A stretch of DNA of 64,000 nt from Candidatus Saccharimonadota bacterium. Its GTDB lineage: Bacteria; Patescibacteriota; Saccharimonadia; Saccharimonadales; Saccharimonadaceae. The stretch covers positions 62,001 to 126,000 of the forward strand of contig JAFRWP010000005.1 of NCBI GenBank assembly GCA_017437945.1, written 5' to 3'. The notes under the pieces are model-generated. The model worked only from the letters and a program-made list of their open reading frames with translations, searched no databases and was not told where the DNA came from. Below, in pieces: positions 1 to 64,000 of this stretch. Within the stretch, counting starts at the first letter, position 1. Each line of letters opens with the position of its first letter. The position numbers and the translations under genes are program-made.

Positions 1-702
1 ATTGATTTCCTCGATGCGAAGTACCAACAGGTGAAGCCGAAATTAATTCATAATGATTTTTATAGCACTGCGCTGCAACTTGTGGAGAATGGAATTAGCT
101 TTGATTTAATACTGGCGGACTTTGGAGTTTCTTCACCGCAACTGGATATAACCGAAAGAGGTTTTTCGTTTGCAAAGGAAGCGCGGCTCGATATGCGAAT
201 GGATGAGTCGCAGATTTTGGACGCATGGACGATTGTTAATAAGTGGAGCGAACGAAAGCTTGCGGAGATTTTTGAAAAGTATGCAGAGGAGCGTCGTGGT
301 CGTGCTGAATTGCTAGCCCGAGAAATCTGCATGAATCGGCCTATCAACACAACTACTGAGCTCGCCGATTTAATTAAGTCGAAATCACCCTATTCTCATA
401 CGCATCCAGCGACCCGGATTTTTCAGGCGATAAGAATCGTCGTGAACGACGAGCTCTTGATTATTGAGCAAACCTTACCGTTATTGCCAAAATTATTGAA
501 GCCGGGTGGCCGGGTTGCGATTATCTCTTTCCATAGCCTAGAGGATCGACTCGTCAAGGAATTTTTCAGGGACGAAAGTAGTAAAGGCATCGAGTCGACA
601 CTGCGTATTGTAACTAAGAAACCAATTGTTGCGGACGAATCTGAGAATGCTATTAACCCACGCGCTAGGAGTGCGAAGCTGAGGGTAGCCGAGAGGATTT
701 AA
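1..702 (+). CDS. rsmH: 16S rRNA m4C1402 methyltransferase RsmH, 5' end cut by window
   Basis: This gene encodes the SAM-dependent methyltransferase that N4-methylates C1402 of 16S rRNA. The reading frame is open to base 1, so the N-terminus with the SAM-binding glycine loop lies upstream of the window. About 233 residues remain of a family that is usually near 300. Visible family motifs are DFGVSSPQLD (the DLGVSSPQLD motif with Leu replaced by Phe), RGFSF, LDMRM, the TATRIFQAIRI-type segment seen as HPATRIFQAIRI, and ISFHSLEDR near the end. It is the first gene of the division and cell wall run, which is its usual place. Identification is secure. Confidence 0.95.
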   Translation: MDFLDAKYQQVKPKLIHNDFYSTALQLVENGISFDLILADFGVSSPQLDITERGFSFAKEARLDMRMDESQILDAWTIVNKWSERKLAEIFEKYAEERRGRAELLAREICMNRPINTTTELADLIKSKSPYSHTHPATRIFQAIRIVVNDELLIIEQTLPLLPKLLKPGGRVAIISFHSLEDRLVKEFFRDESSKGIESTLRIVTKKPIVADESENAINPRARSAKLRVAERI

Positions 703-772
703 TCCTGATGGCGCCCAGGGTGGAGTAGACCGGGCGCAATCGAAAAAACAAAAACAAAAAGGAGTGTTTACT

Positions 773-835
773 ATGGCAAAGATCATTGTTACCAACAGAT
801 CTCGCGCACAGCAAGTGAAAGTTAACTTTCGCTAA
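773..835 (+). CDS. Candidate 20-residue peptide between rsmH and ftsL
   Basis: An ATG with a good Shine-Dalgarno sequence (AAGGAG, 6-7 bases upstream) opens a 20-codon frame that begins MAKIIVTN and ends KVNFR, basic overall, and stops with TAA. I recognise no family. It lies where the dcw run has no annotated gene, just before a stem-loop element at 867-924. It could be a real small protein or a leader peptide for the structure downstream. The strong ribosome site is the main support; conservation is unknown. Confidence 0.4.
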   Translation: MAKIIVTNRSRAQQVKVNFR

Positions 836-866
836 TCATACACACTAATCTTCAATAATTTTTGAA

Positions 867-924
867 GCAAAACAACCTATATGCCCCGGCTTCGGGGTAC
901 CCTCAAAATAGGTGAAGTTTTTGC
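867..924 (+). other. Structured element in the rsmH-ftsL gap
   Basis: Nested complementarity is visible. An outer helix pairs GCAAAA (867-872) with TTTTGC (919-924), an inner helix pairs ACCTAT (875-880) with ATAGGT (908-913), and a closed hairpin CCCCG-GCTT-CGGGG spans 884-897. No uridine run follows directly, so it is not a classic terminator. It may be a cis-regulatory RNA or an mRNA processing/stability element of the dcw transcript. A conserved mraW RNA motif is known upstream of rsmH in Actinobacteria, but this one is downstream and I cannot equate them. Confidence 0.45.
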
Positions 925-1058
925 GGAGTGTGTAAAAAAATATTTTGACCTTCTTGGTAGGGAGTCGAGTGTTTTCTCTCTTGTCGCTCGACTACCCGCC
1001 AAGCCTAGATAAAATTTTTGAGGGAAAAGAAACAAACACAAAACGGAATTATATTTTG

Positions 1059-1439
1059 ATGCCAGCATATTATGCGAACTATGCAACACGGCGAACGATG
1101 CAGATGGGGCGAGGATCATACTCGTCTGATTCTTGGGCACGTAATCACAATGCCGTACGTCATAATCCTAGAGTGACGCTGGGGCCAGTCAGTCACACAT
1201 TTGCGGTTTTTGCGATTGTGTTACTAATTGGCTTAATTTATCTGTCGCAAAGTGCGAAAGTGACAGATTATGATGTTGCGATCTCAAGTACGGACACGGA
1301 GATTGCGAATTTAGAGGCGCAGAGAGATGCGCTAGTTGTTGAAAATGCGAAAATTACTGCTGCGGCGGCGAATGAAGACTTGAATGAAGTAGCCTCAACG
1401 ATGGTGGCGGCCTCTTCTGCGGATTATGTCAAGGAGTAG
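1059..1439 (+). CDS. ftsL: FtsL/DivIC-like division protein
   Basis: This is a 126-residue bitopic membrane protein. A short cytoplasmic N-terminus (about 46 residues, several Arg) is followed by one membrane segment (around FAVFAIVLLIGLIYL), then a roughly 60-residue extracytoplasmic helix with Glu/Ala/Leu heptad character (EIANLEAQRDALVVEN) typical of the FtsL/DivIC coiled coil. It sits between rsmH and the class B PBP, exactly where ftsL lies in dcw clusters. I chose ATG 1059 because the open frame upstream encodes no plausible membrane topology; its ribosome site (GGA about 13 bases upstream) is weak. Sequence identity in this family is always low, so the call rests on topology and position. 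Confidence 0.65.
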   Translation: MPAYYANYATRRTMQMGRGSYSSDSWARNHNAVRHNPRVTLGPVSHTFAVFAIVLLIGLIYLSQSAKVTDYDVAISSTDTEIANLEAQRDALVVENAKITAAAANEDLNEVASTMVAASSADYVKE

Positions 1440-1440
1440 A

Positions 1441-1449
1441 TGATATAAT
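1441..1449 (+). promoter_or_regulatory. Extended -10 promoter of the PBP gene, leaderless
   Basis: TGA-TATAAT occupies 1441-1449, and the ATG of the next gene starts 7 bases after the last T. Transcription would begin at or next to the start codon, and no Shine-Dalgarno sequence is present. There is no clear -35 element. Confidence 0.6.
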
Positions 1450-1455
1450 ATTCTT

Positions 1456-3213
1456 ATGCCTAAATTCGAGATTTCTCAGAGTACTCGATATCTTTTACTA
1501 CGCTTAGTACCAATAGCTATGCTCGTAATTTTTGGAGCAAAGCTATTTTTTGTGCAAATTATTGATCATGATAAATACGTATCAGAAGCAAATTCGGTGC
1601 GTATTAAACAGCGAGAGTTAATCGCGAAACGCGGGCAGATATATATGATGAGTGGTGCAGATAAAACCGTGCCGATAGTCATGAATGAGCGAACTTGGAC
1701 GATTTTCGTGGACCCAAGTTATGTAGACGATAAAAACAAAGTCCAGGTTGAGCTTCAGGAGATTTTGGGCGACCAGATGATTACGACGTGGGATAAGGTT
1801 TGGAAGGACATGAAGAATATGTACGTGGAAGTCGCGCGCCACGTTAATTATGATACGGTGACTAAAGTAAAGAATGCGAATTTGAAGGGCGTAGGACGCA
1901 AAGAAACGTCGCGTCGTGTTTATCCATATGGCAGTTTAGCAGCGCAGGTCGTGGGCTTCGTGAACGCCGAGGGCGTTGGTACCGGTATTGAAGGATCTTT
2001 GAATAATCGTTTGACGGGCAAGAACGGCATGCTCAAAACTGTCACGGACGTAAATTCGATTCCGTTGTCGATTGGCGATGACAACATTGAAATTCCGGCA
2101 CAGAATGGTGAAGATATCGTGTTGTCGCTGGATGAAAATATTCAGCGCAAAGCCGAAAAAGTTTTAAAGACCGCAATCGATAATGCGAACGGTGCTGTTA
2201 AAAACGGCAGTGTGTTAATTATGAATCCAAACAATGGCCGGATTTGGGCGATGGCAAATTATCCAACGTTTAACCCGAATGAATATTACAAAGTTACGAA
2301 TGCGTCTTTGTTCACGAACATGACGACAGAAGCCGCATATGAGCCGGCATCGGTATGCAAGCCGTTTACGTATGCGATGGCGATTAATGAAGGTAAGCTT
2401 GATCCGACAGGCACATATTATAATTATGGCTACACGAAAGTTGGCGATCGCACAATTAAGAATGCGACCGGCACAGAACGTCAGGTAGGTACAAGGACTT
2501 TTTATGAAGCGTTAGATCATTCTTTGAACACGGGTAGCATTGAAGCGCTGCGTAGAATTGGTGGCGATAATATTCCGAAATCGGCACGCAGAACCATGTA
2601 TGACTATTTATATAATCGCTTTGGTTTAGGTCATACGACGGGCGTGGAATTGTATGAAGCGACGGGGAAGATTTATAGTCCGGACGAAGACGAGGGCAAC
2701 GCCGTGCGTTATTCGAACATGACGTTTGGACAGGGTATGAGTTTGACGATGGTTCAAGTTGCGGCAGGTTTTTCGTCGGTAATTAATGGCGGGCATTATT
2801 ACCAGCCGTCGATTTTGGCGGGTGTGATGAAAAATGGGAAATTTATTCCGTCTGCGGAACGAGCGCCGATACATGATTCGTTGAGCTCAGTTACGAGTGC
2901 GACGATGCGGGGGATGTTGCAGGAAGTACGTAGCGTAAATGGTGGCTATGCGGACCTAAAAGGGTATAATATAGGAGTAAAGACTGGTACGGCAGAAACG
3001 TACGATGAGAGCGGCAAATATACATCGAGCCGCACGGTCGTAGGCGCAATCGGGTTTGGTGGTTCAGCCAAAGAAGGCGCCTTGCCAGAATATGTAATTT
3101 TAATCAGAATGGAAGGTAATACGCTGCTATGGGGTGTTTCAAATGCCGTGCCGCTATTTACCGAACTAAGTAATTACATGTTGCAGTATTTAAGAATCGA
3201 ACCAGTGTTATAG
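1456..3213 (+). CDS. ftsI: Class B penicillin-binding protein (FtsI/PBP2x-like transpeptidase)
   Basis: This 585-residue DD-transpeptidase cross-links septal peptidoglycan and is anchored by one N-terminal membrane segment (about residues 12-32). A PBP dimerisation region (RGQIYMM, then the VYPYGSLAAQVVGFVN segment) precedes the transpeptidase domain. The catalytic motifs are present: S299-V-C-K302 (SxxK), S356-L-N358 (SxN) and K509-T-G (KTG, followed by TAETYD). It follows the FtsL-like gene and precedes mraY and ftsW, so it is the divisome FtsI rather than an elongation PBP. The start ATG 1456 is 7 bases beyond a TATAAT, suggesting a leaderless message. Confidence 0.93.
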   Translation: MPKFEISQSTRYLLLRLVPIAMLVIFGAKLFFVQIIDHDKYVSEANSVRIKQRELIAKRGQIYMMSGADKTVPIVMNERTWTIFVDPSYVDDKNKVQVELQEILGDQMITTWDKVWKDMKNMYVEVARHVNYDTVTKVKNANLKGVGRKETSRRVYPYGSLAAQVVGFVNAEGVGTGIEGSLNNRLTGKNGMLKTVTDVNSIPLSIGDDNIEIPAQNGEDIVLSLDENIQRKAEKVLKTAIDNANGAVKNGSVLIMNPNNGRIWAMANYPTFNPNEYYKVTNASLFTNMTTEAAYEPASVCKPFTYAMAINEGKLDPTGTYYNYGYTKVGDRTIKNATGTERQVGTRTFYEALDHSLNTGSIEALRRIGGDNIPKSARRTMYDYLYNRFGLGHTTGVELYEATGKIYSPDEDEGNAVRYSNMTFGQGMSLTMVQVAAGFSSVINGGHYYQPSILAGVMKNGKFIPSAERAPIHDSLSSVTSATMRGMLQEVRSVNGGYADLKGYNIGVKTGTAETYDESGKYTSSRTVVGAIGFGGSAKEGALPEYVILIRMEGNTLLWGVSNAVPLFTELSNYMLQYLRIEPVL

Positions 3214-3223
3214 AAAGGAACGC

Positions 3224-4258
3224 ATGTTAGACGACATAAACAAGACAATGGGATACGAATTAGTCTTAGCACTAGGCTCGTTTCTTTTGGCAATGTTCTT
3301 AACGCCGATTTATACGAACTTTGCCTATAAGCATAAACTTTGGAAACGTCAAAAAACGGTTGATGTGACCGGTAAGCAATTGACGGTAATGAATAAGCTG
3401 CACAAAGACAAAATTAAACGTCATTTTCCAACGATGGCGGGCGTAATTATGCTCGTGACAGTACCGGTAGTGTTGCTGGCGACGAATTGTTTGGATCGTG
3501 GTCAAACATGGCTGCCGATTGCGGCGTTCGTAGGTGGTGGTTTGATTGGTTTTATTGATGATGTTTTGAACCTGTTTGGCAAAAATGCAGTGGCGGGTTT
3601 GCGTGCGCCGGTGAAGTTTGCAATGATTTCGGCGCTAGGCTTGTTCCTGGGCTGGTTCTTTGCCGTAAAGCTTGGCTGGACGGCAGTAATGGTGCCATTT
3701 GTGGGCCCAGTGCAAATTGGCGTGATTGGTATGATTTTGCTATTTGCGTTCGCAGTAGTTGCAACTGGCAATGCGGTGAATATTTCCGATGGTTTGGATG
3801 GCCTAGCGGGTGGATTATCGATGTTGGCGTATGGTTCCTATGGTATTATTGCGCTTTTGCAAGAGCAGTGGCATCTTGCTGGTTTCTGTTTCATCGTACT
3901 CGGCGCACTACTTTCGTATATTTGGTTCAACGTTTATCCAGCGCGTTTTATGATGGGTGATACGGGCTCGTTTGCGCTTGGTGCAGGTCTGGGCGTGGTG
4001 GCAATGATGACGAATTCGTTCTTGCTTTTGCCGGTGATTGGCGGCTTGTTCGTAATTGAAGCAGGTAGCTCTTTGATTCAAATCGTATCGAAAAAAATCT
4101 TCCACAAAAAGCTGTTTATTTCAGCACCGCTGCATCATCATTTGCAGGCGAAGGGATGGGAAGAGAGTAAGGTAACGATGCGGTTTTGGGTGATTGGCGG
4201 CGTCTTGGCGATGCTTGGCGTATTCTTGGCAATGGGTGGGGGCATCATCGGTTCATGA
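3224..4258 (+). CDS. mraY: Phospho-MurNAc-pentapeptide transferase MraY
   Basis: MraY transfers phospho-MurNAc-pentapeptide from UDP to undecaprenyl phosphate, making lipid I at the inner face of the membrane. The 344-residue protein has about ten hydrophobic segments. Diagnostic motifs are present: the acidic DDVLNLFGKN segment, NISDGLDGLAGG, MMGDTGSFALG and the HHHLQ loop near the C-terminus. A ribosome site AGAAAGGA precedes the ATG. The stop overlaps the ftsW start (ATGA), so the two are probably translationally coupled. Confidence 0.97.
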   Translation: MLDDINKTMGYELVLALGSFLLAMFLTPIYTNFAYKHKLWKRQKTVDVTGKQLTVMNKLHKDKIKRHFPTMAGVIMLVTVPVVLLATNCLDRGQTWLPIAAFVGGGLIGFIDDVLNLFGKNAVAGLRAPVKFAMISALGLFLGWFFAVKLGWTAVMVPFVGPVQIGVIGMILLFAFAVVATGNAVNISDGLDGLAGGLSMLAYGSYGIIALLQEQWHLAGFCFIVLGALLSYIWFNVYPARFMMGDTGSFALGAGLGVVAMMTNSFLLLPVIGGLFVIEAGSSLIQIVSKKIFHKKLFISAPLHHHLQAKGWEESKVTMRFWVIGGVLAMLGVFLAMGGGIIGS

Positions 4259-5457
4259 GAAAGCATCGACCAGATTTTACGTTGATTCTATTCGTGGTGG
4301 GGCTGATGGCTGCGAGTTTGATTATCGTGTATGCGATTGGGCCGCGTGTGGTGCAGGCGCAGAATACGATTTATGGCAAAAATTTTAGCGAATCGTATTA
4401 TTTTGTGCATCACGCGATTGCGATTGCGGCTTCAATTATTGCGATGGTGGCTGGTTATTTTTTGAAATACGAATGGCTAGGGAAGTTTTCGAAATATTTC
4501 TTGGTGGCGAGTTTTATTCTATGTCTGTTAGTCACGATTTTTGCAAAATTGGGCGTAGACGCGCTGGTAACTTGTGATAAAGGCGCTTGCCGCTCGCTAC
4601 GTATTGGGTCGTTCGGGTTTATGCCGTCAGAGCTTTTGAAAATTGCGATATCTTTTTACATGGCGTGGTTGATTCGTGATCGGAAAGAAAAGAAACTGCT
4701 TGGGAAGAAAGAATTTATTGTGCCGTTTTTGACGGTGCTGGGCCTAGTGGCGTTATTGGTCGGCGTATTTGAATCAGACTTTGGTAGTACTTTCGTGATT
4801 GCCGTAATGTGCTATGCGATGGTATTTGCGAGCGGAGTTGATTTGAAGACGTTTGGTAAAATCGTGCTGCCGATTATTGCGGTACTGGGACTACTGATTT
4901 TGACGCAGAGCTACCGCATCGAACGCATTACGAATGTGACGAGCGGAGAAGAGGCGTACCATACGGAAAACTCATTGATTAGTATGGGCACGGGTGGATT
5001 CTTGGGCGTGGGACTTGGGAATAGTATTCAGTCGACGGGCTATTTGCCGGAGGCAATTTCGGATTCGATCTTTTCGATTATTTGCGAGACCTGGGGATAT
5101 CTTGGTGCTGTGCTGACACTCTTCGCATTCTTTGCGATTTCGATGCGCATGATTACGGTGTCACAACGCACGAAAGATTTGGATAAGCGGCTATTTGTGA
5201 TAGGGGTTTTTGCCTGGATAATCTGCCATGTTATAATTAATATCGGAGGGATGACAGGACTGCTTCCAATGAAGGGAATTACGCTGCCATTCGTGAGTCA
5301 AGGCGGTACGAGTATGATGTTCGTCGCCTTTGCTGTAGGAATCGTTTTACAAATATCTGGTTGGACAACCAGGGAGACAGTAAAAGAAGATGAAGATACT
5401 AGTAGTCGGCGGGGGCAGCGGCGGACACGTTACGCCAGTAGTAGCCGTCGTTCGTGA
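4255..5457 (+). CDS. ftsW: Septal peptidoglycan glycosyltransferase FtsW
   Basis: This SEDS-family polytopic membrane protein of 400 residues polymerises lipid II with its partner FtsI. The start ATG 4255 overlaps the mraY stop as ATGA; a longer frame from 4186 is possible but would run inside mraY. SEDS features include the FMPSELLKI loop, FESDFGSTFVI, the ENSLISMGTGGFLGVGLGNS segment, and the C-terminal MKGITLPFVSQGGTSM motif. The last 22 codons are basic and Ser/Arg rich and overlap murG in another frame by 68 bases. Confidence 0.95.
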   Translation: MRKHRPDFTLILFVVGLMAASLIIVYAIGPRVVQAQNTIYGKNFSESYYFVHHAIAIAASIIAMVAGYFLKYEWLGKFSKYFLVASFILCLLVTIFAKLGVDALVTCDKGACRSLRIGSFGFMPSELLKIAISFYMAWLIRDRKEKKLLGKKEFIVPFLTVLGLVALLVGVFESDFGSTFVIAVMCYAMVFASGVDLKTFGKIVLPIIAVLGLLILTQSYRIERITNVTSGEEAYHTENSLISMGTGGFLGVGLGNSIQSTGYLPEAISDSIFSIICETWGYLGAVLTLFAFFAISMRMITVSQRTKDLDKRLFVIGVFAWIICHVIINIGGMTGLLPMKGITLPFVSQGGTSMMFVAFAVGIVLQISGWTTRETVKEDEDTSSRRGQRRTRYASSSRRS

Positions 5458-6565
5458 GATTTGGAAAAGTCGTCCGCGCGCGAAGATTGAATTTTGGACG
5501 GATCGCAAATACTACAAAAACGCCCGTAAAATTACCGTTGAGAGCGGCCTAGATTTGAAGATTCGCAAAGTAGTTGCGGGTAAACTACGTCGTTATACGA
5601 ACTTTACGTTTGTGACTTATTTGCAGAATTTTGATGTGGTTCTTAAAAATATTTGGGACTTTTTCAGAACGATTTTTGGTATTTTCCAGAGCTTTTTCCG
5701 CCTGATGTTTAACCGTCCGGATGTGATTTTCTTGAAGGGCGGATATGTTTGTTTGCCGGTAGGAATTGCGGCGCGTTGGTTGCGAATTCCTTACGTGATT
5801 CACGATAGCGACGCGACGCCGGGATTAACGAACCGCGTGTTGTCCAAGCATGCCACGAAAATTGCGACTGGCATGCCGTTGGAATACTACCATTATCCGG
5901 AAGATAAAGCTGAGTGGACGGGAATTCCAATTTCGGATGATTTCAAGCCGGTAACAGAAAGTCATCAGCGCGCATTAAAGAAAGAGTTGGGCTTCGATGA
6001 AAAGAAGCCATTAGTGGTCGTAACGGGCGGTTCGCAGGGTGCGCAGCATATTAACATGGCGCTGCGGGAGATTTTGCCGCAAGTGCTGAAAATGGCGAGT
6101 GTGCTATTGGTGGCGGGGCATGAACGTTATCCAGAAATGCTGGATTTGAAAGATTATGAAACTTGGGAAGAAGGGGAGCTTCAGACCAACTTTCGTATGA
6201 TTGAATTTTCGGCGGAGATTTATAAACTGTTTGGCGCGGCGGATATTGTGGTGTCGCGTGCGGGTGCATCAACGATGACCGAGCTTTCAGCGATGGCGAA
6301 GGCGGTTATTATGGTGCCAAATGAGAAATTGCCAGGCTATCATCAGGTGAAGAATGCGCAGGCTTATGAGCGTGCAAATGCGGCTTTGGTAGTGGAAGAT
6401 AATAAGATGCACGAGGATCCAGAGCTATTGTTGAAGGCGATCAAGAAACTTGTGAACGATGATAATAAGCGCGAAGAAATCGCGAAAAATTTGAAGAAGT
6501 TTTCGAAAGACAATGCGGCTGAGAACTTGGCAAATACAGTCATTTCGGTTGCAAAAGAGAAATAG
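5390..6565 (+). CDS. murG: UDP-GlcNAc:lipid I N-acetylglucosaminyltransferase MurG
   Basis: MurG adds GlcNAc to lipid I to give lipid II. The 391-residue GT-B protein starts MKILVVGGGSGGHVTPV, the N-terminal glycine loop of the family, and carries GGSQGAQHIN and VSRAGASTMTEL, the C-terminal donor-binding motifs. A basic, aromatic stretch around residues 84-105 is the likely membrane contact. The ATG lies inside the ftsW tail with GGGAG about 15 bases upstream. It is the last gene of the dcw run here. Confidence 0.97.
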   Translation: MKILVVGGGSGGHVTPVVAVVREIWKSRPRAKIEFWTDRKYYKNARKITVESGLDLKIRKVVAGKLRRYTNFTFVTYLQNFDVVLKNIWDFFRTIFGIFQSFFRLMFNRPDVIFLKGGYVCLPVGIAARWLRIPYVIHDSDATPGLTNRVLSKHATKIATGMPLEYYHYPEDKAEWTGIPISDDFKPVTESHQRALKKELGFDEKKPLVVVTGGSQGAQHINMALREILPQVLKMASVLLVAGHERYPEMLDLKDYETWEEGELQTNFRMIEFSAEIYKLFGAADIVVSRAGASTMTELSAMAKAVIMVPNEKLPGYHQVKNAQAYERANAALVVEDNKMHEDPELLLKAIKKLVNDDNKREEIAKNLKKFSKDNAAENLANTVISVAKEK

Positions 6566-6584
6566 TTTTTGGCTGGTTTGGGGC

Positions 6585-6613
6585 TTGATTTTTGGTGCTG
6601 TTTATGCTTAAAT
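6585..6613 (+). promoter_or_regulatory. Promoter of surface protein gene A
   Basis: TTGATT (6585-6590), a 17-base spacer and TTAAAT (6608-6613) with an extended TGC just before the -10. The same arrangement, including TATGCTTAAAT, precedes the paralogue at 11423 and the secreted protein at 21654, so these envelope genes appear to share one promoter type. Confidence 0.65.
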
Positions 6614-6775
6614 TAGGGCAGTGGATTGTGGGAAATAAAAACTAAAAAACTTTAAAAACAGAGAGAAAAAGTTAAGGTGTCGGTTTTTGGCATTTTCCAC
6701 AAAAATAAACGTCAGATTAGTTTTCGTACTCATCGCAAGCTTTTTGTTGCGATGTTTTTGTTTGTGATTCTCGGC
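6585..6775 (+). repeat. 191-bp near-identical 5' block, copy 1
   Basis: This block covers promoter, leader and the first 33 codons of surface protein A. By eye it differs from copy 2 (11423-11613) at only 3 of 191 positions, while the coding sequence right after it diverges. That points to recent duplication or gene conversion of the 5' end. Confidence 0.8.
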
Positions 6776-9700
6776 GCCACTGCTGTCGTTTTGAATGTCT
6801 TGGCTGCCGATGATGTGCCAGTACCGTCCGTAGAAACTAGCTCTCAGCATAGCAATTTTGCCAATAATGAACCAGGCTCTTGGAAGATTACGAAGTCTGC
6901 CGAATGGACAGGTTTTGGTAAAGCAAGAGTTACCTTTAAAGTTGAATCGGTAGCCAAGTATGCAAATAATAGCCAGTTTGATGTTGTGCTAGTGATGGAT
7001 AATTCCGGATCGATGAGCGGAAGTAAGTTGGCGCAGGCAAAAACGGATGCAATTGATTTAACAAATACTTTACTATCTGATTCGCAGAATAGAGTGGCAC
7101 TGGTAACTTTTGAGACTAATGCCGTAATAAAGTCTGGATTAACGAATGACAAAAATAAGATGACTAGCCTAATCGACAATATTTCTGCCGGAGGTTCGAC
7201 AAACTATTATGCGGGGCTTTTAATGGCGGAGGATGTGTTGGACGGTTATGTAAAACAGGACAACCGCGAGTTGATTTTATTGTTCTTAACGGACGGTTTC
7301 CCGAACGAGCAAACGCCAAATGAGATAGCGCAATATAACACCTTAAAAGCAACATATCCGTATATGACCATTAACGGCATCCAATATGAAATGGGTGATG
7401 AAATATTGCAGCCGATTATCGAAGTATCAGACAACCAGTATATTGCAAGTATGGAATCGTTGAACAATGTTTTATTTGAGGCGGTGATGGCTCCATATGC
7501 TTACGATGATTTCGTAATTACGGATTTCATTGATAACGATTATTGGACTTTGTCCGACGCTAATAAAGATGGAGAATTAAATATAAGCGATGTTGTTCAG
7601 GATATCTCTGCTTCGATTGGTAGATTTGGCGAAGAAATTACATATAATTTTCCGGATACTGGGGTCGGTGAACAAATTCAATGGAATTTAAGCGAATTAT
7701 TTCATTCCGGACATACCGCAACGCTTACGATTGATCTTGATTTGAAAGAGCAGTATTTGGGCGTTTTGGATGAAATTATATTATTCCCAACTAACACTCA
7801 TGAAACTATTGTTAGTTCATTGAAAGATACTCCAGACGAAGAAATTGATAGTTCGCTTACGCCGAAACTTAGATCTGGTTACGAGGTTACTTATGAAGCG
7901 AATGAACCAAGTGGATGTACAATCCCGGACAATATGGTTCCGGAGGGTTCTAAGTATGTAGTTTATTCGACGGTTGAGATTTCGGATACGGTTTTGTTTT
8001 GCCCGGGATACAGCTTTAAAGGTTGGCAAATTGTCGACGATGGTGTGGTTAGAATTAATGAGGATTATTTCCGCATGCCAGCAAAAGACGTCATACTTAA
8101 GGCAATATGGACTAAGCCGGATATTTCTAAGTCCATGGATGGAGATGTATATATTAAGGCTACGGCAACTTTTAATACGGGTTCAAGCGTTAAGTCGAGC
8201 ATTAATCATCTAGCGGCATTGGCGGGTACTACGAACGCATCGATTGAAGCCTTTGAAAAAGCGGATAGTTTGTCTTCGTCTGTAGACGTGAACGATGGTG
8301 CTTATATTATTTCCTCTATAGATTCAATGGTGCCAATTTATGCTTGGTATGACAATGGCACGGTTTATTACTATACCGATGCGGAGATAATCTATTTGAA
8401 TGAGTATGCTGGATTCATGTTCGAGGGCATGGAAAGCCTTTCTAGAATTACTGGGGCCGAGGAATGGAATACGTCGAAGACGACAAACATGGAGTCCATG
8501 TTCCGTTCTACTGGCTTTGATGCGACGAGTTTTTCGATTGATGCCTCGGGATGGGATGTATCAAACGTGACAACTATGTCGCAAATGTTCCAGCAATCTG
8601 GCTATTATTCTACGTCGTGGTCGATTGGTGATATTTCCGGTTGGGATGTGTCGAATGTGACGAATGCATACAATATGTTTTATCGTGCTGGCGCCAGTGC
8701 TAGTGAGTTTATGCTAGATCTTTCAAGTTGGGATGTATCGAGCATACAGAATATGCTTGGCATGTTCCATGAAGCTGGCCGCAAAGCGACTAGATGGTCG
8801 ATTGGTGATATTTCCGGTTGGGATGTGTCGAATGTGACGAATATGGGTAATTTATTTAGTTATGCTGGTGGTGAAGCGGCAGTATGGTCGATTGGTGATA
8901 TTTCCGGCTGGGATGTGTCGAACGTAACAAATATGAGTTGTATTTTCCAGTATGCTGGTGCTAAAACTGCGAATTGGTCAGTGGGTGATCTTTCCGATTG
9001 GGACGTGTCGAATGTGAAGAATATGAGCTCCATGTTCAACGGTACTGGCTACTATGCTAGCTCTTGGTCAGTGGGCGATCTTTCTGGCTGGGATGTGTCG
9101 AATGCAACAAATACGTTTAGTATGTTCAGCGGTGCTGGCCACAATGCTAGCTCTTGGTCAGTGGGTGATCTTTCCGGTTGGGATGTGTCGAATGTGACGA
9201 ATATGAGCTCCATGTTCAACGGTGCTGGCCACAATGCGCTGACTTGGTCGGTTGGTGATCTTTCCGGTTGGGATGTGTCGAAAGTGACAAACATGAAGAG
9301 CACCTTCAACAATGCGGGGTATAGCGCAACAGATTTTTCGATCGATCTTTCTGGCTGGAATGTATCAAGCGTGACCGATATGAGCAATATGTTCAATTAT
9401 GCTGGATATAAGGCTACAACCTGGTCGGTTGGCGATATTTCCGATTGGGATGTGTCAAAAGTGACGACCATGTACTATATGTTTAATGAAGCCGGTCATA
9501 ATGCCACTAGTTTTTCACTAGACCTTTCTAGCTGGGATACATCGAGTGTTACTACAATGTTTGACGCGTTCAGCTCGGCAGGCTACAGTGCTACTTCTTG
9601 GTCGATTGGCGACATCTCTGGTTGGGATGTATCAAATGTGACAACTATGTACAATATGTTTGGCAGTGCCGGTCGTAATGCAACTTCTTGGACGGTGGGT

Positions 9701-10978
9701 AACCTTTCAAACTGGGATGTATCCAGCGTGAAAGGCATGAACAGTATGTTTACAGGCGCTGGCTATAGTGCTACTTCTTGGTCAATTGGTGATATTTCCG
9801 GTTGGGATGTGTCGAATGTGACAAATATGAGCGGGATGTTCAGTGATGCTGGCTACAGTGCGACTTCTTGGTCGATTGGCGACATCTCTGGTTGGGATGT
9901 ATCAAATGTAACAACTATGTACAATATGTTTGGCGGCGCCGGGCTTGGTGCTACTTCTTGGTCGATTGGTGATATTTCCGGTTGGGATGTGTCGAATGTG
10001 ACGGATATGGGCGAGATGTTTAGCAGCGTAGGCTATAACGTACCATCCTTCTCATTAGATCTTTCTGGCTGGAATACATCAAACGTAACTGATATGCGCA
10101 ATATGTTTAGCGGGCTTGGGCGTAATTCGACTTCTTTGACATTGAACGGTATTTCCGACTGGGACACTTCGAATGTGACAAATATGAGTTATATGTTCAG
10201 TAGAGCCGGTTACATGGCACCGAATTTTTCGATAGACCTTTCCGGTTGGGATGTGTCGAATGTGACGAATATGATTAGTATGTTTCAGGATGTCGGCTAT
10301 AATGCTACTTCCTGGACGGTAGGTGATCTTTCCGGCTGGGACACGTCGAGCGTAACTAGCATGTATTCCATGTTTACTAGAGCTGGCAACTCGGCGACTT
10401 CCTGGACGGTAGGCAATCTTTCAGGCTGGAATACATCAAATGTAACTAATATGAGCAGCATGTTTGATAACGCTGGCATAGTAGCCACACTGTGGTCGAT
10501 TGGTGATATTTCCGGTTGGGATGTATCGAATGTGACGAATATGAATAGTATGTTTCAGAATGCCGGCTATAGCGCTACTTCCTGGACGGTAGGTGATCTT
10601 TCTGGCTGGGATACATCAAAGGTGACGAATATGAGTAGGATGTTCGAGTATGCTGGCTATAGCGCAACAAGTTTCTCATTAAATCTTTCAGATTGGAATA
10701 CTTCGAAGGTGACAGACATGTCTGGAATGTTCAGGGGTACTGGCCGTAATTCGACGAATTTCTCATTGGATCTTTCCGGCTGGGACACGTCGAGCGTAAC
10801 AAATATGTTTGGAATGCTGAACGACGGCACTGGATACAATGCGACGGCGTGGAATGTTATAATTCCAGCTACAAATGGCAATGGTATAGCCAATACGACG
10901 ACCAAGATGTACGGTAAGACTACTTCCATATTGGCTTCTCCGATTTCGGGCAAGACATTTACGCTCGCGACGCCGTAA
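6677..10978 (+). CDS. Giant surface protein A: vWA domain plus about 27 DUF285/BspA-type repeats
   Basis: This 1433-residue protein starts at GTG 6677. A basic N-terminus and hydrophobic stretch ending near VLAADD form a Sec signal. A von Willebrand A domain follows, with the MIDAS motif D108-N-S-G-S112, GGSTNY and LFLTDGFPNE. Next are an EF-hand-like loop at D294 (DANKDGELNISDV) and a Listeria-Bacteroides-type segment (VTYEANEPSGC...YSFKGWQI). About 27 tandem repeats of some 30 residues built around SGWDVSNVTNMSSMF (DUF285, known from BspA-like surface proteins) fill residues 590-1395. No LPXTG motif or C-terminal membrane segment is visible; the end is FTLATP, as in the paralogue. It probably acts in adhesion to a host cell or matrix; that role is inferred. 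Confidence 0.88.
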   Translation: MSVFGIFHKNKRQISFRTHRKLFVAMFLFVILGATAVVLNVLAADDVPVPSVETSSQHSNFANNEPGSWKITKSAEWTGFGKARVTFKVESVAKYANNSQFDVVLVMDNSGSMSGSKLAQAKTDAIDLTNTLLSDSQNRVALVTFETNAVIKSGLTNDKNKMTSLIDNISAGGSTNYYAGLLMAEDVLDGYVKQDNRELILLFLTDGFPNEQTPNEIAQYNTLKATYPYMTINGIQYEMGDEILQPIIEVSDNQYIASMESLNNVLFEAVMAPYAYDDFVITDFIDNDYWTLSDANKDGELNISDVVQDISASIGRFGEEITYNFPDTGVGEQIQWNLSELFHSGHTATLTIDLDLKEQYLGVLDEIILFPTNTHETIVSSLKDTPDEEIDSSLTPKLRSGYEVTYEANEPSGCTIPDNMVPEGSKYVVYSTVEISDTVLFCPGYSFKGWQIVDDGVVRINEDYFRMPAKDVILKAIWTKPDISKSMDGDVYIKATATFNTGSSVKSSINHLAALAGTTNASIEAFEKADSLSSSVDVNDGAYIISSIDSMVPIYAWYDNGTVYYYTDAEIIYLNEYAGFMFEGMESLSRITGAEEWNTSKTTNMESMFRSTGFDATSFSIDASGWDVSNVTTMSQMFQQSGYYSTSWSIGDISGWDVSNVTNAYNMFYRAGASASEFMLDLSSWDVSSIQNMLGMFHEAGRKATRWSIGDISGWDVSNVTNMGNLFSYAGGEAAVWSIGDISGWDVSNVTNMSCIFQYAGAKTANWSVGDLSDWDVSNVKNMSSMFNGTGYYASSWSVGDLSGWDVSNATNTFSMFSGAGHNASSWSVGDLSGWDVSNVTNMSSMFNGAGHNALTWSVGDLSGWDVSKVTNMKSTFNNAGYSATDFSIDLSGWNVSSVTDMSNMFNYAGYKATTWSVGDISDWDVSKVTTMYYMFNEAGHNATSFSLDLSSWDTSSVTTMFDAFSSAGYSATSWSIGDISGWDVSNVTTMYNMFGSAGRNATSWTVGNLSNWDVSSVKGMNSMFTGAGYSATSWSIGDISGWDVSNVTNMSGMFSDAGYSATSWSIGDISGWDVSNVTTMYNMFGGAGLGATSWSIGDISGWDVSNVTDMGEMFSSVGYNVPSFSLDLSGWNTSNVTDMRNMFSGLGRNSTSLTLNGISDWDTSNVTNMSYMFSRAGYMAPNFSIDLSGWDVSNVTNMISMFQDVGYNATSWTVGDLSGWDTSSVTSMYSMFTRAGNSATSWTVGNLSGWNTSNVTNMSSMFDNAGIVATLWSIGDISGWDVSNVTNMNSMFQNAGYSATSWTVGDLSGWDTSKVTNMSRMFEYAGYSATSFSLNLSDWNTSKVTDMSGMFRGTGRNSTNFSLDLSGWDTSSVTNMFGMLNDGTGYNATAWNVIIPATNGNGIANTTTKMYGKTTSILASPISGKTFTLATP

Positions 10979-10991
10979 AAGTTTAGTTGAT

Positions 10992-11020
10992 TTGACAGGG
11001 AAGTGAAAGCGTGATAGACT
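10992..11020 (+). promoter_or_regulatory. Promoter of tRNA-Glu(TTC)
   Basis: TTGACA (10992-10997), 17-base spacer, TAGACT (11015-11020). The tRNA begins 11 bases after the -10. Confidence 0.75.
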
Positions 11021-11030
11021 GAATTGTACT

Positions 11031-11106
11031 GGTCACGTCGTCTAGTGGTTAGGACTCCAGGTTTTCATCCTGGCAATCGTGGGTTCGATTCCCACCGTGA
11101 TCACCA
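11031..11106 (+). tRNA. tRNA-Glu (anticodon TTC), CCA encoded
   Basis: Acceptor GGTCACG (11031-11037) pairs with CGTGATC (11096-11102). The anticodon arm is CCAGG-TTTTCAT-CCTGG, giving anticodon TTC for GAA codons. The T arm GTGGG-TTCGATT-CCCAC is intact, and the 3' end ACCA is encoded. The first bases of the D arm (GTCTAGTGG) match the second tRNA-Glu gene in the window at 43541. Confidence 0.97.
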
Positions 11107-11120
11107 ATTTGAAGTTGGAA

Positions 11121-11146
11121 ATACCCGTTCGCGCGGGTATTTTTTT
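11121..11146 (+). terminator. Terminator after tRNA-Glu(TTC)
   Basis: Stem ATACCCG (11121-11127) with CGGGTAT (11134-11140), followed by six T. Confidence 0.85.
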
Positions 11147-11165
11147 GTATTTTTATGATAAAGCA

Positions 11166-11194
11166 TTGACATTTTGAGTAAAGTGTGTTATAAT
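11166..11194 (+). promoter_or_regulatory. Perfect consensus sigma-70 promoter of candidate ncRNA
   Basis: TTGACA (11166-11171) and TATAAT (11189-11194) are separated by exactly 17 bases. Initiation is expected near 11201. No ORF of useful size follows, so the product is probably an RNA. Confidence 0.88.
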
Positions 11195-11200
11195 TAAATA

Positions 11201-11410
11201 TGTTGCTGAGTAAAGGGGGCAGAGCGACTAAACAGATCTACTACGCGGCATACGCGTGGAGAAAAGCAGTCGTAGAACCCTTTGCTGGCATGTAAATATA
11301 CATACCATTAATTGCGAATTGCGCCCCGAGCGGCGCCCCTGATTTAATCTTTGAGTTCGCATTAATGGCTAACTTTTATTCAAGGCGCCCCTAGCGGGCG
11401 CCTTTTCCTT
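11201..11410 (+). ncRNA. Candidate structured RNA of about 205 nt, family not recognised
   Basis: Bases between a perfect promoter and a strong terminator fold well by eye. The 5' domain has AAAGGG (11212-11217) with CCCTTT (11278-11283), GCGACT (11224-11229) with AGTCGT (11268-11273), and hairpin CTACGCG-GCATA-CGCGTGG (11241-11259). The 3' domain has CCATTAAT-TGCGAA (11305-11318) with TTCGCATTAATGG (11356-11368), enclosing GCGCC (11321-11325) with GGCGC (11332-11336). The last helix is the terminator. I looked for SRP RNA, tmRNA and RNase P signatures (the GGAAGG SRP loop, a tRNA-like 3' end, GAGGAAAGTCC) and saw none. Size and promoter strength would suit a housekeeping RNA such as 6S, but this is inference. 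Confidence 0.75.
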
Positions 11411-11411
11411 T
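11382..11411 (+). terminator. Terminator of candidate ncRNA
   Basis: Nine-pair stem AAGGCGCCC (11382-11390), loop CTAGC, GGGCGCCTT (11396-11404), then TTCCTTTT. Confidence 0.88.
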
Positions 11412-11422
11412 TGCCTGGCAGC

Positions 11423-11451
11423 TTGATTTTTGGTGCTGCTTATGCTTAAAT
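11423..11451 (+). promoter_or_regulatory. Promoter of surface protein gene B
   Basis: TTGATT (11423-11428), 17-base spacer, TTAAAT (11446-11451), extended TGC. It is the same promoter as that of gene A with one spacer change. Confidence 0.65.
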
Positions 11452-11613
11452 TAGGGCAGTGGATTGTGGAAAATAAAAACTAAAAAACTTTAAAAACAGA
11501 GAGAAAAAGTTAAGGTGTCGGTTTTTGGCATTTTCCACAAAAATAAACGTCAGATTAGTTTTCATACTCATCGCAAGCTTTTTGTTGCGATGTTTTTGTT
11601 TGTGATTCTCGGC
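11423..11613 (+). repeat. 191-bp near-identical 5' block, copy 2
   Basis: This is the counterpart of 6585-6775 with 3 mismatches, covering promoter, leader and signal-peptide codons of surface protein B. Confidence 0.8.
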
Positions 11614-14600
11614 ATTGCTGGCGCAGTGACTTTTATCTTTAATGCCTTGGCCGCCGATGATGTGCCAGTACCATCTGTGGAGATTAGCTCTCAGCATAGC
11701 AACTTTGCCAATAATGAACCAGGCTCCTGGAAGATTACGAAATCTGCAAAATGGACAGGCTTTGGTAAGGCCAGAATTACGTTTGAGGTAGAGTCGGTAG
11801 CCAAATACGATAGCCCTAAAAGCCTTGATGTTTTAATGGTGATAGATAATTCTGGTTCAATGAGCGGAGATAAGATGGGGCAGGTAATAACCGATGCAAT
11901 CGATTTAACGAATTCTTTACTTTCTGATCAGAATAATAGGATGGCGTTAGTTACTTTTAACTCAAGTGCAACGGTATTGTCCGATTTCACTAATAATAGA
12001 TCATCAATAGTTGACATGATTGATAGCCTTGACGTCGCCGGAGCTACGAATTATAACCAGGGTTTTATTAAAGCTCTTGAGGTTCTAGACGGGTATGAGA
12101 AACAGGATGATCGGGGATTGGTGATTCTGTTCTTGACGGATGGTTTTCCAAATGAGGAGACTATGAATGAAGTTGCACAATACCAGACCATCAAAACCTT
12201 ATACCCTTACGCGATTGTGAATGGCATTCAATACGAAATGGGCGAAGATATTCTTGAGCCAATCATTCGCGTATCGGATAATCAATACATTGCCAATATG
12301 GATTCTCTAAATAATGTTTTATTTGAGGCGACTATCATTCCGTATATTTATGACGAATTCGTGATCACGGACTATATAGATACGGCCTACTGGCAATTGC
12401 CGGAAAATGCCAGCAGTGTTATTGCGAAGGCGAGTGCTGGCGTAGTAACAGTGGATACTACTAATCAAACTGTGACTTGGGATATGAGCGGGAGATATCT
12501 TTCGGGTGCCGTGCAGACCATGACGATAGACATAGAACTGAATGCCACCACATTGGCTACTATCAACAACAATCTTGGCGAGGCTGTTTTTCTTCCTACT
12601 AATACTCATGAAACTATTACTTCGGAGATTAAAGATACACCTGACGAAGACGTATACAGCGAATTGACGCCAATATTAAAATCCTCCTACGACGTTATCT
12701 ATGATGCCAATGCGCCAAGTGGTTGTGAGCCGACTGGGGTAGTTCCAGCTACTACGGCGCATACGGTATTCACGACAGTAGAGATTTCCGACAATGTACT
12801 CTCTTGTTCTGGATACATCTTTAAAGGATGGCAAATTGGTACTGATGGTGTTTCTACTATAAATGAAGATTTCTTTAGGATGCCAGGAAAAGATGTGCAT
12901 ATTGGGGCAATTTGGGCTAAACCAAGTATATCGAAGTCGATGGATGGAGAAATGCATATTAGGGCAACGGCTAAATTTGATATTGGTCAGAATGTAAATA
13001 CGAAGCTGAAGAAACTTTCAGAGCAGTCGGGCGCGGCAAATAGTACGGAAAATACGACCATTACGGCCATAGAAAGGGCGAATACGTTATCTGCGACGGT
13101 TGATACTGACGATAGCGCCTATATTATCTCGGCTCCCGATTCCATGTTGCCAATTTATGCTTGGTACGATGGAGGAGTGATTTATTACTATACTGAAACG
13201 GAAGAGATTTATCTTAACACAGATGCTAGGTATATGTTTATGAATATGATGGCTCTAGCTTCAATAACTGGTACTGATGAATGGATTACGAAAAATACGA
13301 CAAATATGACCCAGATGTTCTATAGGACGGGATATAGCGCTTCGAGCTTCGAGCTAGACTTGTCTGGTTGGGATACGTCAAGCGTAACAAATATGTATGG
13401 CATGTTCTATTCTGCGGGATATGGAGCTACGAATTGGACAGTGGGGGATTTGTCTAACTGGGATACATCAAAAGTGACAGATATGAACAATATGTTCCAA
13501 TATGCCGGCTATAGTGCCAGTACTTTCGATATTAGCTGTGTTTCTGGTTGGAATACGTCGAGTGTGACGGATATGGGCCACATGTTTATGTATGCAGGTC
13601 ATAGCGCTTCGAGCTTCGAGCTAGATTTATCCAGCTGGGACACATCAAAAGTGACGAATATGAGCAGCATGTTCTCTGTTGCGGGCCATAGCGCTACGAG
13701 TTTCAGGCTAGACTTGGCTAATTGGAATACGTCGAGTGTGACGGATATGAGTCACATGTTTTATAGTGCGGGATTTAGCGCTTCGAGCTTCGAGCTAGAC
13801 TTGGCTAATTGGAATACGTCGAGTGTGACGGATATGAGCAGCATGTTTTCTTCTGCAGGTTTTAGTGCTAGCACTTTCGATATTAGTCATGTTTCTGATT
13901 GGAACACGTCAAAAGTGACAGATATGAATAGTATGTTCTACTATGCGGGCCATAACGCTACGACCTGGTCGATAGGAGATTTATCCAACTGGGACACATC
14001 GAAGGTGACGAGTATGGAATGGATGTTTCGTGAAGCTGGCTATAGTGCTACAAGTTTCGAGCTAGATTTGTCTAATTGGGATACATCGAATGTAACGAAT
14101 ATGAGCTCCATGTTCAATTATACGGGGTATAGAGCTACAACCTGGTCGATAGGGGATCTGTCCGACTGGAATACGTCAAAAGTGTTACATATGAGTTATA
14201 TGTTCCAGTGCGCGGGATATTGGACTACAACTTGGTCGGTAGGAGATTTGTCTGGTTGGAATACGTCGAATGTAATTGGTATGGATTATATGTTTGCAGG
14301 TACTGGATATAAAGCCACGACCTGGTCAATCGGGAATCTGTCTAGCTGGAATGTATCGAAAGTGACAAATGTGAGCTATATGTTCTCCAGTGCGGGCTAT
14401 AGCGCTACGAGTTTCGAGCTAGATTTGTCCAACTGGGATACGTCTAAAGTTACAAATATGAGCGGTATGTTCTCCGAAGCGGGCCATAATGCCACCACCT
14501 GGTCAGTCGGGAATCTATCTAGCTGGAATACTTCAAATGTGACAGATATGAACAATATGTTCGCTCAGGCGGGCTATAGCGCCAGCACTTTCGATATTGG

Positions 14601-15342
14601 TCATGTTTCCAGTTGGAACGTATCGAGTGTGACAGATATGACCCAGATGTTCTATTATGCGGGCTATAGTGCTACAACTTGGTCAGTAGGAGATTTGTCC
14701 GGCTGGAATACTTCGAACGTGACGAATATGCGACAGATGTTCTATTATGCGGGCTATAGCGCTACGAGTTTCGAGCTAGATTTGTCCAGCTGGAATACTT
14801 CTAACGTGACAAATATGGGCAGTTTGTTCTCTCAGGCAGGTCGTAGCTCTACAACTTGGTCTGTAGGAGATTTATCCAATTGGGATACATCAAAAGTGAC
14901 GAGTATGAGCGGTATGTTCGAAGCAGCGGGCTATAATGTCAGCACTTTCGATGTTAGCTATGTTTCCAATTGGAATACGTCGAAAGTGACGAGCATGAGT
15001 AGTATGTTCCGTTCTGCGGGGTATAATGCTACAACTTGGTCGGTAGGAGATTTATCTAATTGGGATACTTCGAACGTGACGAGAATGCAAATGATGTTCT
15101 ATTTTGCGGGTTACAATGCTAGTGCGTTCGAGCTAGATTTGTCTAATTGGAATACGTCGAAAGTGACGAGTATGAGCGATGTATTCTACTATGCGGGAAG
15201 TAACGCTACGACTTGGTCGGTTATTATCCCGCAAACCAATGGTAATGGCATCGCTAATACGACAGATAGAATGTATGGTTCTACTACTTCCAGATACGCA
15301 ACACCGTTATCTGGCCGAAGCTTTACGTTGGCGACGCCGTAG
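11515..15342 (+). CDS. Giant surface protein B: vWA domain plus about 22 DUF285/BspA-type repeats
   Basis: This 1275-residue paralogue of surface protein A has the same architecture: Sec signal ending near ALAADD, vWA domain with MIDAS D111-N-S-G-S, LFLTDGFPNEE, a segment with DANAPSGC and YIFKGWQI, then about 22 DUF285 repeats built around SNWDTSKVTNMSSMF. It differs in using NTS/DTS rather than DVS in most repeats and in having SASSFELDLS-type linkers. The EF-hand-like loop of protein A is replaced by an Ala/Thr-rich stretch. Both proteins end with GNGIANTT, a short gap and FTLATP, and neither shows a sorting signal. The start is GTG 11515. Adhesive function is inferred. Confidence 0.88.
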   Translation: MSVFGIFHKNKRQISFHTHRKLFVAMFLFVILGIAGAVTFIFNALAADDVPVPSVEISSQHSNFANNEPGSWKITKSAKWTGFGKARITFEVESVAKYDSPKSLDVLMVIDNSGSMSGDKMGQVITDAIDLTNSLLSDQNNRMALVTFNSSATVLSDFTNNRSSIVDMIDSLDVAGATNYNQGFIKALEVLDGYEKQDDRGLVILFLTDGFPNEETMNEVAQYQTIKTLYPYAIVNGIQYEMGEDILEPIIRVSDNQYIANMDSLNNVLFEATIIPYIYDEFVITDYIDTAYWQLPENASSVIAKASAGVVTVDTTNQTVTWDMSGRYLSGAVQTMTIDIELNATTLATINNNLGEAVFLPTNTHETITSEIKDTPDEDVYSELTPILKSSYDVIYDANAPSGCEPTGVVPATTAHTVFTTVEISDNVLSCSGYIFKGWQIGTDGVSTINEDFFRMPGKDVHIGAIWAKPSISKSMDGEMHIRATAKFDIGQNVNTKLKKLSEQSGAANSTENTTITAIERANTLSATVDTDDSAYIISAPDSMLPIYAWYDGGVIYYYTETEEIYLNTDARYMFMNMMALASITGTDEWITKNTTNMTQMFYRTGYSASSFELDLSGWDTSSVTNMYGMFYSAGYGATNWTVGDLSNWDTSKVTDMNNMFQYAGYSASTFDISCVSGWNTSSVTDMGHMFMYAGHSASSFELDLSSWDTSKVTNMSSMFSVAGHSATSFRLDLANWNTSSVTDMSHMFYSAGFSASSFELDLANWNTSSVTDMSSMFSSAGFSASTFDISHVSDWNTSKVTDMNSMFYYAGHNATTWSIGDLSNWDTSKVTSMEWMFREAGYSATSFELDLSNWDTSNVTNMSSMFNYTGYRATTWSIGDLSDWNTSKVLHMSYMFQCAGYWTTTWSVGDLSGWNTSNVIGMDYMFAGTGYKATTWSIGNLSSWNVSKVTNVSYMFSSAGYSATSFELDLSNWDTSKVTNMSGMFSEAGHNATTWSVGNLSSWNTSNVTDMNNMFAQAGYSASTFDIGHVSSWNVSSVTDMTQMFYYAGYSATTWSVGDLSGWNTSNVTNMRQMFYYAGYSATSFELDLSSWNTSNVTNMGSLFSQAGRSSTTWSVGDLSNWDTSKVTSMSGMFEAAGYNVSTFDVSYVSNWNTSKVTSMSSMFRSAGYNATTWSVGDLSNWDTSNVTRMQMMFYFAGYNASAFELDLSNWNTSKVTSMSDVFYYAGSNATTWSVIIPQTNGNGIANTTDRMYGSTTSRYATPLSGRSFTLATP

Positions 15343-15399
15343 AGAAGAGCTGGGAACATTATTGGGTGGCGTTTTCGTGTTTATGCTTTTCCTTTCTGA

Positions 15400-15408
15400 T
15401 GCTATAAT
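15400..15408 (+). promoter_or_regulatory. Extended -10 promoter of pyk, leaderless
   Basis: TGC-TATAAT at 15400-15408. The pyk ATG follows after 7 bases (15416), with no Shine-Dalgarno sequence. Confidence 0.6.
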
Positions 15409-15415
15409 TTAAGAT

Positions 15416-16849
15416 ATGAGCAAACTATTTAAACGTACAAAAATTCTTGCGACGGTTGGTCCGTCGGTCTTTGGGGAAGAGAAACTCAAAGAAATGGTGT
15501 ACGCAGGCGTAAATGGCTTCCGTCTGAACTTCAGCCACGGTACTTACGACGAGCGTGACGAACAGATTAGAATAATCCGTAAATATGCAGCCGAGCGTGG
15601 GAAATCGGTGGCGATTGTGCAGGATTTGCAAGGGCCAAAAATTCGTCTTGGTGACATTCAGAATAATCATTATGATGTCAAAACTGGCGATGAGCTAATC
15701 TTGGATTATGCCTGCGAAGAGCACAAGGGGGACAATGTTTTGCCGGTGCAATACAACTTGGCAGAGAAGGTAAAAGTTGGCGAGCCAGTATTATTGTTTG
15801 ATGGCAAAGTTGAGGGCACGACGACTGAAATTGTTTCGCCAACCGCGATTAAGATTAAAGTCGAGAACGACGGCTACGTGATGAGTCGTAAGGGTATTAA
15901 TTTGCCAGATACCGATATGGGTGGCGATATTATTACCGAAAAAGATCTTGCAGATATCGAATTTGGCGCTAGCCGCGATTTTGATTTCGTGGCAATGAGC
16001 TTCATTCAGAGTGCAGAAGATATCGAGAAGCTTCGCCAGATTATGGTTTCGCATGGCTCAACGGCGCAGATTATTGCGAAGATTGAAACCAAGAAAGCCG
16101 TTCAGGATGATGCGACGATGGAAGCGATCGTCAAGGCTACCGATGGTATCATGGTGGCGCGTGGCGACCTCGCCTACGAGGCGGGTGCGGAGATCGTGCC
16201 AATTGTGCAACGCAAGCTAATCTCGCTTTGCCGCCAGTATTCTAAGCTCGTGATTGTAGCAACGCAGATGATGAGCTCGATGGTCGATAATCCTCGTCCA
16301 ACTCGTGCGGAAGTTTCCGACGTGGCAACGGCGGTACTACTTGGTGCAGATGCCGTGATGCTTTCCGATGAGACTGCGAACGGTAAATACCCGATTGAGA
16401 CCGTCAAAGAAATGAAGAAAGTTATCCTTTACACGCAGGATCATTCTGAAATATTGCCACTCGGTAAAGAGACGGTTGGCAACTTTAAGAACTATGACGC
16501 AATTTCGCGCGCAGTTGTGAGCTTAGCTGAGCAGATTAACGCGGATTTGATTGTCGCCGCGACAAAGAGCGGTGCGACCGCAGAAGCCATTGCGGCTCAG
16601 CGTCCAAATATGCCAATGATATCTGTCACGAGCAGCCCACGTGTGGCAGGCCAATTAGCGTTAACTTATGCGAACTCTGCTTTTGTACGTGAATATGATG
16701 AAAACTATGCCATTGATGCTGTTCAGGATTTGAAGCTTCAGGGCTATCTTAAGACGCCGGAAGGGAAGGATTATCTCACAGCTGTAATCGTATCGGGCTT
16801 GCGTGATGCGGCGGGTGGTACGAACCAAATTCAAATTCGCAGGATTTAA
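15416..16849 (+). CDS. pyk: Pyruvate kinase
   Basis: Pyruvate kinase converts phosphoenolpyruvate and ADP to pyruvate and ATP. The 477-residue cytosolic enzyme has the standard TIM barrel with TKILATVGPS near the N-terminus (KRTKILATVGPS), NFSHG, DLQGPKIRLG, the IIAKIETKKAV catalytic Lys region, MVARGDL and an ATQMMSSM helix. The allosteric C-domain is present (VSLAEQINADLIVAATKSGATA). It precedes pgk by 25 bases, forming a lower-glycolysis pair. Confidence 0.97.
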   Translation: MSKLFKRTKILATVGPSVFGEEKLKEMVYAGVNGFRLNFSHGTYDERDEQIRIIRKYAAERGKSVAIVQDLQGPKIRLGDIQNNHYDVKTGDELILDYACEEHKGDNVLPVQYNLAEKVKVGEPVLLFDGKVEGTTTEIVSPTAIKIKVENDGYVMSRKGINLPDTDMGGDIITEKDLADIEFGASRDFDFVAMSFIQSAEDIEKLRQIMVSHGSTAQIIAKIETKKAVQDDATMEAIVKATDGIMVARGDLAYEAGAEIVPIVQRKLISLCRQYSKLVIVATQMMSSMVDNPRPTRAEVSDVATAVLLGADAVMLSDETANGKYPIETVKEMKKVILYTQDHSEILPLGKETVGNFKNYDAISRAVVSLAEQINADLIVAATKSGATAEAIAAQRPNMPMISVTSSPRVAGQLALTYANSAFVREYDENYAIDAVQDLKLQGYLKTPEGKDYLTAVIVSGLRDAAGGTNQIQIRRI

Positions 16850-16874
16850 TAAAAGGGTAAAAATAGGAGGCAAT

Positions 16875-17948
16875 ATGGCATTCAGGAAGAAAACCATAGA
16901 GGATGTCAACGTAGAAGGGAAGGTGGTCCTGGTACGCGTAGATTACAACGTGCCAATGAAGGACGGCCAAGTCGCGGAAGATATGCGTATCCGTGCGAGC
17001 CTTCCAACGTTGGATTATTTGTTAAATAACGGCGCAAAGAAAGTTATTTTGATTTCGCATCTCGGTCGTCCAGACGGGGAAGTGAAGCCGGAGTTTTCGC
17101 TTGCGCCAGTAGCAGAGAAGCTCGCAGAGCTTCTTCCAGAACGTGAAGTAAATTTTGTCGACGAAACGGTTGGCGACAAGGTCAAAGAGGCGGTAGAGAA
17201 TATGCCGGAAGGCAGCATCTTGATGCTTGAGAATTTGCGCTTTTCGCCAGAAGAGGAAGCCGACTCCGATGATTTTGCGCGTGCGATTGTTGAATCGACG
17301 GGTGCAGAAATGTTTGTCCAGGATGGCTTTGCGGTTATTCACCGTGCGCACGCTTCTACGGACGCGATTGCGCGCCTTTTGCCGGGTGTAGCAGGCTATC
17401 TCGTAGAGAAAGAGGTTTCGAGCCTTGAAGGTGTAATGGTAGAGCCAGGACATCCGCTGCTCGTGATTATCGGCGGCGCGAAAGTTGAAGATAAGACTCC
17501 AATGATTGAGAAATTCTTACCAATCGCCGACCAGATAGCAGTTGGCGGTAAGATTGCGGCCGATGGTTATACTTCAGATGATCCAAAGATTTACGTCGCT
17601 GATAAGTTTATTGAAAATGAAGAAGGTGCCAAGCTGGATATCGACGAAGATTGCGCGGCGAAGATTGTTGAGATGATCAATGATGCCAAGACTATTATCT
17701 GGAACGGTACACTCGGTATGGTAGAAGATCCACGCTATGCCAATAGTTCATTGGCAATTGCAATGGAGATGGGCATTAGTGATGCCACAACGATTGTTGG
17801 TGGCGGTGATACGACCGGTTTCGTAGAGACCGTATTGGCTGAGAACCCTGATTTGAACTTTACGTTAGTTTCAACTGGCGGCGGTGCAAGCCTCGAGCTT
17901 CTATCTGGCAAAAAATTGCCTGGCCTCGAAGTACTAAGGAATAGTTAA
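16875..17948 (+). CDS. pgk: Phosphoglycerate kinase, short form
   Basis: This enzyme interconverts 1,3-bisphosphoglycerate plus ADP and 3-phosphoglycerate plus ATP. ATG 16875 has a strong AGGAGG site; an upstream extension from 16803 overlaps pyk and is unlikely. Motifs include VRVDYNVPM, SHLGRPDGE, MLENLRF, IGGAKVEDK, WNGTLGMVE (usually WNGPMGVFE) and VGGGDTTGFV. At 357 residues it is about 35-40 shorter than typical PGKs, and the missing part falls between GGAKVEDK and WNGTLG. Confidence 0.95.
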   Translation: MAFRKKTIEDVNVEGKVVLVRVDYNVPMKDGQVAEDMRIRASLPTLDYLLNNGAKKVILISHLGRPDGEVKPEFSLAPVAEKLAELLPEREVNFVDETVGDKVKEAVENMPEGSILMLENLRFSPEEEADSDDFARAIVESTGAEMFVQDGFAVIHRAHASTDAIARLLPGVAGYLVEKEVSSLEGVMVEPGHPLLVIIGGAKVEDKTPMIEKFLPIADQIAVGGKIAADGYTSDDPKIYVADKFIENEEGAKLDIDEDCAAKIVEMINDAKTIIWNGTLGMVEDPRYANSSLAIAMEMGISDATTIVGGGDTTGFVETVLAENPDLNFTLVSTGGGASLELLSGKKLPGLEVLRNS

Positions 17949-17952
17949 CACA

Positions 17953-18558
17953 ATGAAGCTTCTGCGCAGAAAACGAGCAGTAAGTGAGCCGAAACAGCCC
18001 GAGCGCCGTCGTCATGATTTTGACGAAACGTATCGGGTTGGGCGCACTTATGCCGGTGATGCGCAGAAGAACCGTGAAGATAAAATGGCGCGCGCAGCCG
18101 ATCGCAAACGACGTGATTTTAAGAATATTGCGACGGTCGTGGGCGTATTAATTATTGTGGTGCTGGTAATCGTAGTGATTACGAATTATGTCAGCAACAT
18201 TATTGCTGAACGTGAAGCGGCAATTGCGCCAGCGCCGCCACTAGAGCCGACTGTGGCCATTGTGGACGAAAACTTAGGCGATAACGTCAGTCGACGCGTG
18301 AAGGACTTTGTAGCTCGCCTAGAAGACGACGTATCGGATTATTACATGAAAATTGATCATGTAGTATTGCCGCTACAGAAGGCACGCGAGGTTGACGTTT
18401 TTATCGTAGGACGTCCAGAGTATTATAAGATGTCGCTAGATCGTGATAGTGCCGTACAAGCCGAAGATTTATATCGGATGGTATTATACTTGGAAAAGAA
18501 AGAATTGCAGCCTGGATATGTAGATTTGCGAGTAGAGGGGAAGGCCTACTACAAATAA
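17953..18558 (+). CDS. Bitopic membrane protein with FtsQ/DivIB-like C-terminus
   Basis: This 201-residue protein has a very basic N-terminus (about 58 residues), one membrane segment (IATVVGVLIIVVLVIVVIT) and an extracytoplasmic domain of about 115 residues. The final strand reads PGYVDLRVEGKAYYK, resembling the conserved C-terminal strand of FtsQ/DivIB (IDLR followed by a basic or aromatic end). The dcw cluster in this window lacks ftsQ, so this could be the missing divisome member placed behind pgk. The POTRA domain is not evident at this length, so the call is tentative. It lies 4 bases after pgk and is probably co-transcribed. Confidence 0.45.
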   Translation: MKLLRRKRAVSEPKQPERRRHDFDETYRVGRTYAGDAQKNREDKMARAADRKRRDFKNIATVVGVLIIVVLVIVVITNYVSNIIAEREAAIAPAPPLEPTVAIVDENLGDNVSRRVKDFVARLEDDVSDYYMKIDHVVLPLQKAREVDVFIVGRPEYYKMSLDRDSAVQAEDLYRMVLYLEKKELQPGYVDLRVEGKAYYK

Positions 18559-18674
18559 GGGGGGTTTGCCCTATTAGTTCCCCAAATGTTCGGTTTTTGT
18601 TCGGTCGAAAACGAACAGTGCGGGAAAGAGAGTAGAGTAAAACTGGGTGAGAATTAATTTGAAAACGTTTTGAA

Positions 18675-18748
18675 GGGGTAGGGGAGTGACTAAAAAATGA
18701 AAGCGTGAAAAAGTCAAGAAAAACGACATTTCACGGGCGGAAAATTTG
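18675..18748 (+). repeat. Noncoding cassette, copy 1
   Basis: In order: GGGGTAGGGGAGTGAC (18675-18690), inverted repeat CGTGAAA (18704-18710) / TTTCACG (18729-18735), and GGGCGGAAAATTTG (18735-18748). The same three elements in the same order recur at 19297-19471. Confidence 0.6.
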
Positions 18749-18767
18749 CAAATACAACAGCAAATTA

Positions 18768-18776
18768 TGTTATAAT
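18768..18776 (+). promoter_or_regulatory. Extended -10 promoter inside the gene-free region
   Basis: TGT-TATAAT ends at 18776. A weak TTGCAA lies 19 bases upstream. The predicted transcript from about 18784 has no ORF near its 5' end but contains short complementary stretches such as GGCT (near 18833) and AGCC (near 18865). The product is unknown. Confidence 0.45.
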
Positions 18777-19296
18777 ATGTGAATTTACAGGGGTCGCGCG
18801 TATAGTTAGGATGATATGAAATCCAAATTTTGAGGCTGACGCTAGCGCTTCTAAGGTGTTTTAGCCAGAATCGGCGGTTTTTAGTTCGGTTTTTGTGCGG
18901 AGGCGTTTTTAATTATTTAACAGATAAAAATATATTTACCGGCAGTGCATTTTGGATCGTATTTTAGTAGTGCTACGCTGATGCATGTTCGGTTCGACGA
19001 TTGTTCATATATGCCGGGTTTATATATGTATATGTCGTAAAAGGTACATTGTGCGACATTGGATATTTCGCGAAAAGTCGATTGTCCAACCGTGTCTTCT
19101 GGCTATGTTTTTATGGCCCGCCCGCCTAGTTCTTTGTATTTGCGCCCTATTTTGCGCTACACGGCGTTTTTGCGCTTCCGACATGTAATTTATATATGTC
19201 CTGCTGCTAAATTTTCATACAGCGCGTCCTATGGCATTGATCTATTTATCACGAGGCATTTATTGGCTCTAACGGAGGTAAAAACTGTACTTAACA

Positions 19297-19471
19297 GGGG
19301 TAGAATAGGGGAGTAACAGATGAAAACAGGGGCGGAACAGGGGTAGGGGGCAAAAATTCGAAATTTGCGCTTCCCTGGCCGATTATTAGCGTGAAATGTT
19401 GTGCAAAAGTGTAAAATTATTTCACGTTATGCGCCATTTTTGTTATGGCGGCGGGCAGGGCGGAAAATTTG
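19297..19471 (+). repeat. Noncoding cassette, copy 2
   Basis: In order: GGGGTAGAATAGGGGAGTAAC (starting 19297), inverted repeat CGTGAAAT (19390-19397) / ATTTCACG (19419-19426), and GGGCGGAAAATTTG (19458-19471). The 14-base last element is identical to copy 1. Five G-runs lie between 19297 and 19350. Confidence 0.6.
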
Positions 19472-19519
19472 GCGAAAAATCTTGAATGTCGTAAAACCAG
19501 TGAGGTGCGAAGTTGATTT

Positions 19520-19548
19520 TTGCCCTGCTCTGTTGTTTGTTTTATAAT
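19520..19548 (+). promoter_or_regulatory. Promoter of the gene at 19557, near-leaderless
   Basis: TTGCCC (19520-19525), 17-base spacer, TATAAT (19543-19548). The ATG is 8 bases beyond the -10, and there is no Shine-Dalgarno sequence. Confidence 0.55.
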
Positions 19549-19556
19549 GTTTATGT

Positions 19557-20501
19557 ATGAAAGATGAGATGCTTAATGAGCTGGATAAAGAATTAGAAAA
19601 TAAGAACCTCACTAAGCAGCAATATAACACGCTTAAGGACCAGATTATCAGTAAGGCCGATCAACAGGCTAAACTGAATGAAGACTGGCGTGCCGGCAAG
19701 ATGGATGAAGCCACATTTGAAAAGTGGTATGAAGCGATTTCGCAAGATCTAAAAGAAATTGGCGAGCACAAGCGCCAGATGGTTGAGAAAAACATTGATA
19801 TTCGCAAAAAGAAAGCCGAGAAAAGGCGTCGTCGTCCGTTTTTGATTGGCTTAATTCTTATTATCGCGATACCGTCGGCATTTTGGCTCGCGAATTATTT
19901 TTATGCGCATCGTTCGATCGAAGACGTGCCTGCGCCGATCCAGGTTGATTTATCCGAAGAGGAGCGTGCGGAAAAGCATGTAGTTGACGGAAAAGACATC
20001 GATCGACCAGATTACCATCTCGAGATGAATTATTTGGCCTCCTACGACATAAAAGGGTTGGTAGTGGACACTAAGCATTTCAACGATAAAGATGTTTTTG
20101 AGAAGTCCTTCCCTGTTGATGTGAGTTTGGCTTGGGGTAAGTTCGCCGCAAATCGTATGGCGTTTGATTGCACGAATGGTCCACGCAAACTGTCTTGCAA
20201 TATTTCGATGGAACAGCTCAAGAAGTTGAAAACTGGGCGGGGTATTCTCGACCTCGTGTCCAATAATCACCTCTCCCCTGCTAATAAGGATATCTATGAC
20301 AAAATTATGCGCATTAAGGCCGGTAATTACGTTGAATTAAAGGGGTATTTGGTGAGTATAACCGTAACGGACAAGGATACTACAAAACCGTTTACGGCCA
20401 CTTCAAGTTTAGTGCGTAATGACCATATGGATAGTATTTTCGATACCACGAATACCGGTTGTGAGATATTCTTTGTAACGTCGGTTGATTGGTTGGATTA
20501 G
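19557..20501 (+). CDS. Unknown bitopic membrane protein with cytoplasmic coiled coil
   Basis: This 314-residue protein matches no family I know. Residues 1-95 are charged and helical, with coiled-coil character (LDKELENKNLTKQQYNTLKD) ending in a basic patch (KKAEKRRRRPF). One membrane segment follows (about residues 96-117, LIGLILIIAIPSAFWLANYFY). The outer domain of about 195 residues is soluble, with three or four Cys (CTNGPRKLSC, TGCEIFF) that could form disulfides outside the cell. It has its own promoter at the edge of the gene-free region and converges on degV. It may be an envelope or sensor protein. Confidence 0.75.
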   Translation: MKDEMLNELDKELENKNLTKQQYNTLKDQIISKADQQAKLNEDWRAGKMDEATFEKWYEAISQDLKEIGEHKRQMVEKNIDIRKKKAEKRRRRPFLIGLILIIAIPSAFWLANYFYAHRSIEDVPAPIQVDLSEEERAEKHVVDGKDIDRPDYHLEMNYLASYDIKGLVVDTKHFNDKDVFEKSFPVDVSLAWGKFAANRMAFDCTNGPRKLSCNISMEQLKKLKTGRGILDLVSNNHLSPANKDIYDKIMRIKAGNYVELKGYLVSITVTDKDTTKPFTATSSLVRNDHMDSIFDTTNTGCEIFFVTSVDWLD

Positions 20502-20503
20502 AA

Positions 20504-20527
20504 AAACCCACCGTGAGAGGTGGGTTT
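20504..20527 (-). terminator. Terminator of degV
   Basis: Stem AAACCCACC (20504-20512) with GGTGGGTTT (20519-20527). On the minus strand it is followed by a T run, so it ends degV; it may also help end the convergent plus-strand gene. Confidence 0.8.
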
Positions 20528-20531
20528 AGTG

Positions 20532-21566
20532 TTACCAGCGGAAGGAGCGAACGATATCCTCAATTTCTTTGACGGTTTCGTCATATTTTCCGCAGACATC
20601 GGTGTGATAATTGATATGGATTGATGTGGGGCCACCGTGGGCCTGAATGCCGGCGCCACAGCGCCATTCTTCGCCCATCAAGTAATGCGCACTAGGCAGG
20701 AAGCCTAACAGGCGATTATGGATTTTTCTGGCGCTTTCCTTGTTGTTGCCGTACGCGATAATGACAGGGCCAGAAGTGTCGGTCATATGTCGTTTCATAT
20801 GCATGCCGATGACGTCCGCCCATCTGCCAATGCCACGAACCTTGATGGTGGCGGTGTGGCTGGGAGTAACATGCAGCAGATCTCGCTCTTCGCCGCGATA
20901 CTGTGCGGAGCAGACCAGCCGGAAACCAAGAATGGAGCCAAAGAATGCTTCAGACGATTTGACGCGGCCGCTTTTTCGAATGTAACTGAGTTCTTCCCAA
21001 GTAAAGAAATGGGCGATGTGTCCGCGTGTCTTTTCGACGAATTCGGCAATTTGCTGCACGTCTTGTAGGGTGCCATCTTCGACGCCTTTCGCGACGTCCA
21101 TCATGAGCATGGCGAGGCCAGTAGACATACACTGGCTGTCGACGCAGAGAATTGTCCGGCCGCTTGCTTTGAGTTCTGCTTGGAGCATTGCGAAGAGCTT
21201 AGTGGCGTAACTGTACGCACTACTCAGGGAACTGTTCATGACGATATAGATGACGTCTTTCCCCTTTGCGACATTGCGGCGGACAGTTTCTTCTGTACTG
21301 ATGATTCTACCTTCTTCCGGGATGTTCAGGCATTCCATATCCGGCATATACATCAGCGGTTGACTCGTGGTTGCGCGAAAACCTCTTTCGACATATTTTT
21401 CGACTTGGTAAAAATCGGTTGGTCGAAGGTTGTTCAGCTCGTGTCTCTCGTCTCCTTTCGTGACAATTACCGGAACATCCAAGACGGTGATGTATGGACG
21501 TTCGGCGAGCCATGATTCGGGCAGGTCGCAAGTGCTATCGGTTAAAATCTGAAAATTGCGATCCAT
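20532..21566 (-). CDS. DegV-family fatty-acid-binding protein
   Basis: DegV/FakB proteins bind a fatty acid and present it to a kinase for acyl phosphate formation. The 344-residue protein starts with FQILTDSTCDLPE, the family N-terminus, followed by FRATTSQP, YIVMNSSLSSAYSYA, the DSQCMSTGLAML segment and SYIRKSGRV, all recognisable DegV features. C-terminal GPTSIHINYH is the GPG/H-type end region. The start is set by AGGAGGTG. No fakA kinase lies in the window. Lipid scavenging would suit a host-dependent organism, but that is inference. Confidence 0.9.
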   Translation of the reverse strand: MDRNFQILTDSTCDLPESWLAERPYITVLDVPVIVTKGDERHELNNLRPTDFYQVEKYVERGFRATTSQPLMYMPDMECLNIPEEGRIISTEETVRRNVAKGKDVIYIVMNSSLSSAYSYATKLFAMLQAELKASGRTILCVDSQCMSTGLAMLMMDVAKGVEDGTLQDVQQIAEFVEKTRGHIAHFFTWEELSYIRKSGRVKSSEAFFGSILGFRLVCSAQYRGEERDLLHVTPSHTATIKVRGIGRWADVIGMHMKRHMTDTSGPVIIAYGNNKESARKIHNRLLGFLPSAHYLMGEEWRCGAGIQAHGGPTSIHINYHTDVCGKYDETVKEIEDIVRSFRW

Positions 21567-21617
21567 ATATTTCTCACCTCCTAAAGTGCAATGATATCGC
21601 TCGCGCGATTCCCCGTA

Positions 21618-21682
21618 ATTATGCCATTTTTGATATAAAAAGTCAAAAAATTCTTGACTTTTTTTGACGGTTATGCTTAAAT
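21618..21682. promoter_or_regulatory. Divergent promoters sharing an inverted repeat
   Basis: Minus strand: TTGACT (21646-21641), 17 bases, CATAAT (21623-21618), serving degV. Plus strand: TTGACT (21654-21659), 17 bases, TTAAAT (21677-21682) with extended TGC, serving the secreted protein at 21725. The two -35 boxes lie in the arms of AAAAAGTCAA (21637-21646) and TTGACTTTTT (21654-21663), a 10-base inverted repeat that could bind one regulator for both genes. Confidence 0.7.
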
Positions 21683-21724
21683 GATGGTGTCTTTAGGTCA
21701 AAATAAAAAGGACAAAAACAAAAA

Positions 21725-23227
21725 ATGAAGAGAGTTTTAAAAAGCACCGCTGCTGTGTTAATGGCGGCGTTTTTGCCGGTCGCGGGCGTATTCGCGTCGT
21801 CCGGTAATCCACTAGATTACGCAAATAGTATTGGACAGGTTCGCGAAAGCGATACCGTAAACCGCGTCGTTGAGGCGACGGCGGATGGCGGCTATGTCGT
21901 CGGTGGTCAAATTATTGTCTGCGAAAAACGTCCTATCATTGAAGATCCATATTATGGAGATATAAACGGCTCCGTTATGGGCGATAATGATGAAGGCGGC
22001 GATTCATCAGGTGAAGAGTCAGAGTTCGTTCCGGCAAAGGAATGTCTCGATTATTATGGTTCAGACTTTTCGATAAGCAGTGATTCGGGCAATTTGAGCG
22101 ATTTTTCGTTGCTTTGCGAAATGGGCGGAGTTAAAGATGGGTCGATCAGTAGTACGGAACCTGAAAGAGAATATTATTACAATATAAGTTGCGCAAACTA
22201 TATTGCGAAATTCAAAAAAGATGGCACGCGCGAATGGTTAACTTCATTCGAAAATGATGACAAGCTACTAGCTGTAGGTGAAACATCTAACGACTATCGC
22301 CTATTAACGTCCAAAGGCATTATCTTAATTGCCGACAAAAATGGAACAGAAAAAGAGCCAATTGAATCAGGTATAAACAGCAATATAGTTAGCGCAAAAA
22401 TAGACCGCGATGGAACTATATTTGTATCCTACTTCTTCTTGGGCATATGTAAGTTTGGTCTTGATGGTAAAGCAATTGCGTGCATACCAGAGGATGATAG
22501 CAGCAGTAAGACCTATTATTCCGATGAGGAATCTGGCTATTTCTTAATGAACGGTGAAGTGATAGCAAATTATTATGATAGTAAGACTAGTAGAACTGGC
22601 GTAGTGAAAATTACGAAGGATCTTAAGACTGTTACTACCGTCATAGAGAGTCCTGAGGATAACCCAAATATTTATTACTCCGTAGTGTCTAACGATGCCG
22701 ACGGTAATTTATTAGTAGTTCGAAGTACTTTCGAAGATGCAGATGACGATGAGTCGGACCTCGCATTACTGAGCATCGATAAAAATGGTGAAATTGTAGC
22801 TGAGAAAAAATTGACTGAGGAACAGAAGAAAAAACTAGTTGACGATGTAAATATTCTACCTGGTTTTGCAGCGTTTGATCGGGTCAATAATAAGCTCATC
22901 AAACTCGATATGAATCTTGACGAAACGTTCTCGTATCAATTTGGCGACGATGAGCTTGTCTTTTCCTCAACTTTCCTAGATGACGGTTCGGTCGTAGCAG
23001 TGGGCGGTTCGACGACATCTAACGAAAACTATGACATAGATGGTAGCATGAATGGCATTCAAATCCGTCTCGATGTTAGCGGTAGTGGCGATCCTGAACC
23101 TGTCGATGTTGCTGATATGGTGGATAATCCAAAGACTCTCGACGAAATGAGCGCCTTTATGATGATTGGTGGCGCAGTCATTGCTATTGCCGGCGTAGCG
23201 GCACGCAAGATGCTAGTACGTAGATAA
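21725..23227 (+). CDS. Secreted, C-terminally anchored protein of unknown function
   Basis: This 500-residue protein has a signal peptide (KRVLKSTAAVLMAAFLPVAGVFAS) and a C-terminal hydrophobic helix with basic tail (MMIGGAVIAIAGVAARKMLVRR), so the acidic 440-residue middle should face outward, tethered to the membrane. The middle has repeated short motifs of the type TADGGYVVGGQ, GTREWLTSF and DGSVVAVGGS, resembling beta-propeller blades of delta-60 or SBBP type. I do not recognise a specific family. It uses the same extended promoter type as the two giant surface proteins. The AAAGGA ribosome site is somewhat far from the ATG. Confidence 0.8.
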   Translation: MKRVLKSTAAVLMAAFLPVAGVFASSGNPLDYANSIGQVRESDTVNRVVEATADGGYVVGGQIIVCEKRPIIEDPYYGDINGSVMGDNDEGGDSSGEESEFVPAKECLDYYGSDFSISSDSGNLSDFSLLCEMGGVKDGSISSTEPEREYYYNISCANYIAKFKKDGTREWLTSFENDDKLLAVGETSNDYRLLTSKGIILIADKNGTEKEPIESGINSNIVSAKIDRDGTIFVSYFFLGICKFGLDGKAIACIPEDDSSSKTYYSDEESGYFLMNGEVIANYYDSKTSRTGVVKITKDLKTVTTVIESPEDNPNIYYSVVSNDADGNLLVVRSTFEDADDDESDLALLSIDKNGEIVAEKKLTEEQKKKLVDDVNILPGFAAFDRVNNKLIKLDMNLDETFSYQFGDDELVFSSTFLDDGSVVAVGGSTTSNENYDIDGSMNGIQIRLDVSGSGDPEPVDVADMVDNPKTLDEMSAFMMIGGAVIAIAGVAARKMLVRR

Positions 23228-23257
23228 TAAGCTTTATCGAATAACAAAACTCTCTCA

Positions 23258-23292
23258 AAAAAGTAACTCCGCATGAAGCGGGGTTACTTTTT
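23258..23292. terminator. Bidirectional terminator
   Basis: A 15-pair stem, AAAAAGTAACTCCGC (23258-23272) with GCGGGGTTACTTTTT (23278-23292) and loop ATGAA. A/T runs on both sides make it usable from both strands, between the convergent genes at 21725 and 23317. Confidence 0.9.
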
Positions 23293-23316
23293 GCTTTCTA
23301 GGGCCCTTAAAACGCG

Positions 23317-26211
23317 CTAGGAGCGGTTTTTGTTTCGATTTCGGTTACGGTTACGATTCTTCTTTTTGTGATAGTTTTGCTGGCCGTTGTGGTCGATTGG
23401 GATATTTGCGCCATTTAAGTCGGCGGATGTGATGATTGGGCGAGCGCTCTGCATCTCCTCAACACTATTGTCGACATTCTCGGCAGCGGCTTCGGTGGCC
23501 TTTTGCTCTTCTTTCTGCTCGTCTTCGTAAGTGATGATATTTGGACTCTCTTCCTGGAGCTTTTTGTTGCGCTCTTTGACGAGGGCGGCGAGGTCCTTTA
23601 GGCTGTTGCCGGATTGGGCTTCGCCCTGAGCTTGGTTAGGTGAAATCTTTTGCTTACGGAAGTCTTGCTGAGGAGTAGGGGTAAACTTGTAAACTGGCTT
23701 TTCGATCGGACGAGGAGCTTCGTAGGCCGAAGCAGTGTTAGCAGCGCTGGCGCCGCGCTCGCCGGCTTCGCGGCCAGAATCAGATAGGTTTTTCTTCCAC
23801 TTCTCTGCTGCTTCGATATTGTCGCGGATTTCTTTTTCAACTTCTTCGCGAGTGCGAGCATAAGTTAAGCGCGAGTATTTGACGATGCGTGGCAAGAGAT
23901 CGTTAGGTGGTTTTGGAATGCTTAATGTAGTAGCCGAGAAACCAGGGGTCTTTTCGCCGTTGATAATCATCGAAACGACAAAGTGACGGTTGTTAAGACT
24001 GAGCAAGTCTTGAGCCTCGAATACCGGCTCGAATTGCTTAGAGAGAATTGGCGCATCGTCAGCGGAGACGCGGAAGCAGATAGTGGTACCGACGTTGCCG
24101 AAGACGGCGTCGCGCACAGAATCAGTCATCTGTGAGACGTACTGGTTGGCGACCGTGAGGTTAAGGCCGTATTTGCGTGCCTCAGATAGAATCACGGCAA
24201 AGGAATCGGTAGCGAAGTTCTGGAACTCATCAACATAGAGATAGAATGGGCGGCGATCTTCGACGTTCTCGATGTCCGAGCGGCTCATGGCGGCGAGCTG
24301 GACTTTGGTGACTAAGAAAGCACCGAGAATGCCGGCATTGTCTTCGCCAATCAGGCCCTTAGAGAGGTTGACGACCAAAATCTTGCCTTCATCCATAATC
24401 TCGCGGATATTGAAGCTAGATTTTGGTTGACCGATAATGTTGCGGATGATTGGGTTGGCCGTAAAGGCGCCGACCTTGTTGAGAACTGGCGCGACCGACT
24501 CGGTGACCTGTTTTTCGCTCCAGGAACCGAACTCATGTTTCCAGAATTGGAGAACGGTGACGTCTTGGCAGTAATCGAGGGTTTCCTTGCGGAACTCCTT
24601 GTCCGTGAGCATGCGGGAAATATCTAGTAAGGTAGCTTCTGGACGGTCGAGCAAAGCAAGCAAGGTGTAGCGCAAGATGTGCTCGAGACGTGGGCCCCAA
24701 GAATCGCCGAACATGCGCTTTAGTACGCCAATAACTTCAGAAGAAATATTTGGCTTACGAGCCGGATCATCGATTTCGAGTGGGTTGAAGGCCATTGGGT
24801 ACTGTGTGTCAGCTGGGTTGAAGTAGACGACGTCCTTAATACGACTTTCCGGGATGAAGCGGAGGTTATCGGTAGCGAGATCGCCGTGTGGGTCGATAAT
24901 ACAATAACCTTGGTTGTGATAAATATCACTTAGTGCGAAGAGTGTGAGGAGACCAGATTTACCGGAACCAGTCTGACCAATGATATAGACGTGGCGAGAA
25001 CGGTCGCGGCGATACATGCCGAACTGGTGTTTGATGCCACGGAAATCGGTTAAACCAAAGGCGGAGATGTTTTCGTCGAAGCTTGGGTTGCCGGTGAGCA
25101 TCGGAAGCTTGGCTGGTGGTTCCGCAGTCTTGCTGGAAGCCCAAACGATGTTCGGTGTTTCAACGTTAGTGTGCGGGAGATGGTAGACCGAAGCAAGCTC
25201 GGAGATATTTAGGACAAAGCCGTCATCGGTGAATTGGCGCATCTTGTAGGCATCAAGTGCGGTTTTATCGAAAGTTGCGCCGGTCATCTTGAAACCGTTG
25301 AGGTTGGTAGAGTTGAACTGTTTGAAGGTACCAACGAGAGCCTGCATGTTGAGCTTGGCGTTCATTTCGTTGTCGCCAACATAGGCAAGACGAATCTTAA
25401 CCTGGTAGCCAAGTTTAGTGGCCTTCTCTTCTGCTTTAGCAATACGAGTTTTATCGCGTTCGGATAGTTCAACTTTGCCATCCGAAGTGGTACCACCCTC
25501 TGGTGGGCGCCAAAGTGCCGCGAGGACTTCGAGGAACCATTTCCAGTCGATATGGAAGAGGTCAAAGCCGCTCTTCCCCGCCTTAATATTGGAAATCCAG
25601 AGATCGGATTTTTTGTGCCAATCATCGGCGATTGGGCGAGTTAGGATCTGAATCCACATCTCTTCGCCGCCGCTCGGGTTGAGCTTAGCGAGTGTACCAG
25701 TAATACCAGCGAGTGGGTCAACCTCGAAGGATTCAAAAGTCTTAATTGGTAAAGCTTCGTTGTCGGTTAGGGTGATTTCGGATGAATAGGAAATTGGATA
25801 ATCAAAACGTTTGTCGCAGTAATCTTCTTTCATGCGATAGATTTGAACGCTTGGATACTGAGAATAAATCTGACCTTCAACGAAAGATTGCAGAATGCGC
25901 GGCACCCAAACAAAGAAACGAATTTGGTTGCCAGTGGAGGCGATTTCGAATGAGAGATGCTCCTGAACGCCGCCGGAGTTTTTGAGCTCACTAGCGTCAC
26001 GTAAAATACCATGCAAAGAAGCGAAGAGCTGCTCGGCGGCGAGCTCCTTTTTGTCGTTGTCTTTTGGAATTTCGAGCATCAAAAGTACACTGTCGACGTT
26101 TAGTACGCGTAGACGGTTTGCCTTGTTCTTATTGCGGACTATCAAGATAACAAGGATGATTAGGATTGGTATCCAGACGATCGGCGCCAAAAGGAAACGA
26201 AATAAATCCAT
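23317..26211 (-). CDS. TraG/VirD4-like membrane ATPase (type IV secretion or conjugation family)
   Basis: This 964-residue protein has one N-terminal membrane segment (residues 5-24), a region of about 380 residues without a recognised domain, and then a FtsK/HerA-superfamily ATPase. Walker A is G412-QTGSG-K-S419 and Walker B is YLYVDEFQNF near residue 660; YCIIDPHGDLATD and the arginine-finger-type region FRVSADDAP are also present. The C-terminus is rich in Lys/Glu/Asn and ends in a basic NRNRNRN tail. Such proteins move DNA or protein across the membrane, but no other secretion genes are in the window. ATG 26211 is 7 bases beyond TAAAAT, suggesting a leaderless message. Confidence 0.85.
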   Translation of the reverse strand: MDLFRFLLAPIVWIPILIILVILIVRNKNKANRLRVLNVDSVLLMLEIPKDNDKKELAAEQLFASLHGILRDASELKNSGGVQEHLSFEIASTGNQIRFFVWVPRILQSFVEGQIYSQYPSVQIYRMKEDYCDKRFDYPISYSSEITLTDNEALPIKTFESFEVDPLAGITGTLAKLNPSGGEEMWIQILTRPIADDWHKKSDLWISNIKAGKSGFDLFHIDWKWFLEVLAALWRPPEGGTTSDGKVELSERDKTRIAKAEEKATKLGYQVKIRLAYVGDNEMNAKLNMQALVGTFKQFNSTNLNGFKMTGATFDKTALDAYKMRQFTDDGFVLNISELASVYHLPHTNVETPNIVWASSKTAEPPAKLPMLTGNPSFDENISAFGLTDFRGIKHQFGMYRRDRSRHVYIIGQTGSGKSGLLTLFALSDIYHNQGYCIIDPHGDLATDNLRFIPESRIKDVVYFNPADTQYPMAFNPLEIDDPARKPNISSEVIGVLKRMFGDSWGPRLEHILRYTLLALLDRPEATLLDISRMLTDKEFRKETLDYCQDVTVLQFWKHEFGSWSEKQVTESVAPVLNKVGAFTANPIIRNIIGQPKSSFNIREIMDEGKILVVNLSKGLIGEDNAGILGAFLVTKVQLAAMSRSDIENVEDRRPFYLYVDEFQNFATDSFAVILSEARKYGLNLTVANQYVSQMTDSVRDAVFGNVGTTICFRVSADDAPILSKQFEPVFEAQDLLSLNNRHFVVSMIINGEKTPGFSATTLSIPKPPNDLLPRIVKYSRLTYARTREEVEKEIRDNIEAAEKWKKNLSDSGREAGERGASAANTASAYEAPRPIEKPVYKFTPTPQQDFRKQKISPNQAQGEAQSGNSLKDLAALVKERNKKLQEESPNIITYEDEQKEEQKATEAAAENVDNSVEEMQSARPIITSADLNGANIPIDHNGQQNYHKKKNRNRNRNRNKNRS

Positions 26212-26217
26212 GCGAAT

Positions 26218-26239
26218 ATTTTACCATAAATGGTAAACT
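26218..26239. promoter_or_regulatory. Palindrome spanning two divergent -10 boxes
   Basis: TTTACCAT-AA-ATGGTAAA at 26220-26237 overlaps TAAAAT (minus strand, 26223-26218, for the ATPase) and TGG-TAAACT (plus strand, ending 26239, for the yvcK-type gene). A further ACCAT lies at 26243-26247. A protein bound here would block both genes. Confidence 0.55.
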
Positions 26240-26247
26240 TTAACCAT

Positions 26248-27228
26248 ATGGACGGCGATGTGAATGTGGTGGTGATAGGGGGCGGAACCGGCAGCTTTGC
26301 GGTTTTGTCTGGTTTAAAGAAATATTGCAAGCATATTACGGCACTAGTAAGTATGGCGGATGATGGTGGTTCGACTGGTATGCTGCGTGATGAGTTGGGT
26401 GTGTTGCCGCCGGGAGATGTGCGACAGTGCTTAGTGGCGTTATCGAATTCGCCGAAACTGCGGGATTTGTTTAACTATCGTTTCGATGAAGGATCATTGG
26501 CGGGTCATTCTTTCGGGAATTTGTTCTTAACCGCCCTGCAAAAGACGACTGGCAGCTTTGCGGATGCGGTCGATACGGCTAGCAAGCTGCTGGATACGGG
26601 CGGGCACCGCGTGGTGCCAATTACGCTTGATCAGGTAACACTAGTTGCGGATGACGGCGAACGAGTAATTCGTCATGAACGCGAAATTCGCGAGGCGGAT
26701 TTTTTAAACGCGCGTCCGAAAGTTTGGCTGGATCCAACCCCGACGCCGAATCCGGTGGCATTGGAGGCAATTCGGGACGCGGATTTGATTGTGATTGCTC
26801 CGGGCGGCCTATATGAAAGTCTTGGTGCTTCGCTGGTAGTTCCTGGCATTGGACGAGCTTTGGCCGAGTCGCGTGCGAAGAAGCTGTACGTTTGCAATTT
26901 AATGAATCAAGAACGTCACACGAAAGATTTTACGGTGGTGGATTTTGCGGACGAGTTAGAGCGTTTAGCGGGGTGCGAATTTCTAGACGAGGTGCTATAT
27001 AATTCGAATTATCCAAACAATGAGATTGTTGCCCGCTATGCCCTAGAGGGCGAACATCCAGTGCTATCTAGCAAGGCCAAGCGACATTATGCGCGGCGTG
27101 GTGTCGATTTGCTATCAGGGACAATTTGGCAAAATAATTCCAAGAAGGATCCAATTGCGCATCAGCGGGCGTTGATTCGGCATGATGTTGATAAGTTAGC
27201 GAAGAATATTCTGAAAAATCTGGCATAA
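26248..27228 (+). CDS. yvcK: YvcK/CofD-family protein (gluconeogenesis factor type)
   Basis: This 326-residue Rossmann-like protein is related to B. subtilis YvcK, which binds UDP-sugars and is needed for growth and cell shape on gluconeogenic carbon. Motifs are VVVIGGGTGSFAVLSGLK, SMADDGGSTGMLRDELGVLPPGD and GHSFGNLFLTAL, and VIAPGGLYESLG occurs in the middle. I prefer ATG 26248, which starts MDGDVNVVVIGGGTG, over ATG 26230 because the latter lies inside the promoter palindrome and no ribosome site separates them. The gene stands alone between terminators. Confidence 0.92.
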   Translation: MDGDVNVVVIGGGTGSFAVLSGLKKYCKHITALVSMADDGGSTGMLRDELGVLPPGDVRQCLVALSNSPKLRDLFNYRFDEGSLAGHSFGNLFLTALQKTTGSFADAVDTASKLLDTGGHRVVPITLDQVTLVADDGERVIRHEREIREADFLNARPKVWLDPTPTPNPVALEAIRDADLIVIAPGGLYESLGASLVVPGIGRALAESRAKKLYVCNLMNQERHTKDFTVVDFADELERLAGCEFLDEVLYNSNYPNNEIVARYALEGEHPVLSSKAKRHYARRGVDLLSGTIWQNNSKKDPIAHQRALIRHDVDKLAKNILKNLA

Positions 27229-27255
27229 AAAATACCCCCGTTTAGGGGGTATTTT
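27229..27255. terminator. Bidirectional terminator
   Basis: AAAATACCCCC (27229-27239) pairs with GGGGGTATTTT (27245-27255) between two convergent genes; A and T runs flank both sides. Confidence 0.88.
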
Positions 27256-27258
27256 GGT

Positions 27259-28290
27259 TTAGGCTGCAAGTTTGTAGTTGTCTTTACCGATCTTGGTAAA
27301 GAGTTTCTTGTTTTGGAGATTCAAGAGAACGGTAGTTTCCTTAACTTTGCGTTCTTTGAGCACCTGTTTGACGATTTCTTTGCGGGAAAGGCCTTCGTCG
27401 CCGGCTTTCTTGAGAATCTTAGTGATGATATCGGAAACAGTTCCCTTCTGGTAGCCCCAGCTGTCGAGTGCATAGATGCCGCGGCCGATTAGGACAAAGC
27501 GGGAATCTTTAATGAGCTCGTTGTGGATAGCCTGGACAGTGACATTCTTGCGTTTGAAGTCAGAAGCGCTGATGGCCTTAGCGATGTCGCCAAAGTGCAT
27601 TGGCTCTTTGTGTTCTTCAAGAACGACATAGATTTTGTCGCGGATATTCTTTGGGTTAACAGTTGGCCACTTGGTGAGACCCCATTGACCATTGAGGGTC
27701 GAAAGGAGCTTGCTGATGCGAGCAACAGCTTCGATGTGGCTTGGGTGCTCATAGTTGAGCTTTTCGTCGAGCTCATCGATGCTAATTGGCTTCTTGTTGG
27801 CTTTGACGAGCGAAACAATCTCGTCGACTTTCGTGCGCAGAGCTTTTTCGTCGCCATATTCAGCAATACCAATGGCGTTATGATATTTATCGTTTTCAGT
27901 AACAATAGTTAAGACTGGAGAAATTTCACCGAGGAAGCTAAAGTTGGCCTTATCGGCTGCGGTAGCTTCGCGGCCAAGGATTTTCTTAGCGAGATCGCTC
28001 GCACGAGCGACGCGTCCCATTTCAGTTAAGTTGCGGATGATAAGTTTTTCGGCTGGAGCCAAATCCGCTATTCTACCCTCTTCTGCTGCGATGCGGAGAC
28101 GGATAAGAATCGCCTTCTCGAGTTGGCGAACGCGTTCACGAGTGATCGATAACATTTCACCGATCTGTTCTAGTGTTTCTTTATGACCGTCGAGTCCAAA
28201 CCTACGCGAGATGATTTCTCGCTCACGTTCTTGTTCGATGATGTTCAGGCTGTTTTTAATAGCCTTAGTAATCGTTTCCGCATTATTCAT
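27259..28290 (-). CDS. Sigma region 4 fused to HARE-HTH-like domains
   Basis: This 343-residue protein has at residues 12-65 a sigma-70 region 4 type helix-turn-helix (EREREIISRRFGLDG, TLEQIGEMLSITRERVRQLEKAIL), the -35 binding module. Regions 2 and 3 are absent, so it cannot be a complete sigma factor. The rest contains winged-helix segments of HARE/RpoE-delta type (MHFGDIAKAISASDF..IHNELIKDSRFVLIGRGIYALDSW split across residues 230-285, and EGLSRKEIVKQVLKERKVKETTVLLNL near 305-330). It may be a transcription regulator that contacts RNA polymerase or promoter -35 DNA. The role is inferred; the domain reading is fairly sure. Confidence 0.8.
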   Translation of the reverse strand: MNNAETITKAIKNSLNIIEQEREREIISRRFGLDGHKETLEQIGEMLSITRERVRQLEKAILIRLRIAAEEGRIADLAPAEKLIIRNLTEMGRVARASDLAKKILGREATAADKANFSFLGEISPVLTIVTENDKYHNAIGIAEYGDEKALRTKVDEIVSLVKANKKPISIDELDEKLNYEHPSHIEAVARISKLLSTLNGQWGLTKWPTVNPKNIRDKIYVVLEEHKEPMHFGDIAKAISASDFKRKNVTVQAIHNELIKDSRFVLIGRGIYALDSWGYQKGTVSDIITKILKKAGDEGLSRKEIVKQVLKERKVKETTVLLNLQNKKLFTKIGKDNYKLAA

Positions 28291-28345
28291 GCTGCTGTAT
28301 TTCCTTACTTCTCCGTGGTTAGGGTTTATATCTTAACTTTTAAAT

Positions 28346-28374
28346 ATAGTAACATCATTGCGTGATGTTGTCAA
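28346..28374 (-). promoter_or_regulatory. Promoter with operator-like inverted repeat in its spacer
   Basis: On the minus strand TTGACA (28374-28369), 17 bases, TACTAT (28351-28346). The spacer is almost entirely AACATCA-TTGCG-TGATGTT (28351-28369), a perfect 7-base inverted repeat, so a dimeric regulator bound there would cover both promoter boxes. Leader length is about 50 nt. Confidence 0.7.
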
Positions 28375-28502
28375 CAAGTAAAATTTCTTTCACTTAAGAC
28401 TTATTTTACCACATTTTTGGCATTGTCCATAAAAAATATTATAAAACTTTAAGCATAGACGGAATTATGGCGTTTTCACCCCTGTTATAGGGGTAGAAAA
28501 AA

Positions 28503-28520
28503 GCCCGGATTAATCCGGGC
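28503..28520 (-). terminator. Terminator overlapping the stop codon of the 85-residue gene
   Basis: Perfect palindrome GCCCGGATTAATCCGGGC; on the minus strand TTTTTT follows. The stop codon TAA (28512-28510) is in its centre. Confidence 0.85.
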
Positions 28521-28767
28521 CATGGACGTAGCTGTCAACGAGTCTACTGGTGATAGCCTCTAGTGCTTTACGGTACTCTGTTGTAAGTTTTTCGAATTTT
28601 TCGGGTTCTTTGAGGATATCGGTACTCCAGACGGCTGCCTTGAACTCTTCATCGATACGCCGCGAGTCCTCTTCGGTTTCTCTCCTAATTCGGTTGAGCC
28701 ATTGTTCGCGAGTTTCCGGCTGATATGAGGCAGCATCTTTGGGATCGATTCTCGTCACACATAACAC
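28510..28767 (-). CDS. Small acidic helical protein, unknown
   Basis: This 85-residue protein has no membrane segment and no recognised family. It is highly charged (REQWLNRIRRETEEDSRRIDEEF) and probably all helical. GAGGTG precedes the ATG, and a promoter (28802-28830) and an overlapping terminator make it a single-gene unit. Base composition resembles its neighbours. It lies between the sigma-4 regulator and the MacB operon. Confidence 0.7.
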   Translation of the reverse strand: MLCVTRIDPKDAASYQPETREQWLNRIRRETEEDSRRIDEEFKAAVWSTDILKEPEKFEKLTTEYRKALEAITSRLVDSYVHGPD

Positions 28768-28801
28768 CTCTTTCTGACTACTGAAACTAGTCCATATCTA
28801 T

Positions 28802-28830
28802 ATTATATCATAGATACGCTTAAAAAACAA
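28802..28830 (-). promoter_or_regulatory. Promoter of the 85-residue gene
   Basis: TTGTTT (28830-28825), 17 bases, TATAAT (28807-28802) on the minus strand; it overlaps the 3' end of the upstream gene. Confidence 0.55.
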
Positions 28831-29989
28831 TAGTGCTTGTGTTTTTTCGTGTATCTTCGTCGATTAAAATAGTGTCCAGCTCCTCGGTTGGCTCACTATT
28901 TTCTATTGCATCCGATTCGGCATTATTGTCTGGCTCATTAACAGTTGTTCCCTCGTCGGTACTTGCGGATTCACTATTTTCTGGTTCCTGTGGTTGCGTT
29001 GGTTCAACTCCGTCTTCTTGTATATTCTGATCTGGTTCGGTGCAGAGTGGCAAATCGGTTTTTTCGGTTGGTTCTGGCTCTTCGGTTGGTTCTGGATCTT
29101 TGGTTGGTTCTTCGGCGCTCTCGAAATCGGATGAGTTCTCGGTTGGCTCAGTATTCGTTATGCAATTTTGCGTATTTGTCTTCGTCTCTTCTTCGGACTG
29201 CTCAACTTGTTCCGATTCGTCTGGTTGACTTACGTCTACTGGCTTGATAACTTCTGCTGGTTTTTCCGGTTTTGATGACTGGGCGTTGGTTGGTCTATTA
29301 TTGGAGCGATTTTCACGCGTATTTGCTGCGAGCTTAATACTACCACTAGCTACGCGTGATACTCGTGCTGGAGTCGGGCTATTAGTGCTTTCCGTAAAAC
29401 TCAGAATCTTTGCATTGCCAGCTAGATCAGTTACTTTAACTTTGATGGCGTATGCTGTACCTGGTGCGAGATCGGCAAATGTATGACTTGTGCTATCGGT
29501 GATATATTCGGAATCGTTGATTGAGTATTCGTAGCTTTTAATATTGCTGTCGTCGGTAGCTGTCACTGTTACTGTAATGCTGGAGGTGGTAACAACGTTT
29601 TCGGAAGTGGCGGTAGGTTTGTTCCGGTCGACGCGCGTGAGGACGTAATCGGAAATATCACTGACGACGCCATATTCGGATACGGCGCGAAGCCAAACAT
29701 AAGACGTGCCAAGGTTGCGTACGCGGACTGTCTCGACGGTACTGATTTTCCAATTGCAATCGTCAATACTCCCTGTATCGTTAATGCAATATTCGTAATG
29801 ATCGAGGTTGCTTCCACCAAAAGTAGCAGCAGTGGTTACGGTTACAACGGCAGTTTTAGACCATTCTTCGGCGCTACTTTTGATGACAGGAGCTGTACTG
29901 CTAGTATCAAGATGTTTGGCGATTGTGATAGCCGATGGGGTTGCGAGGGTAAGAACTGTGGCAGGGATAATGATGATACGTTTTTTCAT
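28820..29989 (-). CDS. Secreted Fn3-like protein with acidic Pro/Thr/Glu-rich tail
   Basis: This 389-residue protein has an N-terminal signal (KKRIIIIPATVLTLATPSAITIA). Residues about 30-125 and 130-215 look like two fibronectin type III or related beta-sandwich modules (YEYCINDTGS..., then SYEYSINDSEYITDSTSHTF, LAPGTAYAIKVKVTDLAGN). The remaining 170 residues are low complexity, rich in Glu, Pro and Thr with PTEEPEPTE-like units, as in wall-spanning stalks. It has no sortase motif. It follows the ABC ATPase by 9 bases with GAGGTAA as ribosome site, so it is the third gene of the exporter operon. It may be the substrate or an extracytoplasmic partner. Confidence 0.78.
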   Translation of the reverse strand: MKKRIIIIPATVLTLATPSAITIAKHLDTSSTAPVIKSSAEEWSKTAVVTVTTAATFGGSNLDHYEYCINDTGSIDDCNWKISTVETVRVRNLGTSYVWLRAVSEYGVVSDISDYVLTRVDRNKPTATSENVVTTSSITVTVTATDDSNIKSYEYSINDSEYITDSTSHTFADLAPGTAYAIKVKVTDLAGNAKILSFTESTNSPTPARVSRVASGSIKLAANTRENRSNNRPTNAQSSKPEKPAEVIKPVDVSQPDESEQVEQSEEETKTNTQNCITNTEPTENSSDFESAEEPTKDPEPTEEPEPTEKTDLPLCTEPDQNIQEDGVEPTQPQEPENSESASTDEGTTVNEPDNNAESDAIENSEPTEELDTILIDEDTRKNTSTIVF

Positions 29990-29998
29990 GGATTACCT

Positions 29999-30652
29999 CT
30001 AGGATTTATTAAGGCTGCCTTTACGAAGGCGGAGAACTTGATCGGCGTGGCTGGCGACTTGTTTGCTGTGTGTAACGATAATGACGATTTTCTTTTGCTT
30101 GTGGGCGAGGTCTTTGAATAAGTCGATGATTTTTTCTTCGGTGTCTTCATCGAGGTTACCGGTTGGCTCATCTGCAACAATAATTGGTGCGTTTGAGGCG
30201 AGTGCGCGCGCGATTGCGACGCGTTGTTGCTGTCCACCAGAAAGCTTGCCGATTAAGCGGCTTCCTTCTTCTTCGCTCAAGCCGACTTGCTTGAGATAAT
30301 CGTTCGGATTTGCCTTACTATTATCGAAATCGATGGCAATCTGGACGTTCTCGCGAGCGGTCATGTATTTGATGAGATTATAAGATTGAAAAACGATGTT
30401 AACGTATTTTAGGCGAAACTCGGCGGCACCGATTTTACGTAGGCTTTTGCCGTCATAGCTGATATCTCCGTTCTGGAGTTTATCTAGCGCCGAGATGAGG
30501 CTCAAAAGCGTAGTTTTACCGGAACCGCTCTCGCCAATGATGGCGTACATCTTCCCGGACTTAAAGTCGGCGTTGATGTTTTTTAATACTTGTTGCTCGC
30601 CAGCGGCGTTTTTATAGCTATAAGATAGATTTTCAACTTTAAGGGTACTCAT
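29999..30652 (-). CDS. ABC transporter ATPase, MacB/LolD type
   Basis: This 217-residue ATPase belongs to the MacB/LolD/FtsE group. Walker A is GESGSGKTT, the Q-loop region is VFQSYNLIKYM, the signature is LSGGQQQRVAIARAL and Walker B is IIVADEPTGNLD. It pairs with the FtsX-fold permease whose gene ends 3 bases upstream. MacB-type transporters do not move solute through the membrane but use ATP-driven motion to push substrates or signals outside, as in export of toxins, lipoproteins or antimicrobial peptides. Confidence 0.93.
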   Translation of the reverse strand: MSTLKVENLSYSYKNAAGEQQVLKNINADFKSGKMYAIIGESGSGKTTLLSLISALDKLQNGDISYDGKSLRKIGAAEFRLKYVNIVFQSYNLIKYMTARENVQIAIDFDNSKANPNDYLKQVGLSEEEGSRLIGKLSGGQQQRVAIARALASNAPIIVADEPTGNLDEDTEEKIIDLFKDLAHKQKKIVIIVTHSKQVASHADQVLRLRKGSLNKS

Positions 30653-30655
30653 GTT

Positions 30656-32170
30656 TTACTCCTTCCCTGCAAGTATTGCTTTTGGTTGATAGCGAAGCAC
30701 ATTAATGGATGGCAAGATGAGCGCAAGAATGATTACGGCGTAGCCAATTACAAAAAGCAGTAAGAAATCGATTGGCGTGGCATTAATATTAAGCTTAACT
30801 TCAGATTTCTGTGCATTTGCCATAATGCGATTTTTCATGTTCGTAGAGCTACCTGGCGCGGAAGCTTCTGGCATGCTAGGACGATTACTGTCGTTGTTAC
30901 CACTACTAACTTGTGCGCCGGGACGACCGAAGTTCTTTTCGGCTTGTTGTGCGGTGGCGGCGGTTTGGGATTCAATGATTGAATTGCCGAGTTTGTCGGC
31001 AAAGAAAGTACCGGTGGCTGAAGCCAACGCGAAGCCGAGCGTGCCAACAATTAAGAGTTCGCAAACGATTTGGCCAATGATATTGCTCTTGTGGGCGCCG
31101 AGCGACAAGAGCACGCCCATTTCATAACGGCGATCCTTGACGTTAATGGTGACGATTAATGTAACGATAATTATTGCGGCAATGATAACAATAATTAGGA
31201 TAGTAGTAGCAAAGCTGCCAACGCTCTCAATTGAACCGGACATGGCGTCATATTCACTAGTATCGACGGCGATAGTCAGATTATTTTCGGTTAGGTCTGG
31301 GAAATCTTCTTTAATTTTGTTAACGAATTCCTCGGCATTATCGGAGTTGATCATATAGTAACGAACGCTACTAACGTTATAGTTGCCTTCGTTGTAATCA
31401 TCTTCGCTTAGGAACTGTGCGGCCGTTTCAGTATTCATGTAAATTAAGTTGGCATTAGTGTTAAACTCAGAAGAATCATAGATTCCAATAACGGTAAGCG
31501 TAATATCGGCTTCGGTATAGACGTTTTTTATCGTAAATGAATCGCCAATCTTGAGCTCGTTTAGCTCGGAGAACTCATAAGAAATCATGGCTTGGTTTTG
31601 GGAATCTTCGTCAAAATAAGATCCGTCTTTGATCTCCATGCTCTCGTTTTGAACGGCGGAAATATAGGCATAGGAATTAATGCCGGTAATAGAAATGTCT
31701 TTATCAAGAACGTTACTATCATTACTGTTGCGATTCCCGCCTTGATTGCCTGGCATATTGCCTCCCCTGCTTGGGGTTTTAGTTTCGACAGTTTCGAGAT
31801 TGTTAGAATTGGCCGAAACGGAAATCTCGTAAGAGTAATCTTTGACGTATTCGGAATAGCTGGCGATTTCGTTGGCAGTCTCAACGTCGACGGCCGGTCG
31901 GACCATTTCTCTGAACATTTCTCTGCGATCGGTGCCGCTTTCGATTTCGGCGTTTTGTTTTTCGCGGATGGCGTTCATGTCGGCTTGGATAGCAACGGTG
32001 CCGCCGAGAGTTGATTTAGCGTAATCCATCTGTGCATTTACGGCCGTCTTAACGGTGATGGCAGCCAAGACGAGGTTCGCCATAATGAAAAATATTAAAG
32101 TGAGTATAATTGTGCGGCCGAGCTTACGTCTGATTGACAGCCAGCTGCGCTTAAGCATATTTCTAAACAT
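30656..32170 (-). CDS. MacB/FtsX-type ABC permease
   Basis: This 504-residue permease has one N-terminal membrane helix (about residues 16-38), a large extracytoplasmic domain of about 280 residues (MacB periplasmic core type), then three C-terminal helices (near residues 325-347, 375-400 and 470-495), the MacB/FtsX topology. ITVKTAVNAQMDYAKSTLGG and a loop with EMGVLLSLGAHKSNIIGQI (the coupling region) are typical. A low-complexity insertion rich in Gly, Asn and Pro lies between the last helices and is unusual for this family. AAAGGA precedes the ATG. It is first of a three-gene operon. Confidence 0.88.
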   Translation of the reverse strand: MFRNMLKRSWLSIRRKLGRTIILTLIFFIMANLVLAAITVKTAVNAQMDYAKSTLGGTVAIQADMNAIREKQNAEIESGTDRREMFREMVRPAVDVETANEIASYSEYVKDYSYEISVSANSNNLETVETKTPSRGGNMPGNQGGNRNSNDSNVLDKDISITGINSYAYISAVQNESMEIKDGSYFDEDSQNQAMISYEFSELNELKIGDSFTIKNVYTEADITLTVIGIYDSSEFNTNANLIYMNTETAAQFLSEDDYNEGNYNVSSVRYYMINSDNAEEFVNKIKEDFPDLTENNLTIAVDTSEYDAMSGSIESVGSFATTILIIVIIAAIIIVTLIVTINVKDRRYEMGVLLSLGAHKSNIIGQIVCELLIVGTLGFALASATGTFFADKLGNSIIESQTAATAQQAEKNFGRPGAQVSSGNNDSNRPSMPEASAPGSSTNMKNRIMANAQKSEVKLNINATPIDFLLLFVIGYAVIILALILPSINVLRYQPKAILAGKE

Positions 32171-32187
32171 TGATTCCTTTCGTTCTA

Positions 32188-32207
32188 TTGTTCATATTTT
32201 CGAACAA
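32188..32207. promoter_or_regulatory. Inverted repeat upstream of the MacB operon
   Basis: TTGTTC (32188-32193), 8 bases, GAACAA (32202-32207), 18 bases before the permease ATG (32170). It is a candidate operator, and no clear -35/-10 pair is visible around it. Confidence 0.4.
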
Positions 32208-32249
32208 ATACTTGAAAGGAAGCTTAAAATCCTGAAAAGGGTTGTGTTT

Positions 32250-32855
32250 TTACTCGGCGGAGCCGTAGCCCTGAATGCCGTAGCGATTGTCGTTGTAGTC
32301 GACGCGGTGCATCATGATTTTACCGTTTTCATTGCCGCCAACGGTTGTAAGTTCATCGTAGTAAACAGATACGACGACATTGGCATGTGTGCCAAAAATG
32401 CCACCATCATAAATTATTACGTCACCAGGCTCCGGGATACTACCGGAAGATTTTTCGTGCCAGCGGTTTTCTTCTTCGAAGTATTCTTTGAGGGTATAAA
32501 CGCCCGGAATGCGCCATCCGCCACTGGCAGGATTTTTGAATTTATGCCCAGCGGAGTTGTAGACCCAAGATACGAAATCGGCACACCACGGTTCTTCGAT
32601 ACCATCGGAATATTCGAGAGAATTGCGCGGATTGCGATATTCTTGCTCAACGATCTTGACGATATCTAGGCGCGTGTCGCTGATTTGCCCTTCCTCGTAT
32701 TTCGGAATGACCGCATCAACAGCACGATAATCAAAGGTAAGATTGGAGCGAAAAAGTAATGCTCCGGCTATGATGATAACCACGATAATCGCAAGCGTAG
32801 CGGCCGTAATTATAACAAGTCCACCAATTTCTTTACGCGTTTCTGCGTCTTCCAT
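32250..32855 (-). CDS. Membrane-anchored CHAP-domain amidase/peptidase
   Basis: This 201-residue protein has one N-terminal membrane segment (residues 11-35) and an outer CHAP domain, a Cys-His hydrolase that cleaves peptidoglycan stem or cross-bridge peptides. The catalytic Cys is in WCADFVSWVYN, the His in GTHANVVVSV, and GGNE is the third site. It probably acts in wall remodelling or in attack on neighbouring cells. A TATAGT box lies 8 bases upstream of the ATG, with no Shine-Dalgarno sequence. It is downstream of topA, 15 bases away. Confidence 0.9.
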   Translation of the reverse strand: MEDAETRKEIGGLVIITAATLAIIVVIIIAGALLFRSNLTFDYRAVDAVIPKYEEGQISDTRLDIVKIVEQEYRNPRNSLEYSDGIEEPWCADFVSWVYNSAGHKFKNPASGGWRIPGVYTLKEYFEEENRWHEKSSGSIPEPGDVIIYDGGIFGTHANVVVSVYYDELTTVGGNENGKIMMHRVDYNDNRYGIQGYGSAE

Positions 32856-32869
32856 ATGCTTTTACTATA

Positions 32870-35146
32870 CTACTTTTTCTTGGGAGTAGCTTTCTTTGCG
32901 GCGGCGCGGCGTTTGGCTGGGCGACGAGTTTTCTTTGGCTTATTAGCGAGATACTCTTCGGCCTGCTCCTTAGTGACGGTCTTTGGATCGACATCTTTAG
33001 GGATGCGGACAAAGTTGCGGCGGCCTGGACCTTTAACATATGGGCCGTAAGCACCGTTGATAATCTGGATTTCGCCCCAGTCGGCGATATAAGAATCGCG
33101 TTTAGCTTCGTAGAGCGGAATTGCTTCGTCGAGCGTAATAGTATATGGATCGAAATCTTTGAGCGGAATGTTATATTTTCCAGCTTTGAGGTATGGGCCA
33201 AATGGGCCTGCGGCGGCAATAATATCGGCGCCGTCGGCGGCTTTGCCGAGGTCGCGCGGAAGCTGTGGTAAGGCTAACTGCTTGAGAGCCTGATCGAGCG
33301 TGACGGTCTTGACGCTCTTGCGCTTTGGTAGTGGCGCGAAGCGTGGTTTTTCGCCAGTTTCTTTTTCGTTCTCGCCGAGCTGGATGAAACCGCCGTTCTT
33401 GCCGACCTTAGCATAAATAGCTTTGCCGGTTTTTGGATCATGACCAAGTAGACGTGAGTTATTGTAGCGTTCAATACCTTCACTCGCGAGAACTTCGTTA
33501 TTGAACGGACCATAAAAGTCGCGAAGCATCTTCACGCGGTCGAGCTTGGCTTCGGCGATAAGATCGAGGTCTTTTTCGATATTGGCGGTAAATTTGTAGT
33601 CAACAATATTCTTGAAATTGTCCGTTAGAAATGCGGAAATGAGCTCGCCGATTGGAGTTGGCATGAGCTTGCCCTTGTTGGCGCCGTATTTTTCGGTGAC
33701 GGATTCTTTAGTGATTTGATTATTTTCGAGTTTAAGTTCGGAAACTTGGCGCTCTTCCCCGTCGGAATCGCCTTTAACGACGTAACCACGGGCTTGAATG
33801 GCGGTCATAATGGTTGCATAAGTACTTGGACGGCCGATGCCGAGTTCCTCGAGTTTCTTCACGAGTGAACCTTCGGTATAGCGAGCTTGCGGCTTGGCGT
33901 AAGTCTGATGTGCGGTGATTGATTTGGCCGAAACGGCATCGCCAACTTTGAGCTTTGGCAACTCGGTTTCTTTGAGGCGGCCATAAACTTTTAGAAAACC
34001 GTCAAAGGTAATAACTTCGCCCTTACCAATGAAATGATGTGGAGTTGGCGTATCGATAGTGATAGTCGTAGTTTCGATTTTGGCGTCGGCCATCTGGGTA
34101 GCCAAAGCGCGAGCGCGAATTAGGGCATAAAGACGCTTTTCGTATTCGTTTTTACCGGCAGTTTCGCGCTTAATGTCGGTTGGACGAATGGCCTCGTGGG
34201 CTTCCTGTGCGCCGGCAGATTTGGTCTTAAAATTGCGAACTTTGACGTAGCTCTTGCCGTATTTTTCTTCAACAAAACTGGCCATGTGGGCAATAGCTTG
34301 CTTACTAAGATTGAGGCTATCGGTACGATGATAGGTAATAAGACCGGCTTGGTAAAGTGACTGAGCGGCCTGCATAGTGGTGCGGGTTGAAAAGCCAAGC
34401 TTGCTGTTGGCCTCAATTTGCATGGAAGCAGTCGTAAACGGCGGCTGCGGTTTGCGCTCGCCTGGGGTATTTTCGACGGCTGAGACGGTATAATCTGCGC
34501 CGATGAGCTGCTTGAGGAATTTCTCGGCCTCATCTTCGGTATCAAATTCATGATTAAGCTTGGCGTCAAAGCCAAAGTCGCCGGAAACTTTGTAGGTATA
34601 TTTACTGGCGAATTTTTCGATAGCTTGTTCGCGCTCGACGATGAGACGAAGAGCCGGGCTTTGAACGCGTCCAGCTGAAATAGCACCCGGAACCTTTTTG
34701 CGGACAATGCCAGAAAGATCAAAACCGACGAGCATATCGAGGGTTTGGCGGGCTTGCTGGCTGGAAACCATGTTCATGTCTACAGTACGAGGATTCTTAA
34801 TGGCTTCTTCAAGAGCGGTTTTGGTAATTTCGTGGAAAGTAATGCGGGCGGTATTCTTCGGTAACTTCAAAACTTCGCAAAGGTGCCAAGAGATGGCTTC
34901 TCCTTCGCGGTCCTCATCCGTTGCGAGCCAGATTTTGTCGGCAGAAGCGGCGGCTTTCTTAAGATCCGCGATCACACTTTTGTGCTCCGGATCGATTTCA
35001 TAAGTAACGTCAAAAGTATTTTTGTCGACCTTGGTATCTTTGCGAATGTGGCCGACGGAGGCTAGTACAGTAAAATCTTTACCGAGGTATTTCTCGATAG
35101 TGTGCGCTTTAGCAGGAGACTCTACGATAACTAAATTTTTGCTCAT
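32870..35146 (-). CDS. topA: DNA topoisomerase I
   Basis: This type IA topoisomerase relaxes negative supercoils. The 758-residue protein begins KNLVIVESPAKAHTIEKYLG (Toprim), with LATDEDREGEAISWH, and has the catalytic tyrosine Y272 in LITYHRTDS (most family members have YMRTDS or YPRTDS). The C-terminal part carries repeated short topoisomerase C-terminal modules (GPYLKAGKYNIPL, GAYGPYVKGPGRRNF) and a Lys/Arg/Ala tail that should bind DNA. No zinc-finger cysteines are seen. TATTAT ends 8 bases before the ATG, suggesting a leaderless message. Confidence 0.97.
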   Translation of the reverse strand: MSKNLVIVESPAKAHTIEKYLGKDFTVLASVGHIRKDTKVDKNTFDVTYEIDPEHKSVIADLKKAAASADKIWLATDEDREGEAISWHLCEVLKLPKNTARITFHEITKTALEEAIKNPRTVDMNMVSSQQARQTLDMLVGFDLSGIVRKKVPGAISAGRVQSPALRLIVEREQAIEKFASKYTYKVSGDFGFDAKLNHEFDTEDEAEKFLKQLIGADYTVSAVENTPGERKPQPPFTTASMQIEANSKLGFSTRTTMQAAQSLYQAGLITYHRTDSLNLSKQAIAHMASFVEEKYGKSYVKVRNFKTKSAGAQEAHEAIRPTDIKRETAGKNEYEKRLYALIRARALATQMADAKIETTTITIDTPTPHHFIGKGEVITFDGFLKVYGRLKETELPKLKVGDAVSAKSITAHQTYAKPQARYTEGSLVKKLEELGIGRPSTYATIMTAIQARGYVVKGDSDGEERQVSELKLENNQITKESVTEKYGANKGKLMPTPIGELISAFLTDNFKNIVDYKFTANIEKDLDLIAEAKLDRVKMLRDFYGPFNNEVLASEGIERYNNSRLLGHDPKTGKAIYAKVGKNGGFIQLGENEKETGEKPRFAPLPKRKSVKTVTLDQALKQLALPQLPRDLGKAADGADIIAAAGPFGPYLKAGKYNIPLKDFDPYTITLDEAIPLYEAKRDSYIADWGEIQIINGAYGPYVKGPGRRNFVRIPKDVDPKTVTKEQAEEYLANKPKKTRRPAKRRAAAKKATPKKK

Positions 35147-35201
35147 GTGCTATATAATATCATACAAAATTTGACAAGAAAGCATAAGTGCAAAAATCGT
35201 G

Positions 35202-35210
35202 TGCTAGAAT
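35202..35210 (+). promoter_or_regulatory. Extended -10 of the adenylate-kinase-like gene, leaderless
   Basis: TGC-TAGAAT ends at 35210, and ATG 35217 follows after 6 bases with no ribosome site. The TTGACA at 35171 is too far upstream to pair with it. Confidence 0.5.
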
Positions 35211-35216
35211 TGAAGT

Positions 35217-35915
35217 ATGATTACGCTTTTTGGTGCGCCTGGTGCAGGTAAAAGTGTTCAAGGTGAGTTATTGGCCAAAAAATATGGCTGGAAATGGATT
35301 GACGTGCGGTCGGTATTATTAAATATGCACGACCCAGAGATTACTTTGGCTCTGACTAGAGGCATATCTGTCGATGACAAAAAAGCCGCAGCAGCCGTCC
35401 AAGGTATTATCTCCAGGGCAAAACAGCCGCGTACGCAAAGGCTGTGGTCGACCATAAATGGGGCGTCATTTTTTCAGCTTAGGACAGAAGCGCCACGCGA
35501 AGTTATTCTTGATGGCTTCCCTTTTGATCATAATCAGGTGAAATGGATGATTGATAACGGTACAATTAAGGACCTAAAAGGTGCGATTGTACTGCAGGTG
35601 CCGCGTGGGCAGATTTGGCAGCGCCTGGTTGCGCGTAAACGCGTGGATGATACACGCGCAGCGATTGAGCGTCGCGAAGATTATTATGATCGTACAGCAA
35701 CCGGTATGATTCGCACACTGAGTATGAACGGTGTATTGATTGGTTATGTAAACGGCGTTGGTAGCGAACAGGACGTGCTAGAGCGCATCGAAGAAGTTCT
35801 CGGTGATTGGGGCCTAGTGCCAAAGAAAAAGTACGACAAAATTGCGCTGGATAGCGCCAAGGCAAAAGCCGGGCTTCTTGATAGTAATATGAAGCTTTAC
35901 CCTACAAGGCAGTAA
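35217..35915 (+). CDS. Adenylate-kinase-like nucleotide kinase
   Basis: This 232-residue P-loop kinase has LFGAPGAGKSVQGELLA (Walker A of adenylate kinases), VILDGFPFDHNQV (the DGFPR region) and a lid-type segment RKRVDDTRAAIERREDYY. It resembles adenylate kinase (ATP + AMP to 2 ADP), but the second Arg of DGFPR is replaced (DGFPF) and a 55-residue segment around residues 45-95 is unusual. A second, canonical adk may exist elsewhere, so I leave the symbol empty. The final 30 residues form a basic tail. Confidence 0.75.
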   Translation: MITLFGAPGAGKSVQGELLAKKYGWKWIDVRSVLLNMHDPEITLALTRGISVDDKKAAAAVQGIISRAKQPRTQRLWSTINGASFFQLRTEAPREVILDGFPFDHNQVKWMIDNGTIKDLKGAIVLQVPRGQIWQRLVARKRVDDTRAAIERREDYYDRTATGMIRTLSMNGVLIGYVNGVGSEQDVLERIEEVLGDWGLVPKKKYDKIALDSAKAKAGLLDSNMKLYPTRQ

Positions 35916-36428
35916 TTATTTTTGCGCTTCTTTGAGAGTTGATTGGATAAAATCGTTTTTTGATGCAGTATACATTGGGCGGTCGTTGGCATATTTAACG
36001 GCGAGCTCTTTTTTAAGCGCTTCGTATTCGCGGGCTTTGTCTGGATGCGAGCGCATGTAGTCACGAAAGAATAGGGTATTCTTGAAACGGTCGCTATCGA
36101 CAGAAGTAATGTGAATTAAGAAAATGCGGTTCTCTTCTGGGCCTTTGCGCACGAGCTGTTCGTCTGGGCTTGGATCAGGCTTAACAGAATAAGGTTCTTT
36201 TTCGAACTTGGCGCGGACTTTTTCGAAATCGGAAAGGTGACGTAGTCCGACTTGGATATCGACGAGTGGTTTAGCCATAATGCCCGGGATGGAGGTTGAG
36301 CCGACGTGCTCGATGCTGAGCGCGAGGTCGCCAAAGATTTTGCGTAGCTCCTTCTCTTCCGCGCGGAACATTTCTGCCCACTTGGCGTTATGCTTTTCTA
36401 GTATGACTTTGTTCTTGTCTAATCCCAT
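35916..36428 (-). CDS. GrpB-family (UPF0157) nucleotidyltransferase-like protein
   Basis: This 170-residue protein has the GrpB family pattern: HNAKWAEMFRAEEKELRKIFG, IEHVGSTSIPGIMAKPLVDIQVG and RDYMRSHPDKAREYEALK. The fold is nucleotidyltransferase-like with GS and DxD-type residues (GST, DIQ). The biochemical role is not established for the family. TATAAT lies 7 bases before the ATG, and it converges on the adenylate-kinase-like gene with no gap. Confidence 0.88.
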   Translation of the reverse strand: MGLDKNKVILEKHNAKWAEMFRAEEKELRKIFGDLALSIEHVGSTSIPGIMAKPLVDIQVGLRHLSDFEKVRAKFEKEPYSVKPDPSPDEQLVRKGPEENRIFLIHITSVDSDRFKNTLFFRDYMRSHPDKAREYEALKKELAVKYANDRPMYTASKNDFIQSTLKEAQK

Positions 36429-36516
36429 ATATATTATTATATGCGTGCAAAAAAATATCCGCCAGTGCTACGCTTGGCGGATATCTAATCTTTGACGGGG
36501 CTATGAAGGAAAGGAG

Positions 36517-37014
36517 TTAACCTTCGATAGCAATGTATTTTTGATCATCGGCGAGCTCAGGCTTTGGCTCAGCTTTTGGCACGGTGAGGTTAAGGATGCC
36601 GTTGTCGTATTTAGCTTTGATGTCCTCTTGTTTAACATCATCGCCGACATACCAGCTGCGGCTCATGGAGCCATAATGGCGTTCGCGACGGATAACTTTA
36701 CCATTCTTGCGTGGCTTGCCATCTGGGGTTTCGCGCTCTTCTTTTTCCTCATTCATCTCGGTGCTAACCGTGAGGATACCATTATCGAGCTTAACTTTGA
36801 TGTCGTCTTTCTTGAGGCCCGGGAGCTCGATGGCGAGTTCATAGGCAGAGTCGGTTTCATTAACGTCGGTACGCATGAGGCCGTGGGTTTTTGAAGGGCG
36901 CATTAACCCGCGTTCGCCTCCTGGTAGGCGTGGAGTGTCAAATGGATCGTCAAAGAAATCATCGCCGAATCCACTAAACATTTCGTCAAAAAGATTGTCG
37001 ATTGGGAATCGCAT
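36517..37014 (-). CDS. Small heat shock protein Hsp20
   Basis: This 165-residue alpha-crystallin-type chaperone holds unfolding proteins in solution. The alpha-crystallin domain runs from TDVNETDSAYELAIELPGLKKDD to IKAKYDNGILNLTVPK, with the GILTV and GILNL strands. A short acidic tail lacks a clear IXI motif. A GAAAGGAC ribosome site precedes the ATG. The leader is about 95 nt from a promoter embedded in a CIRCE operator, so expression is probably heat-inducible through HrcA. Confidence 0.95.
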   Translation of the reverse strand: MRFPIDNLFDEMFSGFGDDFFDDPFDTPRLPGGERGLMRPSKTHGLMRTDVNETDSAYELAIELPGLKKDDIKVKLDNGILTVSTEMNEEKEERETPDGKPRKNGKVIRRERHYGSMSRSWYVGDDVKQEDIKAKYDNGILNLTVPKAEPKPELADDQKYIAIEG

Positions 37015-37119
37015 ATTATTGTCCTTTCTTTGATTAAATAGTTGTTAAGACGGAGCCAGCATCAGAGTCCTATGATTTATCTAATCTTACTTCTGCCTCT
37101 GGTGGCTTCGTATAACCCC

Positions 37120-37148
37120 AGTATAGCGCTTATAATTAGCACTGTCAA
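37120..37148 (-). promoter_or_regulatory. Promoter of hsp20
   Basis: On the minus strand TTGACA (37148-37143), 17 bases, TATACT (37125-37120). The -35 sits in the CIRCE element. Confidence 0.85.
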
Positions 37149-37162
37149 GTCCCGAGTGCTAA
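37136..37162. promoter_or_regulatory. CIRCE operator (HrcA site)
   Basis: TTAGCACTG (37136-37144), 9 bases, GAGTGCTAA (37154-37162); the known consensus is TTAGCACTC-N9-GAGTGCTAA, so only one base differs. It overlaps the hsp20 -35, the right place for repression. It also lies 66 bases before the dCMP deaminase ATG. Confidence 0.93.
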
Positions 37163-37228
37163 TTTTTTAAAAAATCATAAGTCTTCCCCTGTCATGGTAT
37201 ATTAGTTGTAATAAGGGAGTGTATAAAA

Positions 37229-37717
37229 ATGGATTGGGATGAATATTTCTTAAAAATTGCTGAGACTGTAGCGCTTCGCTCGAAGGATCCTTCGACCAAG
37301 GTTGGCACAGTCATTGTAGACGGGAAAAAGCGGCCAGTCTCTTTTGGCTATAATGGCTTAATTCAGGGTGCGGATGAGTCCAAATTGACGTTAACTGAAC
37401 GTCCGATGAAATATCATTTCTCGATGCATAGCGAAATCAATGCCATTATCTTCGCGCATCGTGATTTGGCGGGCTGTACCTGCTATTCGACTTACGCGCC
37501 GTGCGTAGATTGTCTGCGCTTCTTATTGCAGGCCGGTATTACGAGAATTGTTTATCAACATGCGCACGTGGAGTCCCACAAGAATAAGAAAAAAGCCTCA
37601 ATGCAGAACCCTGAAACCGACAAGGCGATTATTGCCCTGCTCGATTCGATGCCGCATGTCCAAGCCATTAATTACACGACCGGCAAGACTTATAAAGAAG
37701 AATTATTAGAAAAATAA
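37229..37717 (+). CDS. dCMP deaminase (ComEB type)
   Basis: This 162-residue zinc enzyme converts dCMP to dUMP, feeding dTMP synthesis. Zinc ligands and the catalytic Glu are in HSEINAIIF (HAE-type motif) and TYAPCVDCLRFLLQAGI (PCxxC). DPSTKVGTVIVD near the N-terminus is typical of the family. GGGAG precedes the ATG. The upstream TGG-TATATT (ending 37203) is a likely extended -10. It is downstream of, and divergent from, hsp20. Confidence 0.92.
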   Translation: MDWDEYFLKIAETVALRSKDPSTKVGTVIVDGKKRPVSFGYNGLIQGADESKLTLTERPMKYHFSMHSEINAIIFAHRDLAGCTCYSTYAPCVDCLRFLLQAGITRIVYQHAHVESHKNKKKASMQNPETDKAIIALLDSMPHVQAINYTTGKTYKEELLEK

Positions 37718-37724
37718 AAAGCAC

Positions 37725-38024
37725 CAAAAAGCCCCAGGTAAGGGTGGGCATCACCTGGGGCTATTTGGCCCTTAAACACACCTCCTAAGGCATCCGGACG
37801 AACCGGAGGCGTGACCCACCTCACACACTTTGGGTCCGCCGGTTTAAGGGATTGCTAGCTTTAGAAAAGATCTTTCTAAGTGGAGGTAATACTTTTCACT
37901 TCAAGTTATGGAAAGAAAACTTGAAGGCTGAAAGGGTTTCTAAAGCACGCAACAATTGCTAAATAAATTAGCAAAGTTATAGATTATTTAGGTGCGGCTT
38001 TTGGTCAGAATATGACCAAAACTA
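37725..38024 (-). ncRNA. Candidate structured RNA of about 300 nt, family not recognised
   Basis: This minus-strand transcription unit between a promoter (38058-38030) and a terminator (37762-37730) has no ORF and dense complementarity. Plus coordinates: TTTTGGTCA (37999-38007) with TGACCAAAA (38013-38021) at the RNA 5' end; TTGCTAA (37956-37962) with TTAGCAA (37968-37974); CTTCAAGTT (37899-37907) with AACTTGAAG (37918-37926); GCTTTAGAAA (37858-37867) with TTTCTAAAGC (37937-37946). A three-way junction is closed by CCCTTAAAC (37769-37777) and GTTTAAGGG (37842-37850), with arms CCTCC/GGAGG (37781-37809) and GACCCA/TGGGTC (37813-37836). I saw no RNase P, tmRNA or SRP signature. This fills most of the 460-base gap; 38059-38178 holds nothing I can name. 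Confidence 0.75.
37730..37762 (-). terminator. Terminator of the minus-strand ncRNA
   Basis: Ten-pair stem AGCCCCAGGT (37730-37739) with ACCTGGGGCT (37753-37762). On the minus strand the stem is followed by TTTTGGTGCTTTTT. It could also end the convergent dCMP deaminase transcript, but there is no T run on that side. Confidence 0.82.
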
Positions 38025-38029
38025 TGCTT

Positions 38030-38058
38030 ATGATAACACATACTTTTATATAAGTCAA
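38030..38058 (-). promoter_or_regulatory. Promoter of the minus-strand ncRNA
   Basis: TTGACT (38058-38053), 17 bases, TATCAT (38035-38030) on the minus strand. Initiation near 38023 puts the 9-pair 5' hairpin right at the RNA end. Confidence 0.75.
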
Positions 38059-38178
38059 TACTTTTTTCACACTTTTTTCAAAATTCAATAGAAAAATGGC
38101 CATATTTCACCCCAAAAGGCAAGCATATAACAGAGGTGATACCGCTTATTGTTATTTAGTAAAAAATGTGTTATAAAA

Positions 38179-38694
38179 CTAGTATTTTTCGATAAAATCG
38201 GCTATATTTTTGAGGATTTGTGGCAAATTGCCGCGCTCATGATCGGTAAATTTCGACAGAACAAAATCGATGTCACCAATGCGCTGGCGGAGGTTATCGT
38301 TACCGGTACCAAGGCGAAGACGCGGGAAATCATCAGTGCCGAAATGAGAAATGGTGGATTTGAGGCCATTATTGCCGCCCGCACTGCCCCGCTCGCGAAA
38401 GCGAATCTGGCCGAATTCGAGATTGAAATCGTCGCAAATAATCAGAAAATCTTTGGGCTCAAGCTTGTAATAATTACGAATTAGTTCAAAGCTTTGGCCA
38501 ACGTCGTTATAGAAAGTCTGCGGCTTAATAAAAAGCGTATCGCCGTCCTTGAAATAGAGCACGCGATACTTCTTGTCTTCTTTCCATGTAAAGCCACGAA
38601 GTTTCGCATAAAAATCCAACGCCAAGAAACCGAAGTTGTGACGCGTGAAATTGTATTCATTGCCCGGATTTCCGAGGCCGGCGATTACTTTCAT
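38179..38694 (-). CDS. pth: Peptidyl-tRNA hydrolase
   Basis: Pth releases peptides from stalled peptidyl-tRNA. The 171-residue protein has IAGLGNPGNEYNFTRHNFGF with the catalytic His in TRHN, KPQTFYNDVGQS (usually KPxTFMNxSG), DDFNLEFGQIRFRERGSAGGNNGLKS and the RLRLGTG segment. TAAAAT with extended TGC ends 8 bases upstream of the ATG, suggesting a leaderless message. Confidence 0.96.
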   Translation of the reverse strand: MKVIAGLGNPGNEYNFTRHNFGFLALDFYAKLRGFTWKEDKKYRVLYFKDGDTLFIKPQTFYNDVGQSFELIRNYYKLEPKDFLIICDDFNLEFGQIRFRERGSAGGNNGLKSTISHFGTDDFPRLRLGTGNDNLRQRIGDIDFVLSKFTDHERGNLPQILKNIADFIEKY

Positions 38695-38748
38695 AAGGTG
38701 TATTTTAGCATAAAACCGGAATTGTAGCGCGCCGTATATCTGTTAAGC

Positions 38749-38777
38749 TTGACCATTTTAACAAAGTATGATATAAT
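38749..38777 (+). promoter_or_regulatory. Promoter of the anchored hydrolase gene
   Basis: TTGACC (38749-38754), 17 bases, TATAAT (38772-38777). The leader is about 35 nt and has a strong GGGGGAGGAAAG ribosome site, unlike the leaderless genes nearby. Confidence 0.85.
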
Positions 38778-38818
38778 ATAAGTATAGGTTTTATCTTTGA
38801 TGGGGGAGGAAAGATAAG

Positions 38819-39904
38819 ATGTTCATTAAGGAGAGATGGTCACCATATGTCATTTTGGCTCTAGTAATCCTGATCGCGGTAATCTTGATAGTGTGCGAAA
38901 CCAACAGGGTTTCCGTTATCTCTGTCGACAAGCTACAGTTGAGATTCGGTGAATCAAAAATTGGCACATTTGAAGCGGCAGCAATCGATAACAATCGTGA
39001 TTCCAATTACAGACTTTGCGTTGAGAAAGGTGGAAGAAGCAATTATTACGATTTGACGCCGAATATCTACCAGGTTATCGGTTTTACTTACGGTGATGGC
39101 GATTACAAGGTTACGCTGTATCGGCAGGAAAAACAGAATCAGGAAAAGAGCAATAAGGTTGGAGAAGTAACGATAAACACAACGATAAGTACAACCGCGG
39201 ACGCTGACACGGTCTCACCTTCTAAGGCGGAGACTAAAAAACCGAAAGTAGGCACGTCGATTAGCTATGACGCAGTGTGGGAGATGCGTGAGTATACGCA
39301 TACGAACAAAAAGACGATTGACTACTGGATAAATGTGCCGGAAGGTGCAACTAGCGGTATGCCAATCGTAATATTCTTGCACGGCGACGGCGAAATGGAT
39401 AGACCCAAGTCTGTCGCGAAGTTGAGACAAGTGAAGTATATGCGCGAATCGAAGGATTATATCAGTATCGCGCCCGTTGGCAAAAATCGTGATTGGACTA
39501 GTGATAAAGTGCAGCAGGCCCTCAAAGGATTAATAGACGATTGCATCGAAAAATATCAAATCGACACTGATAGGGTCTATATCTGGGGCTTTAGCCGTGG
39601 CTCGATCGGTACATGGGGGATGGTGGAACGATACGGTTCGTTCTTCAAAGCGGCCGTGCCAATCAGTTGTGGCAGCTATAACGGATCATCCGTTAAGGCG
39701 GAAAACTTCAAAGGCACGAAAATATACGCACTGGCAGGCAGTAAAGAAGGCCGATATATCAAACAGATGCGGAAAATCGTGGATAGCATTGTTAAAGTGG
39801 GCGGTTCAGCCAAGTTCGAAACCGTAGCTGGACAGACCCATAAGACTATATCGAAGAATTTCCCTTATGCCGAAGTGATTGATGACTGGTTACTCAAACA
39901 ATAA
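38819..39904 (+). CDS. Membrane-anchored alpha/beta hydrolase (esterase/PHB-depolymerase-like)
   Basis: This 361-residue protein has one N-terminal membrane segment (residues 9-28), an outer linker region of about 125 residues, and an alpha/beta hydrolase domain. The oxyanion strand is MPIVIFLHGDGEMD, the nucleophile Ser is in IWGFSRGSIGTWG (GxSxG), and the His is in VAGQTHKTI. It resembles feruloyl-esterase and PHB-depolymerase-type hydrolases that act outside the cell. The substrate is unknown; a host lipid or wall ester is possible. A single-gene unit with its own promoter and terminator. Confidence 0.85.
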   Translation: MFIKERWSPYVILALVILIAVILIVCETNRVSVISVDKLQLRFGESKIGTFEAAAIDNNRDSNYRLCVEKGGRSNYYDLTPNIYQVIGFTYGDGDYKVTLYRQEKQNQEKSNKVGEVTINTTISTTADADTVSPSKAETKKPKVGTSISYDAVWEMREYTHTNKKTIDYWINVPEGATSGMPIVIFLHGDGEMDRPKSVAKLRQVKYMRESKDYISIAPVGKNRDWTSDKVQQALKGLIDDCIEKYQIDTDRVYIWGFSRGSIGTWGMVERYGSFFKAAVPISCGSYNGSSVKAENFKGTKIYALAGSKEGRYIKQMRKIVDSIVKVGGSAKFETVAGQTHKTISKNFPYAEVIDDWLLKQ

Positions 39905-39926
39905 GCCGTCCGAAAGGGCGGCTTTT
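39903..39926 (+). terminator. Terminator of the hydrolase gene
   Basis: AAGCCGTCC (39903-39911), GAAA tetraloop, GGGCGGCTT (39916-39924), then T run. Confidence 0.9.
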
Positions 39927-39990
39927 CTCATGGGAAAAACGCGAACGACCGAGGTGGTATTACCCTTATAGGGTTCTTTTAGCGTAAAAA

Positions 39991-40012
39991 TACCACCCCC
40001 ATAGGGGTGGTA
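39991..40012 (-). terminator. Terminator of phoH
   Basis: TACCACCCC (39991-39999) pairs with GGGGTGGTA (40004-40012); TTTTTA follows on the minus strand. Confidence 0.88.
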
Positions 40013-40037
40013 TGCTCTGGCAACATTGCATTGTGGC

Positions 40038-41489
40038 TTATGTGTCGAGACAACGAGCGACTTCACGAGCGGCTTCCGACCGAGTGATTTCATTTTCCAG
40101 CATGGTAATAACAGCGGCATAAGGGCTGCCAGCCATTTTGGTGGCGGCATACATCAAGCCGTTACTGTGATAGTCCATGTGTTTATTGAACACCTGGTGC
40201 GGATCGCCAGTGATAATCATCTTGGAGCCTTCACCGATGCGTTTCATCAGCTGGTTGACCTGGAAGCGTTCCATGTCCTGAGCTTCGTCGTAGATGATCC
40301 AGCTGTCGGATATTGAACGGCCTCCCATGTTGATGATGGAGACGAATTCGAAATGATCCCGAATTGCCAAGTCGACTTTGGCTTTGATGTCCTGCGCGGT
40401 CATCGCGCAATTGCCTTTCTTGCGATCGCCCTTATTCCTGTAATAGTTATACAGGCTGTCGAGGATCGGCATAGCTTTGGCGATAGTCTTTTCGGTTTCA
40501 TCGCCGGGCAAGAAGCCAATTTCTTTACCAAGTTCAGCGTCGCGCGGCACTACGAAGATGCGATCATAATCGCGCCTTTTTTCGTCGGTAACAAGATAGT
40601 CGCCAATGGAAGTGGCGAGATAGGTTTTACCAGTACCAAACTCTGAAGGACAGATCACGATCGGGATCTCCTTGGCTGGCGCCATTAGCGCTTCGGCCAA
40701 CATGCATTGGCCCGGAGTGCGCGGCTGGATGTAGCCTGGGAGCTCATCCACATAGTGGATGCGACGCAGGATGCCAGTCCCGTCTTCGTTCGGCTCAAAG
40801 CGGCCGATACGAACAGGCATATTGTCGGGGTGCACCGAGTAGACTTCGGCAGCGACGGGGTCGATTGTGAACTCTACGAATTCGTTCAGTAACAGCGGCT
40901 TTTCATTCGGGAAGAATTCCGCAAATTCATCTGCGGTAATCCTCTGATTGACAAACCAATTGTCACTGAGATCCTCGGGTAATATCAGGCTACGACGTCC
41001 GGTATAGACGTCTGGATTAATGCGGACGATATCGATGCCGTTAGCGAGTGCTTTACTGGACATATAGTTATCGCCGGTCATAATCGCCACTGCGCCTGGA
41101 TCACCAAGTTGCTTCTGAATGGCTTTTGCGATTGCGAGAGCATGAGTGTTCGCGCCGGTGCGGCCATTTGTCGAGAATTCGGAGATATCACTTACTGTTT
41201 CGAACTTGATTACCATTCCGTTTTTGCAGGTAAAGGTCTTATTCGCGGCGTCCGTGTAGTGGGGCGTCTCCAAAATCCTGGAAAAGAGACTGAGAATTTT
41301 GGTTGCAGCTTCTCCGCGACTACTCATTTCGTGGCGAAATTCGCGGACGCGGTCAATGTACTGCATCGGGATGTGGAGTGTTTCAGCCTTCTTCTTTGTG
41401 CCAGAATCCGGATCAAGTATGTCCGGGTTGCCGATGAGCGTGTCAAGGGCGGGCACAATGTCAGGATGGAACTCCCTACGTTCAGCCAT
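40038..41489 (-). CDS. PIN-PhoH fusion ATPase
   Basis: This 483-residue protein has an N-terminal PIN-like RNase domain (about residues 1-170; LHIPMQYIDRVREFRHEM, VAIMTGDNYMSSKALANGIDIVRINPDVYTGRR) and a C-terminal PhoH ATPase/helicase-like domain. Walker A is SEFGTGKTYLA, Walker B is DSWIIYDEAQDM, and MIITGDPHQV is motif III. PhoH2-type proteins act as RNA-unwinding nucleases. The usual LDTNVL start of PIN domains appears only as ALDTLIG, so nuclease activity is uncertain. ATG 41489 is preceded by AAGGAGGG; the longer frame to 41519 is rejected. A TATAAT (41586-41581) gives an 85-nt leader. Confidence 0.88.
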   Translation of the reverse strand: MAERREFHPDIVPALDTLIGNPDILDPDSGTKKKAETLHIPMQYIDRVREFRHEMSSRGEAATKILSLFSRILETPHYTDAANKTFTCKNGMVIKFETVSDISEFSTNGRTGANTHALAIAKAIQKQLGDPGAVAIMTGDNYMSSKALANGIDIVRINPDVYTGRRSLILPEDLSDNWFVNQRITADEFAEFFPNEKPLLLNEFVEFTIDPVAAEVYSVHPDNMPVRIGRFEPNEDGTGILRRIHYVDELPGYIQPRTPGQCMLAEALMAPAKEIPIVICPSEFGTGKTYLATSIGDYLVTDEKRRDYDRIFVVPRDAELGKEIGFLPGDETEKTIAKAMPILDSLYNYYRNKGDRKKGNCAMTAQDIKAKVDLAIRDHFEFVSIINMGGRSISDSWIIYDEAQDMERFQVNQLMKRIGEGSKMIITGDPHQVFNKHMDYHSNGLMYAATKMAGSPYAAVITMLENEITRSEAAREVARCLDT

Positions 41490-41542
41490 TTGATTCCCTC
41501 CTTCAAATATGTTGTGCAATGTTGCTAAGGGACCAACAAAAT

Positions 41543-41564
41543 AGGCCTAAGTTTTCTTAAGCCC
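41543..41564 (-). promoter_or_regulatory. Leader hairpin between der and phoH
   Basis: AGGCCTAAG (41543-41551), TTTT, CTTAAGCCC (41556-41564) in the phoH leader. The minus strand continues TATTTTG, so it could be a der terminator or a weak attenuator for phoH. Confidence 0.5.
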
Positions 41565-41591
41565 ACCTTGCTTATCTGTTATTATACCAGA

Positions 41592-42893
41592 TTAATCGCG
41601 ATTACGGAAGGAGAAGAATATTGGTGTACCAGTAAAGTCGAAAGCATCGCGCAAGCGGCGTTCGAGATAGCGCTTATAGCTCCAGTGGAGGAGGCTAAGG
41701 TTGCTGCCGTAAACCACAAACCATGGCGGACAGGTATCGGTCTGGACCATGTAGCGAAGTTTTGGATGGGTGTTTTTAAGGCCGGCTGGTGGATGGCTAG
41801 CAACGGCGTCCATGAGGAGCTTGTTGAGGTCGGAAGTTTTAAGTTCGGCGTGGCGAGCTTTATTGATTTGCTGGGCCAGCTCAAAAATTTTAGTGACGTT
41901 TTTGCCAGTGACGCTCGAGGTCATGACGACTGGTGCGAACGGAATGAAGTTAAAGTCATATTCGAGGTTATCGAGAATCTCGTTGCTATCTTTGTGGTCG
42001 AGATCGGTCTTGGTGAGAACAAGAATGACGCCTTTGCCGGCTTTGACGATTTCACCGGCGAGGCTTTGATCGAGCTTAGAATGTGGCTCGGTGCTATCAA
42101 CGAGGAGGCAACAGACGTCGGCTTCTTCGATGGCGGCAAGGCTGCGGAGGGCGGAAAACTTCTCGATGCCCACTTCCCGCTTGCCTGGTTTGCGGAGGCC
42201 GGCGGTATCGAGTAGCTCGATGGTTTCGCCTTTATACTTGAGCGAGGTGCGGTTGATGTCGCGGGTGGTGCCAGACAGGTTCGCAACAATGGCTTGCTGC
42301 TTTTGGGCGAGCGAATTAAATAACGAGCTCTTCCCCACATTCGGACGGCCGATGAGGGCGATTTTGAGAGATTTGTCTTCTTTGATTTCTTTATCGGTCT
42401 CAAAACCTAGGTTTTGAAGTTCTTTGATGATTTTATCGCGGAGTTCGTTGAGATTGAGGCCGGTCGTGGCAGAAACGCGGAGCGGATTCTTGACACCCAT
42501 GCTGAGGAATTCGGTTTCCGGCAAAGCTTCGCTGAGATCGGATTTGTTGAGCAGGAGCATGGTCGGTTTGCCGCTCTTGAGGGCTTTCTTGGCGATGAGC
42601 TTATCGTCGTGATTTGGATATTTGGTCGCATCCATGGCGATCAGAATCATATCGGCAGAATTAACGGCATCATCGATTTGGTTTTGAATATGCGCCTCGA
42701 ATTCGTCTTCGGCCTCTTTGAGACCGGCGGTATCAATGAGAATGTAGCGATTCTCGACTTTACCGACGACGTTATCGCGCGTAGTACCCGCTTCGCGTGC
42801 AACAATAGCCTGGGACTTGCGTACCAAGCGATTAAAGATGCTGGATTTGCCAGCGTTGGTCTGGCCAATGATTGCGACAACAGGTAATTTCAT
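41592..42893 (-). CDS. der: Ribosome assembly GTPase Der (EngA)
   Basis: Der is a tandem-GTPase needed for 50S subunit assembly. The 433-residue protein has two G domains: GQTNAGKSS, DTAGL and NKSD in the first (residues 1-165), and GRPNVGKSS, DTAGLRKPGK and TKTD in the second (about 178-345). A KH-like C-terminal domain includes HPKLRYMVQTDTCPPWFVVY. TAAAAT with extended TGC ends 8 bases before the ATG, with AAGGT as a weak ribosome site. Confidence 0.97.
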   Translation of the reverse strand: MKLPVVAIIGQTNAGKSSIFNRLVRKSQAIVAREAGTTRDNVVGKVENRYILIDTAGLKEAEDEFEAHIQNQIDDAVNSADMILIAMDATKYPNHDDKLIAKKALKSGKPTMLLLNKSDLSEALPETEFLSMGVKNPLRVSATTGLNLNELRDKIIKELQNLGFETDKEIKEDKSLKIALIGRPNVGKSSLFNSLAQKQQAIVANLSGTTRDINRTSLKYKGETIELLDTAGLRKPGKREVGIEKFSALRSLAAIEEADVCCLLVDSTEPHSKLDQSLAGEIVKAGKGVILVLTKTDLDHKDSNEILDNLEYDFNFIPFAPVVMTSSVTGKNVTKIFELAQQINKARHAELKTSDLNKLLMDAVASHPPAGLKNTHPKLRYMVQTDTCPPWFVVYGSNLSLLHWSYKRYLERRLRDAFDFTGTPIFFSFRNRD

Positions 42894-42912
42894 ACCTTAA
42901 ATTTTAGCAAAC

Positions 42913-42970
42913 TTGACAAAAAATGTAAAGTGTGATATAATGGAATTATTAGCCTCGTTTGAGGCTTTTT
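42913..42970 (+). promoter_or_regulatory. Perfect promoter firing directly into a terminator
   Basis: TTGACA (42913-42918), 17 bases, TATAAT (42936-42941) on the plus strand. Transcription should start near 42948, and the hairpin AGCCTC-GTTT-GAGGCT (42951-42966) with a T run follows at once. The product would be 20-25 nt. Both neighbouring genes are on the minus strand, so read-through would be antisense to the VanZ-like gene. Confidence 0.75.
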
Positions 42971-43425
42971 TATTTGGTGATAGCCGTACCGTAGTAGATC
43001 TTATGCATGCGCCAGCGGCGATAGAAGCAGAAGATGGCGATGTAGGCGCAGATGCCGCAGATGCCAGCAAATGTGTCGATGATGACGTCGCCAATTTCTC
43101 CAGCGCGGCCGAGGACGGTGATTTGATGGACCTCATCAATTGCGCCATAAACGGTGGTGATAATGACTGGGTATAAGACTAGGCTATGGGTTGGGAAAAC
43201 GTTTGGCTCGCGGCCCTTAAAGAAGCTACAGAGCGAATAACCGAATAAGGCGAAGAGAATGAAGTGCGCCATCTTGCGGGCGAATTGATCCGTGACGCCA
43301 AATAATTGCGCGAAGAAGAGTGATTGCTGGCTGGAAATCTCGGCATTTTGAGATGAAAAATACCAAATAATAATGGCTATGATAATTGGAAAAATAATGC
43401 GCCACCACTTTTTGAATATAATCAT
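42970..43425 (-). CDS. VanZ-like membrane protein
   Basis: This 151-residue protein has four predicted membrane helices. The VanZ-family pattern is visible: IWYFSSQNAEISS after helix 1, DQFARKMAHFILFALFGYSL, and the GAIDEVHQITVLGRAGEIGDVIIDTFAG segment. VanZ confers low-level teicoplanin resistance in enterococci; most family members have unknown roles. ATG 43425 follows GGAG; the longer frame to 43479 has no ribosome site. Confidence 0.88.
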   Translation of the reverse strand: MIIFKKWWRIIFPIIIAIIIWYFSSQNAEISSQQSLFFAQLFGVTDQFARKMAHFILFALFGYSLCSFFKGREPNVFPTHSLVLYPVIITTVYGAIDEVHQITVLGRAGEIGDVIIDTFAGICGICAYIAIFCFYRRWRMHKIYYGTAITK

Positions 43426-43501
43426 TTTATAATTACTCCATTTTACAGAGGTTCTTCTCTGTTGCCTATCTTGGCGCAATTATATCACGGGATGCATTTG
43501 T

Positions 43502-43530
43502 TTGCAAAAGAGCGAGCATTCTGTTAAAAT
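43502..43530 (+). promoter_or_regulatory. Promoter of tRNA-Glu(CTC)
   Basis: TTGCAA (43502-43507), 17 bases, TAAAAT (43525-43530). Confidence 0.7.
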
Positions 43531-43540
43531 AATTCCAGCT

Positions 43541-43617
43541 GGTCTCGTCGTCTAGTGGTCCAGGACGTCTGGTTCTCATCCAGAAAATCGAGGGTTCGAC
43601 TCCCTCCGAGATCACCA
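43541..43617 (+). tRNA. tRNA-Glu (anticodon CTC), CCA encoded
   Basis: Acceptor GGTCTCG (43541-43547) pairs with CGAGATC (43607-43613). The anticodon arm TCTGG-TTCTCAT-CCAGA gives CTC for GAG codons. The T arm GAGGG-TTCGACT-CCCTC is intact and ACCA is encoded. It is one base longer in the D loop than the TTC isoacceptor. Confidence 0.97.
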
Positions 43618-43628
43618 ATTTGAGTTAG

Positions 43629-43651
43629 AATGCCGCATCTCGGCATTTTTT
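43629..43651 (+). terminator. Terminator after tRNA-Glu(CTC)
   Basis: AATGCCG (43629-43635) with CGGCATT (43641-43647), then T run. Confidence 0.87.
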
Positions 43652-43657
43652 GTTGGT

Positions 43658-43685
43658 TTGACAAATTTAAAAATAATGATATTAT
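43658..43685 (+). promoter_or_regulatory. Promoter of the small-gene cluster
   Basis: TTGACA (43658-43663), 16 bases, TATTAT (43680-43685) with extended TGA. The promoter at 44309 has the same spacing and -10. Confidence 0.7.
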
Positions 43686-43737
43686 ATTTAGCAATAAGGG
43701 CAGTTAACCCTTAAGTATTTTGCGAGGGGGGTTGTTT

Positions 43738-43950
43738 ATGGCTAAGACTATTCTGGAAGAAAATATCGCTCGAGATATTGAGTCGGATGGATTAACGGTC
43801 GACGGTAAGACTATTTATGGAAAAGTAGATGTATTTGTCAATGATGATGGCACCGCAGATGTTCGCATCGGTAGTAATGGTCGGGTATTCAAATACACGA
43901 TTCAGCTATATGTCGACAAACCCTGGAAAGTAATTTCGGAGGAAGGATGA
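43738..43950 (+). CDS. Small beta-type protein, first member of a local paralogous family
   Basis: This 70-residue protein with no signal or membrane segment starts at ATG 43738 with GAGGGGGG upstream; a TTG at 43720 is unlikely. Residues 20-65 follow a pattern shared with two neighbours: YGKVDVFVNDDGTADVRIG, then SNGRVFKYTIQLYV and a Trp-x-Val-Ile end (PWKVIS). Alternating hydrophobic residues suggest four or five beta strands. I know no family for it. Confidence 0.78.
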   Translation: MAKTILEENIARDIESDGLTVDGKTIYGKVDVFVNDDGTADVRIGSNGRVFKYTIQLYVDKPWKVISEEG

Positions 43951-43956
43951 GGAACT

Positions 43957-44265
43957 ATGTTGGGCGAAAAGATACCGTGGGACCAGCCAAAGTATGGGAG
44001 ATATCCGACTATACAGAGCGCAATCAATGATTTGGTGATGCTTGCGCATTTCGATGTGCCGGAAACCGACGATGAATTCATGGAAGTTTACGGGGCGCTT
44101 GAACCGAAAATTGAAGTCGTGGACGATCGGCTCGTCGAGCTTTATGGCGGTTTCCGCGAAGGTGACGGCAAGCGCGCGAAGCGTTTCTTCTATCTGAAAC
44201 GGAACGATAGAGGCACTATCGACATTGAGTCTTGGGGCTATGACTACGACAACCAGTGGTCGTGA
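43957..44265 (+). CDS. Small acidic protein in the same cluster, unknown
   Basis: This 102-residue protein starts 6 bases after its neighbour, with AAGGATGAGG as ribosome site. It is acidic with several Asp/Glu/Trp/Tyr (YDYDNQWS end). Its middle (VELYGGFREGDGKRAKRFFYLKR, NDRGTIDIESW) also alternates hydrophobic residues, but I cannot align it convincingly with the repeated domain of the other three genes. No membrane segment. A terminator follows. Confidence 0.75.
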   Translation: MLGEKIPWDQPKYGRYPTIQSAINDLVMLAHFDVPETDDEFMEVYGALEPKIEVVDDRLVELYGGFREGDGKRAKRFFYLKRNDRGTIDIESWGYDYDNQWS

Positions 44266-44275
44266 TTGGCTGCTC

Positions 44276-44303
44276 TGCCCGCCGCTTCCCGGCGGGCATT
44301 TTT
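44276..44303 (+). terminator. Terminator within the small-gene cluster
   Basis: TGCCCGCCG (44276-44284), loop CTTCC, CGGCGGGCA (44290-44298), T run. Confidence 0.9.
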
Positions 44304-44308
44304 GTTGT

Positions 44309-44336
44309 TTGACTATTTGCGTTTTTATAGTATTAT
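44309..44336 (+). promoter_or_regulatory. Second promoter of the small-gene cluster
   Basis: TTGACT (44309-44314), 16 bases, TATTAT (44331-44336). Confidence 0.65.
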
Positions 44337-44392
44337 ATTAGAGAAATAAGAGTAATTCGGCTCTTATGAACTTTAAGAAAGTGGGTGGTAGC

Positions 44393-44635
44393 ATGGAGAG
44401 CAGTAATAACCGTTGGGATTTAAGCAATCGCGAGAAGTTCCCTGAAATCGAAGAGCAATTGACGACGGCCATTAAGATGGGCGGCATGTCAACCGGAGAC
44501 AAGATTGTTTATGGCGAGACGAATGTCACAGTTCATGATGACCATACGGCGACTGTTACGATCAAGAGCAATGGCAGAATGTTTGTATTTTTGCTGAAGC
44601 TCTACGCTAACGGTGGTTGGGATGTTATTAAGTGA
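44393..44635 (+). CDS. Small beta-type protein, second member of the local family
   Basis: This 80-residue protein starts at ATG 44393 with GGGTGG upstream; the in-frame ATG at 44366 lacks a ribosome site. The C-terminal half matches the 43738 product: VYGETNVTVHDDHTATVTI then KSNGRMFVFLLKLYA and GGWDVIK, with DDGT/DDHT, SNGR and the Trp-x-Val-Ile end in register. The N-terminal half is a charged helix (NREKFPEIEEQLTTAI). The stop precedes the next ATG by 20 bases. Confidence 0.78.
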   Translation: MESSNNRWDLSNREKFPEIEEQLTTAIKMGGMSTGDKIVYGETNVTVHDDHTATVTIKSNGRMFVFLLKLYANGGWDVIK

Positions 44636-44655
44636 CGACTAAAGGTGGTGAAGGT

Positions 44656-45192
44656 ATGAACGAAACTGAAAATCATGGTTTTACGGAAGAAATGCTTGGC
44701 GAAATCACGCAGTCTCTGGATCGTAATGGCCCAGAATTTCCTTATGGATGGACCGGCAAGGTTGAGTCGATGCGGCTTAATAGAGATGGTAGCCTGGCGG
44801 TAGTCGTGAATGGTACTTATGCCTCTGGCAAAAATGCCAAATTGCGTTATCGGATCGAAAATAACGGTGGAACCAGCTGGTATGTCACGAGTTTTGTGGA
44901 GATTGGTTACGGCAAATGTGCGGAAGAATGCGAAGAGGAATGCATTCTGCGGAGTCGTTTTATCTCGGTGCCAATCTTCGAGGCAACTATAGCCCGATAT
45001 CGTAAGACGCATTGCTCGAAAGATCAGTGCAAGGAAATCACGAGTTTCCATACAGTTAGAACTGATAGCACTGCCATTATTTATATCAACTATGTGGATG
45101 GGAATAATATGACAAAGACTTGCTGTTATCGTCTGGAATGCGACGATTATGACTGTTGGATAGTTGTCGATATGCAATGCCCGAAATGCTAA
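44656..45192 (+). CDS. Cys-rich protein with two copies of the local beta domain
   Basis: This 178-residue protein starts at ATG 44656 with GGTGAAGG upstream. Copy 1 (about residues 30-78: TGKVESMRLNRDGSLAVVV, LRYRIENNGGTSWYVTSF) and copy 2 (about 125-172: HTVRTDSTAIIYINYVDG, CCYRLECDDYDCWIVVDM) follow the same strand pattern as the two smaller paralogues. There are 14 or so cysteines, many paired (CAEECEEEC, HCSKDQC, CC, CPKC), suggesting metal binding or disulfides. There is no signal peptide, so zinc binding is more likely than disulfides. No known family recognised. Confidence 0.78.
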   Translation: MNETENHGFTEEMLGEITQSLDRNGPEFPYGWTGKVESMRLNRDGSLAVVVNGTYASGKNAKLRYRIENNGGTSWYVTSFVEIGYGKCAEECEEECILRSRFISVPIFEATIARYRKTHCSKDQCKEITSFHTVRTDSTAIIYINYVDGNNMTKTCCYRLECDDYDCWIVVDMQCPKC

Positions 45193-45203
45193 AAACACTT
45201 TTG

Positions 45204-45230
45204 CCCGCCAGGTAATGGCGGGCTTTTTTA
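45204..45230 (+). terminator. Terminator of the small-gene cluster
   Basis: GCCCGCCA, loop GGTAA, TGGCGGGC, then six T. Confidence 0.9.
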
Positions 45231-45238
45231 TGCAATAA

Positions 45239-45268
45239 AAATACCCCCGACCGGTGTCGGGGGTATTG
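45239..45268 (-). terminator. Terminator of hppA
   Basis: ATACCCCCGAC, loop CGGT, GTCGGGGGTAT; a T run follows on the minus strand. Confidence 0.88.
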
Positions 45269-45322
45269 GCTTCGAGGTTGCTGCAGTCCTCGGAGCCTCT
45301 GGGTGAGAGAGGAGGTTGTTGC

Positions 45323-47455
45323 TTACATAATGGAGCTGAACAGGTAGTTGTTGGCGAATACCGGTGCGAGCGTGTTCGCGACAGTGGACATCTCTTTGAT
45401 TGCGATATCCAGAGCTACGCCAACAACGTCCTTACGGGTATCGCCGACGGTGTCACCAGTAATAGCAGCTTTGTGGGCATCGGTTTTCTTCCCGATTACG
45501 ACGCCATTTTCATCAAGTAGGCGCCCTTCTTCGATCAACTTCTTGGCATTATCGAATGCACCACCAGAGTTGCCATGGAAAATAGCGTCTCCGATTGCAA
45601 CGAGCGTGGATCCGACCAGTATGCCGCCTACGAATGTAGGACCAAAGAAGATGAATCCGAAAACGGGAACGAGTAATGTCATCAGTGACGGCGGAGCCAT
45701 TCTGATTAAGGCATTACGCGCAGCCAGAGAGATGCAAGTGTCGTAATCCGGCTTTTCGCCACGATTCAGGATACCATCAAGCTGGCGTTCGCCCTCATCG
45801 GTCAGGACAACTGCAGATTTGATCGTGTTGTCCGTGAGCATACCAGAGAACAGTTTGATGACCGCGACACCAATGACGCCACCTGCGAATACGACGTAGG
45901 AAGCGATATTGAGGACGGGCGTTGCACTCGAGAAACTACCGATGAATCCAATTATCAGTGAAGTGGACGCAAACATAGAGGAACAGATGGCAAAGCCTTT
46001 TCCGATAGCGGCGGTCATGTTGCCAAGTTCATCAAGTTTGTCGGTAATGGCACGAATTTCGGGCTGATCACTGAGGCAACTTTCGCAAATACCACCAGCA
46101 TTGTCGGCGATGGGGCCGAAAGCATCGATGGAAACGGTTGCACCAACGAAGCTGAGCATACCGAGCGCAGCAATAGCAATTCCATAGACATCGCAGACGA
46201 CGCCCGCTACGATCATAGCAATGACGATTACGACCATTACTGGGAAGCAGGAGCGTTCGCCGATAGCGTCACCTTTGGTGACGACGAAAGCGTCGCCTTC
46301 CCTGGCGATTTGAGCCAGTAGTTTGACGGGCTTATGTTCGGCGCCAGTGTAATGTTCTGTGATCTTGCCAATTAGTACGCCACTAATGACGCCGGCGGCC
46401 AGAGCGATGAACGGAGATATCCAACCCAGTCTGAAGCTGGGGATGAGCTCGATGTTACCAAATACCAATACGGACGCGATCAGTGCAATGATCATGATGG
46501 TCGCAGAAGACATATAGGTAATGTTGTTGAGCTCTTTCGTGGGGTTGCTGCTAGCCTTGTGATTCAGGGCAAAGAAGATGCCGGCGACGCTAGCAAGCAG
46601 TCCGCCACCAGAGATGATAATCGGGAAAATACTGGCAGCATCCATGAATGCCACGTTTGTACTTCCGCGAGTAACAAAACTGAGGATGACGGAACAGGCC
46701 ACGATGGACGAAACGGTACTTTCGAGCAAGTCGGAGCAGTTTCCAGCAATGTCGTTCACGAGGTCGCCAATGAAGTCAGCGATTGTGTTGGGCATCCGGC
46801 TGTCGTCTTCCGGCAGATCATGACGGCGTTTGCCGACGATGTCTGCAGAAATATCAGCCGCCTTGGTGTAGTTGCCGCCTGCAACACGGTTGAACATTGC
46901 GACCAGTGAGCATCCCAAAGAGTACGTGGTAAAACGTAGGACTGTGGGGTTGCAGGTAAAGGAAGCAAAGAAGCCGCTGCTAACGACACCTTCTCTGACG
47001 CCGCCAGCAATGAGGTGAATCATTATGATTCCGAACAGCCCAAATGCCTGGACGCCGATACCACTGATGCTGCCACCAAGCAAGGCGGTCTGGGTGGTTT
47101 TGCCTATGTCTCTGGTGCGAAGGGCAGTTGCTGTAGTACGTACATTGGCGTATGATCCACTACGCATGCCGATGACGCAGGCCAAACTACTCATGAGCGC
47201 TCCTGCCATGAAAGTGAAACCGCTGGTTTTTTCGATGAAACACGAGAAAATCGCAGCCACGATCAGAACGGTAGGAATGATGACGTAGTACTCGGCACGC
47301 ATGAATCTACGCGCGCCTCTCCGGATGATGGCCGCAATATCCGACATATCCTTGGTTCCCTCTTCCATATTGCGCAACTTGTGAAAGTTGTAGACCATGA
47401 AAGCGAGAGCAAGGAAGGTGATGAATACTACGGCAAGTTGGATTACGATTGTCAT
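45323..47455 (-). CDS. hppA: Membrane ion-pumping pyrophosphatase, divergent, K+-dependent type
   Basis: This 710-residue polytopic protein couples PPi hydrolysis to H+ or Na+ pumping. Family segments are present: TKAADISADIVGK, PEDDSRMPNTIAD, FIGDLVNDIAGNCSDLLES, SIDAFGPIADNAGGI, GGAFDNAKKLIEEG and HKAAITGDTVGDTRKD. Several conserved positions differ from the usual DVGADLVGKVE and DNVGDNVGDVAGMGADLFE motifs, though the Asp residues are kept. The residue that separates K+-dependent (Ala) from K+-independent (Lys) enzymes is Ala482 in GNMTAAIGKG, indicating K+ dependence. AAGGAGGTT lies upstream of the ATG. Confidence 0.93.
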   Translation of the reverse strand: MTIVIQLAVVFITFLALAFMVYNFHKLRNMEEGTKDMSDIAAIIRRGARRFMRAEYYVIIPTVLIVAAIFSCFIEKTSGFTFMAGALMSSLACVIGMRSGSYANVRTTATALRTRDIGKTTQTALLGGSISGIGVQAFGLFGIIMIHLIAGGVREGVVSSGFFASFTCNPTVLRFTTYSLGCSLVAMFNRVAGGNYTKAADISADIVGKRRHDLPEDDSRMPNTIADFIGDLVNDIAGNCSDLLESTVSSIVACSVILSFVTRGSTNVAFMDAASIFPIIISGGGLLASVAGIFFALNHKASSNPTKELNNITYMSSATIMIIALIASVLVFGNIELIPSFRLGWISPFIALAAGVISGVLIGKITEHYTGAEHKPVKLLAQIAREGDAFVVTKGDAIGERSCFPVMVVIVIAMIVAGVVCDVYGIAIAALGMLSFVGATVSIDAFGPIADNAGGICESCLSDQPEIRAITDKLDELGNMTAAIGKGFAICSSMFASTSLIIGFIGSFSSATPVLNIASYVVFAGGVIGVAVIKLFSGMLTDNTIKSAVVLTDEGERQLDGILNRGEKPDYDTCISLAARNALIRMAPPSLMTLLVPVFGFIFFGPTFVGGILVGSTLVAIGDAIFHGNSGGAFDNAKKLIEEGRLLDENGVVIGKKTDAHKAAITGDTVGDTRKDVVGVALDIAIKEMSTVANTLAPVFANNYLFSSIM

Positions 47456-47486
47456 AGAACCAACCTCCTTCTCAATGTGCTAGGAA

Positions 47487-47577
47487 TTGGCAAAAGAATT
47501 TTTGCCAAAAAAATCACACGCTCCCTCCTCTCCCGAGCATGTGATTAGAGTGTATAACTTTTCAATCTGTTTTTCAA
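47487..47577 (-). promoter_or_regulatory. Promoter and hairpins upstream of hppA
   Basis: On the minus strand a TTGAAA (47577-47572) and TACACT (47554-47549) pair with 17-base spacing is followed by an 11-pair stem (47513-47523 with 47535-47545) and seven T, then a second hairpin TTGGCAAAA/TTTTGCCAA (47487-47508). The first hairpin is either the terminator of the upstream herA-like gene or an attenuator of hppA. I see no promoter after it. Confidence 0.55.
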
Positions 47578-47596
47578 GCTAAAGCAAGATGATGGA

Positions 47597-49222
47597 TTAC
47601 TTAAAAATGTTCTTGAAAGTGCTTTTGATTGTCTTCGAAATACCACTAGAGATAGCGTTAGTTACGCCGCGCTGGACGCCAGTAGTGACGGTCTTTTCAA
47701 TCTTGCCACTTAAGCTATTAGCTTTTTTCTTGGCTTCGAGCGCTTCCTGCTGCTTCTGAATGGCCAACTTCTGGCGCTCTTCGGCGGTTTTAGCACGTGC
47801 TTCAGCAGCAGCTTGACGCTCAGCTTCTTTGGCGGCGCGAGCTTCCTCTTTGGCTTTCTTCTCGGCTTCTTTAGCTTCGGCAGCGGCGCGCTTCTCTTCC
47901 TCGGCTTTGATGCGCGCTTCTTCTTCGGCGCCGGCTTTTTCTTCACGATGTTTAACGATTCTTTCGTGAGCGGATTCATTGTCGATAGCTTCGTCGTATT
48001 TGCCGCAAAGTGGGCTATTGTTGATGATCTTCATGCGAACCATATCATTAATGGCACCCATAAAGCTCTGTGGAGGCAAAATGAAGGCGCGTTCGACGAT
48101 GGCTGGAGCGCCCTTTTCGTCCTGGAAGGAGATAAGAGCTTCACCGGTGCCAAGTTCGGAAATAGCCGTCTCGGTATCGAATTCTTTATTAACGCGGAAA
48201 GCGGCAGCGGCAGCCTTTACGACTTTTTGCTCGCTTGGTGTATATGCGCGCAAGGCGTGCTGGACGCGGTTGCCGAGCTGGGCGAGAATTTCATCCGGCA
48301 CATCAGTTGGGTTCTGTGAAACAAAGTAGAGACCGATACCGCGGGAGCGGATGAGCTTAACGACTTGAATAATGCGCTTCAAGCGATAGCCCGGCATGCT
48401 ATCAAAGAGCAGATGTGCCTCGTCAAAGAAGAAGACCATCTTTGGTTTATCGAGATCGCCGACTTCTGGCGAGCTGGCAAATAGAGTATTTAGTAGCCAG
48501 AGCAAGAAGGATGCGTAAAGGTCTGGGCTTTGGAACAGCTCGACGGCGTGGAGGATATTAATAACACCGCGGCCATCGGTATCGTTGGCAAAGAAATCTT
48601 TGATGTCGAGAGCTGGTTCGCCGAAGAACTTATCTGCGCCCTGTTTCTCGAGTGCCAATAGGCTGCGCTGGATAACGCCGATACTTTGCGGCGTGACGTT
48701 ACCATATTTAAGCGTATATTTGTCTTTGTTCTCTGCTACGTATTGGAGCGTAGAACGAAGATCGGCGAGATTAATGAGTTTAAGATTTTCGTCCTTAGCC
48801 ACCTCAAAGACGATGTCTAAGTTGCCCTCTTGGGCCTCAGAAAGCCCTAACATCATCGATAAAATATCTGGGCCAACTGCTTCTACGGTTGCACGGATTG
48901 GATGGCCGTTTTCACCATAGAGATCCCAAAAGCGTACTGGGAATTTTTTACATTCGAAGCCTTTAAGGCCGAGTTTATCGACGCGTTTTTGAATGCCCTC
49001 GATATCGCCTTCGATAGCGGTACCAGCAAGATCGCCCTTAACATCGGCGAGAAATACTGGTACGCCGGCGTCCGAGAAGCTTTCGGCCATCACTTTGAGC
49101 GTGATGGTTTTACCGGAGCCGCTAGCGCCCGTAATGAGGCCGTGGCGGTTAGCCATGTTAGGTAATATACATAATTCTTTGTCGCCGCTTTTGCCGACGA
49201 GAATCTTGTCATTAGTGTACAT
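47597..49222 (-). CDS. HerA-like ATPase (DUF853/YjgR type)
   Basis: This 541-residue P-loop ATPase of the HerA/FtsK superfamily has Walker A GASGSGKTI, FLADVKGDLAG, Walker B MVFFFDEAHLLF and YFVSQNPTDVPDEIL, the DUF853 pattern. The last 130 residues are an Ala/Glu/Lys-rich coiled coil (KAEEEKRAAAEAKEAEKKAKEE) ending in a Gly/Ser/Thr segment. The role of the family is not known; DNA-pumping motors are its relatives. No nuclease (NurA) is adjacent. The ribosome site is weak. Confidence 0.9.
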   Translation of the reverse strand: MYTNDKILVGKSGDKELCILPNMANRHGLITGASGSGKTITLKVMAESFSDAGVPVFLADVKGDLAGTAIEGDIEGIQKRVDKLGLKGFECKKFPVRFWDLYGENGHPIRATVEAVGPDILSMMLGLSEAQEGNLDIVFEVAKDENLKLINLADLRSTLQYVAENKDKYTLKYGNVTPQSIGVIQRSLLALEKQGADKFFGEPALDIKDFFANDTDGRGVINILHAVELFQSPDLYASFLLWLLNTLFASSPEVGDLDKPKMVFFFDEAHLLFDSMPGYRLKRIIQVVKLIRSRGIGLYFVSQNPTDVPDEILAQLGNRVQHALRAYTPSEQKVVKAAAAAFRVNKEFDTETAISELGTGEALISFQDEKGAPAIVERAFILPPQSFMGAINDMVRMKIINNSPLCGKYDEAIDNESAHERIVKHREEKAGAEEEARIKAEEEKRAAAEAKEAEKKAKEEARAAKEAERQAAAEARAKTAEERQKLAIQKQQEALEAKKKANSLSGKIEKTVTTGVQRGVTNAISSGISKTIKSTFKNIFK

Positions 49223-49263
49223 ATTAATCTCGCTGTTAATTACTTATATTTTACCACTAAAAA

Positions 49264-49285
49264 AGCATCCCTTTACAGAGATGCT
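49264..49285 (-). terminator. Terminator of the gene at 49303
   Basis: AGCATC (49264-49269) with GATGCT (49280-49285); TTTTTT follows on the minus strand. Confidence 0.75.
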
Positions 49286-49302
49286 ATTTTTGGGTCGATT
49301 AT

Positions 49303-50442
49303 TTAGGAGGCAGTTGATGTAATAGTGCCAATTTCGCCGTCGCCAATATCGTTTAGCTCCGGATATTTGTCAGCGGAGAAAACGCTTGAGCCTTCGTCAC
49401 CGTCATCTTCTTCTTTCTTGTCTTCAGTTTTAGCCTCTTCATCGTCTGATTCTTCAGCTTCCTTGGCCTCTGTAATTTCAGCAGCTGTTTCGGCGATGTC
49501 TTTTGCCTCCTTGGCCATATCAATGGCTTGGCTGTTGATGGTTTCCGCACCAGCATTGCCAGCAGCAGCGTTAACTTCCTGAGATGCACCAGCAAGCTCT
49601 TCGGCCTTGTCGGCAAGGCGGTTAGCCTCGGCGATTTTGGCGAGGGCATCATCGCCGCCATGTTTAGCTTCTTCAATGGCTTCGCCGGCAGTTTCCTTAG
49701 CAGCTAGAGCGAATGCGCCACCTTCAACGGAAAGATTATTGGCGGTTACGGCATCGTGTGCGATATTATCTGGATCACCAGATGTAGTTGCGGCAGAAAT
49801 GTCAGCAGCGGCATCAGCTTCTAGGCTATTAGCTTCGGATGCGATGTCTACTCCTTCGGCTTCAAGTTTTTGGCCGACTTCATTTAAGTCGACGCCACCT
49901 GCGCCGAGATTTTCGCTGACAGCTTTGGCGACAAGATTATCATCGTCGTGGACACTACTATTGATTTGATTTTCGCCAAGTTCAGAGTAAGTCTTACCGT
50001 GGGCGGCTTCGGCGGCAATGGCTTTACTGCGTTGCTCTTCTGGGGAAAGAGGCGCAAAAGTTGAGGCGGCATTATTGTCTGGTGAGAAATGTTGGATGGT
50101 TGTACCTTCTGTAGCGCTAGCGGCGGCGGCACCAATTGGCGTGGCATCGGCCGATGTGTCTGCGGCTGGGGCAGTATCGCTTCCGGCATCCATCGTCGGT
50201 AGTTCATCAGAGTTACCCATGTTTTCCTCCAGATTATTTTGGAGCGTTTGTTCATCCTCGGGGATGTTTGGTGTTTCTGCTTCTGTAGCGGTCTCTAGCG
50301 TAGTGCCAGTTTCGCCAACACCTTCCATAGCGTCGCTCCATTTGCTCGCCATGGCGGCTTGCTGAGGATCTAACTCCTTGCTCTCCGCTTTCTTCTTTTC
50401 TAGGTTTTCTGGGTTGTACGATGGGTCATAGCCGCCAATCAT
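49303..50442 (-). CDS. Low-complexity acidic Ala/Glu-rich protein
   Basis: This 379-residue protein is dominated by Ala, Glu, Asp, Ser and Thr, without hydrophobic segments or a signal peptide. The first 40 residues (GGYDPSYNPENLEKKKAESKELD, split here) are basic/acidic, and the middle has repeated helical units such as KEAKDIAETAAEITEAKEAEE and SEANSLEADAAADISAA. It ends DGEIGTITSTAS. It is probably disordered or helical. AAAGGA precedes the ATG, and it sits 13 bases from the DUF3048 gene on the same strand. Confidence 0.7.
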   Translation of the reverse strand: MIGGYDPSYNPENLEKKKAESKELDPQQAAMASKWSDAMEGVGETGTTLETATEAETPNIPEDEQTLQNNLEENMGNSDELPTMDAGSDTAPAADTSADATPIGAAAASATEGTTIQHFSPDNNAASTFAPLSPEEQRSKAIAAEAAHGKTYSELGENQINSSVHDDDNLVAKAVSENLGAGGVDLNEVGQKLEAEGVDIASEANSLEADAAADISAATTSGDPDNIAHDAVTANNLSVEGGAFALAAKETAGEAIEEAKHGGDDALAKIAEANRLADKAEELAGASQEVNAAAGNAGAETINSQAIDMAKEAKDIAETAAEITEAKEAEESDDEEAKTEDKKEEDDGDEGSSVFSADKYPELNDIGDGEIGTITSTAS

Positions 50443-50455
50443 AATGTCCTTTCTT

Positions 50456-51823
50456 TTATTCCCAATTTACTGCGCCAATTGTGTCTGGATATGCCGTAAT
50501 CCAGGTTTGGCCACGATTTAATAATATTTCTTCGTTGCTAGTTTTATTATAAAACTTTAATGGATCGGCTGGGCCGTTTCGGCGCCAAGTCGCGGCAGTA
50601 ACAGTGCCGTCTTGGAATACGAACGCTTCTCCTTCGCCGTATGTGACATGGTCGGTATAACCGTTTACGTCCTGGGCGCGCGGGATAACGTGTACTTTCA
50701 TAGCGATTACAACAGTTGGGGCAATTTGAATTCTCTGCCCGTTTTCTTCTTTATCATAGTGGGCGCCGCCACGTTGATGTGAGCGAAGGTAAGTATTCGT
50801 GGTGGCGTTATAGTCGAAATGAGGATTGTAAGAGTTATCGCCGGAAAGCTTGATGTTGATTTTGGTTGCATCGCGCTTTTCTACTTCATTAATAGTGTCC
50901 GGCTGAATGCGCGCAAAAGATGCAAGGGTCGATGTTGTCCAACCTTTCTTGAAAGCGTATTCATCTAACCAGACAGAGCGAGAGTAGACATTGTGGGGAG
51001 CATAGCGACCTGGGCTAATTTTGCGCGAGGCATATTTGTTCATATTCCAGTCGGCATCCATCTCACGATAGCCACCACCCCTGAGTTCATTAATTGCATT
51101 AGTGGCGCCGCCAACATGGACATACATACAGTTGTACTGTTTTGCGAAATGCACAAAGGTTAAGCGAGCGCTGCGGAGAGGACCGATATAATTAGGCTTG
51201 TTAGCCTGGTATACGGCCATGAAACGCGAAATGCCCCCTTCGGCAATAGCTTCATAGACGATTTCGGCAGCACGGAGACCAGATTGTGGGCGCGCATCGA
51301 CGCTATTTTCAATCATGGCGCAGGTAATGCCAGCATTAGCATCAACTTTGTGGTCGATTTCGATGCCTGTAAGCGGAGCGTAGTAGAGGTTATCTGCGAC
51401 GGCCTCTTGGATTTTATTCTGCTCAATGACGTTAGTACTGGTGCTAGCTTTGAATAGTAATAATACCCCGATTACGGCTGCGGCAATAAGGAGAATGGCG
51501 AAAAAGATTTTGAGAATTGTCTTGAGAATCTTTTTGCAAGCCTTTTTCTTTTTGGCGGCCTTTTTCTTGGCCTTTTTGACGGATTTTTTAACTGGAACTT
51601 CTTCTTCGGATTCAACTTTGGAGTCGTTCAAAAAGTTCTCGATATCATCTTCTTCTCGTTCAATATCGAGTGTATCGTCTGGTTCTTTAGCGTCCTTCTT
51701 GATCGCGTTTTCTTTAGCAAACTCGCTATCTTTGTAGAGATTCACGAGAGTTTTATCTTCGTGCTCTTTGTCATGGACATAAACATGGCGGGTGCCTCGG
51801 TAAGGCTTCTTAAAACCATCCAT
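50456..51823 (-). CDS. Membrane-anchored DUF3048 (YerB-like) protein
   Basis: This 455-residue protein has a charged cytoplasmic N-terminus (about 90 residues with a Lys-rich patch), one membrane segment (about residues 98-120) and an outer DUF3048 domain: PLTGIEI, CAMIENSVDARPQSGLRAAEIVYEA (split), GGISRFMAVYQ, IGPLRSARLTFVHFAKQYNC and the HVGGATNA segment. YerB is a lipoprotein of unknown role in B. subtilis. The start ATG 51823 is 7 bases after a TGC-TATAAT, a leaderless arrangement. The frame to 51841 is rejected. Confidence 0.88.
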   Translation of the reverse strand: MDGFKKPYRGTRHVYVHDKEHEDKTLVNLYKDSEFAKENAIKKDAKEPDDTLDIEREEDDIENFLNDSKVESEEEVPVKKSVKKAKKKAAKKKKACKKILKTILKIFFAILLIAAAVIGVLLLFKASTSTNVIEQNKIQEAVADNLYYAPLTGIEIDHKVDANAGITCAMIENSVDARPQSGLRAAEIVYEAIAEGGISRFMAVYQANKPNYIGPLRSARLTFVHFAKQYNCMYVHVGGATNAINELRGGGYREMDADWNMNKYASRKISPGRYAPHNVYSRSVWLDEYAFKKGWTTSTLASFARIQPDTINEVEKRDATKINIKLSGDNSYNPHFDYNATTNTYLRSHQRGGAHYDKEENGQRIQIAPTVVIAMKVHVIPRAQDVNGYTDHVTYGEGEAFVFQDGTVTAATWRRNGPADPLKFYNKTSNEEILLNRGQTWITAYPDTIGAVNWE

Positions 51824-51829
51824 AGTATC

Positions 51830-51838
51830 ATTATAGCA
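51830..51838 (-). promoter_or_regulatory. Extended -10 promoter of the DUF3048 gene, leaderless
   Basis: On the minus strand TGC-TATAAT (51838-51830), 6 bases, then ATG 51823. Confidence 0.6.
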
Positions 51839-51860
51839 CAAGCGCTATCAATGAGTAATC

Positions 51861-53312
51861 TTAGTCACGGGCGAAAGCTGTAACGACGGCATTTAGGCGA
51901 GCGAGCGTGGCATTCTTGCCAATTACGCTTAGAGTGTCGTGCAGGGCTGGACTAAATGGCGCAAAACTGACGCTAAGACGAATTAGGCCGAAGAGCATCA
52001 TTGGCTTTTGGCCGGTCTCTTCGAGCAATTCATTAAGAGCGCTTTGAAGCTTTTCGGCTGTCCAATCTTCGATATCGGTCAGTTTGGCGACGGATTTTCT
52101 GAGCAAATCGCAAATTTCATGTTCGGAGAGTTTCTTGAGCGCCTTATTGTTAGTGATCATGTCCATGTCGACTTTTGGATCTTCAAAGAAATAGTTAGTC
52201 ATGGTCTTGAGGTCGCCTAAAGTTTTGAGGCGATCGTAGATGATACTGAAGATCTTAAACTTATACTCATCATCAAATGAGGCAGCGGCTTCTGGCCAGA
52301 ATCCCTCAGTGCGTTCGTAGAGAGCTTTAGCATCTTCGGCGAAGAGGCGGCGAATCCATTGACCATTAAGCCAGAGAAGCTTCTGCTCGTCATAGCGAGC
52401 ACCGGCGCGCTGAATGCGGGAGATGTCGAATTTTTCGATAAGGTCTTGCTTGCTGTAGATTTCCTGTTCGGTGCCATCGTTCCAGCCAAGGCAAGCGAGG
52501 AAATTAAGCATCGCTTCTGGCAGGATGCCATCGAGACGGTAGTCGTTGGCAGATTTGGCGCCATCGCGCTTCCCTAGCTTCTTATTGCCGCTTGGCGCAA
52601 GAATGTGCGGCAAGTGTACAAATTTTGGACGCTCTAAGCCGAAAGCTTCGTAGAGTTCAAGATAGTTGCCCATGCTTGGCAGATACTCTTGGCCACGCAA
52701 GACGTGCGTGACGCCCATGGTGGCATCGTCGACGATGTGGGCAAAGTTATAAGTCGGCAAACCGTCGGCCTTAATTAAAATAATGTCATCCTGAGTTTCT
52801 GGACCCATATGCAAGTCGCCATAAACTTCATCGTGGTAGGTGTAAGATTTTGGCTGGCTCTTTAAACGAAGCGGCATGCCGACTTCCCATTCGGGAGTTT
52901 TGTCTGGGCGATAATTGCGATAAAGGAAAGCTTGCTTATTCTTGTTGGCCTCTTCGCGATATTTAGCAACTTGCTCGCTTGGGGTTGGATCAGCGTAGGC
53001 GCGTCCTTTGGCGATAAGTTTTTTGGCCCATTCGTAGTAAATCTCTTTACGTTGAGTTTGATAATATGGACCATGGTCGCCACCTTTATCTGGACCTTCA
53101 TCCCAATCGAGGCCGAGCCACTTTAGGGTATCTTTAATGAGATCGGTCGCACCCTCAACATAGCGAGCCTGATCAGTGTCCTCGATGCGCAAAATGAATG
53201 TACCTTCTTCGCCCTGCTGCTTAGCGATGAGATATGGATAGATTGCCGAACGAACATTACCAATGTGAATATAGCCGGTCGGCGACGGCGCAAAACGAGT
53301 AACTGCTTTCAT
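51861..53312 (-). CDS. gltX: Glutamyl-tRNA synthetase
   Basis: GltX charges tRNA-Glu, of which two genes lie in this window. The 483-residue class I synthetase has RFAPSPTGYIHIGNVRSAIY (HIGH variant HIGN), EDTDQARYVEGA and the KMSKS-type KLGKRDG. The anticodon-binding helical C-domain is present (about residues 330-483). TGT-TATAAT ends 8 bases before the ATG, a leaderless arrangement. Confidence 0.96.
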   Translation of the reverse strand: MKAVTRFAPSPTGYIHIGNVRSAIYPYLIAKQQGEEGTFILRIEDTDQARYVEGATDLIKDTLKWLGLDWDEGPDKGGDHGPYYQTQRKEIYYEWAKKLIAKGRAYADPTPSEQVAKYREEANKNKQAFLYRNYRPDKTPEWEVGMPLRLKSQPKSYTYHDEVYGDLHMGPETQDDIILIKADGLPTYNFAHIVDDATMGVTHVLRGQEYLPSMGNYLELYEAFGLERPKFVHLPHILAPSGNKKLGKRDGAKSANDYRLDGILPEAMLNFLACLGWNDGTEQEIYSKQDLIEKFDISRIQRAGARYDEQKLLWLNGQWIRRLFAEDAKALYERTEGFWPEAAASFDDEYKFKIFSIIYDRLKTLGDLKTMTNYFFEDPKVDMDMITNNKALKKLSEHEICDLLRKSVAKLTDIEDWTAEKLQSALNELLEETGQKPMMLFGLIRLSVSFAPFSPALHDTLSVIGKNATLARLNAVVTAFARD

Positions 53313-53361
53313 AAGATATATTATAACATAAAAATCCGCACCACGTAGGTGCGGACTGGGG

Positions 53362-53682
53362 TCAGCGTCGCATCATCCTGCGATGATACTCACGCTTGCG
53401 GGTGGTAGTCGAGCTTTCCGTTTGGCCTTTGGGGCCATTCTTTTTGTTACCATCATCGTCTTCAGACTCTTTCAAGTCGAATGTAATGGGGTCCTCCGGC
53501 ATAATCGCTACTGGCTTCGGTATGGGGTTCGGCTCCTCTCTTTCCGGCTTAGGGATGAAATATGGCCCTTGCCCTTCAAACTCTACGGTCTGGACGTTGA
53601 TGGCGTCCGCTTCTCCGTAGATGAAGAAGATGAACACGAGAGTAACCAAGAGTGCAGCGAGTGTTCGTAATGAACTGCTCAA
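53362..53682 (-). CDS. Small secreted or anchored Pro/Glu-rich protein
   Basis: This 106-residue protein probably starts at TTG 53682, because AGGAGG lies 8 bases upstream; an in-frame GTG at 53691 is too close to that site. One hydrophobic segment (LAALLVTLVFIFFIYG) acts as signal or anchor, followed by a Pro-rich stretch (FIPKPEREEPNPIPKP) and an acidic/basic tail (EDDDGNKKNGPKGQ, RKREYHRRMMRR). Unknown family. Confidence 0.65.
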   Translation of the reverse strand: MSSSLRTLAALLVTLVFIFFIYGEADAINVQTVEFEGQGPYFIPKPEREEPNPIPKPVAIMPEDPITFDLKESEDDDGNKKNGPKGQTESSTTTRKREYHRRMMRR

Positions 53683-53757
53683 TAATAACACCTCCTAAAA
53701 ATACTTCTCGGGGATTTGCTGAGATTTTTTAATTGTAAGTTTTTAGAAGCGTCCCTG

Positions 53758-54306
53758 TCAAGCGTCAGCTTTGAGCTTGGAATAAACAATTACATCATGG
53801 ACGCCGTCAGGTAATTCGAGATAACCGCGGAGAGTGCCCTCTTCGGTGAAGTTCAGGCGTTTGGCTACATTAACGGATGCAGTATTGTCCGTACAGGCTA
53901 AGATGGCGACGCGATTAATGTTGAGTTTTTCGAGAGCGTACTTGGTCATTGCGGCAGCGGCGCGGGTTACGATACCCTTTCCGGTGAATTCTTCACCAAG
54001 CCAGTAACCGAGCTCGACGCGATGATTCTCCTCGGAAACATTATTGAAGTCGATCGAACCAGCAAGCTGATCTTTGTAGTAAATATCGTAGGAAAATGCT
54101 ATGCCGTTATCGAATTTCTCAATTTCAGAATCGGTATAGTTATACATATCATCGATTTCGTGATAGAAATCTGCCCATGGCAGCCACGGTAATAAGTGGT
54201 CGTGGTTAGCAATGATGAGGTCAAATTTTTCTTGCGCGTTTTCGCGGCTTAAACGGCGTAAAGTAATGTCTTTATCTACTTCTATAAATGCATCTGCGTG
54301 TATCAT
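53758..54306 (-). CDS. RimL/RimJ-type GNAT acetyltransferase
   Basis: This 182-residue acetyl-CoA-dependent N-acetyltransferase resembles those that modify ribosomal protein N-termini or small molecules. Features: ITLRRLSRENAQEKFDLI, ELGYWLGEEFTGKGIVTRAAAAM (acetyl-CoA loop) and CTDNTASVNVAKRLNFTEEGTLR. AAGGA precedes the ATG. It follows mscS by 2 bases in the same direction. Confidence 0.9.
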   Translation of the reverse strand: MIHADAFIEVDKDITLRRLSRENAQEKFDLIIANHDHLLPWLPWADFYHEIDDMYNYTDSEIEKFDNGIAFSYDIYYKDQLAGSIDFNNVSEENHRVELGYWLGEEFTGKGIVTRAAAAMTKYALEKLNINRVAILACTDNTASVNVAKRLNFTEEGTLRGYLELPDGVHDVIVYSKLKADA

Positions 54307-54308
54307 AT

Positions 54309-55091
54309 TTAATCCTTCTTTTCGTGAATATCAATTTGTGGGTATGGTATGGAAACTTTGTGCTCTTCTAGTACTTCTAGTACAAGGTGACGGACGGCGC
54401 GCTTTGCTTGAATGCGGCGTTTTGGGTTAGAACTGCCGAATAGTTTGTAGTCGATGCTAGATTGAGAGAACTCGTCAACGCCGACGTATTCGAGTTCGCT
54501 GACATCATCGAGTTTCTGAGCGCGCTCGGCGATTTCATTCATAATCTCTTCAGCTTTTTTAAGCTTTAGGTCGTACGGTAGCGGTACGATGATGCCGAAC
54601 TTAACTCCGGCTTTCGATGCGCGTTCAATATTGCGGTTAGCAATTGTGACGACATTACCGGTGGCGGCATCGCGGATTTTGGTGGAACGAATGCCAACGC
54701 TCATGACGGTGCCGGTTATATCGCCAATTGTGACGGTCTCGCCAACTTCATAGTAATCATCGGAAATGATACTAATGCCGCGGATGACATCTTTAAGAGT
54801 ATCCTGAACGGCAAGACCGATGATGACGGAAGCGATGCCTAGGCCTGCAATGAGGTTCGATACGTCGACGCCGTTGATTTGAAGAATGATTAGGAAGACG
54901 ACCGTGAAGAATAGCGTGCGAAAGAAGCTGCCGATCATAGTTAGGAAGGTGCTGCTGCGATTATTCTTCTGGATGCCGAGAATGCGTTTAGCTGGACGGC
55001 GCAAGACGAGATAAACAAGGACAGCAATGAGAATGACAGCAATGGTCGAGACGATGTTTTTGATAGGTAAATTTTTGAAAAATTCTTCCAT
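54309..55091 (-). CDS. mscS: Small-conductance mechanosensitive channel (MscS family)
   Basis: This 260-residue membrane channel opens on hypo-osmotic shock. Two or three hydrophobic helices (residues 13-31, 55-80 and about 82-100) lead to the pore helix region LIAGLGIASVIIGLAVQD and the beta domain with DDYYEVGETVTIGDITGTVMSVGIRSTKI (split), typical of MscS. AAAGGAG lies upstream of the ATG and it is 10 bases after uvrB, so it is probably in the same operon. Confidence 0.93.
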   Translation of the reverse strand: MEEFFKNLPIKNIVSTIAVILIAVLVYLVLRRPAKRILGIQKNNRSSTFLTMIGSFFRTLFFTVVFLIILQINGVDVSNLIAGLGIASVIIGLAVQDTLKDVIRGISIISDDYYEVGETVTIGDITGTVMSVGIRSTKIRDAATGNVVTIANRNIERASKAGVKFGIIVPLPYDLKLKKAEEIMNEIAERAQKLDDVSELEYVGVDEFSQSSIDYKLFGSSNPKRRIQAKRAVRHLVLEVLEEHKVSIPYPQIDIHEKKD

Positions 55092-55100
55092 ATTTCTCCT

Positions 55101-57071
55101 TTATTTATGCTCGAGGGCAGTTTTAATATCTTCGATTTGATCACGCAGTTCGGCGGCGCGCTCGAATTCGAGGTTGGCGGCGGCAAGTTGCATTTGTGAT
55201 GTAAGCTCTTTCACGATGGTTGGTAGCTCTTCGCGCGGAATCTTGCGTAGATCGAGCTTCTTACTCTTCTCTTTTTCTGGGATGATGGCGCGGAGGCCTT
55301 GGCCGATTTCCTTAGCAACCGATTTCGGTGTAATGTTGTGCTCTTCGTTGTATTTTTGCTGAATCTCGCGACGGCGATAAGTTTCCTCAATAGCGCGTTG
55401 CATGCTGCCGGTCATACCATCAGCGTACATAATGACTTTACCTTCGACGTGACGAGCGGCACGGCCAATGGTCTGAATGAGGGCCGACTCGGAACGGAGG
55501 AAGCCTTCTTTATCTGCATCAAGGATGGCAACGAGCGAAACTTCTGGCAGGTCGAGGCCTTCGCGAAGTAGGTTGATGCCGACGAGGACATCATAAGTGC
55601 CGTTACGTAAATCGCGAAGAATGTCGCCGCGTTCAAGCGTATCAATATCGCTATGGATATATGCGGTTTTAACTCCGAGCTCGATGAGATGTTCGGATAA
55701 ATCTTCAGCCATGCGTTTAGTGAGCGTAGTGACGAGTACGCGTTGGCCTTTGACGATGCGCTCATCAATTTCCTCAACAAGATCATCAATCTGGTTTTCG
55801 CTTGGTCGGACTTCGATTTCCGGATCAAGCAATCCGGTTGGGCGAATAACCTGTTGAGCCGGAGATGGACTATGAGCAAGCTCGTATTCTCCTGGAGTAG
55901 CCGAGACATAAATAATCTGATTAATATGGCGATTGAACTCTTCGAAGGTAAGCGGGCGGTTGTCGAGAGCACTTGGTAAACGGAATCCGTATTCAACGAG
56001 TGTCTCCTTGCGGGCGTGGTCGCCATTAAACATGCCGCGAATTTGCGGTAAGGTCATGTGCGACTCGTCCACCATTATTAGGAAATCTTCTGGGAAAAAG
56101 TCAAGGAGAGTTGATGGCGGTTGCCCAATCAAGCGGCCTTCAAGATGGCGAGAATAGTTTTCGATGCCTTTGACGAAGCCGGTCTGTTCGAGCATTTCGA
56201 GGTCATATTTGACGCGTTGGCTGAGACGCTGGGCTTCAAGGTATTTTTCATGTTGATTAAAGAATTCTAAGCGATCCTTAAACTCGGCGCGGATATTATC
56301 TAACGCTCGGTCGAGCGATTCTTTCGGCGTGGCATAGTGGGTATTCGGGAAGATGCCAATTTCTTCTGGCTCAGAGATTACTTCGGCGGTTAATGGATTG
56401 ATGACTTTTATGTGCTCTATGCCGTCAAAACCGAACTCGATGCGATAGGCGTGTTCGCCGGAGGCCGGAAATACGTCAATGACGTCGCCGCGAACTCGGA
56501 AATTACCGCGTTCGAAAGCAATGTCGTTGCGATGGTATTGAATCTCTGTAAGTGTATGGATGAAAGCGTTCTGGTCGTACATTTGACCACGAGCAATACG
56601 AATGGCCATTTTACGGTAGTTCTCAGGAGAGCCAATGCCGTAGATACATGATACGGATGCCACAATCAAGGTGTCACGGCGCGTGAGTAGTGCCTCGGTG
56701 GCGCCGTGGCGGAGGCGGTCAATCTCTTCGTTGATGGCACTATCTTTTTCAATATAGGTATCAGTGCTGGCGATGTAGGCCTCAGGCTGATAATAGTCAA
56801 AGTAGCTGACGAAATAATGGACTTCATTTTCTGGGAAGAATTCACGGAATTCGGAATAGAGCTGAGCGGCCAAAGTTTTGTTATGAGCCAGTACTAGAGT
56901 AGGACGATTGTATTGCGCGATGATATTTGCCATCGTGAAAGTCTTGCCAGAGCCAGTAACACCGAGCAGCGTTTGCTCACGGGTGCCCTGGCGGAGCCCA
57001 TTCATGAGTGTATCGATGGCTTGCGGTTGGTCGCCGGTTGGCTGGTATTTGCTATGTAATTTAAAATCCAT
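55101..57071 (-). CDS. uvrB: Excinuclease ABC subunit B
   Basis: UvrB loads at DNA damage found by UvrA and prepares incision by UvrC. The 656-residue protein has [14 protein letters not shown] (Walker A), the beta-hairpin region [26 protein letters not shown] (DESH box), helicase motifs through [21 protein letters not shown] and a C-terminal UVR domain ([19 protein letters not shown]). I take ATG 57071 (overlapping the previous stop as TAATG) because it gives the conserved start [15 protein letters not shown]. Confidence 0.97.
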
Positions 57072-57628
57072 TACTTGCCTTCTATCCACGGATCATTGGC
57101 GGCTTTTTTCTTAGCTTGCGATTTCTTCGCAGATTGCTGATGCTTTTTTATATAGCTGATTGCTTCGTCGTCGTTAATAAAGGCAGCCGATGCAAAGTTA
57201 ATGCGCTTGGCGTCCCAGGTGCTGTTTTCAAAAGCCATGATAGTGAGATTAATTGGTAGGAACATTGGCGTAAACACCGAGAATAACGTGCTCTTGCTTA
57301 GCCCTTCACAAAGGCGGACTACAAGGATGATGAGTAAGATGATGAATGCTGGAGGAAAGATGATGGTGAGGATCCACCATGGGTTTACGCCAGTTTCGCG
57401 GCAAAGGAGATAGATGTTATAGATAGGAATGAGGCCTTCCCAGCCCTTGCGGCCAAGTTTCTTGGCGATTTTCCAAAGATCAACGAATAGGAGAATAATT
57501 ATTGGAATAACAAAAAGGGCAATAATCGTCGCTAGTACTCCGATGATGACGAAAACTAAATCATTTATTTCGTATACCGTCCCGTCCATCACGAAAGTTC
57601 GAGCAAAGATGTTTAATAGTGGCATCAT
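57071..57628 (-). CDS. DUF5684-type membrane protein
   Basis: This 185-residue protein has three or four membrane segments: [16 protein letters not shown] and its continuation, then [19 protein letters not shown] (the GxxGWxxLIPIYN pattern of DUF5684), then [20 protein letters not shown] basic cytoplasmic tail follows ([19 protein letters not shown]). The frame extends upstream to 57787, but GGAG lies 6 bases before ATG 57628, which is my choice. It overlaps uvrB by one base and follows murD, so it is in that operon. Function unknown. Confidence 0.78.
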
Positions 57629-57644
57629 ATCATTCTCCTTTTTA

Positions 57645-58931
57645 TTATTTCCCGTATTGTTGAACCAGTCTGCAGAAGTCGTTACCGCGTTCCTCGAAGT
57701 TTTTGTAGGAGTTGTAGCTGGCGGCCGCTGGCGATAGCAGGCAGGTGTGGCCTCCGGCGGTAACTTCGTAGGCGGTGCGTACGGCAACTTCCATGTTGTC
57801 GACTGGCATCAGTATTTGAGAATGCGGAGCTTCGTTAAAAATGCGTTCAAATGGTTCAATAGTGTTTGGTAAAAGCAGGACGTTACGAATGGACGTTCCG
57901 CGAATAAACTCTACGAGGACGTGGTAGTCCAGGCCACGGTCCATGCCGCCAAGAATAATCGTATCGACGTTGCCGATGGCCTTAATGGCGCTAATGACCG
58001 CTTCTTGGGCGGTGGCAATGGAATCGTTGTAGAATTTGATGCCCTTATATTCGCCTACGTATTCAAGGCGATGCGGTAGGCCGCGGAAGGTTTCTACGGC
58101 TTTAAGGGCGTCATCTTCGGTTACGCCGCAAGCTTCACAGGCAGCTACAGCGGCGAGGATATCGTAATAATTGTGCTCGCCGATGAGACTGGTTTTAATA
58201 ACTTTACGCGGAATATTTATATCATGGTAGATATTAATTTTGCGAACCGGCAATTCGTCGATTTCGGCATGGTCGGTGTGCTGAAAAATGTCACCATATA
58301 TTAATAGATCGTCTTTGCCCTGGTGACGAAAGATGTTTTTCTTAGCGTTGAAATAGCCTTCCGGAGTAGTGTAGTGATCGAAATGCTCCTCGTAAATATT
58401 GAGTAATAAGGCGATATGTGGACTGGCCTGAACAAATTCGAGCTGATGGCTGGACATTTCAAAAACTACGATTGTGTCACGATCGAGATCGTTGATGATG
58501 TCAAAACATGGGCGACCAATGTTGCCAACCAGGATGGCATCTTTATGACAATTATGCAGTATATGATATATTAACGACGAAGTTGTGCTCTTCCCCTTGG
58601 TGCCAGTGATGCCTATGACGAGGTTCTTCGTGAAGCGTAAGAACAGATCCGTTAATGAAGTAATTTTAGCTTTCTGTTCGTCGTCGAGGTAATCCTTAAT
58701 GACGACACCTGGGGACTTAATTACGATATCGTATTCTTTACAGGCGTCTAGGTAATCGTCACCCCAGTAAGTATGGACATTGTCGATTAATAGCTCGTCT
58801 CTGGCGGCTACGGCAAAATCGGCGCCGGGCAAATTTTGCTGGATGAACTCTACTGCGCTTTTGCCCTCGCGGCCGTAACCTAAAACGAGGATGCTTTTGT
58901 CTTTGAGATAGTCGATGATATCTTGTTTCAT
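57645..58931 (-). CDS. murD: UDP-MurNAc-L-alanine:glutamate ligase MurD (MurD2 type, by context)
   Basis: This 428-residue Mur ligase adds glutamate to UDP-MurNAc-L-Ala. The ATP loop GITGTKGKSTTSSLIYHIL, the NIYEEHFDHY segment and NDSIATAQEAVISAIK are typical of MurD. Being next to murL, it probably adds L-Glu (as MurD2 of Xanthomonas does) instead of D-Glu; this is inference from the neighbour. The ATG is separated from the murL stop by one base, so the pair is co-translated. Confidence 0.93.
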   Translation of the reverse strand: MKQDIIDYLKDKSILVLGYGREGKSAVEFIQQNLPGADFAVAARDELLIDNVHTYWGDDYLDACKEYDIVIKSPGVVIKDYLDDEQKAKITSLTDLFLRFTKNLVIGITGTKGKSTTSSLIYHILHNCHKDAILVGNIGRPCFDIINDLDRDTIVVFEMSSHQLEFVQASPHIALLLNIYEEHFDHYTTPEGYFNAKKNIFRHQGKDDLLIYGDIFQHTDHAEIDELPVRKINIYHDINIPRKVIKTSLIGEHNYYDILAAVAACEACGVTEDDALKAVETFRGLPHRLEYVGEYKGIKFYNDSIATAQEAVISAIKAIGNVDTIILGGMDRGLDYHVLVEFIRGTSIRNVLLLPNTIEPFERIFNEAPHSQILMPVDNMEVAVRTAYEVTAGGHTCLLSPAAASYNSYKNFEERGNDFCRLVQQYGK

Positions 58932-58932
58932 A

Positions 58933-60312
58933 TTAGAGATTCATTATTAATGGTAAATAGTTTTCTGGGATAAAGTGTTCGGGGTTGTAATAGCTGGCTA
59001 CGCCTTGGCCATAACCTGGGCGAAGGTAGTTGTCTTTATACCATTGAAGCAATGCCGGCATCGGGTCTTCGTTGGCGATGGTTTTGCGGATGGCTAGCTC
59101 TAGCGAGTAGTTGATTTCTTCACGGGTGCCGACGCATTCGAATGGCTTTGTCGTGTCTGGATCAATTAAACCAACGAAGATGTTGTAAAGATCTTTGTTG
59201 TCGAGCAAATTGCCACCGAAGATATTATCAAGCTTGTCTTGAGTGACAAATGGATAAAGCATGATGTAGACATAAAGACATTTGGCGCAGTGACCACACC
59301 ACTTATTCTCTTTAGTTCCGACATTGCAAGAACGGAAGACTGTGAGGTAGACTGGTTTGCGCAGGAAGCGCTGAATGATGCCAAACTCATTGAGGCAGCG
59401 TAAGAGGCTAAAATATTGGATTTGCGGCGTAAAGTATCGATTGCAGTAATTGCGGAAGTCGGATTCGAACTCGAAACTCTTGGAGTATTGATGATTAATG
59501 TGGGTGCCGGCGATGTTACCTTCGTTAGCGCTGGCCTCATTAGACAAGACAATGTAGGCTTTGCGTTTGAGATAGGCTACGATGTAGCTTGCGAAAGCTA
59601 GGCCGGACGAGAATGGCACGTGGCCGTTATAGTAGCCCTGCTGATTGAGCTCGAGTAGCAGTGGGTCGATAGTTAAATTAAAGTTGGCAATATCGCCAAC
59701 GCGGTAGCCGGCGGCTTTAATGCAATCCATCGCGGCGGCGTTTTCCGGGTAAAGACTGCGATTATATTGGAAGCACAGGTTTTGGTCGTGCATCGAGGAA
59801 AGCGCCTCCAGTGTTACGACAGAATCTTTGCCGCCACCAACTGGTATGAGGTTGCCTTCAAATTTGTCCTGGATCTGGAATTTCGGAACGGTTTTGCCCT
59901 CAGAATTCGGACACTCAATCGTCATAAATTCTTCATAAGTAAACGGCAGGTTGTTGATATAGAGGAATTCGCCGAGGCCATAGAAGAAGAGTTTCTTGAA
60001 GAATACTTTTTGCTCTTCGTCGATAAAACCGGCTTTGATGACGAATTTTGGTGCGACGGTCAATTTGTAATAGTTGATAGCATTAATAATGCCAAAGTGG
60101 AAAAGCAGATATTTTAAGAAGTCTTCGTTAAAATCCGATTCCTCCGAGGAGGCGATAGGAATATCGACAGTCGGCTTGAAGGTGTGCTCCCCGAGCGTGT
60201 AAGTATAAGTGACATGTAGACCCGTCATGCCGAGCTCGTATTCGAACGAATCAAACACGAATTCAGGATATTTGTTGCGAAAAGAAAGATTGTCGCGTGT
60301 GCTATCTATCAT
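58933..60312 (-). CDS. murL: UDP-MurNAc-L-Ala-L-Glu epimerase MurL
   Basis: This 459-residue protein has the ATP-pyrophosphatase-like loop IPVGGGKDSVVTLEAL near residues 155-170, and Cys pairs in CNVGTKENKWCGHCAKCLY. Size, the GGGKDS motif and the adjacent murD match MurL, which epimerises the terminal L-Glu of UDP-MurNAc-L-Ala-L-Glu to D-Glu in Xanthomonas. If correct, this organism can make the D-Glu of its wall without a glutamate racemase. TATAAT is 7 bases before the ATG, suggesting a leaderless message. Confidence 0.85.
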   Translation of the reverse strand: MIDSTRDNLSFRNKYPEFVFDSFEYELGMTGLHVTYTYTLGEHTFKPTVDIPIASSEESDFNEDFLKYLLFHFGIINAINYYKLTVAPKFVIKAGFIDEEQKVFFKKLFFYGLGEFLYINNLPFTYEEFMTIECPNSEGKTVPKFQIQDKFEGNLIPVGGGKDSVVTLEALSSMHDQNLCFQYNRSLYPENAAAMDCIKAAGYRVGDIANFNLTIDPLLLELNQQGYYNGHVPFSSGLAFASYIVAYLKRKAYIVLSNEASANEGNIAGTHINHQYSKSFEFESDFRNYCNRYFTPQIQYFSLLRCLNEFGIIQRFLRKPVYLTVFRSCNVGTKENKWCGHCAKCLYVYIMLYPFVTQDKLDNIFGGNLLDNKDLYNIFVGLIDPDTTKPFECVGTREEINYSLELAIRKTIANEDPMPALLQWYKDNYLRPGYGQGVASYYNPEHFIPENYLPLIMNL

Positions 60313-60319
60313 AATCTAA

Positions 60320-60760
60320 TTATAACCCATATTTTTTCGAGAATTCTTGATATGCTTTTTCGCGGTCGATGCCGTTCAAATACTTCGCAATAATGCGTAG
60401 GCGTGCGAGCTCTTCGACGGTGTAGTCGAAGCATTCCATTAGCTCGGCATCGCTGGCTTTATCGCCAAGCATGTCTTCGGCTTCAATGAGTGCGTCGACG
60501 GCTTCGAAATTTTCGTCAGATAATTCGTAATCTTCGCGATTCCCGGGGTCAAAGATAAAATTATGGACAAGATGTCTGATGTATAAATCAAGTCGGCCGT
60601 TTCGCCAAATATCCATGTCGGGCTTTTTCTTGTATTCGGCTATTAGTTCTTTGGCGCGTTCAAGCGCGGGCTCAATCAGTACATCGGGTGCGAATTTTTT
60701 GCCCGCGTAAGCAATGGTTATACGGATAACTTTGCGCAATATTTCCTGATCACTCTCCAT
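60320..60760 (-). CDS. Unknown acidic helical protein
   Basis: This 146-residue protein is soluble, helical and rich in Glu, Asp, Lys and Arg (LIEPALERAKELIAEYKKK, NGRLDLYIRHLVHNFIFD). I recognise no family. It is divergent from uvrA with a 37-base gap that carries both promoters, and upstream of murL on the same strand with a 7-base gap. TATAAT ends 7 bases before the ATG, a leaderless arrangement. Confidence 0.72.
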   Translation of the reverse strand: MESDQEILRKVIRITIAYAGKKFAPDVLIEPALERAKELIAEYKKKPDMDIWRNGRLDLYIRHLVHNFIFDPGNREDYELSDENFEAVDALIEAEDMLGDKASDAELMECFDYTVEELARLRIIAKYLNGIDREKAYQEFSKKYGL

Positions 60761-60797
60761 ATCTTTATTATAGATTAAAAAATGCTATAATAGAAAG
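60761..60797. promoter_or_regulatory. 37-base gap with two divergent leaderless promoters
   Basis: Minus strand: TATAAT (60772-60767), 6 bases, ATG 60760. Plus strand: TGC-TATAAT (60783-60791), 6 bases, ATG 60798 of uvrA. The two -10 boxes are 13 bases apart, so polymerase cannot occupy both at once. Confidence 0.65.
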
Positions 60798-63674
60798 ATG
60801 GCAGTTATTCCTCCTTCGGATGATCAAAACGTAATTCGTATCCATGGCGCTCGGGCTAACAATCTCAAAAATATTGATATTGATATTCCGCGCGACAAAT
60901 TGGTGGTTATTACCGGTCTTTCAGGCTCCGGTAAATCTTCCCTTGCCTTTGATACGATTTATGCTGAAGGTCAACGTCGTTATGTGGAGTCGCTTTCTAG
61001 CTACGCGCGTATGTTCCTCGGCGTGATGGATAAGCCAGATGTGGATATGATTACGGGCCTTTCGCCAGCGATTTCGATTGACCAAAAGTCAACTTCGCGT
61101 AACCCGCGCTCCACGGTCGCAACCGTAACGGAGATTTATGATTATCTGCGTTTGCTATTTGCGCGTATCGGTGTGCCGCATTGTCCAATTTGTCATAAAG
61201 AAGTGGCACGTCGGACGGTGCAGGACATTATTGACCAGGTCATGCAGTGGCCAACCGCTTCGAAGTTGATGGTGCTGGCGCCAATCGTGTCTCAGAAGAA
61301 GGGCTCGTTCTCGCATATTGGCGAGCAATATCTTGCGAAAGGTTTTGCGCGCGCACGTGTTGACGGCATAGTTTATGCGCTTGATGAATGGCCGGAGCTA
61401 GATAAGAACTTGCGGCATGATATTGAGATTATTGTGGACCGTTTCGTAATGGCGCCGGATTTGGAAAGCCGCGTCTCGCAATCCGTCGAGCAAGCGCTTG
61501 ACCTCGGTGATGGTATCATGAAGGTGCTCTGTATCAAGGACAATAACACCGCAATTGGCCAGACGAATATTAACACGCTCGATGCTGAGGTGGTGACTTA
61601 TTCGCAGCGTTATGCATGTCCGAATCACCCAGATGAACTGATCCCGGAGCTTGAGCCGCGTCTCTTCTCTTTCAATGCTCCACAAGGCGCTTGCCCGACC
61701 TGTACTGGTCTTGGCACACGCATGGAAATTGACCCGAATTTGGTTTTAAACCCCAACCTTACGATTGCTGAGGGCGGCATTCGTCCATATAACCGCATTA
61801 ATCAAGATTCGTGGTGGCTTAAACGTCTTTCAGCTGTTGGTGAACGCCACGGTTTTTCGGTGCGCCAACCAATTCGCGAACTGTCCGACGATGCCATTCA
61901 GAAGATTCTCTATGGTACGGGCGATGATAAGTATCACGTGCGCCTTTCGAACGGCTACGAGTATGATTCGGTATACGAAGGTGTAATTCCAAATCTCGAG
62001 AAACGTTACAAAGAGACGGAATCGGATTTTGTACGCAAGGACATCGAGCGCTTCATGCGCGAGCGGGTGTGCCAAACTTGTCATGGCGCTCGTCTCAAAC
62101 CGGTCGTTCTTGCTATTACGGTTCATGATCTAAACATCATGGATATGTGCGCAATGGATGTTGACCAGACGCTAGAAGTTTTGAATTCTGATCTTGGACT
62201 GACCGAAAACGAGGAGTTGATTGCGGCGCCGATCATTAAAGAAATCAAGGCGCGTGTTGGCTTCATGAAAGATGTCGGCTTGAATTATCTTGAGCTTGGC
62301 CGTTCGGCGGCAACACTGTCTGGCGGTGAGGCGCAGCGCATTCGTTTGGCGACCCAGATTGGCTCTGGTTTGCAGGGTGTGCTTTATGTCCTAGATGAGC
62401 CATCAATTGGTCTGCATCAACGTGATAATGACCGCTTGATTTCGACTTTGAAGCATCTCCGCGATTTAAAGAATACTGTGATTGTGGTTGAGCACGATAC
62501 AGATACGATTATGCAGGCGGATTACTTGGTAGATATCGGTCCAGGTGCGGGCGTAAACGGCGGTAAAGTAGTTTCGGCCGGTACGCCAGAAGAAGTTGCA
62601 AATGATCCGGATTCAATTACGGGTAAATATATATGTGGCAAAGAAAAAATCGCTGTACCAAAGAAGCGCCGCAAAGTAACTGGCAAGTGGCTTGAAGTAA
62701 TTGGCGCGCACGAGAACAATCTCAAGAATATTGATGTGCGATTCCCGTTAGGACTCTTTACGGTAGTGTCCGGTGTGTCCGGTTCCGGCAAGTCTACGCT
62801 CGTAAATGAAATCTTGGCGAACGAGTTGTTGGCGCGCCTGAATCACGCCCAGACTGTGCCGGGTGCGCATGAGCGCATCGATGGTATCGAACATCTGAAT
62901 AAAGTTATCGTAATTGATCAGTCGCCAATTGGCCGTACGCCACGTTCGAATGCGGCTACTTATACGGGCGTGTTTAATTATATTCGTGAATTATTTGCTA
63001 ACCAGCCAGAGGCGCAAGTACGTGGCTACAAAGCCGGTCGCTTCTCTTTCAATGTGAAGGGTGGTCGCTGCGAAAAGTGCCAGGGTGATGGCGTGCTGAA
63101 GATTGAGATGCACTTCCTGCCGGATGTGTTTGTAACCTGCGATGAGTGTCACGGTAAACGTTATAATCGTGAAGCGCTCGAAGTGAAGTATAAGAACAAA
63201 ACTATTTCCGATGTTCTAAATATGACCGTAGATGAGGCGGTGGAATTCTTTGAAAACATTCCGCTGATTTCGAATAAGCTCAAGACTTTGCAAGAAGTTG
63301 GTCTCGGCTATATTTGCCTTGGCCAATCGGCTACGACTTTCTCCGGTGGTGAGGCACAGCGTATTAAACTTGCGACCGAGCTTAGTCGTCGTTCGACTGG
63401 CAAGACTTTATATATTCTCGATGAGCCAACCACTGGCCTACATTCCGATGACGTTAAAAGACTGTTGTCGATTTTACAACGTTTGGTCCAGGGTGGCAAT
63501 TCGATGATTGTGATTGAACACAACTTGGACGTAATTAAGAGCGCGGACTGGATTATTGATATGGGTCCAGAGGGCGGCCAAGGTGGCGGTAGGGTTGTTG
63601 CAACTGGCACGCCAGAAGACGTGGCGCGTAATCCAAAGTCTGATACTGGTAAATATTTGCGCAAGATGCTCTAA
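60798..63674 (+). CDS. uvrA: Excinuclease ABC subunit A
   Basis: UvrA recognises DNA lesions and loads UvrB. The 958-residue protein has two ABC ATPase halves ([18 protein letters not shown] and [17 protein letters not shown] Walker A loops; [14 protein letters not shown] and [14 protein letters not shown] signatures) and zinc-binding Cys pairs ([39 protein letters not shown]). The end [14 protein letters not shown] and [17 protein letters not shown] is typical. It is leaderless, with TATAAT 7 bases upstream. Pairs functionally with uvrB at 55101. Confidence 0.98.
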
Positions 63675-64000
63675 TTGTCGAGCAAATAATCTAAGCGCAT
63701 TTGTAGAATTTGAATTTGACTAAACCAGAGAGCGTTGCGGGTGGCGTACTCGCCTTCTGTCGCATAGGTGAGCTTATCACGGTCGGAAATAATGAAACTG
63801 ATTTGCTCGAGATATCCTTTGAGGATGGATTTGCGGTAGAAATCGGCGACATCGCTGTTTTCAAAGTCGTCATTCAGGCCGCGTACGATGTCGGCCGCCA
63901 AAATTAAGCTTTCGGTAAGCGAGAGGCTTTCCGGCTTTTCGCGTTTAAACTTGCGAATGGTTTTGACAAGGTCAGCCACTTCTTTGCCATAGACTTCCTC
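63671..64000 (-). CDS. Unknown helical protein, 5' end cut by window
   Basis: About 109 residues of this gene are inside the window. The frame runs open to base 64000 (EEVYGKEVADLVKTIRKF), so the true start is outside; the GTG at 63979 may only be internal. It is helical and charged, with [15 protein letters not shown] at the C-terminus, and no recognised family. Its stop codon overlaps that of uvrA by 4 bases. Confidence 0.7.
   Translation of the reverse strand, partial: EEVYGKEVADLVKTIRKFKREKPESLSLTESLILAADIVRGLNDDFENSDVADFYRKSILKGYLEQISFIISDRDKLTYATEGEYATRNALWFSQIQILQMRLDYLLDN

Follow-up and report, generated by a model that had tools for sequence, protein, structure and literature searches.

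Comparative sequence analysis indicates that the minus strand of the 64,000-nucleotide stretch analyzed here (the window) carries a stand-alone, normally single-copy, non-coding gene of Candidatus Saccharibacteria. We regard it as next to certain, from sequence comparisons, that this RNA is real as a conserved structured gene. The function that we propose for it, a trans-acting regulator of translation displayed on a pseudoknotted scaffold, is offered tentatively and by analogy with characterized small RNAs. The RNA is new as a family, structured non-coding RNA in general being a known notion; a literature search, with most subscription papers and preprints outside its coverage, returned no description of it.

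The RNA gene and its conserved fold

The gene, its predicted elements and its neighbors in the window are as follows.

38179..38694, minus strand: pth (peptidyl-tRNA hydrolase), conserved neighbor (Pfam; homologous loci)
38030..38058, minus strand: promoter TTGACT-17 nt-TATCAT, with TG before the -10 (scan and genus conservation)
37726..38025, minus strand: RNA gene, about 300 nt (ends placed from the -10 and the T-run)
37999..38021, minus strand: 5' hairpin P1, 9 bp, UUUUGGUCA/UGACCAAAA (fold; compensatory changes, helix 1)
37990..37995, minus strand: motif GCACCU (order-wide GYACCU), nearly invariant, unpaired in the model (homolog comparison)
37955..37975, minus strand: hairpin UUUGCUAA..UUAGCAAU (fold, homolog comparison)
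37937..37953, minus strand: 5' strand of helix P2, GUUGC-GU-GCUUUAGAAA (covariation, helices 2 and 3)
37899..37927, minus strand: side hairpin of the three-way junction (covariation, helix 4)
37878..37894, minus strand: CCUCC hairpin, stem AAGU/ACUU, loop AUUACCUCC (homolog comparison, stem covariation)
37851..37867, minus strand: 3' strand of helix P2, UUUCUAAAGC-UA-GCAAU (covariation)
37841..37850, minus strand: 5' strand of helix P3, CCCUUAAACC (covariation; genus helix 6, order-wide helix 7)
37814..37820, minus strand: GGUGGGU, complement of the terminator loop, putative pseudoknot site 1 (complement search, duplex energy)
37769..37779, minus strand: 3' strand of helix P3, GUGUUUAAGGG (covariation)
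37724..37768, minus strand: terminator hairpin, stem rich in compensatory changes (fold and covariation; genus helix 9, order-wide helix 14)
37743..37749, minus strand: terminator loop GCCCACC, nearly invariant (homolog comparison)
37229..37717, plus strand: convergent gene for a dCMP deaminase-like protein (Pfam)
32870..35146, minus strand: topA (DNA topoisomerase I), conserved neighbor in the order, on the side away from pth (Pfam; homologous loci)

An earlier note on this DNA had assigned an unidentified structured RNA to 37725-38058. That interval does hold the RNA gene, but it also takes in the promoter, and the transcript itself is predicted to run from about 38025 to 37726. The promoter described in the note, with its 17-base spacing, is present in the scan as TTGACT (38058-38053), a 17-nt spacer and TATCAT (38035-38030). 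On its own the scan was at chance level (one promoter found, 1.8 expected); the promoter is supported not by the scan count but by conservation, since aligned upstream regions from the genus keep the same elements and spacing (TTGAC/TTGCA, 17 nt and an extended -10 of the TGTGCTATAAT type). The terminator, claimed at 10 pairs, was counted in the fold and the genus alignment as a 12-pair stem with an outer 5-pair extension. The gap was also said to be free of open reading frames, and we found no coding capacity on the RNA strand, where the longest start-to-stop frame is 22 codons. The RNA thus has a conserved promoter and terminator of its own, and its strand varies relative to its neighbors, as expected of a stand-alone gene.

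The predicted folding energy was -115.1 kcal/mol compared to -76.5 kcal/mol for dinucleotide shuffles (z = -8.7), a value reached by 0/100 shuffles. In the genus alignment A1, which is based on sequence, 97.6% of the cells pair and two-sided changes occur in 27/79 pairs, against a shuffled mean of 7.8; none of 500 shuffles reached any of the five covariation measures, and sliding the partners abolished the signal. Covariation within the genus was found in helices 1, 2, 3, 4, 6, 8 and 9, and helices 5 and 7 hardly vary, so that the 9-pair hairpin at the 5' end and the further helices with a three-way junction, all foreseen in the earlier note, are borne out by the comparison. The order-wide alignment of 84 matches gave two-sided changes in 76/79 pairs, a count that no shuffle equaled, with 95.2% of the cells pairing. 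Since this alignment derives from a fit to the model, and two of its sequences are secondary matches read from the opposite strand, we take the genus covariation as the cleaner result. The covariation check suggested earlier was passed in both alignments.

The conserved core comprises P1, GYACCU, P2, the hairpin bearing CCUCC, P3 (whose insert varies) and the terminator. Most of the distant homologs aligned lack the side hairpin at the three-way junction. Pairing of GYACCU with an internal site was considered and set aside as weak (35/74 against 26 expected, a count that ignores shared ancestry).

Two further observations concern the fold in the homologs. In order-wide homologs such as L093 and L109, the GUUAG at the base of P2 has two possible CUAAC partners, one on each side, giving a local hairpin or P2, and in some lineages (L108 and the window genus) the two GUUAG pairings are separate; the alternative pairing hints at a possible conformational switch. 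In L133 (3559-3587), L136 (4008-4045) and L135 (3666-3706), a second terminator-like hairpin beside the RNA fits the 3' portion of the model and looks like a duplicate of the 3' hairpin.

Distribution and genomic neighborhood

Homologs with blastn E < 1e-50 were recovered from 22/25 genomes of the genus, including the RNA's own genome. A covariance model built from 21 sequences (R1) found one match per genome in 114/247 genomes of the order, across many families, and a second model built from 19 diverse homologs (R3) matched, at E <= 1e-4, 258 of the 267 genomes sampled from the order and 12/28 in other orders of its class. Among the nine genomes of the order without an R3 match, one (G186) was matched by R1. 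When the search was extended to a phylum sample of 380 genomes, every R3 match with E < 0.001 fell within the class; matches outside the class had E > 0.001 and were taken as chance. The E-values of the covariance models are rough. Genomes that have the RNA normally carry a single full-length copy.

When named genomes were scanned with a pattern, most of the matches came from Candidatus Saccharibacteria; among them, the copies in TM7 oral taxon 348 and in the complete TM7i genome (CP075337.1) were confirmed by the model. Pattern matches in Desulfotomaculum, Dehalococcoidia, Lachnospiraceae and Halomonas MAGs were not confirmed, and the plasmids and phages searched gave no match to the RNA. A strong copy (196.6 bits) was found at L138:57-297, on a contig of the Chloroflexi-labelled MAG PMG_070; this contig probably comes from a Saccharibacterium and was misbinned.

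At most homologous loci the RNA is found between topA and pth, near both, and der often accompanies pth; the sister-order copy L131 likewise adjoins pth and der. The RNA runs in the same direction as pth and topA in the window genus and in the opposite direction in most other genera. A cis-acting leader or riboswitch of a neighboring gene would be consistent with an RNA that ends in a terminator-like hairpin, but the next downstream gene in the window is convergent, and in related genera the RNA may be on the same strand as pth and topA or on the opposite one; we consider such a role practically out of the question. For a leader of pth or topA as the general function, the strand changes among genera amount to a refutation: because the strand relative to both genes changes, the RNA is not their general leader. 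The protein adjoining pth in the window (38819-39904, 361 aa) has no Pfam match at E 1e-6 and has, by eye, a GxSxG esterase-like look (GFSRGS).

Comparison with known RNAs

We searched the window with Rfam 15 (4227 models) at gathering scores and recovered two tRNAs and nothing at the RNA locus; a relaxed threshold (E up to 10) on the stretch gave chance matches only, and 20 loci with distant homologs (147 kb) gave no match. These results agree with the earlier note, which could not assign the RNA to a known family. RNase P RNA and tmRNA, which that note had named as examples of an identity that would refute it, are both encoded elsewhere in the same genome. The locus has no RF00010 match, the true RNase P RNA gene being at G000:C8:15365-15717, and neither an RF00023 match nor an ARAGORN call, the true tmRNA gene being at G000:C8:11496-11863.

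The signal recognition particle (SRP) RNA (RF00169, RF01854) resembles the RNA described here in being a single-copy structured housekeeping RNA, and none was credibly found in the RNA's own genome: the small and large models gave no match there at E 0.001 / 0.1, and in other genomes only matches with E > 5. The present RNA differs in that it is matched by neither model and its would-be partner domain is absent. The Ffh M domain (PF02978, the only Ffh domain searched for) was absent from 79/79 near-complete genomes of the class, the own genome among them, with 14/14 controls positive. SRP RNA identity is unlikely because the Ffh M domain is absent in these 79 genomes. Loss of SRP has been reported for Parcubacteria (PMC4508563), and judging from the genome sequences it seems to hold for Saccharibacteria as well.

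We also considered a 6S-like regulator of RNA polymerase. 6S RNA is a widespread regulatory RNA that one might expect in a bacterium, and none was found above the Rfam cut-off (RF00013) in 11 genomes. The architecture differs, however: instead of a long single hairpin with a central bubble, the fold has several domains and a predicted pseudoknot, and there is no 6S match at the locus, making this assignment very unlikely. A sub-threshold 6S match (32.4 bits) was observed at L023 (G026:C51:16563-16716), at a distance of about 400 nt from the gene for RNase P RNA; one family of the order may have a divergent 6S RNA. The complex pseudoknotted fold and the size would also suit a ribozyme, but there is no similarity to Rfam ribozymes and no known processing pattern, and a gene conserved as a single copy, with a terminator of its own, is in keeping with a stable end product, so that catalysis appears most improbable and a regulatory or ribonucleoprotein (RNP) role is favored over it.

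OLE, ROOL, GOLLD, HOLDH and raiA are large bacterial RNAs that Rfam lists and whose functions are poorly known. Like them, the present RNA was first found through a conserved complex fold; it differs in having no Rfam match and in being fixed at one chromosomal locus in one lineage.

The C-rich loops and the possible function

Two C-rich loops of the RNA hardly vary at all. The terminator loop is matched by a partner within the RNA; the CCUCC loop lacks one. A 7-nt complement of the terminator loop GCCCACC occurs upstream in 75/82 sequences compared to 2.5 expected, and in 68/75 compared to 2.0 expected in a second count, shared ancestry being ignored in both. The partner occupies one of two alternative sites. 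Some lineages have GAGGUGGGUC; others have GGGUGGGUU, always about 33 nt away; and both sites co-occur in a few sequences. The isolated duplexes of loop and partner have calculated energies of -14.6 and -16.7 kcal/mol. The retention of one or the other site implies a pseudoknot between the terminator loop and its internal partner that, we infer, is needed. The terminator loop was also considered as a general binder of Shine-Dalgarno (SD) sites and rejected: its complement GGUGGG occurs once before 319 starts, and its partner is internal instead.

CCUCC, which is the anti-Shine-Dalgarno core of 16S rRNA, is nearly invariant across the order (ACCUCC at 37887-37882 on the minus strand in the window). 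It lies at the end of a hairpin loop of mostly 9-12 nt, and the 4-bp stem of this hairpin covaries (67/78 paired, compared to 18% in a strand-exchange control). Within the RNA, complements of CCUCC are depleted, with 15 observed against 30.4 expected; neither the stem count nor this comparison corrects for shared ancestry. Potential targets for the loop exist, because GGAGG is enriched before start codons: in 388 kb of the own genome it is about 18-fold denser before the 319 predicted starts than in gene bodies. The RNA thus has a C-rich loop that is predicted to be exposed and is complementary to the SD sequence, as expected of an SD-targeting small RNA.

A partner-free CCUCC loop, predicted to be exposed on a rigid scaffold, suggests that the RNA pairs with ribosome-binding sites in trans. 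In the mechanism that we propose, the compact scaffold would display the CCUCC loop, which copies the anti-Shine-Dalgarno core of 16S rRNA; the loop would base-pair in trans with G-rich ribosome-binding sites of mRNAs; and the pairing would lower translation of the target mRNAs, as the C-rich-loop RNAs RNAIII and sX13 do. In Staphylococcus aureus, C-rich loops of RNAIII bind ribosome-binding sites (PMC2837412), and in Xanthomonas, hairpin loops of sX13 with runs of C act on G-rich motifs at translation starts without Hfq (PMC3771888). The present RNA shares with RNAIII a long, highly structured form with C-rich hairpin loops; RNAIII is longer, and the RNA described here differs further in having no Rfam match, an internally partnered terminator loop and order-wide conservation. 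The likeness to sX13 and similar Hfq-independent RNAs likewise lies in the C-rich hairpin loops, but sX13 is a simpler three-stem RNA without homology to this one, and its targets have been shown whereas those of the CCUCC loop are predicted. The match of CCUCC to SD sites does not by itself prove function, because any CCUCC loop complements such sites.

Several features sit less easily with a regulator of translation. A near-universal, single-copy fold of about 300 nt is more typical of housekeeping RNPs, mRNA-targeting small RNAs usually vary faster, and there is no known conserved extension beside CCUCC that would provide target specificity. The RNA might instead be the scaffold of a housekeeping RNP, in which a lineage-specific protein is bound via the C-rich motifs and the pseudoknot and no mRNA is paired, the particle serving as a machine, a hibernation factor or an assembly factor. 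Near-universal presence in the order, one full-length copy as the norm, a strongly conserved core and the internal pseudoknot all speak for such a particle, as does the unusual RNP repertoire of a class without a detectable Ffh M domain and with no credible SRP RNA in the tested genomes. There is, however, no candidate partner, nor any uniquely linked protein gene besides pth, topA and der. We hold the RNP scaffold to be doubtful but a serious contender; it fits the near-universal conservation nearly as well and ranks only slightly below the regulator of translation.

The CCUCC loop could also mimic the anti-Shine-Dalgarno tail, the RNA serving as a decoy that titrates a binder of the 16S 3' end or of C-rich RNA, such as a KH or cold-shock protein. 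The loop variants ACCUCC, ACCCUCC and, in the sister order, CACCCUCCUUU resemble the 16S tail, and internal partners of the loop are avoided. Decoys such as CsrB carry many sites, but the CCUCC hairpin occurs once per RNA, and there is no candidate for the titrated protein; we find a decoy rather improbable.

The RNA could represent a new class of housekeeping RNA, with a translation-linked or RNP function for which no other bacteria are known, in a lineage without detectable SRP, a proposal that we advance with reserve. Because it is kept beside pth in nearly every genome of Saccharibacteria, which are tiny parasitic bacteria, the RNA probably does a basic job in them. Its retention in nearly all genomes of an order reduced to roughly 0.5-1.6 Mb makes it very likely to be important. 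Cultured members exist, such as TM7i, which carries the RNA, so its expression, its partners and any epibiotic role are open to testing, and annotation pipelines gain a missing gene for a large bacterial group.
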